From an uncultured Pelagibacteraceae bacterium (GTDB lineage Bacteria > Pseudomonadota > Alphaproteobacteria > Pelagibacterales > Pelagibacteraceae), in the NCBI GenBank assembly GCA_902597895.1, contig CACJZM010000005.1, forward strand, positions 1 through 48,191: a DNA stretch of 48,191 nucleotides. Direction: 5' to 3'. Below, in pieces: positions 1 to 48,191 of this stretch. The position numbers and the translations under genes were made by a program. Every line of letters starts with the position of its first letter. Positions within the stretch are counted from its first letter, which is position 1. Below the pieces are notes generated by a model. It was not told the DNA's origin. It ran no database searches and saw nothing but the letters and a program-made list of their open reading frames with translations.

Positions 1-135
1 TATTATTTATCTAATTTTTATTTAAAAGATTATAATGAAGATGAAGAATTTGACCTTACATATAATGAAATTACAAATTTCCAAAAATTAACTTTAGTTG
101 TTAGAGAAGAGTTTTCTAACTTTAAGAAGGAATAA
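1..135 (+). CDS. C-terminal fragment of an unidentified protein
   Basis: An open frame enters from the left edge and reads 44 codons to a TAA at 133-135. The tail is acidic and aromatic in its first half and ends in a lysine-rich stretch (ending FSNFKKE). It has no motif I recognise. Its stop lies inside the end of the convergent fumC gene, overlapping by 14 bp, the same tight packing seen at other convergent junctions here. In many alphaproteobacteria sspB lies next to fumC, but the visible residues do not let me confirm that identity. Confidence 0.55.
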   Translation, partial: YYLSNFYLKDYNEDEEFDLTYNEITNFQKLTLVVREEFSNFKKE

Positions 136-1510
136 TCATTTTTTTTGGATTAACAATTAAATCATACATCTTTTCATTTACTAGACCGGAATTTAATGCT
201 TCTTTTTTTAATGTTGAATTATTTTTAAGAGCCTGTTTGGCAATTTTAGCTGCATTATCATAACCAATGTGAGGGGCTAAAGCAGTAACCATCATTAATG
301 AATTATCTAAATATTCTTTTATTTTTTTTTTGTCCGCTTTTAATCCTTTAATGCAATATAGTGCGAAATTTTTAGAACTATCAGAAAGTAAATCAATAGA
401 TTGAAGTATATTATGAGCAATAAGTGGTTTGAATACATTTAGTTCAAAATGACCATGAGACCCTGCCATAGTTATACCATTATGATTTCCAATTACCTTA
501 ACGCAAACCATTGTAACAGCCTCAGACTGAGTTGGATTTACTTTGCCTGGCATTATGGAGGACCCAGGCTCATTTGATGGTAAAATTAATTCTCCATATC
601 CCGCTCTTGGTCCAGATCCAAGAAATCTTATATCATTTGCTATTTTCATCAAACAAACAGCAAGAGTATTTAATGTTCCAGAAAAATTAACTATTTCATC
701 GTGTGCAGCTAAAGCAGCAAATTTATTTTTAGTTGGTTTAAATGGTAATTTAGTAATTTTTTTAATCTCTTTAATTATTTTTTTATCAAAATTTTTTCTA
801 CTATTTATTCCTGTTCCTACAGCCGTTCCACCTTGAGCTAAATTATAGATTTCGTTAAGTCCTTTTTTAATTCTTTCAATACAATCCTCTAATTGTGATT
901 GATAGCCTGAAAATTCTTGTCCAAGAGAAATTGGAGTCGCATCTTGAAGATGAGTTCTGCCGACTTTAATTATACTTTTAAATTTTTTTATTTTTCTTTT
1001 GATTTCACTGTTCAACAGAATAAGCGAAGGAAGTAATTTTTTTGTAGTTTCTATTCCTATAGCTATATGCATTGCAGTTGGAAAAACATCATTGGTTGAT
1101 TGGGATTTATTAACATGATCGTTCGGATGCACAGGCTTTTTTGAACCTTTTTTACCCTTAAGAATTTCTATTGCTCTATTAGCAATAACCTCGTTAACAT
1201 TCATATTTGTCTGGGTACCCGATCCTGTTTGCCATACTTTAAGAGGAAAATGATTAATCAATTTTCCATTTATAACCTCATTTGATGCTTTAATAATCGC
1301 ATTAGCGATTTTAACTGGTATTTGTTTATCTTTTCTATGAACAATTGCGGCGGATTTTTTAATTATCCCAATAGATTGAATTAAAATAGGTTTAACTAAA
1401 ATTTCACCAATATCAAAATATTTTTTTGATCTTTGTGTTGAAGCACCCCAATATTTATCATTTGGGACATCAATATATCCAATACTGTCAAATTCTTTTC
1501 TTTTTTTCAT
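122..1510 (-). CDS. fumC: Class II fumarate hydratase
   Basis: This is the iron-independent fumarase, which interconverts fumarate and L-malate in the TCA cycle in the cytosol. The 462-residue length is normal for FumC. Diagnostic segments are visible: TGSGTQTNMNVNE at about 95-107, HVNKSQSTND at 132-141, GRTHLQDATP around His187, and the fumarase/aspartase signature GSSIMPGKVNPTQ at 316-328, which carries the catalytic serine loop. The signature plus TGSGTQTN favours fumarase over aspartase or argininosuccinate lyase. It starts at ATG and stands alone on the minus strand, divergent from the MazG-like gene. Confidence 0.96.
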   Translation of the reverse strand: MKKRKEFDSIGYIDVPNDKYWGASTQRSKKYFDIGEILVKPILIQSIGIIKKSAAIVHRKDKQIPVKIANAIIKASNEVINGKLINHFPLKVWQTGSGTQTNMNVNEVIANRAIEILKGKKGSKKPVHPNDHVNKSQSTNDVFPTAMHIAIGIETTKKLLPSLILLNSEIKRKIKKFKSIIKVGRTHLQDATPISLGQEFSGYQSQLEDCIERIKKGLNEIYNLAQGGTAVGTGINSRKNFDKKIIKEIKKITKLPFKPTKNKFAALAAHDEIVNFSGTLNTLAVCLMKIANDIRFLGSGPRAGYGELILPSNEPGSSIMPGKVNPTQSEAVTMVCVKVIGNHNGITMAGSHGHFELNVFKPLIAHNILQSIDLLSDSSKNFALYCIKGLKADKKKIKEYLDNSLMMVTALAPHIGYDNAAKIAKQALKNNSTLKKEALNSGLVNEKMYDLIVNPKKMIIPS

Positions 1511-1597
1511 TATATAAAATAGGTTTATCGCTTTATCTGTTATACATTAAATATATAAAAAAAAAAGTAATCACATTTTTAATACTTGAGGAGTAAT

Positions 1598-1966
1598 ATG
1601 ACAAATTTTGAAAAAGTAGGGATCTTCATGAAAACTTTTGGACAGGAAGTTAAAAATAAAGCAGAACTTGGAAATAAAAAGCTAAATCAACTAAGAATAA
1701 GCTTAATTAATGAAGAATTAGATGAATTAAAAACTGCAATCAAAGATAATAATATTTTAGAAGTTGCGGATGCATTAACTGATATACTTTATGTAACATA
1801 TGGCGCTGGGCATTCTTTTGGAGTTGATTTAGATAAATGCTTTGATGAAGTACAAAAATCTAATATGAGCAAGTTAGGAGATGATGGCAAACCTATATAT
1901 AACGAAGCTGGAAAAGTTATGAAAGGACCAAACTATTTTAAACCAAATTTACGTAAATTTTTATAG
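1598..1966 (+). CDS. MazG-like all-alpha NTP pyrophosphohydrolase
   Basis: A 122-residue protein of the phosphoribosyl-ATP pyrophosphohydrolase/MazG superfamily. The helical metal-binding pattern is visible: EELDEL in the first half and EVADALTDILYVTYG in the second, giving the ExxE...D/ExxD acidic cluster that binds Mg-nucleotide. Likely roles are nucleotide house-cleaning or hydrolysis of a modified NTP; the substrate cannot be read from sequence. I chose ATG at 1598 because GAGGAG sits just upstream at 1588-1593; an upstream TTG at 1586 would place that site inside the gene. It is convergent with ygfZ, one base apart. Confidence 0.8.
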   Translation: MTNFEKVGIFMKTFGQEVKNKAELGNKKLNQLRISLINEELDELKTAIKDNNILEVADALTDILYVTYGAGHSFGVDLDKCFDEVQKSNMSKLGDDGKPIYNEAGKVMKGPNYFKPNLRKFL

Positions 1967-1967
1967 A

Positions 1968-2852
1968 TTATTTTATCCAATCAGGTTTAATTATTCTTAA
2001 AGTTGCACCTTCACATAAATATTCATTATCATTATCTAGATTAATTTCCTTAAATTTAATTAAAGCAAATGGAAACTTACCTTTAATAAGAATTTTTCCT
2101 ATTTCATTATCTTTATAATTAATAGTTTCATTTTTCAAAGTTCCATCAACAACCTTTATTGGCAATAGTCTTTTTGTAAGTTTATTTTTGAGTTTTATTC
2201 TTGCTGTATTTTCCTGACCTACATAACAACCTTTTTTGAAATCTATACCATTTAATTCTTCAAAATTACATTCAATACCAAATAATTGGTTTTTTAATCT
2301 TTCAGTATCCCTTTGAGCTATACCTATCTGATGACTTAAATTATAATATTCTTCAACATCTGATGAAATTAGATTTAATTTTTTTAGTGATAAATATAGT
2401 TTTTCAAGGTTAATTATTATTCTTGCTCCAAGTTGTTTATTTCTTGGATCTAAGATTACTGAATCTTCTCTGTATCTTATAGTAAATCCAGAAATTTCTT
2501 TAGCCCCATCAAATTCTAAAAATTTATTTATACTGATATTGGATACCACAAATTCATTGCTCAAGTTTAAGATTTCTACTTTAGATCTTAGCTTATATAA
2601 TTTTAATTGATTGTATAAATTTTCTATTTGTAATTTTTCACAATCTAAAAAATATCCATTTTTGTGTTTAATGATTAAAAAATCATAAAGATATTTACCT
2701 TGAGGTGTTAAGATCGACGCAAAGCAACTATTTGAGTCGTTAACCTTGTTTATATCATTTGTAATAATATTTTGTAAAAACTCCTTCGAGTCTTCACCTT
2801 GAATAAAAAGAATTCCCCTATCTTCTAATATATAAACTTTTTTATTATTCAT
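1968..2852 (-). CDS. ygfZ: YgfZ/GcvT-like folate-binding protein
   Basis: Members of this family bind tetrahydrofolate and help build or repair certain iron-sulfur enzymes. The family signature KGCYVGQE is present with its conserved cysteine at about residue 209, followed by the usual RIKLKNKLTKR basic stretch. The 294-residue length is typical. Glycine-cleavage T-protein lacks this cysteine motif, so the call is YgfZ rather than GcvT. It is divergent from the dihydroorotase gene across 43 bp that contain an inverted repeat. Confidence 0.88.
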   Translation of the reverse strand: MNNKKVYILEDRGILFIQGEDSKEFLQNIITNDINKVNDSNSCFASILTPQGKYLYDFLIIKHKNGYFLDCEKLQIENLYNQLKLYKLRSKVEILNLSNEFVVSNISINKFLEFDGAKEISGFTIRYREDSVILDPRNKQLGARIIINLEKLYLSLKKLNLISSDVEEYYNLSHQIGIAQRDTERLKNQLFGIECNFEELNGIDFKKGCYVGQENTARIKLKNKLTKRLLPIKVVDGTLKNETINYKDNEIGKILIKGKFPFALIKFKEINLDNDNEYLCEGATLRIIKPDWIK

Positions 2853-2873
2853 AATTGATTGATAATCAATTAT
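2851..2873. repeat. Inverted repeat between ygfZ and dihydroorotase
   Basis: Two perfect 10-bp arms (ATAATTGATT at 2851-2860 and its complement at 2864-2873) flank a 3-bp spacer. The left arm touches the ygfZ start codon. A TATAAT at 2876-2881 lies 15 bp after TTGATT (2855-2860), a possible promoter for the rightward gene. The repeat could be an operator, but AT-rich DNA makes such repeats by chance. Confidence 0.4.
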
Positions 2874-2895
2874 AATATAATAACTTTTCTACCAA

Positions 2896-4203
2896 ATGTT
2901 AGATCTAATAATAAAAAAAGGTAAATGTTTCATAGATGGAGAATTAAAAAACGTCGATGTTGCTGTAAAAGATGGAAAAATTCAAAAGATAGGTCAAATT
3001 TTGGATGAAGCTAAAGAAACAATTAATGCCGAAAGTCAGATTATATTACCTGGCTGTATAGATACTCAAACACATTTTAGAGAACCAGGTTCAACAGATA
3101 CTGAAGATCTTCATTCAGGAAGTAGAGCTGCAATAGCTGGTGGTATTACCAGTGTATTTGAAATGCCCAATACAAATCCACCAACCTCTAATATGAAAGA
3201 GTTTCAAAGAAAATTAGATCTTGCTAAGAATAGAATGTATTGTAATTATGCTTTTTATTTTGGAGCAACCGCAGATAATGCAGATGATTTAGCAAGTTTA
3301 AAAGGTTTGGAAGGTTGCTGTGGCATTAAACTTTTTGCAGGTTCTTCAACAGGCAATCTATTAGTAGCCGAGGAAGATGATATCGATAAGGTTTTTCAAA
3401 ATAGTTCTAAAGTTGTGGCTGTACACTCTGAAGATGAAGCAATTCTAAAAGTAAATAAAAAATTAATCAAAGAAGGAGACGTTCATACGCATCCAGTTTG
3501 GAGAAGTGTAGAGTGCGCAATGTCATCTACTAGGAGGATTGTTAGAATTGCAGAAAAGTATAATAAAAAAGCTCATGTTCTCCATATTACAACAAAAGAG
3601 GAAATTGATTTTTTATCACAACACAAAGGTAATATTACTTTTGAGATTACGCCTCAGCATTTAACGCTCTATGCTCCAGATTGTTATGACAAACTTGGTA
3701 CTTATGCTCAAATGAATCCACCTTTAAGGGATAAGTCTCACTATGAAAGATTATGGTATGGGGTAAGAAATAATTATAATGATACAATAGGATCTGATCA
3801 TGCTCCTCATCTAAAAGTTAACAAAGATAAAGTCTATCCAAATACTCCTTCGGGAATGCCTGGAGTACAAACTTTAATGCCTATAATGTTGAATCATGTG
3901 AATGATGGTAAATTAACATTAGATCAACTAATAAAATTTGTTTGTGAAAATCCAGTCAAAATTTTTGGTATTAAAAATAAAGGATTTGTTAGAGAAGGTT
4001 ATGATGCTGACTTTACAATTGTCGATATGAATAAAATAATTGAGATTAAAAATGAAAATATCGAGAGCAAATGTAAATGGTCTCCATTTGACGGTTTCAA
4101 ATTAAAAGGAACTCCTACCCATACCATTATTGCAGGTAAAATAAAAATGCAGGATGGAAAAATTCTTGGAGACCCTGAGGGCACACCTTTGCAATTTAGT
4201 TAA
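2896..4203 (+). CDS. pyrC: Dihydroorotase, Gln-variant family
   Basis: A cyclic amidohydrolase of 435 residues, most likely dihydroorotase, which closes carbamoyl-aspartate to dihydroorotate in pyrimidine synthesis. The metal site can be traced: the N-terminal motif reads IDTQTHFREPG (residues 55-65), the bridging lysine is in GIKLFAGSS (Lys145), ligands are His177 and His230, and the catalytic Asp301 is in GSDHAPH. The first His of the usual HxH is Gln58; I recall a DxQxHFREPG form in a dihydroorotase subfamily from Bacteroidetes and Proteobacteria. Allantoinase or another hydantoinase-like activity is less likely. It overlaps the SMR gene convergently by 8 bp. Confidence 0.83.
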   Translation: MLDLIIKKGKCFIDGELKNVDVAVKDGKIQKIGQILDEAKETINAESQIILPGCIDTQTHFREPGSTDTEDLHSGSRAAIAGGITSVFEMPNTNPPTSNMKEFQRKLDLAKNRMYCNYAFYFGATADNADDLASLKGLEGCCGIKLFAGSSTGNLLVAEEDDIDKVFQNSSKVVAVHSEDEAILKVNKKLIKEGDVHTHPVWRSVECAMSSTRRIVRIAEKYNKKAHVLHITTKEEIDFLSQHKGNITFEITPQHLTLYAPDCYDKLGTYAQMNPPLRDKSHYERLWYGVRNNYNDTIGSDHAPHLKVNKDKVYPNTPSGMPGVQTLMPIMLNHVNDGKLTLDQLIKFVCENPVKIFGIKNKGFVREGYDADFTIVDMNKIIEIKNENIESKCKWSPFDGFKLKGTPTHTIIAGKIKMQDGKILGDPEGTPLQFS

Positions 4204-4528
4204 GCTTAACAGCAAAACTGTTTACTAAAATTACTCCAATCACAATTAAAAATAATCCTAATATTGCCTGCCAAGCAAGAGTTTGTTTAAAAAATATATA
4301 GCCGAGTATAGCTATTGTAAAAATACCAAGTCCACTCCAAGTTGCATATACAATCGCAATTGGAAGTTTATTAACTACAAATGTTAAAAGATAGATTGCA
4401 CAAAGGTAGAATACAGATAGAGCAACTGTTGGTATTAGTTTTGAGAAGTTTTGTGACACTGGCAACAACATTGTTCCGGCAACCTCAAAAAAAATTGCAA
4501 CAATTAAAAAAATATAAGTTTTAACCAT
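4196..4528 (-). CDS. Small multidrug resistance (SMR) family transporter
   Basis: A 110-residue inner-membrane protein with four predicted helices, the size and layout of EmrE/SugE-type proton-coupled exporters that act as dimers. The essential membrane glutamate is present in FFEVAGTMLL (Glu15, equivalent to EmrE Glu14), and AIVYATWSGLGI matches the family's loop and helix 3. Family members export cationic compounds, guanidinium or polyamines; the substrate here is unknown. Its start lies 8 bp inside the end of prpE, so it is probably co-transcribed with it. Confidence 0.88.
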   Translation of the reverse strand: MVKTYIFLIVAIFFEVAGTMLLPVSQNFSKLIPTVALSVFYLCAIYLLTFVVNKLPIAIVYATWSGLGIFTIAILGYIFFKQTLAWQAILGLFLIVIGVILVNSFAVKLN

Positions 4529-6422
4529 TATTCAAAATTTTATGATTAACTAAATCTTCTTTAATTTCTGTCAGAATTTTAGGATCATCTATTGTTGGGG
4601 GGACTTTATACTCAACACCATCAGCAATTTTTCTAATAGTTCCACGTAAAATTTTTCCTGAGCGAGTTTTTGGCAATCTTTTTATAACAATAACTACTTT
4701 AAATGCAGCAACTGGTCCAATTTTGTCTCTAACCATTTGAACACATTCTTTGGATATTGTATCATTATCTTTTTCAACACCTGACTTTAGGACAACTAAT
4801 CCAATAGGTAGCTGACCCTTTAATTTATCAGCAATACCAAGAACCGCACATTCAGCAACGGATTGATGTTCAGATAATACTTCTTCAATTGCACCTGTGG
4901 ATAGTCTATGCCCAGCTACATTTATTATGTCATCTGTTCTGGACATTATCCAAATGTAGCCATCTTCATCAATATGACCCGCGTCATAAGTTTGATAATA
5001 ACCTTTATAATTCGACATATAGTTTTCCTCATATCTTTTATCAGCATTCCAGAGTGTAGGGAAAGTTCCAGGGGGCAATGGTAATTTAACAACTATATCT
5101 CCCATTTCATTTTCTTTTGCAATTGATTGGTCTGGATTGATAATTTTAACATCGTAACCAGGTACAGCTTTACAAGCTGAGCCATATTTAGTCTCCATCA
5201 TTTCTATACCAGTACAATTTGAACTAATTGCCCAACTTGTTTCAGTTTGCCACCAATGATCAATTACAGGAACCTTTAAAAGATTTTCAGCCCACTTAAT
5301 TGTATCTGGATCAGCTCTCTCACCTGCTAAAAAAAGTGATTTAAATGAACTTAAGTCATACTTTGAAAAGAATTTCCCTTCAGGATCCTCTTTTTTAATT
5401 GCCCTAAAAGCTGTTGGAGCTGTGAATAAAGATTTTACTTTATAATCTGAAATTATTTTCCAGAAAGCACCTGCGTCAGGAGTGCCTACTGGCTTTCCTT
5501 CAAAGAGAACAGTTGTACAACCTTTGAATAAAGGTGCGTAGACAATATATGAATGTCCAACAATCCAACCTATATCACTTGCTGACCACCATATATCATC
5601 TTGTTCAATATTATAAATATTCTTCATAGTCCATTTTAGAGCAACTATATGACCACCAATATCTCTTACTATTCCTTTTGGGATACCAGTTGTTCCAGAT
5701 GTATAAAGTATGTAAGCATATTCATTTGAACCCATTTCAACACAATCAATATCCTTTTGATTTGATAAAGCTTCATCCCAGCTTATCTCTAAAGGTGCAT
5801 TTAATTTTACTTCATTGTCTTTTCTTTGAAAAAAAATAACTTTATCAACATTATGTTTTGCTAATTTAAGAGCACCATCAACTAAAGGTTTATACTCTAC
5901 AGTTCTTCCAGGTTCGAAGCCACAGGAAGCAGTAATTAACAACTTTGCTTTACTATCATCTATTCTGCTTGCTAGTTCATTAGAAGCAAAACCTCCAAAA
6001 ACTACAGAGTGTACTGCTCCAATTCTTCCACATGCCAACATAGCAACCACTGCTTCTGGTATCATGGGCATATAAATTATTACTCTATCACCTTTTTTAA
6101 TACCTAGATTATCTAATGACCCCGCAAATTTTGAAACTTTTTCTTTCAATTCTAAATATGAAAATTTTTTTTTGTTTCCAGTTATTGGACTATCATAAAT
6201 TAAGGCAGTTTTATCACCTCTGCCATTGTCCACATGTAAATCTAAAGCATTATAACATGTGTTTGTTGTTCCATCTTCAAACCACTTGTAGAAAGGTGGA
6301 TTAGATTTATTTAATATTTTAGAAGGCTTTTTGAACCAGAAAATATCATTAGATATCTCTTGCCAAAATTTTTCAGGATTATTTATAGATTCCTTATAAA
6401 TTTCATCAAAATCAGACTTCAT
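4521..6422 (-). CDS. prpE: Propionyl-CoA (acyl-CoA) synthetase
   Basis: An AMP-forming acyl-CoA synthetase of 633 residues that activates a short-chain acid through an acyl-adenylate. The phosphate loop TSGTTGIPKG at 241-250 is followed by IVRDIGGH, and WWSASDIGWIVGHSYIVYAP and the C-terminal KTRSGKILRG (catalytic lysine) are present. The VRD after the loop and the overall length resemble PrpE (propionate) more than acetyl-CoA synthetase Acs. Acetate or another short acid remains possible. The SMR gene follows it with an 8-bp overlap, and it diverges from proteorhodopsin. Confidence 0.87.
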   Translation of the reverse strand: MKSDFDEIYKESINNPEKFWQEISNDIFWFKKPSKILNKSNPPFYKWFEDGTTNTCYNALDLHVDNGRGDKTALIYDSPITGNKKKFSYLELKEKVSKFAGSLDNLGIKKGDRVIIYMPMIPEAVVAMLACGRIGAVHSVVFGGFASNELASRIDDSKAKLLITASCGFEPGRTVEYKPLVDGALKLAKHNVDKVIFFQRKDNEVKLNAPLEISWDEALSNQKDIDCVEMGSNEYAYILYTSGTTGIPKGIVRDIGGHIVALKWTMKNIYNIEQDDIWWSASDIGWIVGHSYIVYAPLFKGCTTVLFEGKPVGTPDAGAFWKIISDYKVKSLFTAPTAFRAIKKEDPEGKFFSKYDLSSFKSLFLAGERADPDTIKWAENLLKVPVIDHWWQTETSWAISSNCTGIEMMETKYGSACKAVPGYDVKIINPDQSIAKENEMGDIVVKLPLPPGTFPTLWNADKRYEENYMSNYKGYYQTYDAGHIDEDGYIWIMSRTDDIINVAGHRLSTGAIEEVLSEHQSVAECAVLGIADKLKGQLPIGLVVLKSGVEKDNDTISKECVQMVRDKIGPVAAFKVVIVIKRLPKTRSGKILRGTIRKIADGVEYKVPPTIDDPKILTEIKEDLVNHKILNNG

Positions 6423-6634
6423 TAAACTTTTCCTAATGATTTGTTTTTTTTTAAAAATTAAGTTCTAAGTTGTATTTAATTTTAAAAACGTAATAAAATC
6501 AATACTTATTAAGGCAAAAAAAGCCTTCTATTAACTAAATTAATTTGTTAATTAGCACCATGCTTTGAATTCAGTAAAATGAATTCTTAGTTTAAATTTA
6601 AACTAAAAAAAAAACAACTGAGAGGGAGTTTTTT
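6423..6634. promoter_or_regulatory. Divergent prpE / proteorhodopsin control region
   Basis: This 212-bp spacer is the longest in the window and probably holds promoters for both flanking genes. From left to right I see a hairpin AAGGC-7-GCCTT at 6511-6527 without a T-run, two GAATTC sites 8 bp apart (6567-6572 and 6581-6586), a perfect 20-bp palindrome at 6587-6606, an A-run, and a Shine-Dalgarno-like GGGAG at 6624-6628, six bases before the proteorhodopsin ATG. I could not assign -35/-10 elements with confidence. Confidence 0.5.
6587..6606. repeat. Perfect 20-bp palindrome in proteorhodopsin leader
   Basis: The sequence TTAGTTTAAA and its exact complement form an uninterrupted 20-bp palindrome 28 bp before the proteorhodopsin start codon. 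It is followed by A residues, not T residues, on the gene's strand, so it is not an intrinsic terminator for it. It could be an operator or a leader-RNA structure; it is A/T-only apart from one G/C pair, and chance is a serious alternative. Confidence 0.45.
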
Positions 6635-7405
6635 ATGAAAAAACTTAAATTGTTTGCTCTTGCATCTTTAGCTCTATTGGGCTTTTCAGGTGCGGCAAAT
6701 GCGGAAACTGTCCTTCTGGCTTCAGATGATTTCGTTGGGATATCTTTTTGGGTAATCGCAATGGGAATGGCAGCAGCAACTGTATTCTTCTTTATGGAAA
6801 GAGGATCAGTAGCAGCGGGCTGGAAAACATCTGTAACAGTAGCAGGACTAGTAACTGGTGTAGCATTCGTACATTACATGTACATGAGAGATGTATGGGT
6901 AATGACTGGAGACTCGCCAACAGTATACAGATATATTGACTGGTTAATTACTGTTCCATTACAGATGGTAGAATTCTATTTAATTCTAGCAGCTGTAGGT
7001 AAAGCAAATTCTGGAATGTTCTGGAGATTGTTAATTGGATCATTAGTAATGTTAATCGGTGGATACTTAGGAGAAGCAGGTTACATCAATGCTATGCTTG
7101 GATTTATAGTAGGTATGGCTGGATGGATCTACATCTTATATGAAGTATTCTCAGGTGAAGCAGGTAAAGCTGCTGCTAAAAGTGGTAACAAGGCTCTTGT
7201 GACTGCATTTAGTGCAATGAGAATGATTGTAACAGTAGGTTGGGCAATTTACCCATTAGGTTATGTATTTGGTTACCTAACAGGTGGTGTAGATGCTAAT
7301 TCACTAAACGTGATTTACAACTTAGCAGACTTTATTAACAAGATCGCTTTTGGTCTTGTAATTTGGGCTGCAGCTGTTTCATCTGTTTCTAGAGCTAAAA
7401 GATAA
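6635..7405 (+). CDS. Proteorhodopsin, blue-tuned, light-driven proton pump
   Basis: A 256-residue retinal protein of the inner membrane with a cleavable-looking signal peptide (ending near AANA, residue 23) and seven helices. Key residues can be numbered by comparison with known proteorhodopsin: proton acceptor Asp102 in RYIDW (Asp97), donor Glu113 in VEFYLIL (Glu108), His80 (His75), and retinal Schiff-base Lys236 in INKIAFG (Lys231). The tuning position (Leu/Gln105) is Gln110, which predicts blue absorption as in open-ocean types. The D/E pair predicts an outward proton pump. It has a good ribosome site and its own terminator, so it is probably a strongly expressed single transcript. Confidence 0.97.
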   Translation: MKKLKLFALASLALLGFSGAANAETVLLASDDFVGISFWVIAMGMAAATVFFFMERGSVAAGWKTSVTVAGLVTGVAFVHYMYMRDVWVMTGDSPTVYRYIDWLITVPLQMVEFYLILAAVGKANSGMFWRLLIGSLVMLIGGYLGEAGYINAMLGFIVGMAGWIYILYEVFSGEAGKAAAKSGNKALVTAFSAMRMIVTVGWAIYPLGYVFGYLTGGVDANSLNVIYNLADFINKIAFGLVIWAAAVSSVSRAKR

Positions 7406-7423
7406 TTAGCTTAAAACTATTTA

Positions 7424-7464
7424 ATAGGGCAGGTATGTTTTGCATACTTGCCCTATTTTTTTTT
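7424..7464 (+). terminator. Intrinsic terminator after proteorhodopsin
   Basis: A 14-bp stem (7424-7437 with 7443-7456, one G-U pair) closes a 5-base loop and is followed by eight T residues. It lies 19 bp after the proteorhodopsin stop and separates it from the ferredoxin gene. Confidence 0.93.
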
Positions 7465-7482
7465 GTGCTTATATAATATTTA

Positions 7483-7803
7483 ATGGCAAAAATTACTTAC
7501 ATTGAACATAACGGTAAAAATCATACAATTGATGTAACAAATGGTTTAAGCGTTATGGAGGGAGCGGTTCAAAATAATATTCCTGGAATAGATGCTGATT
7601 GTGGAGGATCAATGGCATGTGCTACTTGCCATGTTTATGTCAAAGAAGAATGGTTTAATAAGTTACCAAAAAAAGAAGACGGAGAGGAAGATATGTTAGA
7701 TATGGCATTTGAACCAAAAAAAATTAGTAGACTGAGCTGTCAGATTTTAGTTTCTGATGAGTTAGATGGTTTAATAGTAAATCTTCCTGAAAAACAAGTT
7801 TAA
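7483..7803 (+). CDS. Adrenodoxin-type [2Fe-2S] ferredoxin
   Basis: A 106-residue soluble electron carrier. Cluster ligands are visible as Cys40, Cys46, Cys49 ([11 protein letters not shown]) and Cys86 (RLSCQI), the Cx5Cx2C...C spacing of the adrenodoxin/putidaredoxin/FdxB group. Its stop overlaps the reductase ATG by one base (TAATG), so the two are translationally coupled and the reductase is the obvious redox partner. It starts 19 bp after the proteorhodopsin terminator T-run, so it is either read through at low level or has a promoter within the short spacer. Confidence 0.93.
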
Positions 7804-8819
7804 TGATTAAAACTGATGCGCTAATTATAGGAGCAGGTCCAACTGGATTGTTTACAGCTCATCAATTAAAACTTATTGGGTTAAATTGTGAAATTGTAGA
7901 TAATCTTGATAAGATTGGTGGTCAATGTATAGAGCTTTATCCTGATAAACCAATTTATGATATTCCTGCAATACCTGAATGCACCGGTGAAGAATTAACA
8001 AATAACTTAATTGAACAACTTAAACCTTTTAATATTAAATTTCATTTATCTGAAAGAGTGGACGAGTTAAAAAAAAATAATAGCAACTGGGAAATAAAAA
8101 CTAACAAAGGTACAAAATTTAGCACTCCAAATGTTATAATTGCAGGTGGAGTTGGATCTTTTGAACCAAGAAAATTTAATCTTAAGGAATGTCAAAAATA
8201 TGAAAATAACTCGGTTCTGTACTCAGTAAAAGATAAGACTGTATTTAAGGGAAAAACCGTATCTATTTTTGGAGGAGGCGATAGCGCTGTTGATTGGGCT
8301 ATAGAATTGTCAAAAGATTCAAAGGTAAATCTAATCCATAGAAGAGATGAGTTTAGAGGAGCACAACTCAATGTAAATAAAGTTCATGATCTTAACAAAA
8401 GTGGAAAAATTAAATTGTTTACAAAATATCAATTAAAAACTGTAAATGGAAAAGATAATTTGGAGAATATTGAAATAGAAAGTGATGATAAAGAGATCAA
8501 AAAATTAGATACCGATTATATTTTAGGATTTTTTGGACTGATAATGCAACTCGGTCCAATAGCTGATTGGGGATTAAATATTGATAAAAAAACAATTCCT
8601 GTAGACACTGAAAAATTTGAAACTAATCAAAAAGGTATATACGCAGTTGGAGACATTTGTAATTACCCTGGAAAACTAAAACTAATATTGTCAGGATTTC
8701 ATGAAGGCGCGTTAGCAGCAAGAGCTTGTTTTAAACTAGCAAGACCAGATGAAAAATATAGGTTCGAATTTACTACTTCATCTAAGACAATCAAAAACAG
8801 ACTTGGTATAAAAGAGTGA
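7803..8819 (+). CDS. Ferredoxin-NADP+ reductase, thioredoxin-reductase-like
   Basis: A 338-residue flavoprotein with an FAD-binding GAGPTG near residue 10, an NAD(P)-binding IFGGGDSAVDWA near 155-165, and a C-terminal AVGDICNYPGK FAD motif. The redox-active CxxC of true thioredoxin reductase is absent at its usual place, pointing to the YumC-like type-2 ferredoxin/flavodoxin-NADP+ reductases. Coupling to the ferredoxin just upstream supports this. The direction of electron flow in the cell is not visible in the sequence. The next gene overlaps by 4 bp. Confidence 0.88.
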   Translation: MIKTDALIIGAGPTGLFTAHQLKLIGLNCEIVDNLDKIGGQCIELYPDKPIYDIPAIPECTGEELTNNLIEQLKPFNIKFHLSERVDELKKNNSNWEIKTNKGTKFSTPNVIIAGGVGSFEPRKFNLKECQKYENNSVLYSVKDKTVFKGKTVSIFGGGDSAVDWAIELSKDSKVNLIHRRDEFRGAQLNVNKVHDLNKSGKIKLFTKYQLKTVNGKDNLENIEIESDDKEIKKLDTDYILGFFGLIMQLGPIADWGLNIDKKTIPVDTEKFETNQKGIYAVGDICNYPGKLKLILSGFHEGALAARACFKLARPDEKYRFEFTTSSKTIKNRLGIKE

Positions 8820-9442
8820 TTGAATTATTCTCCTCCGAAACTCCAAATACAAGAAAAATTTCGATAATGTTAGAGGAAATTGACTATAAATTTAAGGTTA
8901 CAAAAGTTGATTTATCTAAGGGGGAACAATTTAGTGATGAATTCAGAAAAATAAGTCCATTTAGTAAAACTCCAGTAATAGTTGATCATGAAAATTCAAA
9001 ATCAATTTTTGAGTCAGGAGCAATACTTATATATCTTGGGGAAAAAAGTGGAAAGTTTTATAATACTAAAGATCGGAATATAATAAATCAATGGCTCATG
9101 GCCCAGATGGGAAACGTAGGACCTATGATAGGACAGCATCATCAGTTCCACTATTTTAATCCTGGTAAAAGCAAATTTGGTGAAGATAAATTTTTTGAAC
9201 AAGCAAAAAGAATTTATGGAGATTTAGAAGAAAGGCTAAGCAAAGAAAAATACCTTGCTGGTGAGGATTATACCATTGCTGACATTGCTACATGGCCATG
9301 GATCTCAAGGCACGAATGGCACGATATTGGACTGAAAAGTTATAAATATTTATCCGATTGGTATATAAAAATCTCAAATAGGGAAGCAGTGATTAAAGGT
9401 TTTGATTTTATGAAAAATGGTGCAAAAATTCCTCAACCTTAA
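8816..9442 (+). CDS. Glutathione S-transferase family protein
   Basis: A 208-residue soluble protein with the GST fold: an N-terminal thioredoxin-like half (IELFSSETPNTRKI, SPFSKTPVIVD with the cis-proline, FESGAILIYLGEK) and a helical C-terminal half containing YLAGEDYTIADIATWPW. It resembles the bacterial YfcG/Nu-like GSTs, several of which are disulfide reductases. It starts at GTG in a GTGA overlap with the reductase stop, so it is the third gene of that unit. It converges on dksA with a 4-bp stop-stop overlap. Confidence 0.88.
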   Translation: MIELFSSETPNTRKISIMLEEIDYKFKVTKVDLSKGEQFSDEFRKISPFSKTPVIVDHENSKSIFESGAILIYLGEKSGKFYNTKDRNIINQWLMAQMGNVGPMIGQHHQFHYFNPGKSKFGEDKFFEQAKRIYGDLEERLSKEKYLAGEDYTIADIATWPWISRHEWHDIGLKSYKYLSDWYIKISNREAVIKGFDFMKNGAKIPQP

Positions 9443-9855
9443 TCGTCAGCAAAAACTTTTTCTTCTTTTTCATGTTTTTCTTGAGCTGCTATGGTTAAAG
9501 TTGCAACAGGTCTTGCTATCAATCTTTTTAAACCAATAGGCTCCCCAGTATCCTCGCAAAATCCATATGTACCATCCTTAATTCTTTTAAGTGCTGAGTC
9601 TATTTTTGATATTAATTTAATCTGTCTATTAATTGCTCTCATTTCAACATTTTTTTCAGTATAAGAACTTGCCTGATCTACTATATCTGCAGATGTACTA
9701 TTATCATCTAAGGAACTATTATAAAGTGCCTCATTATTAGCTTTAACTAACTCTGTTTTCCAATCTGTTAATTTTTGTTTAAAAAATGCTAAGTGTTTTG
9801 CACACATATATTTTTCTTTTTCCTTCGGGATGTATGTTTTAGAAATTTTAACCAT
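9439..9855 (-). CDS. dksA: DksA-family RNA polymerase regulator, one-cysteine type
   Basis: A 138-residue DksA: a coiled-coil N-terminal part and a C-terminal globular segment GTYGFCEDTGEPIGLKRL followed by ARPVATLTIAAQEKHE. DksA acts in the polymerase secondary channel with ppGpp in the stringent response. Of the four zinc-ligand positions only Cys100 remains; the others are Thr103, Thr121 and Ala124. One-cysteine DksA proteins that do not need zinc are known in Alphaproteobacteria such as Rhodobacter, so this is probably functional. It diverges from the GT39-like gene. Confidence 0.9.
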   Translation of the reverse strand: MVKISKTYIPKEKEKYMCAKHLAFFKQKLTDWKTELVKANNEALYNSSLDDNSTSADIVDQASSYTEKNVEMRAINRQIKLISKIDSALKRIKDGTYGFCEDTGEPIGLKRLIARPVATLTIAAQEKHEKEEKVFADD

Positions 9856-9933
9856 ACTTAAATTTAGAATTTGGTGAATATATTCATCAATAAATTGGTG
9901 TCAAGAATGCATTAATTGTATAAATTGTTAAAA

Positions 9934-11229
9934 ATGCCTATAAATAAAAAGAAAATAGATAATATTTTTATTATTTTTTTGATATCTCATTTATTTATAT
10001 GGACTTTGGTTCCCTCAATTACAAATCAGAATTTACCATTAGATACTATCGAAGCACTTGCTTGGGGAAGTAATTTAGATTGGGGATTTAACAAACATCC
10101 ACCTATGAGCGCTGTATTAGTAGAAATTTTTTACCAAATTTTTGGCGCAAATGATTGGTCTTACTATTTATTAAGTCAATTATGTGTTGTTTTTTCTTTT
10201 TTTATAATTTGGAAACTTTCAAAAGATTTTTTTGATGACAATATTTTATCATTATTATCTGTTCTTCTTTTAGAGGGTATTTATTTTTTTAATTATACAA
10301 CACCTGAGTTTAATGTTTATGTTACTGAATTGCCTTTTTGGTCACTTTTAATATTTTTTTGTTGGAAAGCACTGAGAACTAATTTTATTAGGCATTGGAT
10401 ACTATTTGGATCATTTGCAGCTTTTGGTGTGTTATCTCATTATTTGTTTTTTTATTTACTTTTATCTTTAAGCTTATTGTTTTTGTATAAAATAATTAAA
10501 CAAGAAACTAATTTTAAACTATTTATATCTTTAATACCTTTTATAATAATTTTACTACCTCATTTTTTATGGTTAGTAGAAAATAACTTTATTACAGTAA
10601 CCTATGGTTTACATAGAGCGGGTGGAACTGAACAAGTATTATTAGATCATATTTCACATCCTTTAATATTTATAAGTAAGCAAGCTGGAATACTAATACC
10701 TTTCTTTTTAATGATTTCATTTTTGGTTAAAAAATTAAAAGTAAATTTTTATCTTAAAGATGATAAAATGTTTTTTTTAATTGTAATAAGTTTTTTACCA
10801 ATAGCTTTAGTATTTTTAACATCTCTAATAATGGGAGCAAAAATCAGAACAATGTGGATGACACCATTTTACTTATTCTTTGGAATTACAGCTATTTATA
10901 TTTTAAAATCTCAAATTAATTTAGATAAATTAAAAAAATTTAATATTACTTTTCTAATTTTATTTTTTCTATCTCCTGCAACATATGCAATTGTTTCAAT
11001 ATCTCAAACAGACAAAAGAACAGACTATCCTGGAAAAGAAGAGGCTCAAAAAGCTGAAAATTTTTATTCAAATCAGACACAGGTAATGGGTGATTTAAGC
11101 TTTGTTAAAGGAAACGAATGGGATGCTGGAAATATATCCTATCATCTAGAAGTTCGTCCCAAATGGATTTATAATCCTGGTAGTATCTTTTTATGTAATA
11201 AAAATTTAGAATGTATAAAATATAAATGA
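9934..11229 (+). CDS. GT39-like integral membrane glycosyltransferase
   Basis: About 431 residues with roughly ten hydrophobic helices, resembling the ArnT/PMT-type polyprenyl-phosphate-sugar glycosyltransferases. An early loop carries the acidic pattern LPLDTIEALAWG, then NKHPPM, a typical ArnT-like combination in the first periplasmic loop. It likely moves a sugar from an undecaprenyl carrier to lipid or protein on the periplasmic side. ATG at 9934 is preferred over an upstream TTG at 9916; neither has a clear ribosome site. The downstream GT2, of the kind that makes the carrier-linked sugar, supports the role. Confidence 0.82.
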   Translation: MPINKKKIDNIFIIFLISHLFIWTLVPSITNQNLPLDTIEALAWGSNLDWGFNKHPPMSAVLVEIFYQIFGANDWSYYLLSQLCVVFSFFIIWKLSKDFFDDNILSLLSVLLLEGIYFFNYTTPEFNVYVTELPFWSLLIFFCWKALRTNFIRHWILFGSFAAFGVLSHYLFFYLLLSLSLLFLYKIIKQETNFKLFISLIPFIIILLPHFLWLVENNFITVTYGLHRAGGTEQVLLDHISHPLIFISKQAGILIPFFLMISFLVKKLKVNFYLKDDKMFFLIVISFLPIALVFLTSLIMGAKIRTMWMTPFYLFFGITAIYILKSQINLDKLKKFNITFLILFFLSPATYAIVSISQTDKRTDYPGKEEAQKAENFYSNQTQVMGDLSFVKGNEWDAGNISYHLEVRPKWIYNPGSIFLCNKNLECIKYK

Positions 11230-11241
11230 TTAGATTTTATT

Positions 11242-11355
11242 ATGAGTGAAAAATGGAAAAAAATATTATTAATCGTAGCAATAGTTGCATTAATTGAGTT
11301 TTCTGGCTATGGAATTCTCGCCTCATTGTTTAGATTAATAAATTCTGCAAGCTAA
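11242..11355 (+). CDS. 37-residue single-pass membrane peptide
   Basis: A short frame ATG-TAA lies exactly in the gap between the two glycosyltransferase genes. It starts 12 bp after the GT39-like stop, and its TAA shares one base with the GT2 ATG (TAATG), the coupling used elsewhere in this window. The product has a polar start (MSEKWKK), a hydrophobic stretch ILLIVAIVALIEF and a second hydrophobic part ending LFRLINSAS. Small size means chance is possible, but position, coupling and membrane character argue for a real peptide. I recognise no family. Confidence 0.6.
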   Translation: MSEKWKKILLIVAIVALIEFSGYGILASLFRLINSAS

Positions 11356-12224
11356 TGAAAATAAAGATATTAATTCCAATCTTTAATGATTGGGAGTCTA
11401 TTCTTAAACTTTTAGAAAACATAAATTCTGAAATAATAAATTTAAATCATGAATTTACAGTTATTATAGTTGATGATGCATCAACTATAAAACCCCCAAC
11501 ATTTGAAAATAAATATGATAAAATAAAATCAATAAAACTTATCAGAATGAAAGAAAATAGGGGTCATGCAAGATGTAATGCTGCTGGATTGAAATATATA
11601 TTAGAAAAAGAGGAATTTGACTTTGCGATACCTATGGACGGAGACGGCGAAGATAGGCCAGAAGAACTAAAAAATTTTATAGAAAGTTTAGAAAAGTTTA
11701 AAGACGAACCAATTGTTGGTAAAAGAATAAAAAGATCTGAGGGAATTATTTTCAGGTCTTGCTATTTTATGCATAAGTTAATTACATCATTGTTTACAGG
11801 CAAAACAATAAAATATGGCAATTATACCTGTCTACCAAAATCAATTGTAGAAAAAATGGTAAATGAAAAAGCTACATGGAGTAGTTTTTCAGGATCACTT
11901 GCAAAAGTTGCTGAAAAAAAAATTGAAATTCCATCTATAAGAGGAGCTAGATATTATGGCCCTTCTAAAATGAGTTTTTTAAATTTAATTAAACATTCAA
12001 TATCTATAATTGCAGTTTTTAAATTTAATGTCTTGTTAAGATCAATTTTGTTTTTATTCGTCTATCTATATTTAATATCAGAAAATATTTCAAATATTAC
12101 ATTAATTCCATTTTATTTAATTATAATTTTAAATATTCTTACTTTTTATTTATCAAATAGAGAAAATATCGAAGAATTGAATAACTCATTATTAAATATA
12201 AATATTATTGAAAGGATAAAGTGA
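11355..12224 (+). CDS. Family 2 glycosyltransferase, membrane-anchored
   Basis: A 289-residue GT2 enzyme. The GT-A fold start KILIPIFNDWESI, the IIVDDAST motif, ENRGHARCNA and the metal-binding PMDGDGED are visible, as in dolichyl/polyprenyl-phosphate sugar transferases of the DPM1/ArnC type. Hydrophobic helices occupy about residues 220-270 and anchor it in the membrane. It probably makes an undecaprenyl-phosphate sugar used by the GT39-like protein upstream. It is coupled to the neighbours on both sides: one base with the 37-residue peptide, GTGA with the next gene. Confidence 0.88.
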   Translation: MKIKILIPIFNDWESILKLLENINSEIINLNHEFTVIIVDDASTIKPPTFENKYDKIKSIKLIRMKENRGHARCNAAGLKYILEKEEFDFAIPMDGDGEDRPEELKNFIESLEKFKDEPIVGKRIKRSEGIIFRSCYFMHKLITSLFTGKTIKYGNYTCLPKSIVEKMVNEKATWSSFSGSLAKVAEKKIEIPSIRGARYYGPSKMSFLNLIKHSISIIAVFKFNVLLRSILFLFVYLYLISENISNITLIPFYLIIILNILTFYLSNRENIEELNNSLLNINIIERIK

Positions 12225-13408
12225 AAAAAATTTTTTTATTAATTTTATTAAATTTTTTATTATTTGAAATCTCAAATGCAGATTTTAAAAAAATAAAAAA
12301 AAAGGCAGTCGTTAACAATCCTGAGATAATTTTTCCTTTGCCTAAAGATTTAAAAGGTTGTCGGACTGAAATGAGGATAAATCCTAAATACAATAAGGTT
12401 ACACCAATAATTGAACTGGATGCTCCTGAGGGGTATGGTCTTGATGATAGATTTAGTGAGGCAGGCGGTAAGTTTGGTGAATTTAGTATACCATGTTCAA
12501 CTGGGAATAAGGAAGCGTGCACATATGCTGTAAAAGTAATATTGGATTGGGCAAAAGCAGGAGCAGCAAAAAGAATTGGTCCTAATGACGATGAGGGAAA
12601 ATATTGGAATGATACATTAACTGTAAATTTGTTTATAGCATCACCCATGATGGCAGCATATTCTTTTGCAAAACAGGTAATCAATGTACCTGATGAAGAT
12701 GACAAAATAATAAAAGATTGGTTTAAAAAAATTGTAAAAAAAAATCAACATTTGATGTACGGCAAAACCTATGATTATGGAGGCGCAAGCGGTACTCCAA
12801 AACGAGCGCATAATCATGCATTGTCGTCAGCGGATGCACACATGATGCTTGGTATTCTTACAGGAAACGATAAGACTTTTAGAAAAGCTTTTAAGAATTA
12901 TGAAGCGGCAATAAAATATTCTAGAAAAGATGGAAGCTTACCTATTGAGACTAGAAGAGGCGGAAGAGCAATGTTTTATGAGGGAAGAGCAATAAATAAA
13001 TTAACAGTTATTGGAATTATTGCTGAGAACCAAGGTTATGATATTTGGAACTACAGCTACAAAGGTAAAGATTTTCATAATGTAATTAAATTCTTTATAG
13101 ATTTTACTGAAAATAATGAAATTGTTTTTCCTTATGCTAAAGAAATGAGACATCCAGGTCCCGCAAAAAATTATAAAAAACAAGACTTAAAATGGAATAA
13201 TAGCAGTAATTGGGGATGGTTATATTCTTATGTTTCAAGATTTCCAGACCATGAAAATGTTCAAAGACTGAAAAAATGGTCTCAAAATAAAAGTGAACTT
13301 AACCCCACTCAATGGGATATAGTTCGTCATTATGAAAATGTAGGAAAACAACCTTTTAGTTGGGCTTCTTGGACTGTAGTAGAGCCCAATTGTCATTTTA
13401 CTAAGTAG
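12221..13408 (+). CDS. Exported alginate-lyase-like protein
   Basis: A 395-residue protein with a signal peptide (about 1-20, ending SNA) and an alpha/alpha-barrel-type lyase domain. AHNHALSSADAHMML at about 196-210 and DGSLPIETRRGGRAMFYEGRA at about 237-256 match conserved parts of the alginate lyase family (PL5-like), which cleaves uronic-acid glycans in the periplasm by beta-elimination. Substrate cannot be told; it may trim a cell-surface glycan made by the two upstream transferases rather than degrade food. It starts at GTG in a GTGA overlap with the GT2 gene and converges on umuC with an 8-bp overlap. Confidence 0.78.
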   Translation: MKKIFLLILLNFLLFEISNADFKKIKKKAVVNNPEIIFPLPKDLKGCRTEMRINPKYNKVTPIIELDAPEGYGLDDRFSEAGGKFGEFSIPCSTGNKEACTYAVKVILDWAKAGAAKRIGPNDDEGKYWNDTLTVNLFIASPMMAAYSFAKQVINVPDEDDKIIKDWFKKIVKKNQHLMYGKTYDYGGASGTPKRAHNHALSSADAHMMLGILTGNDKTFRKAFKNYEAAIKYSRKDGSLPIETRRGGRAMFYEGRAINKLTVIGIIAENQGYDIWNYSYKGKDFHNVIKFFIDFTENNEIVFPYAKEMRHPGPAKNYKKQDLKWNNSSNWGWLYSYVSRFPDHENVQRLKKWSQNKSELNPTQWDIVRHYENVGKQPFSWASWTVVEPNCHFTK

Positions 13409-14681
13409 CTCTTATTGTTGGTACACAATAAAAATCAGCTGTATCTATTTTAGAAGAATGTTCTCTTCTCATATTCCATTTTTTATGAACCCCAGCACTT
13501 GCAAGGCTCAAAGTAGATCTTCCATATCTATAATTAGTATTGTCAATTGATTTCATCAAATTTTTTATCTTTTCATCTTTTTCAGATGAAAACAAATTTT
13601 TTTTACCATCTGAGTTTGATAGTCCAGTGAGCATAACACCTGCTTTTTGATATCTATAGCCATTTTTAAAAATACTTTCTAGAATAGTAATTGCAGCTTT
13701 TACAGTTTCAATACTATTATTTGTTGCAATAGGAAAGTCTATTGTTTTTGAATTTGAGTAGTATCCAAAATTTCTTTGAAAGGGACTAGTTCTAACGAAA
13801 ACTGTTATTGCTTTTGCAACCAAAGACTCAGATCTAATTTTTTCTGATGCATTTAAACAATAATTAGCTACTGCTTCTTTTAATTCTTGAAATCTTTCAA
13901 CTCTTTTTCCAAAAGAACGCGATACAACACAACTTTTTCTTTTTGACGATGTTGTCTCTAGATTAATACAAGGGATACCACGCAATTCCATTGCTGTTCT
14001 TGAACTTAAAACATTTGAGCATTTTTTAATCCATGTATTAGATTTGTTTTTAAGTTGTTTTGCATTATAAATTCCATTTTGTTGGTAAAATTTAGTAAGC
14101 TGCTTTCCAACACCCCAAATATCATTTATCTCTACCTTTTCTAATATTGGATCGATATTTTCTATTCCAATTAAACTTGCAACACCTGATTGTTTTTTCT
14201 TTGCAATGTGATTTGCAACTTTACTTAAAGTTTTTGTTTTTGCTATTCCAATACTAGTAGGAATACCTGTCCATTTTAAAACAGTTGATCTAATTTCTTT
14301 TCCCACTTTTTCTACTTCATCATCAGAAAAATTAGACAAATCTAAAAAAGCTTCATCAATAGAATAAACTTCTATATCAGAATTAAATCTTTTTAGTGTT
14401 CTCATAACTCTTCTAGACAAATCCCCATACAATGAATAATTAGAAGAAAATACATTCACATCATTTTTTATGATTATATCTTTTGCTTTAAAATATGGTT
14501 CCCCCATTTTAATTCCTAAAGCTTTTGCCTCATTAGATCTTGAGATAATACAGCCATCATTATTTGACAACACAACAACTGGTTTTTTTCTTATCTTTGG
14601 ATTAAATAATCTTTCACAAGAAACATAGAAAGAGTTACAATCTACTAATGCTATTTTTTTAGTACACTGAGTGGATGACAT
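13401..14681 (-). CDS. umuC: DNA polymerase V catalytic subunit (Y-family)
   Basis: A 426-residue Y-family translesion polymerase that, with processed UmuD, copies damaged DNA. The start KIALVDCNSFYVSCERLF and the catalytic VYSIDEAFLDLS around residue 103-115 carry the metal-binding acids. IGIAKTKTLSKVANHIAKK is the usual finger region, followed by a helix-hairpin-helix (IWGVGKQL) and the UmuC C-terminal domain. Length matches E. coli UmuC (422). Its ATG lies 23 bp inside umuD, so it is co-transcribed from the SOS promoter upstream of umuD. Confidence 0.94.
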   Translation of the reverse strand: MSSTQCTKKIALVDCNSFYVSCERLFNPKIRKKPVVVLSNNDGCIISRSNEAKALGIKMGEPYFKAKDIIIKNDVNVFSSNYSLYGDLSRRVMRTLKRFNSDIEVYSIDEAFLDLSNFSDDEVEKVGKEIRSTVLKWTGIPTSIGIAKTKTLSKVANHIAKKKQSGVASLIGIENIDPILEKVEINDIWGVGKQLTKFYQQNGIYNAKQLKNKSNTWIKKCSNVLSSRTAMELRGIPCINLETTSSKRKSCVVSRSFGKRVERFQELKEAVANYCLNASEKIRSESLVAKAITVFVRTSPFQRNFGYYSNSKTIDFPIATNNSIETVKAAITILESIFKNGYRYQKAGVMLTGLSNSDGKKNLFSSEKDEKIKNLMKSIDNTNYRYGRSTLSLASAGVHKKWNMRREHSSKIDTADFYCVPTIRAT

Positions 14682-15054
14682 AAGTTACAACTCCCCATAT
14701 AAAAACATCTTCTTCTTCATTGATTAAAATTCGATCTTCAAAATTTTTAGAACCAGAGGTTAAAAACTTTTTATCTCTTTCTTGAACAAAACTTTTCACA
14801 ACTAATTCATCATGAACGTTCGCAATAACTGTAGAAAAATTTCTTGGCGTTAAACTTTTGTCAACAACCAACAAGTCTCCATCATTGATTCCCACGTTTA
14901 CCATTGATTTACCTTGAACTCTTATTATGAAGGTAGCTGGGACATTTTTTATTAGATGAACGTTTAGATCGATATCTTCTTCTATGTAATCTGTAGCTGG
15001 AGATGGAAAACCTGCTCCAGCTTTGTGCAAATAGTAAGGTATTGTTAGCTTCAT
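14659..15054 (-). CDS. umuD: UmuD, self-cleaving S24 peptidase
   Basis: About 131 residues. UmuD is cleaved with RecA filament help to UmuD', the partner of UmuC. The cleavage site is Ala14-Gly15 in AGAGFPSPA, and the catalytic dyad is Ser50 (QGKSM) and Lys87 (VVKSF). The 35-residue distance from site to serine and the 37 from serine to lysine equal those of E. coli UmuD. I chose ATG at 15054; the longer frame from TTG at 15105 would run through the promoter and LexA box, and that TTG is itself part of the -35 element. Confidence 0.92.
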   Translation of the reverse strand: MKLTIPYYLHKAGAGFPSPATDYIEEDIDLNVHLIKNVPATFIIRVQGKSMVNVGINDGDLLVVDKSLTPRNFSTVIANVHDELVVKSFVQERDKKFLTSGSKNFEDRILINEEEDVFIWGVVTYVIHSVY

Positions 15055-15058
15055 AAAT

Positions 15059-15073
15059 GTTCTTATTTTGTTC
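15059..15073 (-). promoter_or_regulatory. LexA (SOS) box of umuDC
   Basis: The plus strand reads GTTC-N7-GTTC exactly, the consensus alphaproteobacterial LexA operator (GAAC-N7-GAAC on the gene strand). It lies directly downstream of the -10 element and ends 5 bp before the umuD ATG, so LexA bound here would block transcription start. Confidence 0.88.
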
Positions 15074-15078
15074 TTATT

Positions 15079-15105
15079 AGTATACAAGTTATTCAATAGT
15101 GTCAA
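15079..15105 (-). promoter_or_regulatory. Near-consensus sigma-70 promoter of umuDC
   Basis: Read on the minus strand, a perfect TTGACA (15105-15100) and TATACT (15084-15079, five of six) are separated by 15 bp. Transcription would start around 15072, inside the LexA box, giving a leader of under 20 nt. Confidence 0.78.
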
Positions 15106-15127
15106 TCAGGTTGTATTTTGAGTCTGG

Positions 15128-15151
15128 AAGTGAATCAAAAGTGAATCAAAA
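15128..15151. repeat. Tandem 11-bp direct repeat in umuD/SOUL spacer
   Basis: The unit GTGAATCAAAA occurs twice in tandem (15130-15140 and 15141-15151), and two bases of a third copy precede it. It lies between the divergent umuD and SOUL genes. Tandem sites one helical turn apart can bind a regulator, but no function is known to me. Confidence 0.4.
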
Positions 15152-15223
15152 CAAGAACATCTAATCCATATTTTGTAGTCTTGTGGATAACTTTAACCAT
15201 GTATAGTTTAATTTTATATTAAA

Positions 15224-15781
15224 ATGAAAAAAATTCTTTCTATCGCTACTCTATTTTTAATTATAATTTCAAATGCAATGGCAGTTGAGGAAGCAAACTA
15301 CGAAATAATAAAAACTAATGAAATTTATGAGATAAGAAAATATTCTGATCTTATTGTTGTAGAAACAATAACTTCAAATGAAAACAGCGGATTTAGAAAA
15401 TTATTTAATTATATATCTGGAGCAAATGAAAAAAATCAAGAAATTAAGATGACAGCACCTGTCACTCAACTAACCAAAAATGGCAATACGTTTATGCAGT
15501 TTTATTTGCCATCAAAATTTAACTCTGAGACTGTACCAAATCCTTCAAATGCAAATGTAAAAATATCAAAAATGGATGCTGGTTTTTATGCAGTTATAAA
15601 ATATTCTGGAAGAAATTCAGAAAGAAATTTCATTAAACACAGAGACATTTTGGAAAAAGAATTAAAAAAAAATAATATATCAATTTTAAGCTCAGCAATA
15701 AAAGCTGGTTATAATTCACCATTTACACTTCCAATGCTAAGAAGAAATGAAGCAATGTATAAAATTGATTTTAAAACTTAA
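15224..15781 (+). CDS. SOUL/HBP-family heme-binding protein, exported
   Basis: A 185-residue protein with a signal peptide (MKKIL... to about residue 20, ending AMA) and a SOUL domain: NYEIIKTNEIYEIRKY, GFRKLFNYISGANE, KMTAPVTQ and, near the end, YNSPFTLPMLRRNEAMYKI. Family members bind heme or porphyrin; bacterial roles are poorly known. It opens a rightward run SOUL-GFA-glycerate kinase-tolC, with 15 bp to the next gene. Confidence 0.9.
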   Translation: MKKILSIATLFLIIISNAMAVEEANYEIIKTNEIYEIRKYSDLIVVETITSNENSGFRKLFNYISGANEKNQEIKMTAPVTQLTKNGNTFMQFYLPSKFNSETVPNPSNANVKISKMDAGFYAVIKYSGRNSERNFIKHRDILEKELKKNNISILSSAIKAGYNSPFTLPMLRRNEAMYKIDFKT

Positions 15782-15796
15782 AAAAAGGAAAATTAA

Positions 15797-16165
15797 ATGA
15801 GAAAATTGACATGCCATTGTGGAGGAGTACAAGCAGAGGTAAATGTTCCTGAAAAAGGATTTGAAAAATTCATGCGTTGTAATTGTTCTATTTGTAAAAG
15901 AAAAGGATATATTATTGGTGTGGTAGGTCCAGAGGATTTTAAATTGACTAAGGGAGAGGATCTATTAACATTATATCAATTCAAAACTAAAACTGCGCAA
16001 CATTATTTTTGTAAAGTTTGTGGTATACACACACATAATAGACCAAGAATTAATCCAAAAATATATGGAATAAATATTGCCTGCGTTGAAGGTATTAAAC
16101 CTTTTGAAATAAAGGAAGTACCAGTCAATGATGGTGAAAACCATCCTTTAGATCAGAAAAAATAA
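15797..16165 (+). CDS. GFA/CENP-V family zinc protein
   Basis: A 122-residue protein of the glutathione-dependent formaldehyde-activating enzyme (GFA/DUF636) fold. Cysteine ligands are arranged as TCHCGG near the N-terminus, CNCSIC about residues 29-34 and CKVCG near 73-77, the two-zinc pattern of the family. True GFA binds glutathione and formaldehyde, but many members have no known reaction, so the functional name should not be taken literally. A ribosome site AAAGGAAAA precedes the ATG. Confidence 0.88.
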   Translation: MRKLTCHCGGVQAEVNVPEKGFEKFMRCNCSICKRKGYIIGVVGPEDFKLTKGEDLLTLYQFKTKTAQHYFCKVCGIHTHNRPRINPKIYGINIACVEGIKPFEIKEVPVNDGENHPLDQKK

Positions 16166-16171
16166 TTTAGA

Positions 16172-17095
16172 ATGCAAATAAACAACTGTTACGAAAAAGT
16201 AAAAAAAAATTGTTTTAAGTTCATTAAATCTCAGGAAACTAGAACCAATAAATTTAAAAATAAAAATAAAATGTTAAAATCTTACTTAATACCTTTGTGT
16301 TTTTGGATTAATAAAAAAGTCAAAAAAAAATCATCTTTAATTATTGGACTAGCTGGTGGCCAGGGAACTGGAAAAACAACTGTTACGTCGATTATATCCA
16401 TAATATTAAAAAGTTATTTTAAACTTAATGTTTTTAAAATTTCTATAGACGATTTTTATAAAACAAGAAAAGAAAGAAAAAAATTATCAAAATCTAGACA
16501 TCAATTATTAATGACCAGAGGTGTTCCAGGCACTCATGATTATAATTTAATTAATGATTTTTTTAGGAAAGTTAAAAATAAAAAATTCAAACCTTTTAGT
16601 TTGCCAAAATTTGATAAATCTATTGATGATAGATGCAAAAGAGACCAATGGTATAAAATAAAATCTAAACCCGACGTAGTAATACTTGAGGGTTGGTGTG
16701 TAGGTGCAAAAGCCCAAAAAAACTCTGAATTATTGAAATCTATTAATACTTTAGAGAGACATAAAGACAAAATTCATGTTTGGAGAAAGTATGTTAATAA
16801 TCAACTAAAGACAAATTACAAGAAAATGTTTAAAAAACTTGATGAATTTGTTTATTTAAAAGCAAGCAATTTTAAGTTGCTTCAAAAATGGAGAATAGTT
16901 CAAGAAAAAAGATTAAGTTTAAGTACAAAAAATAAAAGAAATTTAAAAATTATGAACAAAGAAGATATAATTATTTTTATGCAAACTTATCAAAGAATAA
17001 CACAGAACATGTTCAAACAAGCTCCAAAATATGCTTCAGTTGTTATGCAATTAAATAACAACCATCAAATTAGATCTATAAAATTAAAAAGATGA
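16172..17095 (+). CDS. D-glycerate 3-kinase-like P-loop kinase
   Basis: A 307-residue kinase resembling plant GLYK and yeast Tda10. It has a Walker A GGQGTGKTT (about 62-70), ISIDDFYKT, the family-specific RGVPGTHD, and VVILEGWCVGAK as Walker B. GLYK makes 3-phosphoglycerate from D-glycerate, feeding glyoxylate/glycolate carbon into central metabolism. The first 50 residues are basic and may be partly non-conserved; a later start at an internal ATG (16271) is possible. It overlaps tolC by 4 bp (ATGA). Confidence 0.82.
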   Translation: MQINNCYEKVKKNCFKFIKSQETRTNKFKNKNKMLKSYLIPLCFWINKKVKKKSSLIIGLAGGQGTGKTTVTSIISIILKSYFKLNVFKISIDDFYKTRKERKKLSKSRHQLLMTRGVPGTHDYNLINDFFRKVKNKKFKPFSLPKFDKSIDDRCKRDQWYKIKSKPDVVILEGWCVGAKAQKNSELLKSINTLERHKDKIHVWRKYVNNQLKTNYKKMFKKLDEFVYLKASNFKLLQKWRIVQEKRLSLSTKNKRNLKIMNKEDIIIFMQTYQRITQNMFKQAPKYASVVMQLNNNHQIRSIKLKR

Positions 17096-18387
17096 TCAAA
17101 AAAATTTTATTAATTATTGTATTTTCAATCATTTCTGCAAATGCTTTTGCTATTTCCTTGAAAGAGGCTTTAAAAATTGCCTATAAAAATAATCCAGAAA
17201 TTAATGCTGAAAGAGAAAATTTAAAAGTATCAGAAGAAGAGTTAAAAATATCAAAAAGTGACTACATGCCCTCATTAACAATCTCAGGTAGCAAGAGTAA
17301 AGAGAATACAAAGGAATTGACAAATCAAAGTGGCGGTGACGCTGCTGTTACTGATGTTGATCCTTTAACTACATCAATAACAATAGAACAAAAAATAATA
17401 GACTTTGGCAGAGGCGCGGATTATCAAAAAAATATTATTGGAATTGATTTAGCAAAAGCAAAATTTAAAAAAAAAGAACAAGATATATTTTTTAAAGCTG
17501 TAGAGGCCTATACGGGTTTAGTACTTGCAAATGAAAAATACAGAATAAATTCTGAAAATGTAAATTTATTAGAAAGGCAGGTCGAGACAGATAGAATAAG
17601 ACTTGATAGGGGAGAGGTTACAGTTTCAGATGTTGCCCAATCAGAATCCTCTTTGGCTGGGGCAAGGGCAAAATTAATTGCAGCTGAGAATGAGGTTGTC
17701 ACAAATAAATTAAATTTTGAAAACGTAATTGGACCACTATTAGATTTAAATACTCTAAGCAGTGATCTAGCCATGACTATAAATCTGCCTAATAGTTTAA
17801 ATAACGCTTTAGAAGTTTCAAGAAAAAATAATCCAGACTTGATAATTTCAAAATTAGAATATGAACAATCTGAAAAAGATGTTAAAATTGCTAGATCAGA
17901 TCTTTCCCCAAGTGCTTCTATTTCTTTTGAAAAATCTTATTCAGAAGACTTAAGTGCAACATATGATGAAAGAGAAAAAGATATTTTAAAAGCTACAGTT
18001 ACCTGGCCTTTTTATTCGGGTGGAAAAAATAGAGCAAATTTAAATAAAAATAAAAATTTAAAAACTCGAAAGAGACTTCTTCTTGATAGTGCTGTTAAAA
18101 CTAATGAAGCAATTGTAGCCAGCGCGTGGTCAAATTTTTTATCTAATCAAAGTTTATTATCTTCTGTAGAGGCTCAAGTAAGAGCAGCTGAAATAGCTAA
18201 TGAAGGTATTACCGCAGAATATGAGAGTGGAGTAGGAAGAACAACTTTAGATGTTATACAATCTAATTCTTTATTGCTTAATGCATTAATTACGAGAGCT
18301 GACTCTGAGAGAAACTTAATTCTCTCACAATTTAACTTACTAAAATCGATTGGCCTTTTAGATAGCAACCATTTAAAAATCAATTAA
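17092..18387 (+). CDS. tolC: TolC-family outer membrane efflux protein
   Basis: A 431-residue exported protein: signal peptide 1-20 (ending NAFA), then two related halves, each starting with a SLKEAL/ALEVSRKNNPD-type motif and a long coiled-coil helix, and beta strands ending SLSPSASIS-type turns. TolC trimers form the outer-membrane and periplasmic channel for type I secretion and RND or ABC efflux. The membrane-fusion and pump partners are not in this window. It ends about 108 bp before recA. Confidence 0.92.
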   Translation: MIKKILLIIVFSIISANAFAISLKEALKIAYKNNPEINAERENLKVSEEELKISKSDYMPSLTISGSKSKENTKELTNQSGGDAAVTDVDPLTTSITIEQKIIDFGRGADYQKNIIGIDLAKAKFKKKEQDIFFKAVEAYTGLVLANEKYRINSENVNLLERQVETDRIRLDRGEVTVSDVAQSESSLAGARAKLIAAENEVVTNKLNFENVIGPLLDLNTLSSDLAMTINLPNSLNNALEVSRKNNPDLIISKLEYEQSEKDVKIARSDLSPSASISFEKSYSEDLSATYDEREKDILKATVTWPFYSGGKNRANLNKNKNLKTRKRLLLDSAVKTNEAIVASAWSNFLSNQSLLSSVEAQVRAAEIANEGITAEYESGVGRTTLDVIQSNSLLLNALITRADSERNLILSQFNLLKSIGLLDSNHLKIN

Positions 18388-18430
18388 TTCAAGGCTTTTT
18401 GGAACAGATTAATATTTTTATTGCCAATGA

Positions 18431-18445
18431 GAACAAAATGTGTAC
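18431..18445 (+). promoter_or_regulatory. Degenerate LexA box upstream of recA
   Basis: GAAC-N7-GTAC, one mismatch from the alphaproteobacterial consensus and matching the umuDC box at 12 of 15 positions. It lies 50 bp before the recA ATG and just before a TATAAG (18449-18454) that could be the -10. RecA has a ribosome site GAGG at 18486-18489. Confidence 0.6.
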
Positions 18446-18495
18446 ATTTATAAGCATGATTCGAGTGTTAAAAAATGTAAAAAAAGAGGCAAAAA

Positions 18496-19614
18496 ATGAC
18501 TAAAAATAACTTAAAAGTGGTTAAACCCACTAAAGATAAAGAATTGGAAAATAAAGAAAAGAATAAAGCATTAGACGCAGCAATAAGCCAAATCACAGAT
18601 AACTTTGGAAAAGGTTCTGTAATGAAGCTAGGTGAACAAAAAGCTATGGATGTTGAATCTGTTTCAACAGGTTCTTTAAGTTTAGACTTAGCGCTTGGAA
18701 TTGGTGGATTGCCAAAAGGAAGAATTGTTGAAATTTATGGACCAGAGTCTTCTGGAAAAACAACTTTAGCATTACATGTAATTGCTGAAGCACAAAAAGC
18801 TGGTGGAATTTGTGGATTTGTGGATGCTGAACATGCTTTAGACCCAATTTATGCAAAAAAATTAGGAGTAAATACTGAAGAACTTTTAATTTCACAACCA
18901 GATACTGGAGAGCAAGCTTTAGAAATTACAGATACGTTAATAAAATCAGGCTCTATGTCAGTACTAGTAATTGACTCTGTAGCAGCGTTAACGCCAAGAG
19001 CAGAAATTGAAGGGGATATGGGAGACCATCACGTTGGTTTACAGGCTAGACTGATGTCTCAAGCTTTAAGAAAATTAACTGGTTCAGTTTCAAGAACTAA
19101 TACAATGGTTATTTTCATTAACCAAATTAGAATGAAAATTGGTGTAATGTTTGGTAGTCCTGAAACTACATCAGGTGGAAATTCGCTTAAATTTTATTCA
19201 TCAGTAAGAATGGATATTAGAAGAATAGGTGCAATAAAAGATAAAGAGCAAATAATTGGTAATACAACAAGAGTTAAAGTGGTTAAAAATAAAGTTGCAC
19301 CACCATTTAAGGTCGTTGAATTTGATTTGATGTATGGAAAAGGAATTAGTAAAACAGGAGAATTAATTGATCTAGGCGCTAAAGCAGAAATAGTTGAAAA
19401 ATCAGGCGCTTGGTACGCTTATAAGGGTGAAAAAATAGGTCAAGGTAAAGAAAATGCTAAACTTTTCTTAGAACAAAATCCAAAAGCTGCTGCTGAAATT
19501 GAAATGGCGATTAGGGAAAAAGCTGGATTAATTTCAAAAAAAATTGAGGGAAATCCTTTAGATAAGGAAAAAGCAGAGGCAGTTACAGAAGAAACACCTT
19601 CAAAAAAGAATTAG
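18496..19614 (+). CDS. recA: Recombinase RecA
   Basis: A 372-residue RecA, the strand-exchange ATPase of homologous recombination and co-protease for LexA and UmuD. Walker [10 protein letters not shown] is at about 82-90, Walker [11 protein letters not shown] near 155, and the L1/L2 DNA-binding loops include [18 protein letters not shown] and [15 protein letters not shown] lysine-rich 20-residue N-terminal extension precedes the core. It has its own terminator, and so is probably a separate transcript. The umuDC operon a few kilobases to the left needs it for activation. Confidence 0.98.
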
Positions 19615-19632
19615 CAAAAAACTTTTAGCTTT

Positions 19633-19659
19633 AAAGGCGCCTAATTAGGCGCCTTTTTT
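19633..19659 (+). terminator. Intrinsic terminator after recA
   Basis: A perfect 24-bp palindrome (AAAGGCGCCTAA and its complement, 19633-19656) with a GC-rich stem, unusual in this AT-rich DNA, runs into a T-run (19654-19659). It lies 18 bp after the recA stop and before alaS. Confidence 0.94.
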
Positions 19660-19706
19660 ATATTTAGACATATAGACATCATAAAAAAATGCTGTATTTT
19701 AAAAAT

Positions 19707-22373
19707 ATGGCAGACAAAACACTTAATGAAATAAGAAATACATTTCTCAAATATTTTGAGAAAAATGATCATACTATCGTTGAGTCTAGTAATTTAGTTC
19801 CAAACAATGATCCAACACTTATGTTTGCTAACTCTGGGATGGTTCAATTTAAGAATGTTTTCACTGGTTTGGAAAAAAGAGACTATCAGAGGGCTACAAC
19901 ATCTCAGAAATGTGTTAGGGCAGGTGGAAAACATAATGATCTTGAAAATGTTGGCTATACTCCAAGACACCACACTTTTTTCGAAATGTTAGGAAACTTT
20001 TCATTTGGAGATTACTTCAAAGAGAGAGCTGTTGAACTTGCATGGAATTTAATAACAAAAGATTTTGGCTTAAATAAAAATAAGCTTTATTTTACAGTGT
20101 TTCATGAGGATGAGGAGGCTTTAAAATTATGGAAAAAAATCACTGGTTTTGGTGATGACAGAATAATAAAAATTCCGACTTCAGATAATTTTTGGTCTAT
20201 GGGAGAAACTGGTCCATGTGGCCCTTGTTCAGAGATATTTTATGACCATGGGGAACACCTTGAAGGAGGCTTGCCTGGTACAAAAAATCAAGATGGAGAT
20301 AGATATATTGAAATTTGGAATTTAGTATTTATGCAGTTTGAGCAACTATCAAAAGATAAAAGGATAGACTTACCTAAACCATCAGTTGATACCGGTATGG
20401 GATTAGAAAGAATTACAGCTCTTATGCAAGGTACTCATGATAATTACAAAACAGATCATTTTCAAAAATTAATACAATCGATTTCGAATGAAGTTAACGT
20501 AAAGTCTGATCAAAAAAACATTTCAAGCTTCAGAGTTATAGCTGACCACTTAAGAGCAAGTTCATTTTTAATTGCAGAAGGTGTTTTACCATCTAATGAG
20601 GGTAGAGGCTATGTGCTTAGACGAATTATGAGAAGAGGAATGAGACATTCTCATTTGCTAGGATCTAAAAAACCAATTTTCTACAATATATTTAAAACAT
20701 TAATGGAAGAAATGTCTGGCAACTATCCAGAGCTTAAAAGAGCTGAGGCATTAATCAAAGAAACTTTAAAAATGGAAGAAGAAAAGTTTTTAATTCTTTT
20801 AGATAGAGGAATGAAAATATTAAATGATGAGATAAATAAAATTGATAAAGTTTTATCTGGTGATGTAGCTTTTAAACTTTATGATACATATGGTTTCCCA
20901 TTAGATCTAACACAAGATATCTTAAAAAATAAATCATTAGGAGTTGATAATTTGAAATTTGATCAACTTATGAAGCAAAGTAAAGATCTTGCAAAAAAAA
21001 ATTGGAAAGGTTCAGGAGATAGTGCTGTAGATGATATTTGGTTTGGAATTAAAGACAAATTAGGACCTACTGAATTTCTTGGATATGAAACTAATCAAGC
21101 AGAAGCAGTTGTGCAATCTATACTAAAAGATAATAAAGAAACTGATACTTTAAAAACAGGGGAAGAAGGAATTATAATAGTAAACCAAACACCTTTTTAT
21201 GGTGAGTCAGGAGGACAGGTAGGGGATACTGGAGAAATTGTTTCAGGTGATTTTAAATTTAAAGTTTCGGATGTTCAAAAAAAACTTGGTGATTTATTTG
21301 CTCATTACGGAAAAGTTATTTCAGGTGAAATTAAAATAAATCAGAATGTTGAATTAAAAATTGATACTAGTAGAAGAGAAAATATCAGAGCATACCATTC
21401 AGCAACTCACTTATTACACGAGTCTCTTAGAAGAGTTTTGGGTACTCATGTAACCCAGAAAGGTTCATTAGTTGAAGCAGATAGACTTAGATTTGACTTT
21501 AGTCATATGAAGCCAATATCAAATGATGAAATAAATAAAATTGAGCAATATGTTAATTCAATGGTGGAAACAAAATCTGATGTAAAAACTAGACTAATGA
21601 CACCAAAAGAGGCTGTAGAAAATGGTGCTTTAGCATTATTTGGTGAGAAATATGGAGATGAAGTTAGAGTGTTATCTATGGGAGATGAAAAGAGTAAATA
21701 TTTTTCAACAGAGCTTTGCGGAGGTACACATGTTAAAAATACTGCAGATATTGGAAAATTTAAGATAGTTAGCCAAAGTTCCATTGCAGCAGGAGTTAGA
21801 AGAGTTGAAGCATTAAGAGATAAACAGCTTCAGGAATATCTAAACAATAAAGAAAAACTATCAGATCTTTCAGCTCAAAAAGAGGAAAAGACTATAAATG
21901 ATCTTTCTTCTCAAATCATAAAGTTAGGTGGAAAACCAAATTTAGAAAACAGGGATCAAAAAGGTTTAATTAAAGACTTATCGAAACAACTAGAGAAATT
22001 AAATGTTGATCTTATACTGAAAGATAAGTCCAAAAATAAAATAAAAGACGAAAAAATAAATGGTATTAATGTAAGATTACAAGTAGTAGAGAACTTGCCA
22101 CCAAAAGATTTAAGGAAATTAGTTGATCAAGGTAAAAAAGATTTAGTAGAAGGAATAGTAATTGTATTTGCAAGTAAAGATGAAAAAGTTGGTTTAGCAA
22201 TTGGTATAACAGAAAAATTAATTTCAAAATACGATGCTGTAAAATTTGCAAAACTTGGATCTGAAATTACTGGTGGACAAGGCGGTGGTGGAAGAAAAGA
22301 TTTTGCTCAAGCTGGCGGTCAAGATATTTCTAAAATAGAAGAAGCTTTAAAAAAACTTAAAGATTTAATTTAG
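19707..22373 (+). CDS. alaS: Alanyl-tRNA synthetase
   Basis: A class II synthetase of about 888 residues with the full domain set: catalytic core ([51 protein letters not shown]), a tRNA-recognition region, the editing domain with its zinc-type motif (HSATHLLH ... CGGTHV) and a C-terminal DHHA1-like part ending [17 protein letters not shown] favour ATG at 19707 ([10 protein letters not shown]), which fits the family N-terminus; an in-frame ATG at 19689 adds six residues. It overlaps icd convergently by 9 bp. Confidence 0.96.
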
Positions 22374-23579
22374 TTTTTTTTTTAAATTACCATCTATTTC
22401 ATCTAAAAATTGATTTGTTGTTTGGTATTTTGTTGAAGGCCCAATCAATATTGCTAGATCTTTAGTCATAAAACCATTTTCTACACATTCCACACATACT
22501 TTTTCTAAAACTTCAGAAAATTTTATTAATTCACTATTACCATCTAGTTTGCCCCTATGAGACAAACCTCTAGTCCAAGCAAATATTGAAGCAATTGGAT
22601 TTGTTGAAGTTTCTTTACCCTGTTGGTGCATTCTAAAATGTCTAGTAACAGTTCCATGCGCAGCCTCAGCTTCCATTGTTTTTCCGTCAGGTGCTAACAA
22701 TACACTTGTCATCAATCCCAAGGAACCATATCCTTGAGCTACTGTGTCTGACTGAACATCTCCATCGTAGTTTTTACATGCCCAAATGTAATTACCATGC
22801 CATTTCATAGCACAGGCAACCATGTCATCAATCAATCTATGTTCATAAATTATTTTATTTTTTATAAATTCTGACTTAAACTCTTTTTCATATATTTCCT
22901 GAAATATATCTTTAAACCTTCCATCATAATTTTTGAGAATAGTATTTTTTGTTGATAAATATACTGGCCACTTTTTTATTAGACCATAGTTAAAACAAGA
23001 TCGAGCGAAATCACCAATTGATTTATCTAAATTATACATAGATAATGCAATTCCTGGTCCTGGAAATTTAAAAACCTCATATTTTTTTTCTTCTTTACCA
23101 TCCTCAGATGTCCATTTAATTTCAAGGTTGCCCTTGCCGGGAACTAAAAAATCCGTAGCTCTGTATTGATCTCCGAATGCATGTCTTCCAATTATTAATG
23201 GATCAGTCCATGAAGGAACAAGTTTTGGAACATTTTTACATATTATCGGTTCTCTAAATACTGTACCTCCAATAATATTTCTAATAGTGCCGTTAGGTGA
23301 TCTCCACATTTTTTTTAAATTAAATTCCTTTACTCTTTCTTCATCAGGAGTAATAGTTGCACATTTAATTCCTACACCCACTTTTTTTATAGCATTTGCA
23401 CAATCAATTGTTATTTGATCATTAGTATCATCTCTACTTTTCATACCTAAATCATAGTATTTGATACCAAGATCAATATAAGGAAGTACCAACTTTTTTT
23501 TTATAAATTCCCAAATGACTCTAGTCATTTCATCACCATCTAACTCTACAATTGGGTTTTTTACCTTTATTTTGCTCAT
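22365..23579 (-). CDS. icd: NADP-dependent isocitrate dehydrogenase
   Basis: A 404-residue enzyme of the eukaryote-like homodimeric NADP-IDH class, converting isocitrate to 2-oxoglutarate with CO2 release. Visible features are [15 protein letters not shown] at the start, [19 protein letters not shown] for substrate binding, [10 protein letters not shown] and the metal-binding [20 protein letters not shown], then [12 protein letters not shown] for NADP. Length and these motifs match the class seen in Alphaproteobacteria, not the E. coli type. It diverges from psd across about 76 bp. Confidence 0.96.
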
Positions 23580-23655
23580 ATTTAGATATATCTAAGTAAT
23601 TGAAATTCGAGCTTTTATATACATATTAACTTAAAAATTATCAAAAGAAATAATT

Positions 23656-24303
23656 ATGCTAGATAAAATTTTTCCTAAAATACACTCTGAAGGGTACAAA
23701 TTCTTAGTAATTTTTTCAGTCTTAACAATTATCCTTTATTTAATTCATGGGTTTTTAGGATTTATAGGATTTGTTTTAACTATATGGGTTTATTATTTTT
23801 TTAGAGATCCAGATAGGATTTCTATAGAAGATGATAACTATCTTACTAGTCCTGCAGATGGTTTGGTTCTTCAGGTAATTGAGACAGAAGGTCCAAAAGA
23901 ACTTGGTTTAGAAAATAAAAAATTTACAAAAGTAAGTATTTTTATGAATGTATTCGATTGTCATGTTAACAGAACACCATGCTCTGGTAAGATTAGCCAA
24001 ATACTATACAAACCAGGAAAATTTATTAATGCATCCTTTGACAAAGCCAGTGAAGAGAATGAAAGAAACTATTATAAAATCCAAAATTCTTTTGGGGAAG
24101 ACATAGTTGTTGTTCAAATAGCAGGATTAATTGCAAGAAGAATAGTAAATGAATCTCACGAAGGTAAAGAATTAGAACAGGGTGAAAGAATAGGAATGAT
24201 AAGATTTGGTAGTAGAGCTGATCTTTATTTTGATAATTATAAACCCTTAGTAAAAGTGAACCAAAAAACTATTGCTGGAGAAACTTTAATAGCAAAAAAA
24301 TAA
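23656..24303 (+). CDS. psd: Phosphatidylserine decarboxylase, short form
   Basis: Makes phosphatidylethanolamine from phosphatidylserine at the inner membrane. The 215-residue length is that of the short proenzyme family. There are two hydrophobic segments near the N-terminus (about 17-50), then SPADGLVLQV, FMNVFDCHVNR, and near the end RFGSRADLYF. The Gly-Ser there is the self-cleavage site whose serine becomes the pyruvoyl cofactor. Three bases separate it from pssA, which makes its substrate, so the two form an operon. Confidence 0.94.
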   Translation: MLDKIFPKIHSEGYKFLVIFSVLTIILYLIHGFLGFIGFVLTIWVYYFFRDPDRISIEDDNYLTSPADGLVLQVIETEGPKELGLENKKFTKVSIFMNVFDCHVNRTPCSGKISQILYKPGKFINASFDKASEENERNYYKIQNSFGEDIVVVQIAGLIARRIVNESHEGKELEQGERIGMIRFGSRADLYFDNYKPLVKVNQKTIAGETLIAKK

Positions 24304-24306
24304 ATT

Positions 24307-25104
24307 ATGGAGCAAAATAAAAAAAACTTTAAGCTAGTAAGCAATAAAAAAACAAGAATTTTATTGCCAAACATGTTTACTCTAGTAGGAGTATGTATTG
24401 GATTAAGTTCTATTAAATTTGCTTTTGATGAAAATTTTATTTTATCTATATTGGCAATAATTGTTGCTGCTATTATAGATGGATTAGACGGACGTATAGC
24501 CAGGTTAGTTCAAGGAACCTCAAAAGTAGGAAAGGAGCTTGACTCATTAACTGATGTAATTAGTTTTGGTGTTGCGCCAGCTTTTATAATGTATTTTTGG
24601 AAATTAAATGAAATTGGTAGAGTTGGATGGTTAATTTGTTTAGTTTATGTTATTTGCGTTGCGTTAAGATTGGCAAGATTTAATGTTAATTCTGATCAAG
24701 CACCATCCTGGAAAGATAATTTTTTTCAAGGAGTACCCTCACCAGCTGGTGGAGTAATTGTTTTAATGCCTCTTGTTTATAGTTTAAGTGATATACAAAT
24801 TATCAATATCAATTATGAAGTAGTTGTACCAATTTTATTCGTTATAGTATCCATTCTTTTAATTAGCAAGCTTCCGACTTATTCTTTTAAAAAAATTTCT
24901 GTTCCAAGAAATATGACTATTTTTTTATTATTTGGAATGGTGCTATATTTTGGACTAATATTAATTTATACTTTTAATACAATAGTAATTTCAGGATTAA
25001 TATATTTTTTGATGATACCGATAAGTCTGTTTCATTATGCAAACCTGAATAAAAACAGCAAAGTACAAGATATTACCCCAGAGGAACACGAAGATATCTT
25101 ATAA
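24307..25104 (+). CDS. pssA: CDP-diacylglycerol-serine O-phosphatidyltransferase
   Basis: A 265-residue integral membrane enzyme that makes phosphatidylserine for Psd. The CDP-alcohol transferase signature is complete: Asp61-Gly62-x2-Ala65-Arg66-x8-Gly75-x3-Asp79-x3-Asp83. About eight hydrophobic helices follow. The neighbouring psd fixes the alcohol as serine rather than glycerol or choline. The GT8-like gene begins directly after its stop. Confidence 0.94.
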   Translation: MEQNKKNFKLVSNKKTRILLPNMFTLVGVCIGLSSIKFAFDENFILSILAIIVAAIIDGLDGRIARLVQGTSKVGKELDSLTDVISFGVAPAFIMYFWKLNEIGRVGWLICLVYVICVALRLARFNVNSDQAPSWKDNFFQGVPSPAGGVIVLMPLVYSLSDIQIININYEVVVPILFVIVSILLISKLPTYSFKKISVPRNMTIFLLFGMVLYFGLILIYTFNTIVISGLIYFLMIPISLFHYANLNKNSKVQDITPEEHEDIL

Positions 25105-26016
25105 ATGAAAAATTACACTATAGTCTCATTAGCCGACGCAAATTATTTTGATTTGTTAAATGAGTTAGTAAATTCAATTTTGCAATTTAAAGAAAGCGAT
25201 GATGTAGATATTTGTATACTAGATGCAGGTTTAACTGATGAACAAAAAACTACTTTATCCAAAAAAGTTAAACAAATTAAAAAAGCAGAGTGGGATATTG
25301 AAGTACCTGGTTATAAAATTGGTAAAAAAGAGTGGTTAAAAAGTCAAGTATCTAGAGCCTTCTTACCAAAGTACTTTCCAGGATATAAAAAATATCTTTG
25401 GATCGATTGCGATGCCTGGGTGAATGATTGGAACTCAGTAGAGCTATATTTTAAAGCATGTGAAAATGGAAAACTTGGTATTACCCAAACCTTGGGTCCA
25501 GGATATAAAATTATGTCTAAAGTAAAATGGTTATTTGGAAAAATTGCAGTAATCAAATCTCAAAATTTTAAGCATGCAATAAGTTCAAAAATAGGAATTG
25601 ATAATGCGAGAAAATTAGCTTTTGCTCCACATATAAATATTGGAGTATTTTCTCTACAGGAAAATTCAAATTGCTGGAAAAGTTGGCAAGAAAATTTAAA
25701 AAAAACGTTAAGCTCAGGAAAAATATTTGGTTCAGAAGGTTTGGCGATCAATATGAGTGTTTATATAGATAATATTAATACAGAATTTTTACCATTAAAT
25801 TGTAATTGGATAGCAAGTAATTTGCTGCCAAAATATAATGAGCAAGAAAAAACATTTGTTGAGCCTTATTTACCAAATTATAAAATAGGAATTATGCATT
25901 TAGCAGCAGGCATATGGAAAGATCAAAAAGATATGCGTATAGATAAAAGTATAAAAATTGAATTAAAAACTTTAAATAATTCTACTGTAACAAAAAGCTT
26001 AAGATATCTGGATTAA
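25105..26016 (+). CDS. GT8-like putative glycosyltransferase
   Basis: A 303-residue soluble protein. YTIVSLADANYFDLL at the start, a metal-binding DCD at 101-103 in LWIDCDAWVND, a HINIGVFSL segment, and GIMHLAAGIWKD near the end are the order of motifs found in family 8 (GT-A, DxD) glycosyltransferases. Acceptor and sugar are unknown. It is packed between pssA and rlmE with no spacer, which hints at membrane-lipid or envelope glycosylation, but that is inference. Confidence 0.7.
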   Translation: MKNYTIVSLADANYFDLLNELVNSILQFKESDDVDICILDAGLTDEQKTTLSKKVKQIKKAEWDIEVPGYKIGKKEWLKSQVSRAFLPKYFPGYKKYLWIDCDAWVNDWNSVELYFKACENGKLGITQTLGPGYKIMSKVKWLFGKIAVIKSQNFKHAISSKIGIDNARKLAFAPHINIGVFSLQENSNCWKSWQENLKKTLSSGKIFGSEGLAINMSVYIDNINTEFLPLNCNWIASNLLPKYNEQEKTFVEPYLPNYKIGIMHLAAGIWKDQKDMRIDKSIKIELKTLNNSTVTKSLRYLD

Positions 26017-26628
26017 TTGAAAAAAAATAAAATTTCTAAAAACTGGATTAATAAACAAAGACGAGATGTGTATGTGAGACAATCTATAGTTGAAGGTTAT
26101 AATTCTAGGGCAGTATACAAACTTAAAGAAATAGATGAAAAATTTAAAATATTTAAAAATGGTAATTCGATAATTGACCTTGGGGCTGCACCTGGTAGTT
26201 GGTCACAATATGTTTCAAAAAAAGTAAAACACGCAAAAATTTTGTCAATAGATCTTTTAGATTTCGAAAAAATTGAAAATATTTGCCAAATTAAAGGTGA
26301 CTTTACAGATGATGTAAGTAAAAAAAAAATTAAAGATTATTTTTACTCCAAAGTTGATGTAGTAATATCGGATATGGCAGTAAATACTACGGGTAATAAA
26401 AATTTAGACTCAATTAATACCAGTGAATTGTGCATAGAAGCTATGAATTTTTCAAAAGAGGTATTAAAAGAAGATGGAAAATTTATCTCAAAAATCTTTA
26501 TGGGATCTACTTTTAATGAAATTATTCATGAGTCTAAAAAAATATTCAAAGAAAATAAAGTTTTTAAGCCTGCTGCAAGTAGAAAAGACTCTAAGGAAAG
26601 CTTTATAATTTGTAAATTTTTACGATAG
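26017..26628 (+). CDS. rlmE: 23S rRNA 2'-O-methyltransferase RlmE (FtsJ)
   Basis: A 203-residue SAM-dependent methyltransferase that methylates a uridine in the ribosomal A-loop. SAM-binding IIDLGAAPGSWSQY begins near residue 52. The catalytic tetrad can be traced as Lys35 (AVYKLKEID), Asp in VVISDMAVN, Lys in FISKIFMG and Glu in KESFIICKFL. It starts at TTG, the codon directly following the upstream stop. No better start exists near the conserved N-terminal INKQRRDVYVRQ. Confidence 0.92.
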   Translation: MKKNKISKNWINKQRRDVYVRQSIVEGYNSRAVYKLKEIDEKFKIFKNGNSIIDLGAAPGSWSQYVSKKVKHAKILSIDLLDFEKIENICQIKGDFTDDVSKKKIKDYFYSKVDVVISDMAVNTTGNKNLDSINTSELCIEAMNFSKEVLKEDGKFISKIFMGSTFNEIIHESKKIFKENKVFKPAASRKDSKESFIICKFLR

Positions 26629-26667
26629 GTCCTCTTTTCTTTTTTAAAGAATCATATATACAATGAC

Positions 26668-27732
26668 ATGGGTCCTATCAAAGAAGCTCTTACATTTGAT
26701 GATGTATTGTTAACACCAAATTATTCCAATATTCTCCCTTCTGAAGTTTCTACAAGTACTTCTCTTTCGTCTAATATAAATTTAAAAATACCTGTACTGT
26801 CATCTGCAATGGATACCGTAACAGAGTCAAAAATGGCTATTTCGATTGCTAAGGCAGGAGGATTGGGAATAATTCATAGAAATTTAGAAATTAAAAAACA
26901 AATTATTGAAATAAAAAAAGTTAAATCAAAAAAACTACTTGTAGGAGCAGCGGTAGGGGCTGGTCCAATAGAAATTAAAAGAGCTGAAGCTTTACTAAAA
27001 GAAAATATAGATATGATTGTAGTGGATACTGCTCATGGGCACACACAAAAAGTAGCAGAAATTATTAAGAAAATAAGAAAGATAAAGTCAAAGAAAACAT
27101 TATTATGTGCTGGAAATATAGCAACAGCAGAAGCTGCTAAATTTTTAGCTAGTTTAGGAGTAGATGTAATTAAGGTTGGAATTGGACCAGGATCGATATG
27201 CACAACAAGACTTGTAGCAGGAATAGGTATGCCTCAATTAAGCGCAATATTGACTGTTAGAAAAGGTTTGGGTAATAAAAAAATTAAAATTATAGCTGAT
27301 GGTGGTATAAAATTTTCTGGAGATATTCCAAAGGCACTCGCTGCAGGAGCAGATGCAGTAATGATTGGATCTTTGTTTGCAGGAACTAGTGAGGCACCAG
27401 GCAAAATTTTAAAAAAAAATGGAAAATACTTTAAAAGTTTTAGAGGAATGGGTTCTATCGGTGCAATGAACAAAGGTTCTGCAGATAGATATTTTCAGGT
27501 CAAGCAAAGCGATAATTCAAAATATGTTCCTGAGGGAGTAGAAGGACTAGTAAAATACAAAGGTTCAGTAAACAAAATAATTTTTCAACTAGTAGGTGGT
27601 CTGAAATCGTCTATGGGTTATCTGGGTAGAAAAAAAGTTAAAGATTTAAGAAAAAATGCTAAATTTGTAAAAATTACTAAAGCTGGCTTTTATGAAAGTA
27701 TGGTACATAATATAGATCAAGTTTTAAAGTAA
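26668..27732 (+). CDS. guaB: IMP dehydrogenase lacking CBS domains
   Basis: Catalyses NAD-dependent oxidation of IMP to XMP in GMP synthesis. At 354 residues it is about 130 shorter than usual. The N-terminal half runs to EIKKVKSKK (81-89) and continues directly into LLVGAAVG (90-97), exactly where the two CBS (Bateman) domains are normally inserted. Active-site Cys178 is in [25 protein letters not shown] and [13 protein letters not shown] are IMP-dehydrogenase signatures that exclude GMP reductase, which is naturally this short. The neighbour guaA supports the call. Confidence 0.93.
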
Positions 27733-27733
27733 A

Positions 27734-28165
27734 ATGAAAAAATTATTAAGAATTATAGTTATATACATTATCGTTTTTTGCACAAACGCACTAGCCAATG
27801 AAGATTTTTTTAAAGATGCTAAAAATCTTTTTGATCAAGGTAAATTTGAAGAGTCGAAATTCCTGTTTCAAAGAAACATAGTTTTTAATCCAAAAGATTC
27901 AAATTCTTATTTATATTTAGCAAAAATATATCAAACAGAAGAAAATGAAAAAGAATTTGAAAAGAATCTTAATACAACACTTTTGCTTACACCAGATAGT
28001 GAAGAAGCAATGTATATGCTTATTGATATGAGGTTAGAAAAATCAGATTTTGATCAAGTAAAAGAGCTAAAAGATAAATTTGTTAAAATTTGTAATACAT
28101 TGTGCTCTAAAATTGACTCCATAGAAGATAGATTAAAAGATATGGAAGCAAAAAATGAGTCTTGA
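27734..28165 (+). CDS. Exported TPR-like protein between guaB and guaA
   Basis: A 143-residue protein with a signal peptide (1-21, ending ALA) and two or three TPR-like helical pairs: [26 protein letters not shown], then [21 protein letters not shown]. Probably a periplasmic protein-interaction module. It starts one base after guaB and ends 11 bp inside guaA, so it is transcribed with the GMP genes although no link in function is evident. Confidence 0.75.
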
Positions 28166-29720
28166 AGATAATTTAAATAAAATTTTAATAATAGATTTTG
28201 GCTCACAATTCACACAGCTTATTGCAAGACGTATTAGAGAGCTTGGGGTTTATTCACAAATAATTAGTCATAAAAAAATAAATAATCACATTCTAAAAAC
28301 AAAAAATATAATTGGTATTATTTTGTCAGGGGGACCACTTAATGTTTATGAGGTAAAAAAAGTAAAATTTAATAAAAAAATACTTAATTCAAAAGTTCCT
28401 ATATTAGGTATATGTTTTGGTCACCAAATTATAGCCAAGGAGTTTGGAGGAAGTGTTAATAAATCTAAGGTAAGAGAATTTGGTCTAGCTAATATAAAAA
28501 GAATTAAAAAAAGTATACTAACAAGAAACTTTTTTAATAGAAATGGATTGAATAATGTTTGGATGAGCCATTCTGATGAGGTTACAAAAATTCCAAAAGG
28601 ATTTAAGGTCATTGCATCAAGTAAAAACTCTAAATTTGCAGCTATAGAGAATAAATCAAAGAATTTTTATGGTATCCAATTTCATCCAGAGGTAACCCAT
28701 ACTCACAATGGAAAAAAATTGATTAAAAACTTCATTTTCTCAATTTGTAAAGCACGAAGAAACTGGTCATCTAAAATTCAAAAAAAAATAATAATAAATA
28801 ATGTAAAAAATTCTGTTGGTACATCAAAAGTAATCTGTGCTCTATCAGGAGGAGTAGACAGTAGTGTAGTAGCTAAATTATTAAAAAATGCTATAGGAAA
28901 TAATTTAATTTGTATTTTTGTAAATACTGGATTGTTGAGGAAAAATGAGGAGAAAGAAATTGTAAATACATTTAAAAAACGTTTTAAATTTAATCTTATT
29001 TATGTAGATGCAAAAAGTTTATTCCTCAATAAATTAAAAAATGTTTCTGATCCTGAAAGAAAGAGAAAAATAATAGGAAAACAATTTATAAAAGTTTTTG
29101 AAAAATATTCTAAAAAAGTCAAAAATGCAAAATTCTTAGCACAAGGTACTCTCTATCCAGATTTAATTGAAAGTAAATCTGCAACAGGCAGCCAATCCTC
29201 TAAAATCAAATCACATCACAATGTTGGTGGTTTGCCAAAAAAAATGAAACTTAAATTGGTTGAGCCTTTAAAATATTTATTTAAAGATGAAGTAAGAAAA
29301 CTAGGATTAGAATTAAATTTGCCAAAAAAAGTAATTTTTAGACATCCATTTCCAGGGCCTGGCTTAGCTATAAGAATGCCTGGTATAATAACTAAAGATA
29401 AAATAAAGATTCTTAAGGATGCTGATGAAATATTTATCAAAAGTTTAATTACAAATGATTTATATGATAAAATCTGGCAAGCTTATGCTGCATTACTTCC
29501 TGTTAAAACAGTTGGTGTGATGGGTGACAACCGCACTTACGAATATATATGCTTGTTAAGAGCAATAACTTCTGAGGATGGTATGACTGCTGATTTTTTT
29601 ACATTTAAAAAAGATTTTATTCAGTCTGTTTCAAATAAGATAATAAATAGTATCAAGGGTATTAATCGAGTTGTATATGATGTTACATCGAAACCACCAA
29701 GTACTATTGAGTTAGAATAA
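28155..29720 (+). CDS. guaA: GMP synthase (glutamine-hydrolysing)
   Basis: A 521-residue two-domain enzyme converting XMP to GMP. The class I glutaminase domain has its catalytic Cys87 in GICFGHQ and the histidine-glutamate pair in FHPEVTH. The ATP-pyrophosphatase domain begins with the loop LSGGVDSSV near residue 229, and the C-terminal dimerisation domain ends with the conserved [11 protein letters not shown]-type tail. Length is normal. It completes guaB-TPR-guaA. Confidence 0.97.
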
Positions 29721-29724
29721 TGTT

Positions 29725-30507
29725 ATGAAAATTCCTATCTATCAGGTTGATGCATTTACCTCAGAAATTTTCAAAGGGAATCCTGCTGCCGTATGTCCTC
29801 TTAATCAATGGTTACCCGAAATAACTATGCAAAAAATTGCTATGGAAAATAATTTATCTGAGACAGCTTTTTTTATAGAGGATAAAGATATATTTCACAT
29901 TAGATGGTTTACACCAAAAGCTGAGTTAGATCTCGCTGGACACCCAACTTTAGCTACGGCACATGTGATTATGAAAGAAAATAAAAAAAATTTAAGCAAA
30001 ATAACCTTCAAAACAAAAATAAATGATATTTTAAATGTAAGTTTTAAAAATAATTTATATATTATGGATTTTCCATCAAGAACCCCTAACCCAATAAATG
30101 AAATTGATCTAATTGCTGCTGCTTTAGGAAAAAAACCAATAAAGGTTTTAGGACATAGAGATGTAGTAGCAATTTATAAAAATGAAGAAGATATAAAATC
30201 AATATATCCAGACATGGAAAAACTAAAAAAATTAAATTATCCAGCGGTTATAGTAACAGCTCCTGGTGATAATGTTGATTTTGTATCAAGAAATTTTGCT
30301 CCAAAATTAGGAATACCAGAAGATCCAGTAACTGGGTCAGCCCATTGCGAGCTAATCCCATATTGGTCAAAAATACTTAATAAAAAAGATATGATAGCGT
30401 ATCAGCTTTCAGAAAGAGGAGGGAAAATTTATTGTATTGATAAAAATGAAAGAGTATCTATTGGTGGTGAGGCTATTACTTTTTTACGTGGTGAAATAGA
30501 ACTATAA
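29725..30507 (+). CDS. PhzF-family isomerase-like protein
   Basis: A 260-residue member of the PhzF/YddE fold, two related halves. Family landmarks are YQVDAFTSEIFKGNPAAVC at the start, the catalytic glutamate in LSETAFF (about Glu46), DLAGHPTLATAH, and DPVTGSAHC in the second half. PhzF itself is an isomerase of phenazine synthesis, but no other phenazine gene is present and most family members have unknown substrates. panB starts in the base after its stop. Confidence 0.88.
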   Translation: MKIPIYQVDAFTSEIFKGNPAAVCPLNQWLPEITMQKIAMENNLSETAFFIEDKDIFHIRWFTPKAELDLAGHPTLATAHVIMKENKKNLSKITFKTKINDILNVSFKNNLYIMDFPSRTPNPINEIDLIAAALGKKPIKVLGHRDVVAIYKNEEDIKSIYPDMEKLKKLNYPAVIVTAPGDNVDFVSRNFAPKLGIPEDPVTGSAHCELIPYWSKILNKKDMIAYQLSERGGKIYCIDKNERVSIGGEAITFLRGEIEL

Positions 30508-31284
30508 ATGAATAAAAAAATTAACAAAATACTTAAATATAAAAACAAAAGAAAAATAATTTGTCTTACCTCCTATTCCAAAAATATATCTGAAATTATT
30601 GATCCCTTCACAGATATAGTTTTAGTCGGAGACTCCCTTGGATCAGTTTTATATAACTATAAGTCAACAAGAAGTGTTTCATTAAAAACTATGATTGAAC
30701 ATTCTAAGAGTGCAAGACAAGGAATAAAGAAAAGTTTGATGGTAGTTGACATGCCATACAACACATACCGAAATAAAAATGAAGCCTTAAAGAATGCTAA
30801 AAAAATAATCAAAGAAACAAAATGCGATGCTGTAAAATTAGAAGGTGGTCTAAAGATACTGAAAATAGTCAAACACCTAAAAAAAAATAAAATTTTAGTA
30901 ATGGGACATTTAGGCATTTTACCTCAAAGTGTTATTGGAAAATTTAAATATAAAGGGAAAAAAACAAGAGAAAGAAAAAAAATACTGAACGAAGCGATAT
31001 TACTACAAAAGGAAGGTGTATTTTCAATTGTATTAGAATGTATAGAAACTTCATTAGCTAAAGAAATATCAAAAAGTTTGTACATACCTACAATAGGAAT
31101 TGGCTCTTCAAAAAATTGTGATGGACAAGTTCTAGTAACAGATGATTTGATTGGATTGAATCAAACAAAAATAAGATTTGTAAAAAGATTCGGAAATATA
31201 AAAGCAGATATAAGAAATTCCATCTCTAAATTTAGAAAAGAAGTTTTACACAAAAAATTTCCATCAAAGAAATATTCTTACTAA
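30508..31284 (+). CDS. panB: Ketopantoate hydroxymethyltransferase
   Basis: A 258-residue PanB, which adds a hydroxymethyl group from methylene-tetrahydrofolate to 2-oxoisovalerate, the first committed step to pantothenate. Visible are ICLTSYSKNISEII, VGDSLGSVLYNY with its metal-binding aspartate, VVDMPYNTY and KLEGG, then GHLGILPQS and IGIGSS. The lysine-rich composition matches the neighbours, so there is no sign of recent transfer. No panC or panE is seen in the window. It converges on the TerC gene with a 4-bp stop overlap. Confidence 0.92.
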   Translation: MNKKINKILKYKNKRKIICLTSYSKNISEIIDPFTDIVLVGDSLGSVLYNYKSTRSVSLKTMIEHSKSARQGIKKSLMVVDMPYNTYRNKNEALKNAKKIIKETKCDAVKLEGGLKILKIVKHLKKNKILVMGHLGILPQSVIGKFKYKGKKTRERKKILNEAILLQKEGVFSIVLECIETSLAKEISKSLYIPTIGIGSSKNCDGQVLVTDDLIGLNQTKIRFVKRFGNIKADIRNSISKFRKEVLHKKFPSKKYSY

Positions 31285-31892
31285 AAATACTTTTTAAATT
31301 GCTCATTAATTGATAAAATTTCTAAGTCTACAAGTCCCCCTATCACCAATTGAAGTGCTACTAACAAAATAAAACCCAAACCAACATATACAATCCATAA
31401 ATGTTTTTGAATATAGTTTGCTAAATATGTTGCCATTGCTCCTGTAAGGATTACTGATAAAATAAGTCCGAACATCATAAACCCGAAATTACCTTTTGCG
31501 GCTCCCACAACTCCAATAACATTATCAAAACTTATTGTTATGTCTGCAAACAACACTTTATAAACACTTTGAATGTACGAAGGTTCTTTTGATTTTTTTG
31601 TTGGTGATTTAACTTTTTTAATTTCAAAAAGATCTTTTCTTAAATCGTTAACTATCCAAATTAAAAGTAAACCACCTAATATTTTAATAAAATAAAATTC
31701 AAATAAATAAGTAGCAAATAATGCAAAAACAACTTTAAATATCAAAGCACCAGCTACTCCCCACAAAATAATTTGTTTTCTATGTTTTGGAGCAAAGTTC
31801 GCAGCAATTAATCCAATAATTATTGCATTATCAGCTGCTAAGATAATATCGATAAAAATAATTTGTAATATAATTATTAATTCTTCAATCAA
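31281..31892 (-). CDS. TerC-family integral membrane protein
   Basis: A 203-residue inner-membrane protein with about seven helices. The family's acidic motifs are visible: IDIILAADNAIIIG in helix 1 and a matching DITISFDNVIGVVG in the second half, two inverted halves each with an Asp-Asn pair. Related proteins (TerC, YjbE, Alx) are linked to tellurite resistance or manganese export and metalation of secreted proteins. Manganese is a reasonable guess at substrate but is not shown here. Confidence 0.88.
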   Translation of the reverse strand: MIEELIIILQIIFIDIILAADNAIIIGLIAANFAPKHRKQIILWGVAGALIFKVVFALFATYLFEFYFIKILGGLLLIWIVNDLRKDLFEIKKVKSPTKKSKEPSYIQSVYKVLFADITISFDNVIGVVGAAKGNFGFMMFGLILSVILTGAMATYLANYIQKHLWIVYVGLGFILLVALQLVIGGLVDLEILSINEQFKKYF

Positions 31893-31952
31893 GGTATTTC
31901 AATAGTATTACAATTTTTAAAAAATTCAAATTAAAGGCAAATCTTATTTGAA

Positions 31953-32441
31953 TTAATATTTTGACTTCTTACTTCCATCAATAACTGCTTTTAATTCATT
32001 AAACTCTTCACAGTTACATCCCTCTAAAACTTTTAGTCTATCTTTAGCTAAATCTAGCCTGTTAGTTACAACATATAGTTCACCCAAATATTCATTAATA
32101 CCAATATGATTAGGGTTAATATCTAAACCTTGTAGATAATATTTTTCTCCTTGCTCAAAATTACCTAACTTTCTCGTGGTAAATCCTAAATAATTTAGTG
32201 TGTCTGCATTTTTAGGTTTTTTTTTATTTGCTTTCATTAAAAGTTTTTGAGCTTTTTGATATCTTTTTTCAGCCTTTTCAACTTTGCCTTTTTTTTCATA
32301 TTTTTTTGCTGCTTTAATTAGTGAAACAGCTTTTTCATAATTTGTTTTCTGATTTGAATTTTCGTTACTACCTGAGCTAGCAGAAAAAGAAAAATTAATA
32401 TTTATAATTAATAAAAAAAATACTAACAAAAAATTTCTCAT
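31953..32441 (-). CDS. Exported TPR-repeat protein
   Basis: A 162-residue protein with a signal peptide (1-20, ending SFS), a lysine-rich helix with a repeated KKYEKKGKVEKAEKRYQKA pattern, then TPR pairs (DTLNYLGFTTRKLGNFEQGE, IGINEYLGELYVVTNRLDLA) and a short tail with a CNC. Probably periplasmic. Function is unknown. It lies just after pxpA on the same strand (one base apart), so they likely share a transcript. Confidence 0.78.
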   Translation of the reverse strand: MRNFLLVFFLLIININFSFSASSGSNENSNQKTNYEKAVSLIKAAKKYEKKGKVEKAEKRYQKAQKLLMKANKKKPKNADTLNYLGFTTRKLGNFEQGEKYYLQGLDINPNHIGINEYLGELYVVTNRLDLAKDRLKVLEGCNCEEFNELKAVIDGSKKSKY

Positions 32442-32442
32442 T

Positions 32443-33216
32443 TTAATTAAATTTTTTCATTTTGTTTAAAGGTTTAAGTTCAAGACCATTTTCAATTAAA
32501 TTTAATTTAATTGATTTTGCTGTATCAAGTGAACTTTGATTATCTCCATGTATACAAACAGAGTCTATTTTACAAGGAATTTGCTTTCCACTGTGACAAT
32601 TAATCGACTGATTTCTCACCATTTTAAGCACATGTGTCTTAGCTTCCTTAGGATTAATTATTAGTGCATTAGGTTTTTTTCTTGATATTAAATTACCATC
32701 GTCTTCATAATTCCTATCTGCAAAAATTTCACAAGCTATTTTAAGATCAAGTTTTCTTGCCGCTTGTTCCATTTTGGACCCAGTTGGGACTAAATAAATT
32801 AAATCTTTATCTATCTCTTTAATTGATAATGCCAATGTGGAAGCTAATTCAAAATCTTCACACGCCATATTGTTTAAAGCTCCATGTGGCTTAATATGTG
32901 TAACATTTTCACCATGTTTGCTAGCTATTTTTTGAAGTATTTCATACTGATCAAAAATTAACTTTTTTATCTCATCATTTCTTAAATTCATTCTTTCTCT
33001 TCCAAAATTATCTGGGTCTTTAAATGATGGATGAGCTCCAATACTTACACCATTATTTTTTGAAATTTTAATTACATCATTCATGGTCTCTTTATCTCCC
33101 GCATGATAACCACAAGCTATATTTGCTGAATTAACTATTTTTAATAAATCTGGGTCTCTTTCATTAGAATGAAGCTTTGATTTTTCACCTAAATCACAAT
33201 TGATATTAATTTCCAT
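32443..33216 (-). CDS. pxpA: 5-oxoprolinase subunit A (LamB/YcsF family)
   Basis: About 257 residues, the PxpA part of the ATP-dependent 5-oxoprolinase, which opens pyroglutamate to glutamate. The family start ININCDLGE and the motifs NIACGYHAGD, GAHPSFKD, HIKPHGALNN and FADRNYEDDG are all visible. I place the start at the ATG 33216 (MEININCDLGE), the family's usual N-terminus; the frame is open for eight more codons upstream. PxpB and PxpC lie divergently just 27 bp away, supporting the functional assignment. Confidence 0.93.
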   Translation of the reverse strand: MEININCDLGEKSKLHSNERDPDLLKIVNSANIACGYHAGDKETMNDVIKISKNNGVSIGAHPSFKDPDNFGRERMNLRNDEIKKLIFDQYEILQKIASKHGENVTHIKPHGALNNMACEDFELASTLALSIKEIDKDLIYLVPTGSKMEQAARKLDLKIACEIFADRNYEDDGNLISRKKPNALIINPKEAKTHVLKMVRNQSINCHSGKQIPCKIDSVCIHGDNQSSLDTAKSIKLNLIENGLELKPLNKMKKFN

Positions 33217-33243
33217 AATTTTATAGAAGGAGTATAACATGTC

Positions 33244-33918
33244 ATGATAAAAAATATAACAAATCTTGGCGACGCAGCTTTATATTGTGATTTTGGAGAA
33301 GATGTAAACATTGAGAAAAATTTAGAAGTAATAAAATATTTTAATGAAATTAAAAACCTTAATATTGACGGTGTTTTAAATATTACGCCTTCTTACAATA
33401 AGCTTATTATTTCTTTAAATCAAAGTTTAATATCTTTTGAAAAGTTAAAAGAGATTATCCTTAAAATAAAAATAAATGAAACAACTAATCTTAGTAAAAA
33501 GTTAGTCAAAATTCCTATTTGTATAAACGATGAATTTAGTTTAGATTTAGACAGACTTGTTTCTAAACTTAAACTAGACAAAGAAGACATTATCAAAACA
33601 TTTTTATCTAAAAAGTATTTTTGTTATATGACAGGATTTATTGCAGGTATGCCTTTTTTAGGGGATATATCTGATAACTTAAGACTTAAAAGGCTGAGTA
33701 CGCCTAGGGTTAAGGTCCCCAAAGGATCCATTGGTATAACTGAACAATTTTGTAATATTTATTCTTTTGAGAGTCCAGGAGGGTGGAACATTATAGGAAG
33801 AACACCCTTGAAAATTTTTGACAAACAAAATCAATTTAAACCAACTTTAGTAAATCCAGGTGATGATGTGGAATTTTATGAGGTAGATTTAAAAGAATAT
33901 AATAATCTAAATGAGTAA
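33244..33918 (+). CDS. pxpB: 5-oxoprolinase subunit B (KipI-like)
   Basis: A 224-residue protein of the KipI/allophanate hydrolase subunit 1 family. The signature region FIAGMPFLGDI, then LSTPRVKVPKGSIGI and SPGGWNIIGRTP is complete. With PxpC and PxpA it forms the bacterial 5-oxoprolinase. A strong ribosome site AGGAG (33228-33232) lies 11 bp before the ATG. It overlaps pxpC by 8 bp. Confidence 0.93.
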   Translation: MIKNITNLGDAALYCDFGEDVNIEKNLEVIKYFNEIKNLNIDGVLNITPSYNKLIISLNQSLISFEKLKEIILKIKINETTNLSKKLVKIPICINDEFSLDLDRLVSKLKLDKEDIIKTFLSKKYFCYMTGFIAGMPFLGDISDNLRLKRLSTPRVKVPKGSIGITEQFCNIYSFESPGGWNIIGRTPLKIFDKQNQFKPTLVNPGDDVEFYEVDLKEYNNLNE

Positions 33919-34861
33919 GTTATTTTTTAATATAATAAGACCTGGAATTAATACAACTATTCAAGATCTAGGAAGAAATAATTATCATCATATTGGATTA
34001 CCATCAAGTGGAGCTATGGATAAAAGAAATTTTGTAATAGCCAACAAACTTGTTGGTAATAATTTAATTGAAGCCTGTATTGAATTTGCATATCAAGGGC
34101 CTTTATTAGAACTGGTAGGTGGCAATATAGTTTGTGCAGTTACCGGAAATATATCATTTAAAATTTTAAGAAAAAATTTATCTAAAGAACAAGGTATTTG
34201 TTATAAAAGTTTCTCTCTTCAAGAAGGAGATAAAATTGATATCTTATCAACTAATAAGTCTGTTTATGGCTATTTATCAATTAAAGATGGTTTAATTGAA
34301 GAAAAACATTTTGGTAGTTACTCAACAAACACAAAAGCAAAAATTGGTGCAAATAATGGTGAAAAATTTAATCAAAGTCAAAAAATTTTAATTAATAAAA
34401 ATAATGAAAATTATGAAATAAAATCTCTTAAATATGTAAATTCAAAAATAGAATTCATAAGAATAATAAAAGGGACCAATTTTAATTATTTTTCAAAGTT
34501 ATCTCAAAATAAATTTGTAAGTGATGAATATAAAGTTTCAAAACTTACGGACAGAATGGGTATGAGATTAGAAGGAGGAAAAATAGAAAATATAACTAAT
34601 ACTAACATTAAATCTGAAGGTTTAGTTAAAGGAGTGATTCAAGTTCCAGCAGATGGAAAACCAATAATTATGCTGTCAGATCATGGAACTATAGGTGGCT
34701 ATCCTAAGATTGCAGTAGTAATTTCTGCTGATTACGATAGGTTAACTCAACTAATCCCTGGATCAAAAATAAAATTTAAATATATTTCTTTGAAAGAGGC
34801 TCAAAATTTACTTAGGTTATACGATATAGAAACTGAAAACATTTTAAATCAAATTAGATGA
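33911..34861 (+). CDS. pxpC: 5-oxoprolinase subunit C (KipA-like)
   Basis: A 316-residue protein of the biotin-dependent carboxylase-like/allophanate hydrolase subunit 2 family. Landmarks are GINTTIQDLGRNNYHHIG, LPSSGAMDKRNFVIANKLVGN, and near the end ADGKPIIMLSDHGTIGGYPKIAVV. It overlaps pxpB by 8 bp and the DMT transporter by 4 bp, suggesting one transcript for import and hydrolysis of a substrate. Confidence 0.93.
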   Translation: MSKLFFNIIRPGINTTIQDLGRNNYHHIGLPSSGAMDKRNFVIANKLVGNNLIEACIEFAYQGPLLELVGGNIVCAVTGNISFKILRKNLSKEQGICYKSFSLQEGDKIDILSTNKSVYGYLSIKDGLIEEKHFGSYSTNTKAKIGANNGEKFNQSQKILINKNNENYEIKSLKYVNSKIEFIRIIKGTNFNYFSKLSQNKFVSDEYKVSKLTDRMGMRLEGGKIENITNTNIKSEGLVKGVIQVPADGKPIIMLSDHGTIGGYPKIAVVISADYDRLTQLIPGSKIKFKYISLKEAQNLLRLYDIETENILNQIR

Positions 34862-35718
34862 ATTTTTTACTAAAATTTCCTGGGCCTTTCATCGTATTTT
34901 TGGGAGCATGTGCACTAAGTTTTGGTGGATTAATTGTAAAATCTTTTGAAGGATCTACTCTTTGGCAAATTCTGTTTTGGAGATCATTTTTTTTTTCAAT
35001 TGTTGTTTTATTATTTTTAATATTTACATATAAAAATAAGACTTTAAGTAAAGTCATTACGATTGGAACTCCTGGGTTTGTTGGTGGTATAATTTTGGCA
35101 GGAGGTTATGCCGGTTATGTATTTGCAATGTACAGCACTACTGTTGCAAATGCTAATTTTATCATTCAAACACAAACAATATTTCTAGCTATTTTTGGGT
35201 ATATTTTTTTAAAAGAAAAAATTTCTAAGTTAACTCTAACTTCAATATTTCTTGCAATATGTGGGATTACATTGATGCTGGGTGGTTCATTAACAACAGG
35301 CCAAATGATAGGTAATTTAGCTGCTTTTTTAATGCCCATTTCTTTTGCAGTGCTAATACTAATTGTAAGAAAGTTTCCAGAAGTAGATATGATACCTCTG
35401 CAACTTATTGCAGGTATAGGTGCAATGATATTGGGATATCTATTCTCATCAAAAATAATTGTTTCTAGTCATGATATAATTTTGGGATTTATTGCAGGTT
35501 TTTTCCAAGTTGGACTTGGTTTTATATTTATTACAATTGGAGCCAGAAAAACTCCATCTGCATTAGTAGGAATAATAATGTTAACCGAAGCTATACTTGG
35601 ACCTTTATGGGCATGGATTTTTATAAATGAGAATCCACCCATAGTTGTTTTATTTGGTGGATCAATTGTTTTATTTGCAGTCGTAATTCAATTTTTTAAC
35701 CTTAAAATTGAAAATTAA
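34858..35718 (+). CDS. DMT-superfamily (EamA) transporter
   Basis: A 286-residue inner-membrane protein with ten hydrophobic helices arranged as two EamA halves; each half ends with the family pattern (FLKEKISKLTL in the first, FINENPPIVVLFGG in the second). Such carriers move amino acids or small metabolites. The ATGA overlap with pxpC makes 5-oxoproline or its product glutamate an attractive substrate guess, without direct evidence. Confidence 0.87.
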   Translation: MNFLLKFPGPFIVFLGACALSFGGLIVKSFEGSTLWQILFWRSFFFSIVVLLFLIFTYKNKTLSKVITIGTPGFVGGIILAGGYAGYVFAMYSTTVANANFIIQTQTIFLAIFGYIFLKEKISKLTLTSIFLAICGITLMLGGSLTTGQMIGNLAAFLMPISFAVLILIVRKFPEVDMIPLQLIAGIGAMILGYLFSSKIIVSSHDIILGFIAGFFQVGLGFIFITIGARKTPSALVGIIMLTEAILGPLWAWIFINENPPIVVLFGGSIVLFAVVIQFFNLKIEN

Positions 35719-35765
35719 TTTTAAATAAATTTTAATAATTTTTATTTTTATGATAAAATAACTTT

Positions 35766-35942
35766 ATGTCTTTAATAAAAGACTTATCAAAAGAAAAAAA
35801 ACAAATAGAAGTTCAAATTAAAAAAATATCTAAAACCAGGCTTAATGATAGAACCTCAGATTCTTGGTTGAACTTAAGAGAGTTAAAAAAAAGAAAATTA
35901 GCTCTTAAAGATAAAATAGCTAATCTTGTAAACATACATTAA
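35766..35942 (+). CDS. Small DUF465/YdcH-like protein, 58 residues
   Basis: A short ATG-TAA frame in the gap after the DMT transporter. The product is highly charged and helical, with heptad-like spacing (IKDLSKEKKQIEVQIKKIS) and a C-terminal LKKRKLALKDKI, the pattern that ends DUF465/YdcH-type proteins. The biochemical role of that family is not established. The distance to the upstream stop is 47 bp. Confidence 0.6.
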   Translation: MSLIKDLSKEKKQIEVQIKKISKTRLNDRTSDSWLNLRELKKRKLALKDKIANLVNIH

Positions 35943-36103
35943 GATAGCTAATAATTTATTCTATTTAATAAACTAAATACCAATTTAGTTGTAAGATTTT
36001 TGTTTTCTGTGCTAAAATAATTCTACGTATAAAATAAAAACTTTATAGGTCGAAGGAATAATCATCTAGGTATTTTTCAGTTAAAGGAAATAGTTATTTA
36101 TAA
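35943..36103. promoter_or_regulatory. Leader region of the FAD/DUF1365/CFA cluster
   Basis: A 161-bp spacer. It contains a hairpin AACTAAAT-ACCA-ATTTAGTT (35971-35990) followed by a loosely T-rich stretch, a weak terminator candidate for the upstream small gene, and then AT-rich DNA that must hold the promoter for the rightward cluster. AAAGGAAA about 20 bp before the ATG at 36104 may serve the ribosome. I could not identify a clear ECF or sigma-70 promoter. Confidence 0.4.
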
Positions 36104-37342
36104 ATGAAAATTGCAGTAATTGGGTCAGGTATTTCAGGCTTAAGCGCAGCTTATTATCTGTCTAAATCACACAAAGTAGATTTATTTGAAAAACAGGATC
36201 ATTTCGGAGGTCATGCATATACCCTTGAAGTTGATTTACAAAATAAAATTATTCCAGTTGATATTGGTTTTATAGTATTTAATTACAAAACTTATCCAAA
36301 CTTAATAAGTTTTTTTCAACAAAATAAAATTAAAATAGAAAAAAGTGATATGTCTTTCTCTGTTTCAGTTAAAGATACCAATATAGAATATTGTGGAAGA
36401 GGTATTAACGGTATTTTCTCAAATCGTTCAAATTTATTTAATATCAAATTTATAAAAATGTTTTTTGAAATAATTTCATTTTACAAAAAAAGTAATAATT
36501 TAAATGATGTAAAGCTTGATTTGTCACTAGGTGAATTTTTAAATCAACAAAGATTATCGAAATATTTTATAAACTATCATTTAATACCTATGGTCTCAGC
36601 AATCTGGTCAATGCCACCGTATGAAGCTAATCAAATGCCTTTAAGTTTTTTTTTAAAATTTTTCCAGAATCACGGGTTATTTAAAATTAAAGATAGACCA
36701 CAATGGTATACAGTTTCTAATAGAAGCAAAACTTATGTAGACAAAATACTCAAACAAATAAGTGGTGAATACTTCAAAAACTATAAAATAAATCGAATAA
36801 AAAGATACTTAAACGGTGCACAAGTTTATTATGGAAACGATAATGAATTCTTTTCTTATGATAAAGTAATAATAGCAACTCATGCGGATGAAGCCTTAAA
36901 ATTAATAGAAAAACCTACAGAGGAGGAGAGGACAATTTTATCTAATTTTAAGTACAAAGAAAATATTGCATATATTCATTTTGATGAGAATATTATGCCA
37001 AAAAATAAAAAAAATTGGTGTTCTTGGAACTCATCAGTAGATGAATTAAATTTAAATAATAATAGTGTTACTTATTGGTTAAATCTGCTTCAAAATTTAA
37101 AAGAAGATAAGAATATATTTTTAACACTTAATCCTTATCAAAAAATCAATGAAGAAAAAATATTTAAAAAAGTGAAATTCACTCATCCATACTATGATCA
37201 AAATACACTCATTAACCAAAAAAATCTGTCAAAAATTCAAAATAAAGAAAGCATATTATTTTGTGGAAGTTATTTTGGTTATGGATTCCATGAAGATGGA
37301 ATTAAATCATCTTTAAATATGTTAAAGTATTTAAATGATTAG
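36104..37342 (+). CDS. FAD-dependent amine-oxidase-like oxidoreductase
   Basis: A 412-residue flavoprotein with a dinucleotide-binding start IAVIGSGISGLSAAYYL and FEKQDHFGGHAYT, DIGFIVFNYKTYPN, and the C-terminal FCGSYFGYGFHEDGIKSS flavin motif. This family occurs next to DUF1365 and cyclopropane synthase-type genes in many proteobacteria, and a related gene in Rhodobacter is, from memory, part of the singlet-oxygen (sigmaE-ChrR) response tied to furan fatty acids. Here it begins a five-gene cluster. The substrate is unproven; an acyl chain on a phospholipid is the inference. It overlaps the next gene by 8 bp. Confidence 0.87.
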   Translation: MKIAVIGSGISGLSAAYYLSKSHKVDLFEKQDHFGGHAYTLEVDLQNKIIPVDIGFIVFNYKTYPNLISFFQQNKIKIEKSDMSFSVSVKDTNIEYCGRGINGIFSNRSNLFNIKFIKMFFEIISFYKKSNNLNDVKLDLSLGEFLNQQRLSKYFINYHLIPMVSAIWSMPPYEANQMPLSFFLKFFQNHGLFKIKDRPQWYTVSNRSKTYVDKILKQISGEYFKNYKINRIKRYLNGAQVYYGNDNEFFSYDKVIIATHADEALKLIEKPTEEERTILSNFKYKENIAYIHFDENIMPKNKKNWCSWNSSVDELNLNNNSVTYWLNLLQNLKEDKNIFLTLNPYQKINEEKIFKKVKFTHPYYDQNTLINQKNLSKIQNKESILFCGSYFGYGFHEDGIKSSLNMLKYLND

Positions 37343-38099
37343 AGATTCTTACATTTATAATGGTGAGGTGATACACAAAAGATTCAAACCTAAAGTTCAT
37401 TATTTTAGGTATAAAGTTTTTTCATTATTAATAGATTTGGATGAACTAAACACATTAAATGATTTAATACCTTATTTTTCTTATAATAGATTTAATTTAA
37501 TAAGTTTTTATGACAAAGATCATGGTTATAGAGATGGTTCATCTTTGAAACAATGGGTAATAAAAAATTTAAAAGATGCTGGAATAAAAGATCAAGAAAT
37601 AAATATTAAATTGTTGTGTTATCCAAGAATCTTTGGATATGTATTTAATCCTCTTAGTGTCTTTTTTGTTTATGATAAAAGTAAATCCTTAATTGCAATA
37701 CTTTATGAAGTTAAAAATACATTTGGTGAACAACATACTTATGTATTTCAGATAAATTCTTACCAAAATATAATTGAAAATAACTGTATAAAAAAATTTT
37801 TTGTTTCACCATTCATGGATTTGAAATCAGAATATTTTTTTAAAATTTTAATCCCCGGAAACAAGTTATCAATTGTAATTGATCAAAGAGATAGTGAAGG
37901 AAAACTGCTATTCGCGTCACAAGATGGAAAAAGATGCGAACTAACATCAAAAAACCTGCTTTTTTCTTACTTAAAGCACCCTCTTATGACATTTAAAATT
38001 ATCTCGGCGATACATTTTGAGGCATTAAGATTATGGTTAAAAGGAATAAAATTAGTAAAAAAAAAAATTAAAATTAAAAATAATATTACAATTGAATAA
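37335..38099 (+). CDS. DUF1365 family protein
   Basis: A 254-residue protein with the family landmarks YNGEVIHKRFKPKVHYFRYK near the start, LLIDLDEL, the FGYVFNPLSVFFVYD motif, and VKNTFGEQHTY; near the end a short amphipathic part, HPLMTFKIISAIHFEALRLW, may sit on the membrane. Its biochemical activity is unknown; it is nearly always adjacent to the FAD oxidoreductase and the methyltransferase, as here. It overlaps the FAD gene and touches the CFA gene (no spacer). Confidence 0.88.
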   Translation: MIRDSYIYNGEVIHKRFKPKVHYFRYKVFSLLIDLDELNTLNDLIPYFSYNRFNLISFYDKDHGYRDGSSLKQWVIKNLKDAGIKDQEINIKLLCYPRIFGYVFNPLSVFFVYDKSKSLIAILYEVKNTFGEQHTYVFQINSYQNIIENNCIKKFFVSPFMDLKSEYFFKILIPGNKLSIVIDQRDSEGKLLFASQDGKRCELTSKNLLFSYLKHPLMTFKIISAIHFEALRLWLKGIKLVKKKIKIKNNITIE

Positions 38100-39278
38100 A
38101 TGAATTTTTATAGTTTTTCAGATCAATTAATGTTTAAGGCATTAAAAAATATTGAGCATGGTGTTATTTATTTGACAAACTTTGATGATAAAAAATATAT
38201 TCTTGGTTCAGAAGATCAAAAATTAAAGGCAAATATTAAAATAAACAAACCTGGTTTCTCTTTTAATATAATAAACAAAGGTAGCATTGGATTAGCTGAA
38301 TCTTATATGAGAGGAGATTTTGAAACAGATAATCTATCTGATTTGATAGAGATTACTGCAAGAAATATTAAAAAAGTTCACAAAATATCTGGAATTATTG
38401 ATATTTCTTTTGTAAACCAAATAAAAAACTTTTTCATAAAAAATACAAAAAAAAGAAGTAAAGAAAATATTTCTAAACATTATGACCTAGGAAATGAGTT
38501 TTTTTCATTGTGGTTAGATAATACTTTAACATACTCAAGTGCAATATTTGAAACTGAAAAAGCTAACTTAGAAAGTGCACAAATAAATAAATATAAAAAA
38601 TTATCAAACCTTCTCAATATAAAAGATGGTGACAAAGTTTTAGAAATTGGATGTGGTTGGGGAGGGTTTGCAGAGTTTATTGGTAAAAATTTTGATATTA
38701 AAATGGATTGTATCACTATTTCAAAAAAACAATTTAATTACGCTAAAGAAAGAATGCATAAAAATGGCTTAAATGAAAAAGTAAATATAAAAATGGAAGA
38801 TTATAGAGATGTACAAAATAAATATAATTCTATTGCGTCTATTGAAATGATTGAGGCAGTTGGACAAAATTACCTTAAAAATTATTTTGAATCTATTAAA
38901 AAAAATCTCGATCTAAAAGGTAGAGCTGCAATTCAAGCTATTACAATTGATGACGCATTGTATGAGAGATACAAAAAAAAAGAGGATTTTATACAAAAAT
39001 ATATTTTTCCTGGAGGTTTTTTACCTTGTAAAAAAAGTTTACATCAATACGCAAAAGAGACAGGTTTAGAAATCAATGACTATAACTCATATGGCATACA
39101 TTACTCGAACACACTTAAAATATGGCGAGATGAATTTTATAAAAAATGGTCTCAAATTTCCAAGCAAGGTTTTGATTTAACCTTTAAAAGAATGTGGAAT
39201 TTTTATCTCTCTTATTGTGAAGCAGGATTTAAATCTAAAAATATTGATTTAATTCAATTCTCTTTATCTAATAAATAG
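38100..39278 (+). CDS. cfa: Cyclopropane-fatty-acid synthase-type methyltransferase
   Basis: A 392-residue SAM-dependent enzyme with an N-terminal lipid-binding region and the methyltransferase core: SKHYDLGNEFFSLWLD, LTYSSAIFE, VLEIGCGWGGFAEFIGKN for SAM, and SIEMIEAVGQNY, then the IFPGGFLP motif. It methylates unsaturated acyl chains of membrane phospholipids, forming cyclopropane or, in relatives from Rhodobacter, methylated chains leading to furan fatty acids. Which product is made here cannot be seen. Confidence 0.91.
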   Translation: MNFYSFSDQLMFKALKNIEHGVIYLTNFDDKKYILGSEDQKLKANIKINKPGFSFNIINKGSIGLAESYMRGDFETDNLSDLIEITARNIKKVHKISGIIDISFVNQIKNFFIKNTKKRSKENISKHYDLGNEFFSLWLDNTLTYSSAIFETEKANLESAQINKYKKLSNLLNIKDGDKVLEIGCGWGGFAEFIGKNFDIKMDCITISKKQFNYAKERMHKNGLNEKVNIKMEDYRDVQNKYNSIASIEMIEAVGQNYLKNYFESIKKNLDLKGRAAIQAITIDDALYERYKKKEDFIQKYIFPGGFLPCKKSLHQYAKETGLEINDYNSYGIHYSNTLKIWRDEFYKKWSQISKQGFDLTFKRMWNFYLSYCEAGFKSKNIDLIQFSLSNK

Positions 39279-39284
39279 ACTTTT

Positions 39285-39812
39285 ATGAAAAAAATAATTA
39301 CAATAATTATCTTAATTTTTTTAACAGGATGTTCAGGCAATAATATGAAACCTACAGATTTCAAAGATCAGAAACCAAGACTTATAATTGAAGAATATCT
39401 ATCCGGAAATGTTAAAGCCTGGGGTATACTTCAAAATAGATCAGGTAAGGTCACTAGGCAATTTTCAGCAGATCTTAATGGTAATTGGGATGGTAAACAA
39501 TTAATATTAGATGAAAGATTTGTTTGGAATGATGGTGAAATTCAAAAAAGGCAGTGGAAAATTAATAAAATTGATAATCATAATTATGAGGGGACAGCAG
39601 GGGATGTTGTAGGCACTGCAAAAGGTTATTCATATGGCCCTGCTTTTAAATTTGAATATGTTTTATTAGTACCTGTTAAAGGTAGAGAAATGAAAATTAC
39701 TTTTGACGATTGGATTTTCATGCAAGATGAAAGAGTGGCAATTAATAGAGCTACAATGACAAAATTTGGTATCAAAGTAGCAGAACTAACTGTAATGTTT
39801 GTAAAGGATTAA
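39285..39812 (+). CDS. DUF3833 family lipoprotein
   Basis: A 175-residue protein with a lipoprotein signal peptide ending in the lipobox LTGC (Cys16). The mature domain has the DUF3833 pattern: FSADLNGNWDGKQLILDERF, GDVVGTAKGYSYGPAFKF and DDWIFMQDERVAINRATMTKFG. It resembles lipocalin-like beta barrels in spacing, so lipid binding is plausible but unproven. It lies 6 bp after the CFA gene and converges on the SDR gene with a 4-bp stop overlap. Confidence 0.86.
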   Translation: MKKIITIIILIFLTGCSGNNMKPTDFKDQKPRLIIEEYLSGNVKAWGILQNRSGKVTRQFSADLNGNWDGKQLILDERFVWNDGEIQKRQWKINKIDNHNYEGTAGDVVGTAKGYSYGPAFKFEYVLLVPVKGREMKITFDDWIFMQDERVAINRATMTKFGIKVAELTVMFVKD

Positions 39813-40555
39813 CGATTTACAAACTTAGATATTAAATAATTATAAATTCTATTCGGAAGAATCTGGAAGATTTTATAAATTACGGCAATTTGTATAGGAA
39901 AAATAATCTCAAAAGTCTTCTTATTTATAAGACCATCATATATTTTATTTGCTGCATATTCAGGTGATTTGAGAAATGGCATTTTGAACTCATTTTTATC
40001 AGTAAGTGCTGTCTTAATAAAACCAGGACAAATCAAAGATACTCTCACATTATATTTAATAAAATCAAAATATATTCCTTGTGTGAAGTTATTTAGAGCC
40101 GCTTTAGAAGGCGTATACCCAGAAGATTTTGGTAATCCTCTATATCCAACTGGCGAAGATACTATTGCTATATGTCCACTATTCTTGTTTTTAAAATAAC
40201 TTTCAACAGCTCCTACAGAATTAATTACGCCAAGAAAATTTACTTCTATTACATTTCTTATATTATTTACATCAATCTCTTTTTCGGATTTTCTTTCATA
40301 AGTTCCTGAACTTAAAATACACATATCTACTTTACCCAAATCATTTACTATTTTATTAAAAACTTCTTTTAACTTAATTGCATCAGTTACATCTAAAGGG
40401 TAAGAAAAAATGTTTTCATGTTTTGCGAGTTCATCTAATAATTCCACCCTTCTAGCAGAAACTGCAACTTTCCATCCCTTACTAGCAAATTTATTTGCCA
40501 CAGCAGCACCAATACCACTACTTGCTCCGGTGACCCATAAGACTTTATCATTCAT
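39809..40555 (-). CDS. Short-chain dehydrogenase/reductase
   Basis: A 248-residue NAD(P)-dependent oxidoreductase of the classical SDR type. The cofactor motif TGASSGIGAAVA (about 10-21) is followed by SARR, which favours NADP. The catalytic residues are Ser in IVSSPVGYRG and Tyr-x3-Lys in SGYTPSKAALNN. The C-terminal tail is hydrophobic and may associate with the membrane. Genes of this kind accompany the FAD/DUF1365/CFA/DUF3833 set in other proteobacteria. The substrate is unknown. Confidence 0.88.
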   Translation of the reverse strand: MNDKVLWVTGASSGIGAAVANKFASKGWKVAVSARRVELLDELAKHENIFSYPLDVTDAIKLKEVFNKIVNDLGKVDMCILSSGTYERKSEKEIDVNNIRNVIEVNFLGVINSVGAVESYFKNKNSGHIAIVSSPVGYRGLPKSSGYTPSKAALNNFTQGIYFDFIKYNVRVSLICPGFIKTALTDKNEFKMPFLKSPEYAANKIYDGLINKKTFEIIFPIQIAVIYKIFQILPNRIYNYLISKFVNR

Positions 40556-40562
40556 AATGAAT

Positions 40563-40576
40563 TGATATATATATCA
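40563..40576. repeat. 14-bp palindrome between SDR and tspO
   Basis: TGATATATATATCA is a perfect palindrome filling most of the 23-bp gap between the divergent start codons. There is no room for two promoters in the gap, so they must reach into the coding regions or share this site. Confidence 0.4.
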
Positions 40577-40578
40577 TT

Positions 40579-41046
40579 ATGTTTAAAAATAAATTTTTAT
40601 CATTCGTAATTTTTGGAATTATTACATATTCAGCGTCTTTTATAGGAGCAGTTGCGACCTTTACGTCAAAAGAACCATGGTATTCTGAATTATCGAAACC
40701 TGCTTTTACGGCACCAGATTGGCTATTTGGCCCCGTATGGACAATACTCTATTTATTTATGACAATTGCGATTTGGTCTGTTTGGAATAAAAATTTTAGA
40801 AATCTTAATATTATATATATATATTTCTTGCATTTATTTTTTAATACAACTTGGAGTATTTCATTTTTTGGACTTCATAACCTTATACTAAGCTTGATAA
40901 ATCTGATTGTTTTAGTTTTGTTTATAGTATTTTTAATAATCAAATTTAAAGAAATAAGTAAATTAAGTTTTTATTTAATGATTCCCTACCTAGTGTGGTG
41001 TTGTTATGCTTTAATACTTAATACGACTCTGGTATATTTAAATTAA
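40579..41046 (+). CDS. tspO: TspO/MBR family membrane protein
   Basis: A 155-residue five-helix membrane protein. The family motif PWYSELSKPAFTAPDW followed by LFGPVWTILYLFM, WSISFFGLHN and the C-terminal PYLVWCCYALILN (cholesterol/porphyrin-binding region) are complete. Bacterial TspO binds or degrades porphyrins and is linked to light, oxygen and stress responses; in Rhodobacter it modulates photopigment genes. Next to a lipid-modification cluster and far from any tetrapyrrole gene, a stress role seems likelier, but this is inference. Confidence 0.92.
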   Translation: MFKNKFLSFVIFGIITYSASFIGAVATFTSKEPWYSELSKPAFTAPDWLFGPVWTILYLFMTIAIWSVWNKNFRNLNIIYIYFLHLFFNTTWSISFFGLHNLILSLINLIVLVLFIVFLIIKFKEISKLSFYLMIPYLVWCCYALILNTTLVYLN

Positions 41047-41048
41047 AT

Positions 41049-42152
41049 ATGGATGATGTAGTAATTGTTGGTGGTGGAATAATTGGTGTTGCAACCGCAT
41101 ATTTTTTATCAAAAGAAGGAAGAAAAGTTAAAGTAATTGAAAGAGATCCGACTTATAAAAATGCCTCATTCCCTTTGTCGCTTGGAGGATTTAGAAGACA
41201 ATTTTTTCAGAAAGAAAATATTTTACTTGGTAAATTTGCAAAAGATTTCATTTTTCAATTACCTGATATACTTAAAACAGAAAAAAATCCACATCCTACG
41301 GCAAGCATGGTACCCAATGGTTATTTGCTAATGTTTGGACCTGAGCATGCCGAAGAACAATATAAGGCTTTAAAAAATCATAAAGCTTGCGAAGCAGGAA
41401 CCAAAAATATTAAAGGATCTGAAATTACTAATATATTTCCTTATATAAATAATGAAGGCATAGAAACAGCTACCTTTACAGATAATAAGACGGAAGGCTG
41501 GATAGATCCATTTTTATTTCATGCAGCTTTAAAAAGTAAAGCTGCGGAACTTGGAGCAACCTTCGTCCAAGGTGAAATTAAGAATTTGTCAGAAATTAAG
41601 GCCAAAACAATTATATCTGCTGCTGGATGCTGGACCAAAGAATTGTTAGATGATATTCCTGTGGTGCCTCAAAAACATACTGTATTTAGAGTAAAATGCC
41701 CAAAGCATATCCCTGAAATGCCACTCACTGGAGATCTGACTACAGGCGTATATTGGCGACCTGAGGGAAAAGAATATTTAGCAGGCTCTCCAATATCAGT
41801 ATTTGATGCCGAAGATTTAGAACCAGCTTGGAATGATTTTGAAGAACTAGTTTGGCCAGCACTTGCAAAAAGAATCCCAGTTTTTGAAGAATTAAAACTT
41901 ACTGGAGGTTGGGCAGGGTACTATGATTGTAATAAACTAGACAATAATGCAGTAGTAGGAAAACACCCAAAATATGAAAATGTATATATGGCCTCAGGAT
42001 TTACCGGCAGAGGATTGATGCAAGCACCTGGTATAGGAAGAGCATTAACAGAACTAATTACAACTGGATCTTATCAGACAATAGATATTAGTGCATTTGC
42101 AGTTGAGAGAGTTTTGAATAATGAAGTAAAACATGAACCTTATGTTTTATAG
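41049..42152 (+). CDS. FAD-dependent DAO-family oxidoreductase
   Basis: A 367-residue flavoprotein of the D-amino-acid oxidase/sarcosine oxidase superfamily. The FAD fold is seen as VVIVGGGIIGVATAYFL and VIERDP; LSLGGFRRQFF, GGWAGYYDCNKLDNNAVVG and YMASGFTGRGLMQAPGIGRA complete the pattern. Relatives oxidise N-methylated glycines, D-amino acids or similar amines; SAR11 cells use methylated amines, but this enzyme's substrate is not visible. It starts 2 bp after tspO's stop and converges, by 6 bp, on the small membrane ORF. Confidence 0.86.
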   Translation: MDDVVIVGGGIIGVATAYFLSKEGRKVKVIERDPTYKNASFPLSLGGFRRQFFQKENILLGKFAKDFIFQLPDILKTEKNPHPTASMVPNGYLLMFGPEHAEEQYKALKNHKACEAGTKNIKGSEITNIFPYINNEGIETATFTDNKTEGWIDPFLFHAALKSKAAELGATFVQGEIKNLSEIKAKTIISAAGCWTKELLDDIPVVPQKHTVFRVKCPKHIPEMPLTGDLTTGVYWRPEGKEYLAGSPISVFDAEDLEPAWNDFEELVWPALAKRIPVFEELKLTGGWAGYYDCNKLDNNAVVGKHPKYENVYMASGFTGRGLMQAPGIGRALTELITTGSYQTIDISAFAVERVLNNEVKHEPYVL

Positions 42153-42353
42153 TTTTTTTATGTAAAACCCCATCACGCCATTGAATATAGAAACACTCAA
42201 AATTAATAATTGTCCTTTGAAGGAATAAAAATCAAAACTAGGGTAAAAACTTATCGCCACACTAAAAAATATATATGTGGCGATAAATGGTTTATAAAAT
42301 TTTCTTAAAGAAACTTTATTTTTTTTTATATTTTGCTGCCTCTTCTGATCCAC
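42147..42353 (-). CDS. Small two-helix membrane protein (uncertain)
   Basis: A 68-residue frame with a basic start (KRQQNIKKNKVSLRKF) and two hydrophobic stretches, FIATYIFFSVAISF and LLILSVSIFNGVMGF, ending KKL. Its first 38 bases overlap the end of formate dehydrogenase in another frame, and no downstream start codon is available. The basic-in, two-helix layout looks real, and without it there would be a 163-bp gap in an otherwise tightly packed stretch. I recognise no family. Confidence 0.5.
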   Translation of the reverse strand: MDQKRQQNIKKNKVSLRKFYKPFIATYIFFSVAISFYPSFDFYSFKGQLLILSVSIFNGVMGFYIKKL

Positions 42354-43515
42354 TTGTAGCTGATCCCTTACTATAAGAGTGAGCTCCCATACCAGCTAAT
42401 TGTCCATTTTGAACAATAAGGTACTGGTTTCTAATTTCTTTTCCTTCGAAGAAACACTCTAAAATTTCTCTTACACCATCAGCATATCTAGCTTGAGCTG
42501 ATAATGATGTACCAGAGGTATGAGGTGTCATTCCATGGTTAGGCATACTTCTCCAAACATGGTCATTAGGAGCTGGTTGTGGGAACCATACATCTCCTGC
42601 ATATCCACTTAATTGACCACTTTTTAAAGCTTTTGCAATTGCATCTTTATTACAAATTTTTCCTCTAGCAGTATTTACAATATATGCACCTTTCTTCATC
42701 TTACTTATCATTGCATCATCGAAAAGATTTTCAGTTTCAGGGTGAAGTGGGCAGTTAATTGTAACCACATCACATACTTTAACCATTGACTCCACAGATT
42801 CATGAAATGTAAGGTTCAATTCTTTCTCAACACTTTCTGGCAATTTATGTCTATCAAAATAGTGTAAATGAACATCAAAAGGTTTCATTTTTCTTAAAGC
42901 ATCTAAACCTATACGACCTGCAGCAACTGTTCCAATATGCATGCCTTCAACATCATATGATCTTTGAACTGCATCAGCAATATTCCATCCACCTTCATTA
43001 ACAATTCTATGTTGGTTATGGTAATCTCTGACCATAGAAACAATCATCATTACAATATGTTCAGCAACTGATCTTGAGTTACAAAAGGTTACTTCAACTA
43101 CATCAATCTTGTTATCCATAGCTGCTTGTAAATCCACATGATCTGAACCAATACCTGCGGTAATTGCCATCTTAAGATTTTTTGCTTTAGCAATTCTCTC
43201 TTTAGTTAAATAGTATGGAAAAAATGGTTGCGATATAACTATATCAGCATCTACAATATGTTTATCAGCTTCACATCCATCACCATCTTTACTATTTGTA
43301 ACAATTAATTCATGTCCGTTACTTTCTAAAAATTTTCTTAATCCCAGTTCTCCTGAAACACAACCCAGAAGTTCTCCAGGTGTAAAATCTCTACCTTTTG
43401 GACTTGGCAATGTCATCCCATCTGGATATTTTTCTAATTTTGGAAGATCTGATAGAGGATATGTCTTAGGCATACCTCCTTTAGGATCATCATACAACAC
43501 ACATAATACTTTCAT
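42316..43515 (-). CDS. fdh: NAD-dependent formate dehydrogenase
   Basis: A 399-residue metal-free D-2-hydroxyacid dehydrogenase-fold enzyme oxidising formate to CO2 with NAD+. Catalytic residues line up with the Pseudomonas sp. 101 enzyme at identical numbers: Asn146 (FCNSRSVAEH), Arg284 (NTARGKI), Gln313 (FPQPAP) and His332 (TPHTSGTS). Asp221 (HYFDRH) indicates NAD rather than NADP. A ribosome site (AGGAGAG) precedes the ATG. The role is energy from C1 units, as expected of SAR11 cells. No maturation or molybdenum genes are needed. Confidence 0.96.
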   Translation of the reverse strand: MKVLCVLYDDPKGGMPKTYPLSDLPKLEKYPDGMTLPSPKGRDFTPGELLGCVSGELGLRKFLESNGHELIVTNSKDGDGCEADKHIVDADIVISQPFFPYYLTKERIAKAKNLKMAITAGIGSDHVDLQAAMDNKIDVVEVTFCNSRSVAEHIVMMIVSMVRDYHNQHRIVNEGGWNIADAVQRSYDVEGMHIGTVAAGRIGLDALRKMKPFDVHLHYFDRHKLPESVEKELNLTFHESVESMVKVCDVVTINCPLHPETENLFDDAMISKMKKGAYIVNTARGKICNKDAIAKALKSGQLSGYAGDVWFPQPAPNDHVWRSMPNHGMTPHTSGTSLSAQARYADGVREILECFFEGKEIRNQYLIVQNGQLAGMGAHSYSKGSATSGSEEAAKYKKK

Positions 43516-43611
43516 TTTCTCTCCTAATTTTAGTAATATTTTAAGTACTTATTAGATTAATTTACTATAAAGCTTATCATAAAAACTAATTATCAAGCAA
43601 TTAAATTATGT

Positions 43612-44076
43612 CTACTTTGGGTATTCCTTTTTTAAAATAAATTTATTAAGAATAATGCCAAACACTACTACTATTATTGATCCTACAACTACAGGCATAA
43701 GCAAATAATCAAACGAGACAGAACCCATTATAATTATAATTGGGTTTCCACCAGCGGGGGGATGAGTAATATTAAGAGCTATCATAAGCATTACTCCAAA
43801 TCCTACTGCAAGAGGTAACATGAGGTAGATTGGAAGAGATATAAAGTTTAAAAAAATAACTCCTACGACAGATGTTATCAAATGACCTAAAATAATATTT
43901 TTAGGTTGAGCAAACGGGCTTTCTGGATAACCATATAATAAAACCATGGTAGATCCAAAAGATGCAATTAGAAATACACCATATTGACTTTTATAAGTGA
44001 GGATTGACAAAACACCAATTGTTAATATTGAAAATATTCCTGCTATTATAGACTTTTTAATATTTTGACTAAACAT
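43612..44076 (-). CDS. HPP-family membrane protein
   Basis: A 154-residue protein with four to five hydrophobic helices and the family's defining THPPAGGNP between helices. Related proteins have been associated with nitrite transport into plastids in Arabidopsis and cyanobacteria; the function in this organism is unknown. Its 5' end overlaps the scaffold gene's 3' end by 8 bp, so they are co-transcribed. Confidence 0.87.
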   Translation of the reverse strand: MFSQNIKKSIIAGIFSILTIGVLSILTYKSQYGVFLIASFGSTMVLLYGYPESPFAQPKNIILGHLITSVVGVIFLNFISLPIYLMLPLAVGFGVMLMIALNITHPPAGGNPIIIIMGSVSFDYLLMPVVVGSIIVVVFGIILNKFILKKEYPK

Positions 44077-44476
44077 TTCTTTGTTTAATTATTTTTAATA
44101 AAGCTCTGATTGGTAAAAGTAAACATTCTTTTCTAGATAAATTTTTCTTATTAAAGATTTTTTTTAGAGTCTTCCAGTCCGAGTTTAATGATATCTTATC
44201 ATTTTCAAACAATTTTTCAGCAATCATTAGAAACTTTTTTGTTGATATAATATCTTTTTTAATAGTTTTTTTTGACAACATGCTAGCTGATGCTTGGCAG
44301 AATACACATGATTTTGTTTGGTATGCAAAATCAATAATTTGATTTTCATAAATGTTTAATTTTATTTCTATATGATCACCGCAAAGTGGGTTTTTTTGTT
44401 TCGCAATATCTGTGTAATGTTTAATTACTTTGTTATTTGATGTATCAGAGGCAATTTTAATAATATTTAAATCCAT
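44069..44476 (-). CDS. IscU/SufU-like iron-sulfur scaffold protein
   Basis: A 135-residue protein of the NifU N-terminal/IscU/SufU fold. The three cluster-ligand cysteines are visible: NPLCGDHIEIKL (Cys near 32), the second in KSCVFCQASASML (about 57), and the third in SRKECLLLPIRAL, which matches the SufU-type C-terminus. It has the aspartate after the first cysteine. SufU-like proteins act as scaffold or sulfur acceptor. It is paired with the HPP gene, not with suf or isc genes, so its client is unclear. Confidence 0.82.
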   Translation of the reverse strand: MDLNIIKIASDTSNNKVIKHYTDIAKQKNPLCGDHIEIKLNIYENQIIDFAYQTKSCVFCQASASMLSKKTIKKDIISTKKFLMIAEKLFENDKISLNSDWKTLKKIFNKKNLSRKECLLLPIRALLKIIKQRNV

Positions 44477-44551
44477 AGAATCTCAATTTAAATTTATATC
44501 AATTTTAAAAATTTTGTTGTAGAAAATCAGAATTAAAAATAAAAATTTATC

Positions 44552-45457
44552 ATGAATGAGCTAAAAAATGCTAGATATGCTATTCCTGTAGTATTATTTG
44601 CGGGAATATTGTGGTCATTTGGCCCATATGTGGTTAGAAACATAGACCAACCTGAAACAGTTCCATGGCAATATTTGTTTACTAGGGGTTTTGTCATATT
44701 TACACTTTTAAACGTTTATCTTTATTTTGATGAGGGTAAAAATTTTTTATCTAACTATAAAAAAATAGGTCTGTCAGGTTTAATTGGTGGTTCAGGTTTA
44801 GCAATTGCAATGATTACTTTTATTTGGTCAATCACAAATACCACAGCTGCGGTTACATTATTGTGTTTAGCGGCGATGCCTTTTATTACTGCATTGCTAG
44901 GTTTTTTATTTTTAAAAGAAAGCATTTCTTTTAGTGTTTGGGTTTCAATTATAATTGCTACTATTGGAATTGTAATAATGGCTTTTGGAAATCATGAAAA
45001 AAATACATTAGTTGGATTTATTTTAGGTCTTACTTCTGCAACTGGTTTCTCAATATTTTCTGTGAGTTTAAGATGGAGAAAAGAAACGCCTAAATTCACA
45101 ACCGTTGCTCTTGCTGGTTTTATATGTTTGATAGTTTCGTTAGCTGTTTTAATTTCGAATAATTCAAATATTTTATCATCTGGAAAAAATGAGGCATTAT
45201 TTGCCTTACATGGAACTTTAGTGTGCCTAGGTTTAATTTTATATTCAATTGCATCAAAAAATATTCCAGCCGCTGAATTAACTCTATTATCACTGACAGA
45301 AGTTATAGGTGGTATATTTTGGGTGTGGCTTCCATGGCTGGGAATTAATGAGATTCCATCCACCAATACAATAACTGGTGGATTTTTGATTTTTTTATCT
45401 ATTTTTTATTATAGCTTTATAATTAAAAGCAATAGAAGATTTATTGCATTAAATTAA
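44552..45457 (+). CDS. DMT-superfamily (EamA) transporter
   Basis: A 301-residue carrier with ten hydrophobic helices in two EamA repeats; GFLFLKESISFSVW ends the first and AELTLLSLTEVIGGIFWVWL belongs to the second. It lies five bases before the amidinotransferase gene, so the two probably share a transcript and may handle the same compound, such as a guanidino acid or its precursor. Confidence 0.87.
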   Translation: MNELKNARYAIPVVLFAGILWSFGPYVVRNIDQPETVPWQYLFTRGFVIFTLLNVYLYFDEGKNFLSNYKKIGLSGLIGGSGLAIAMITFIWSITNTTAAVTLLCLAAMPFITALLGFLFLKESISFSVWVSIIIATIGIVIMAFGNHEKNTLVGFILGLTSATGFSIFSVSLRWRKETPKFTTVALAGFICLIVSLAVLISNNSNILSSGKNEALFALHGTLVCLGLILYSIASKNIPAAELTLLSLTEVIGGIFWVWLPWLGINEIPSTNTITGGFLIFLSIFYYSFIIKSNRRFIALN

Positions 45458-45461
45458 GTGA

Positions 45462-46574
45462 ATGAAAGATAAAATAATTGTTAATAGCTGGAATGAATGG
45501 GATCCTTTAAAACATGTAATTGTTGGAAGAGCAGACGGAACATGTATACCTGCTCCTGAACCAGCTTTAGATGCAAAAGTTCCTGAGGACTCTGATATGA
45601 GAGGTCAATACGGACCAAGGACGAAAGACTCTGTCGATAAAGCAAACCAGTTGTTAGATGATTTCTCTAGCATTTTAGAAAAAAGAGGAATTAAGGTTGA
45701 TAGACCAGTGCCAATGAATTTTAATCAACCTACATCTACACCAGATTGGAAATCTGAGACAATGTTTGGATGCATGCCACCAAGAGACGTATTACTTACT
45801 GTTGGAAATGAAATTTTAGAAGCAACGATGAGTTATAGATGTCGATGGTTTGAATATCTATGCTACAGACCATTGCTTAAAGAATACTATAATAAAGATC
45901 CAAATATGAGACACGAGTCTGCTCCCAAACCAAGACTTACTGATGCTGATTATAGAAAAGATTATTTGTCTGATAAAATTGGTGTTCAAAAAAGATTAGA
46001 ATGGACAGAGCAAAAATATTTTGTAACTACTGAAGAAGAACCGTTATTCGATGCAGCAGACGTATTAAGATTTGGAAAAGATTTAGTAGTGCAGCATGGA
46101 TTTACAACCAATTTAAAAGGAATTGATTGGATCAAAAGACATTATAAAGATCACAGAGTCCATGCAGTTAACTTTCCTGGAGATCCATATCCAATTCATA
46201 TTGATGCAACTTTTACTCCAATTAAAGAAGGTTTAATAATAAATAATCCGCAAAGAAAACTACCTAAAGAGCAAAGAAAACTATTTGAAGATAATGGCTG
46301 GAAAATTATAGACGCAGCTCAACCAGCCCACAATGAACCCCCACCTCTATGTTATTCATCTGTATGGCTATCTATGAATGTTTTAATTTTAGATCCAAAA
46401 ACTGTATGTGTAGAAAAAAGTGAAAAATATCAAGCTGAACAACTCGATAAATTAGGAATGGAAGTTATACCTGTAGAATTAAGAGATGCTTATGCTTTTG
46501 GAGGAGGTTTACATTGTTGTACTGCAGATGTTTATAGAGAAGGCGACTTAAAAGATTACTTTCCCAAACAATAA
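45462..46574 (+). CDS. Glycine/other amidinotransferase
   Basis: A 370-residue enzyme of the arginine:glycine amidinotransferase family, which moves the amidino group of arginine to an amine. The catalytic triad is present: Asp197 in FDAADVLRFG, His246 in PIHIDAT and Cys352 in GGGLHCCTADV, equivalent to human Asp254, His303 and Cys407. Glycine (to guanidinoacetate) is the best-known acceptor; bacterial relatives use inosamines or other amines. Paired with an EamA transporter. It ends 3 bp before a convergent small gene. Confidence 0.9.
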   Translation: MKDKIIVNSWNEWDPLKHVIVGRADGTCIPAPEPALDAKVPEDSDMRGQYGPRTKDSVDKANQLLDDFSSILEKRGIKVDRPVPMNFNQPTSTPDWKSETMFGCMPPRDVLLTVGNEILEATMSYRCRWFEYLCYRPLLKEYYNKDPNMRHESAPKPRLTDADYRKDYLSDKIGVQKRLEWTEQKYFVTTEEEPLFDAADVLRFGKDLVVQHGFTTNLKGIDWIKRHYKDHRVHAVNFPGDPYPIHIDATFTPIKEGLIINNPQRKLPKEQRKLFEDNGWKIIDAAQPAHNEPPPLCYSSVWLSMNVLILDPKTVCVEKSEKYQAEQLDKLGMEVIPVELRDAYAFGGGLHCCTADVYREGDLKDYFPKQ

Positions 46575-46577
46575 AAA

Positions 46578-46805
46578 TTAACTTGGATTTTTTTTTAAAA
46601 ACTCAATATAATTGATTACATCGTTTATCTGATCGTCAGGAATATCTTTGTAACTCACATTAAATTTACTTTTTATACAAATAGCTACATGAGCGTATGG
46701 GTTTCTACCCTTAGGATGGTTTGGGTGATCAGGCAGTTGTCCTACCAAATAATCGCCAGCCTCCTGTATCATTTTCCACAATCTACTTGCGTTCTGTTTA
46801 TTCAT
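46578..46805 (-). CDS. Conserved-looking 75-residue protein, unknown
   Basis: A soluble protein starting MNKQNASRLWKMIQEAGDYL, with a histidine- and proline-rich middle (LPDHPNHPKGRNPYAHVA) and an acidic helical tail (DDQINDVINYIEFL). The well-mixed composition, the ATG start and the tight fit 3 bp after the convergent amidinotransferase suggest a real gene. I do not recognise a family. The histidines could bind metal, but there is no further support. It may be co-transcribed with the MFS gene upstream. Confidence 0.7.
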   Translation of the reverse strand: MNKQNASRLWKMIQEAGDYLVGQLPDHPNHPKGRNPYAHVAICIKSKFNVSYKDIPDDQINDVINYIEFLKKNPS

Positions 46806-46825
46806 TACAACCTTATAAAAATAAA

Positions 46826-48122
46826 TTAACCAAATGTTGTTTTATTATTATCTAAATTAGCTGGTGTATCAGGATCTAATTCTAATCCTGCAGGAGTAAT
46901 AGTTGCTGGCACAGGTGTAAAAGTTGAGTCAGGATTGTCTACACTATCTCTAACTTTCATTCTATAAATTCCAAATATTGCAATAATTAAATGAGCTACT
47001 ATTAAAAAAATAAAAAAACCATTTATATTTAAAATATCCATAAACAATGAGCATAAAATTGGACCAATTATTGCACCGATACCAAAAATTAGCTGAATAC
47101 CACCTCCTGCTGCAACAAATTTATCTTTAGTCACATAATCATTTGTATGTGCAAGATTTAGTGAAAACAAAGGAAGAGCTAATCCTGCATAAAGACCAAC
47201 TGAAATGAAGAATATAATTTTACTTAACGACAATCTAACCGATAAATACATATTCTGAAGAGACTCACCACCAAATATAATTGCTATAAATGCAAACAAA
47301 GCACCAAATAATGTTGTAATTACAATAACTCTTCTTCTTTCATATTTATCTGAAAAATATCCAATAGGACCTTGAAAAAATTACTCCAGCTATTGTTGCC
47401 ATAAATAATAAAATTGATGTTTCAAACAAAGTAAAATTTGAAGTAGTTGCATATACTGCAATTAAAGAAAAGAAAGCTGAATGAATTAAACCTGTACAAA
47501 AAGAACTAACTGTTCCCAACGGAGAAATTTTATATAATTCTTTTATATTTATTGTGCCTATCTTTTTAAATTTCGGTGCAGATCTTTTCGTTAAAAGTAT
47601 AGGAACTAATGCTAAAGAAAGTAGAACTGAAACTAATATAAAAGGTTCGTAACTATTAGGGTTGCTTACATTTAATAAAAGCATTCCTAAAGCCAAACCT
47701 CCAAATAGTATAATCATGTAGGCAGATAACAATTGACCTCTATTTTTATTTGTTGCCCTATCATTTAACCAACTTTCAGCAACTATATAACAGCTAACAA
47801 GACTTATCCCTGTGATAAACCTGCTAAATGTCCACATTACTGGATTTACATATACTGCAGCTAACAATGCACTTAACGATGCCAAAGATGCGAAGGCTGC
47901 GAAAACTCTAATATGACCAACTTTTTGAACTAATTTTGGAGTTGTTTGAGAACCTAGAAAATAACCAATAAAATATCCAGACATAAATATACCTGTAGTT
48001 ATTAAATTGAAATTTTCGTTTACAGATCTTATCCCCATTACCTGCATTTGTAATCCATGTGCAATCATTATTGTTCCTATACCTAAAAATAAAGCCCATG
48101 ATCTTGTTACTTCTTTTTGCAT
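46826..48122 (-). pseudogene. MFS transporter (YcaD-like) split by a frameshift
   Basis: A minus-strand major-facilitator gene. The 5' part (48122 to 47346) encodes the first half: SGYFIGYFLGS, GHIRVFAAFASL and ESWLNDRATNKNRGQLLSAYM are typical of YcaD-like carriers. The rest (to 46826) encodes the later helices in another frame. At the run of six A's (47375-47380, T's on the gene strand), dropping one base joins the two frames into GVIFQGPIGYFSDKYERRR, the canonical MFS loop. The total would be about 430 residues, a normal length. Either a sequencing or assembly error, or a genuine broken gene or slippage site. Confidence 0.85.
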
Positions 48123-48191
48123 ATATCGCTTGATTATTACTTGTTATAAATTTTGCAAGTAATTAATTATCATTTATGTTTTTTTTAAGGC
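48123..48191. other. Right-edge spacer upstream of the MFS gene
   Basis: This 69-bp stretch is AT-rich, presumably carries the MFS promoter, and shows no supported gene. An ATG at 48176 near the edge is too short to judge. Confidence 0.3.

Follow-up and report, generated by a model that had tools for sequence, protein, structure and literature searches.

In Alphaproteobacteria, the LexA motif is reported, in the excerpts cited herein, to be the direct repeat GTTC-N7-GTTC (PMC8565304, PMC9578287). The SOS box of Caulobacter crescentus has this repeat and spacing, and a LexA box lies on its mutagenic polymerase operon (PMC8565304, PMC9578287); according to an excerpt of PMC1839093, that species lacks umuDC and has an imuAB-dnaE2 operon. 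Escherichia coli, by contrast, has a LexA-controlled umuD-umuC pair, and its LexA box is the palindrome TACTG(TA)5CAGTA (excerpt of PMC9578287). For SAR11, published excerpts describe recA, lexA, umuD, and umuC rising together in cells infected with HTVC027P, an infection that also induces nrdAB (PMC12753301), and lexA, recA, and mucA grouping together as markers of late iron stress (PMC2864753). This expression agrees with SOS control in SAR11, the inducers being other than UV, although the passages in question give no operator sequence. Further, among the papers listed by our searches of an open-licence library, no title or abstract start defined a SAR11 LexA operator or named nrdA as a target.

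The window considered herein, a stretch of 48,191 nucleotides from an uncultured member of the Pelagibacteraceae, contains umuD and umuC as well as recA (Table 1). Elsewhere in it, as read by eye from translations, a gene for a proteorhodopsin-like membrane protein (6635-7405, plus strand) is followed by ferredoxin- and reductase-like genes. Judging from the sequence, we put at roughly 93% the probability that the repeat in front of umuD is a LexA operator of the kind already known from Alphaproteobacteria, controlling umuDC as an SOS gene. This reading draws on features that were observed directly, namely, the box, the genes with their expected catalytic residues, conservation among relatives, and specificity across the genome. 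Relative to Caulobacter, the repeat and spacing are the same, but the SAR11 target is umuDC and the core of the box is fixed as AGAACAAAAYAAGAACA. Relative to E. coli, the box is a direct repeat instead of a palindrome, and the self-cleaving UmuD aligns over its length, with an arm about ten residues shorter in the alignment.

Table 1. Positions and supporting evidence for features at the umuDC and recA loci of the window.
Feature	Position	Strand	Evidence
umuC, 426 aa, Y-family DNA polymerase V subunit	13401..14681	-	Pfam IMS, IMS_C, DUF4113
umuD, 131 aa; cleavage A14-G15, S50, K87	14659..15054	-	NCBIfam PRK10276, 139.5 bits (cut-off 110); PDB UmuD 8gmt/1umu
Putative LexA operator of umuDC, GAAC-N7-GAAC in gene orientation	15059..15073	-	exact match; kept in 50/50 umuD promoters
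Likely -10 of umuDC, TACTAA, 17-bp spacer	15077..15082	-	TATWAA column consensus, 45 distinct umuD promoters
-35 element of umuDC, TTGACA	15100..15105	-	sequence; TTG conserved ~32 bp before box
Rfam RF01827 "SAR11_0636 sRNA", divergent neighbour, separate from the LexA operator	15109..15198	+	Rfam, 99.3 bits (gathering 67)
Variant LexA box of recA, AGAACAAAATGTGTAC (AGAAC-AAAATGT-GTAC)	18430..18445	+	genome scan; AGAAC-N7-GTAC kept in 51/51
recA	18496..19614	+	NCBIfam recA equivalog, 559 bits

The GTTC-N7-GTTC that a first-pass annotation had placed before umuD is an exact match, reading GTTCTTATTTTGTTC on the plus strand and GAACAAAATAAGAAC in gene orientation, and forms part of an extended box, AGAACAAAATAAGAACA (15058-15074). 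Four nucleotides separate the operator from the umuD ATG (15054-15052, minus strand). The same annotation had paired TTGACA with TATACT (15084-15079) across a 15-bp spacer; both hexamers and the spacing are there, but the choice of TATACT as the -10 element was probably wrong. Specifically, counted from the box on which the umuD promoters were aligned, TTGA lies around -32 and TATWAA spans -9 to -4, leaving a 17-bp spacer, and these TATWAA columns, the most conserved -10 columns and only 3 bp from the box, read TACTAA here. Hence, the -10 as first given is probably two bases off, and the overlapping TACTAA is the likelier element. A consensus scan of the minus strand of this region yielded no promoter with 16-18 spacing; by consensus, then, this is a weak promoter, and its start, which we infer, should fall inside the box under either -10. 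The leader would then be about 15-18 nt long, with no obvious ribosome-binding site.

The position of the box is retained among relatives. We examined 50 regions upstream of umuD from 12 genera, consisting of the 30 best matches, all from the same genus, and 20 picked for genus spread; the umuD, lexA, recA, and nrdA sets are thus non-random, each beginning with its 30 best matches. GAAC-N7-GAAC was found in 50/50 promoters, with the extended box AGAACAAAAYAAGAACA in the same place across the 12 genera. Among the 45 distinct sequences, both half-sites are invariant and the core nearly so, while the flanks diverge. The box is separated from the -10 columns by 3 bp and from the next ATG by no more than 9 nt (4 nt in 24 promoters, 0 in 17, 3 in 7, and 7 and 9 in one each), which would place it over the core promoter. 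Because these distances vary by non-multiples of three, a TTG-started upstream extension of umuD is not coding, in line with the start at 15054 proposed earlier. Five further umuD-adjacent regions had the exact box in four cases and, in G047, a box with one mismatch.

The proteins encoded by the two genes are those expected of a mutagenic polymerase. umuC overlaps umuD by 23 nt, and both score as polymerase V subunits. UmuD has an S24 domain with the Ser/Lys dyad and the cleavage site and is without a DNA-binding domain, while UmuC is a Y-family polymerase with the UmuC-type C-terminus (DUF4113), for which the best NCBIfam model is, by far, UmuC (408.8 bits, just under the cut-off of 431).

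A LexA that could act on this site is encoded in the rest of the genome, where the first-pass annotation had suggested looking for it. The window's own assembly (G000) gave one match to the LexA DNA-binding domain, on contig C14 (PF01726, 52.7 bits; cut-off 23.7), in a protein that scores as the LexA equivalog (TIGR00498, 168.3 bits; cut-off 110.95) and combines an N-terminal DNA-binding domain with an S24 self-cleaving domain (A111-G112, S146, K184). Its promoter carries the same box as umuD, plus a variant box. lexA was matched in 164/197 genomes of the family and in 74 of the 77 good ones, leaving three good relatives with no match. Autoregulation is suggested by 51 regions upstream of lexA (the 30 best matches, 20 chosen for genus spread, and that of G000), all of which have an umuD-type box 37-39 bp before the ATG, the one in G099 having been read after its start was corrected. 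In most of the 51, a second site, GTAC-N7-GTTC, abuts the start.

By analogy with known LexA biology, from which we infer LexA binding, cleavage, repression, and the exact transcription start, the following mechanism can be proposed. LexA would bind the direct repeat GAAC-N7-GAAC, which starts about 3 bp downstream of the umuDC -10, would span the expected transcription start, and ends just short of the umuD start codon; with that transcription start covered, bound LexA would block initiation. Upon DNA damage, RecA filaments would trigger the self-cleavage of LexA at A111-G112 (S146, K184), thereby derepressing umuDC, and UmuD would cleave itself at A14-G15 and join UmuC to make up the mutagenic polymerase. 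This LexA would also be expected to control lexA, through two boxes, recA, through a variant box, and, in relatives, nrdA. A single LexA would, therefore, presumably read both the direct GAAC repeat of umuD and the GAAC-N7-GTAC of recA.

For recA, AGAAC-N7-GTAC was present in 51/51 upstream regions (the 30 best matches, 20 chosen for genus spread, and that of G026). The pattern used to find the recA start missed 13 of the 30 loci, 12 of which were then seen to have the box on re-reading; in G166, the box is present, but the chosen start lies upstream of it, with residues NENKMCTF spanning the box. In G164 (L207), the box has a different centre (AGAACAAAAGTAGTAC), with both half-sites retained. 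As a separate observation on the recA leader (18446-18495 in the window), GATTCG or GAGTCG, a GANTC site, follows shortly after the box in nearly all relatives read.

Whether such a short repeat could arise by chance in an AT-rich genome deserves consideration, given that the bare motif carries little weight. Within the window, shuffling gave it no significance (0.59 GTTC-N7-GTTC expected, with 43/100 shuffles holding at least one), and in G000 (1.01 Mb, 83% complete) it was not enriched, with 13 exact matches versus 20 for the reversed control. Only two of those 13, at umuD and lexA, were in promoter positions when open reading frames were read by eye, one match near rpsO being counted as coding. 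The significance of the umuD box thus comes from its position and conservation and not from the motif alone. The variant box suggested a further pattern, AGAAC-N7-GWAC, which has seven matches in G000: two at lexA, one each at umuD and recA, and three within genes. The stricter AGAACWWWWNNNGWACA has just four exact matches there, two at lexA and one each at umuD and recA, so that the genome-wide scan proposed at the outset leaves the box at SOS promoters. In six same-genus genomes, exact AGAACWWWWNNNGWACA gave 29 matches. By coordinates, 26 of them lie at lexA, recA, umuD, or nrdA; two more are within genes, and the remaining one is G017:344070. A one-mismatch scan of the six genomes was no richer than its control, and no new target was called from it. 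Against half-sites that are invariant in 50/50 umuD promoters from 12 genera, and a stricter pattern restricted to SOS promoters in G000, a chance origin is refuted by conservation and hardly credible.

The boxes might instead be read by another repressor, such as UmuD itself or another S24-family protein, for which there is a precedent in the suggestion, in an excerpt of PMC3978071, that a UmuD-like protein acts as an analogue of LexA in Acinetobacter, where LexA itself is missing. Here, however, a full-length LexA with its N-terminal DNA-binding domain is present and has the box in its own promoter, and only 14 residues precede the cleavage site of UmuD, not enough to make up a DNA-binding domain; we regard this alternative as extremely improbable. 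Slightly less remote, though still very unlikely, is that the box serves a divergent transcript, either the SAR11_0636 sRNA element (RF01827) or the SOUL-domain gene, and not umuD. With the element starting 4 bp upstream of the umuD -35, a common operator for the two is conceivable. Yet no box was found near any of 15 element copies located away from umuD (0/15, -300 to +400), by which shared LexA control of the element was rejected, and umuD retains the box where the gene has moved or its promoter does not adjoin the element (G018, G163, G098, G005, and G015). The SOS control of umuDC by LexA that the first-pass annotation had predicted is, at the level of sequence, well supported by the presence of lexA, the conserved box, and its specificity for SOS promoters.

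The neighbouring element merits a description of its own. RF01827 has matches in 154/197 genomes of the family (E of 0.001 or better). Earlier work put it forward as a structured RNA lying between SAR11_0635, which corresponds to umuD here, and the SOUL gene, with a conserved stem, P2, lacking covariation (excerpt of PMC2704228). Our check of the fold, limited to ungapped 90-nt copies (26 distinct sequences), gave it no covariation support: clear compensatory changes were absent, and the sequences from other genera have several broken pairs. All 26 have exactly three GANTC sites, and the invariant core reads GTTGTA..TGAGTC..GAATCAAA..TGAATCAAAA..GAACAT..TGTGGATA. Judged by its sequence, RF01827 may resemble a DNA element no less than it does an RNA. 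Many genomes of genus g4 have two copies; four g4 copies (L172, L173, L176, and L189) precede a different gene (reading MFSKELGDKLDRYHLLKHPFYQ...), and three of these begin directly after the stop codon of the upstream gene. The conserved block upstream of umuD contains a DnaA-box-like TGTGGATAA together with three GANTC sites. A replication origin at this locus was considered and rejected, as GC skew does not change sign there (G026, 20 stretches of 20 kb); the 9-mer occurs four times in 400 kb sampled from both strands of G026, about the base-composition expectation.

Beyond lexA, recA, and umuDC, the box is found at nrdA. In 30/30 upstream regions read, it sits immediately ahead of a TTGA-like -35. 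A search of 60 genomes gave nrdA matches in 53, and the regions read are those of the 30 best match places; four were re-read after their start could not be placed. An intergenic box between nrdA and a phosphomannomutase/phosphoglucomutase-like gene is present in 6/6 complete genomes. Because nrdA gave no match in the G000 assembly, its box could not be checked in the window's own genome. The nrdA promoters that were printed in full (L292-L321) also carry ACACAACATNTAGTTGTT, which resembles an NrdR box. Published SAR11 work, in the excerpt available, explains nrdAB induction by phage need (PMC12753301), whereas our results show a conserved LexA box at nrdA. Three complete genomes from other genera (G005, G009, and G040; g5, g9, and g12) have a further box before mraZ, where the division cluster starts; the three complete genomes of the same genus that were scanned have none there. 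This box (L243, L244, and L275) follows what looks like the 3' end of an RNase P RNA, and through it the SOS response might act on the division cluster.

SAR11 bacteria are among the most abundant bacterial groups and have few regulators. On balance, we favour a miniature SOS regulon in SAR11, with about four units (lexA, recA, umuDC, and nrdA), one LexA, and a near-invariant box, in which nrdA would be directly LexA-controlled. If so, LexA control of ribonucleotide reductase would couple the supply of dNTPs to mutagenic repair in a single step, and the nrdAB rise in phage-infected SAR11 would be, at least partly, an SOS effect. With an operator defined, the whole damage response of SAR11 becomes listable from sequence and testable with a handful of promoters. 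The short list of targets adds nrdA, which would link nucleotide supply to mutagenic repair in cells under sunlight or phage attack.
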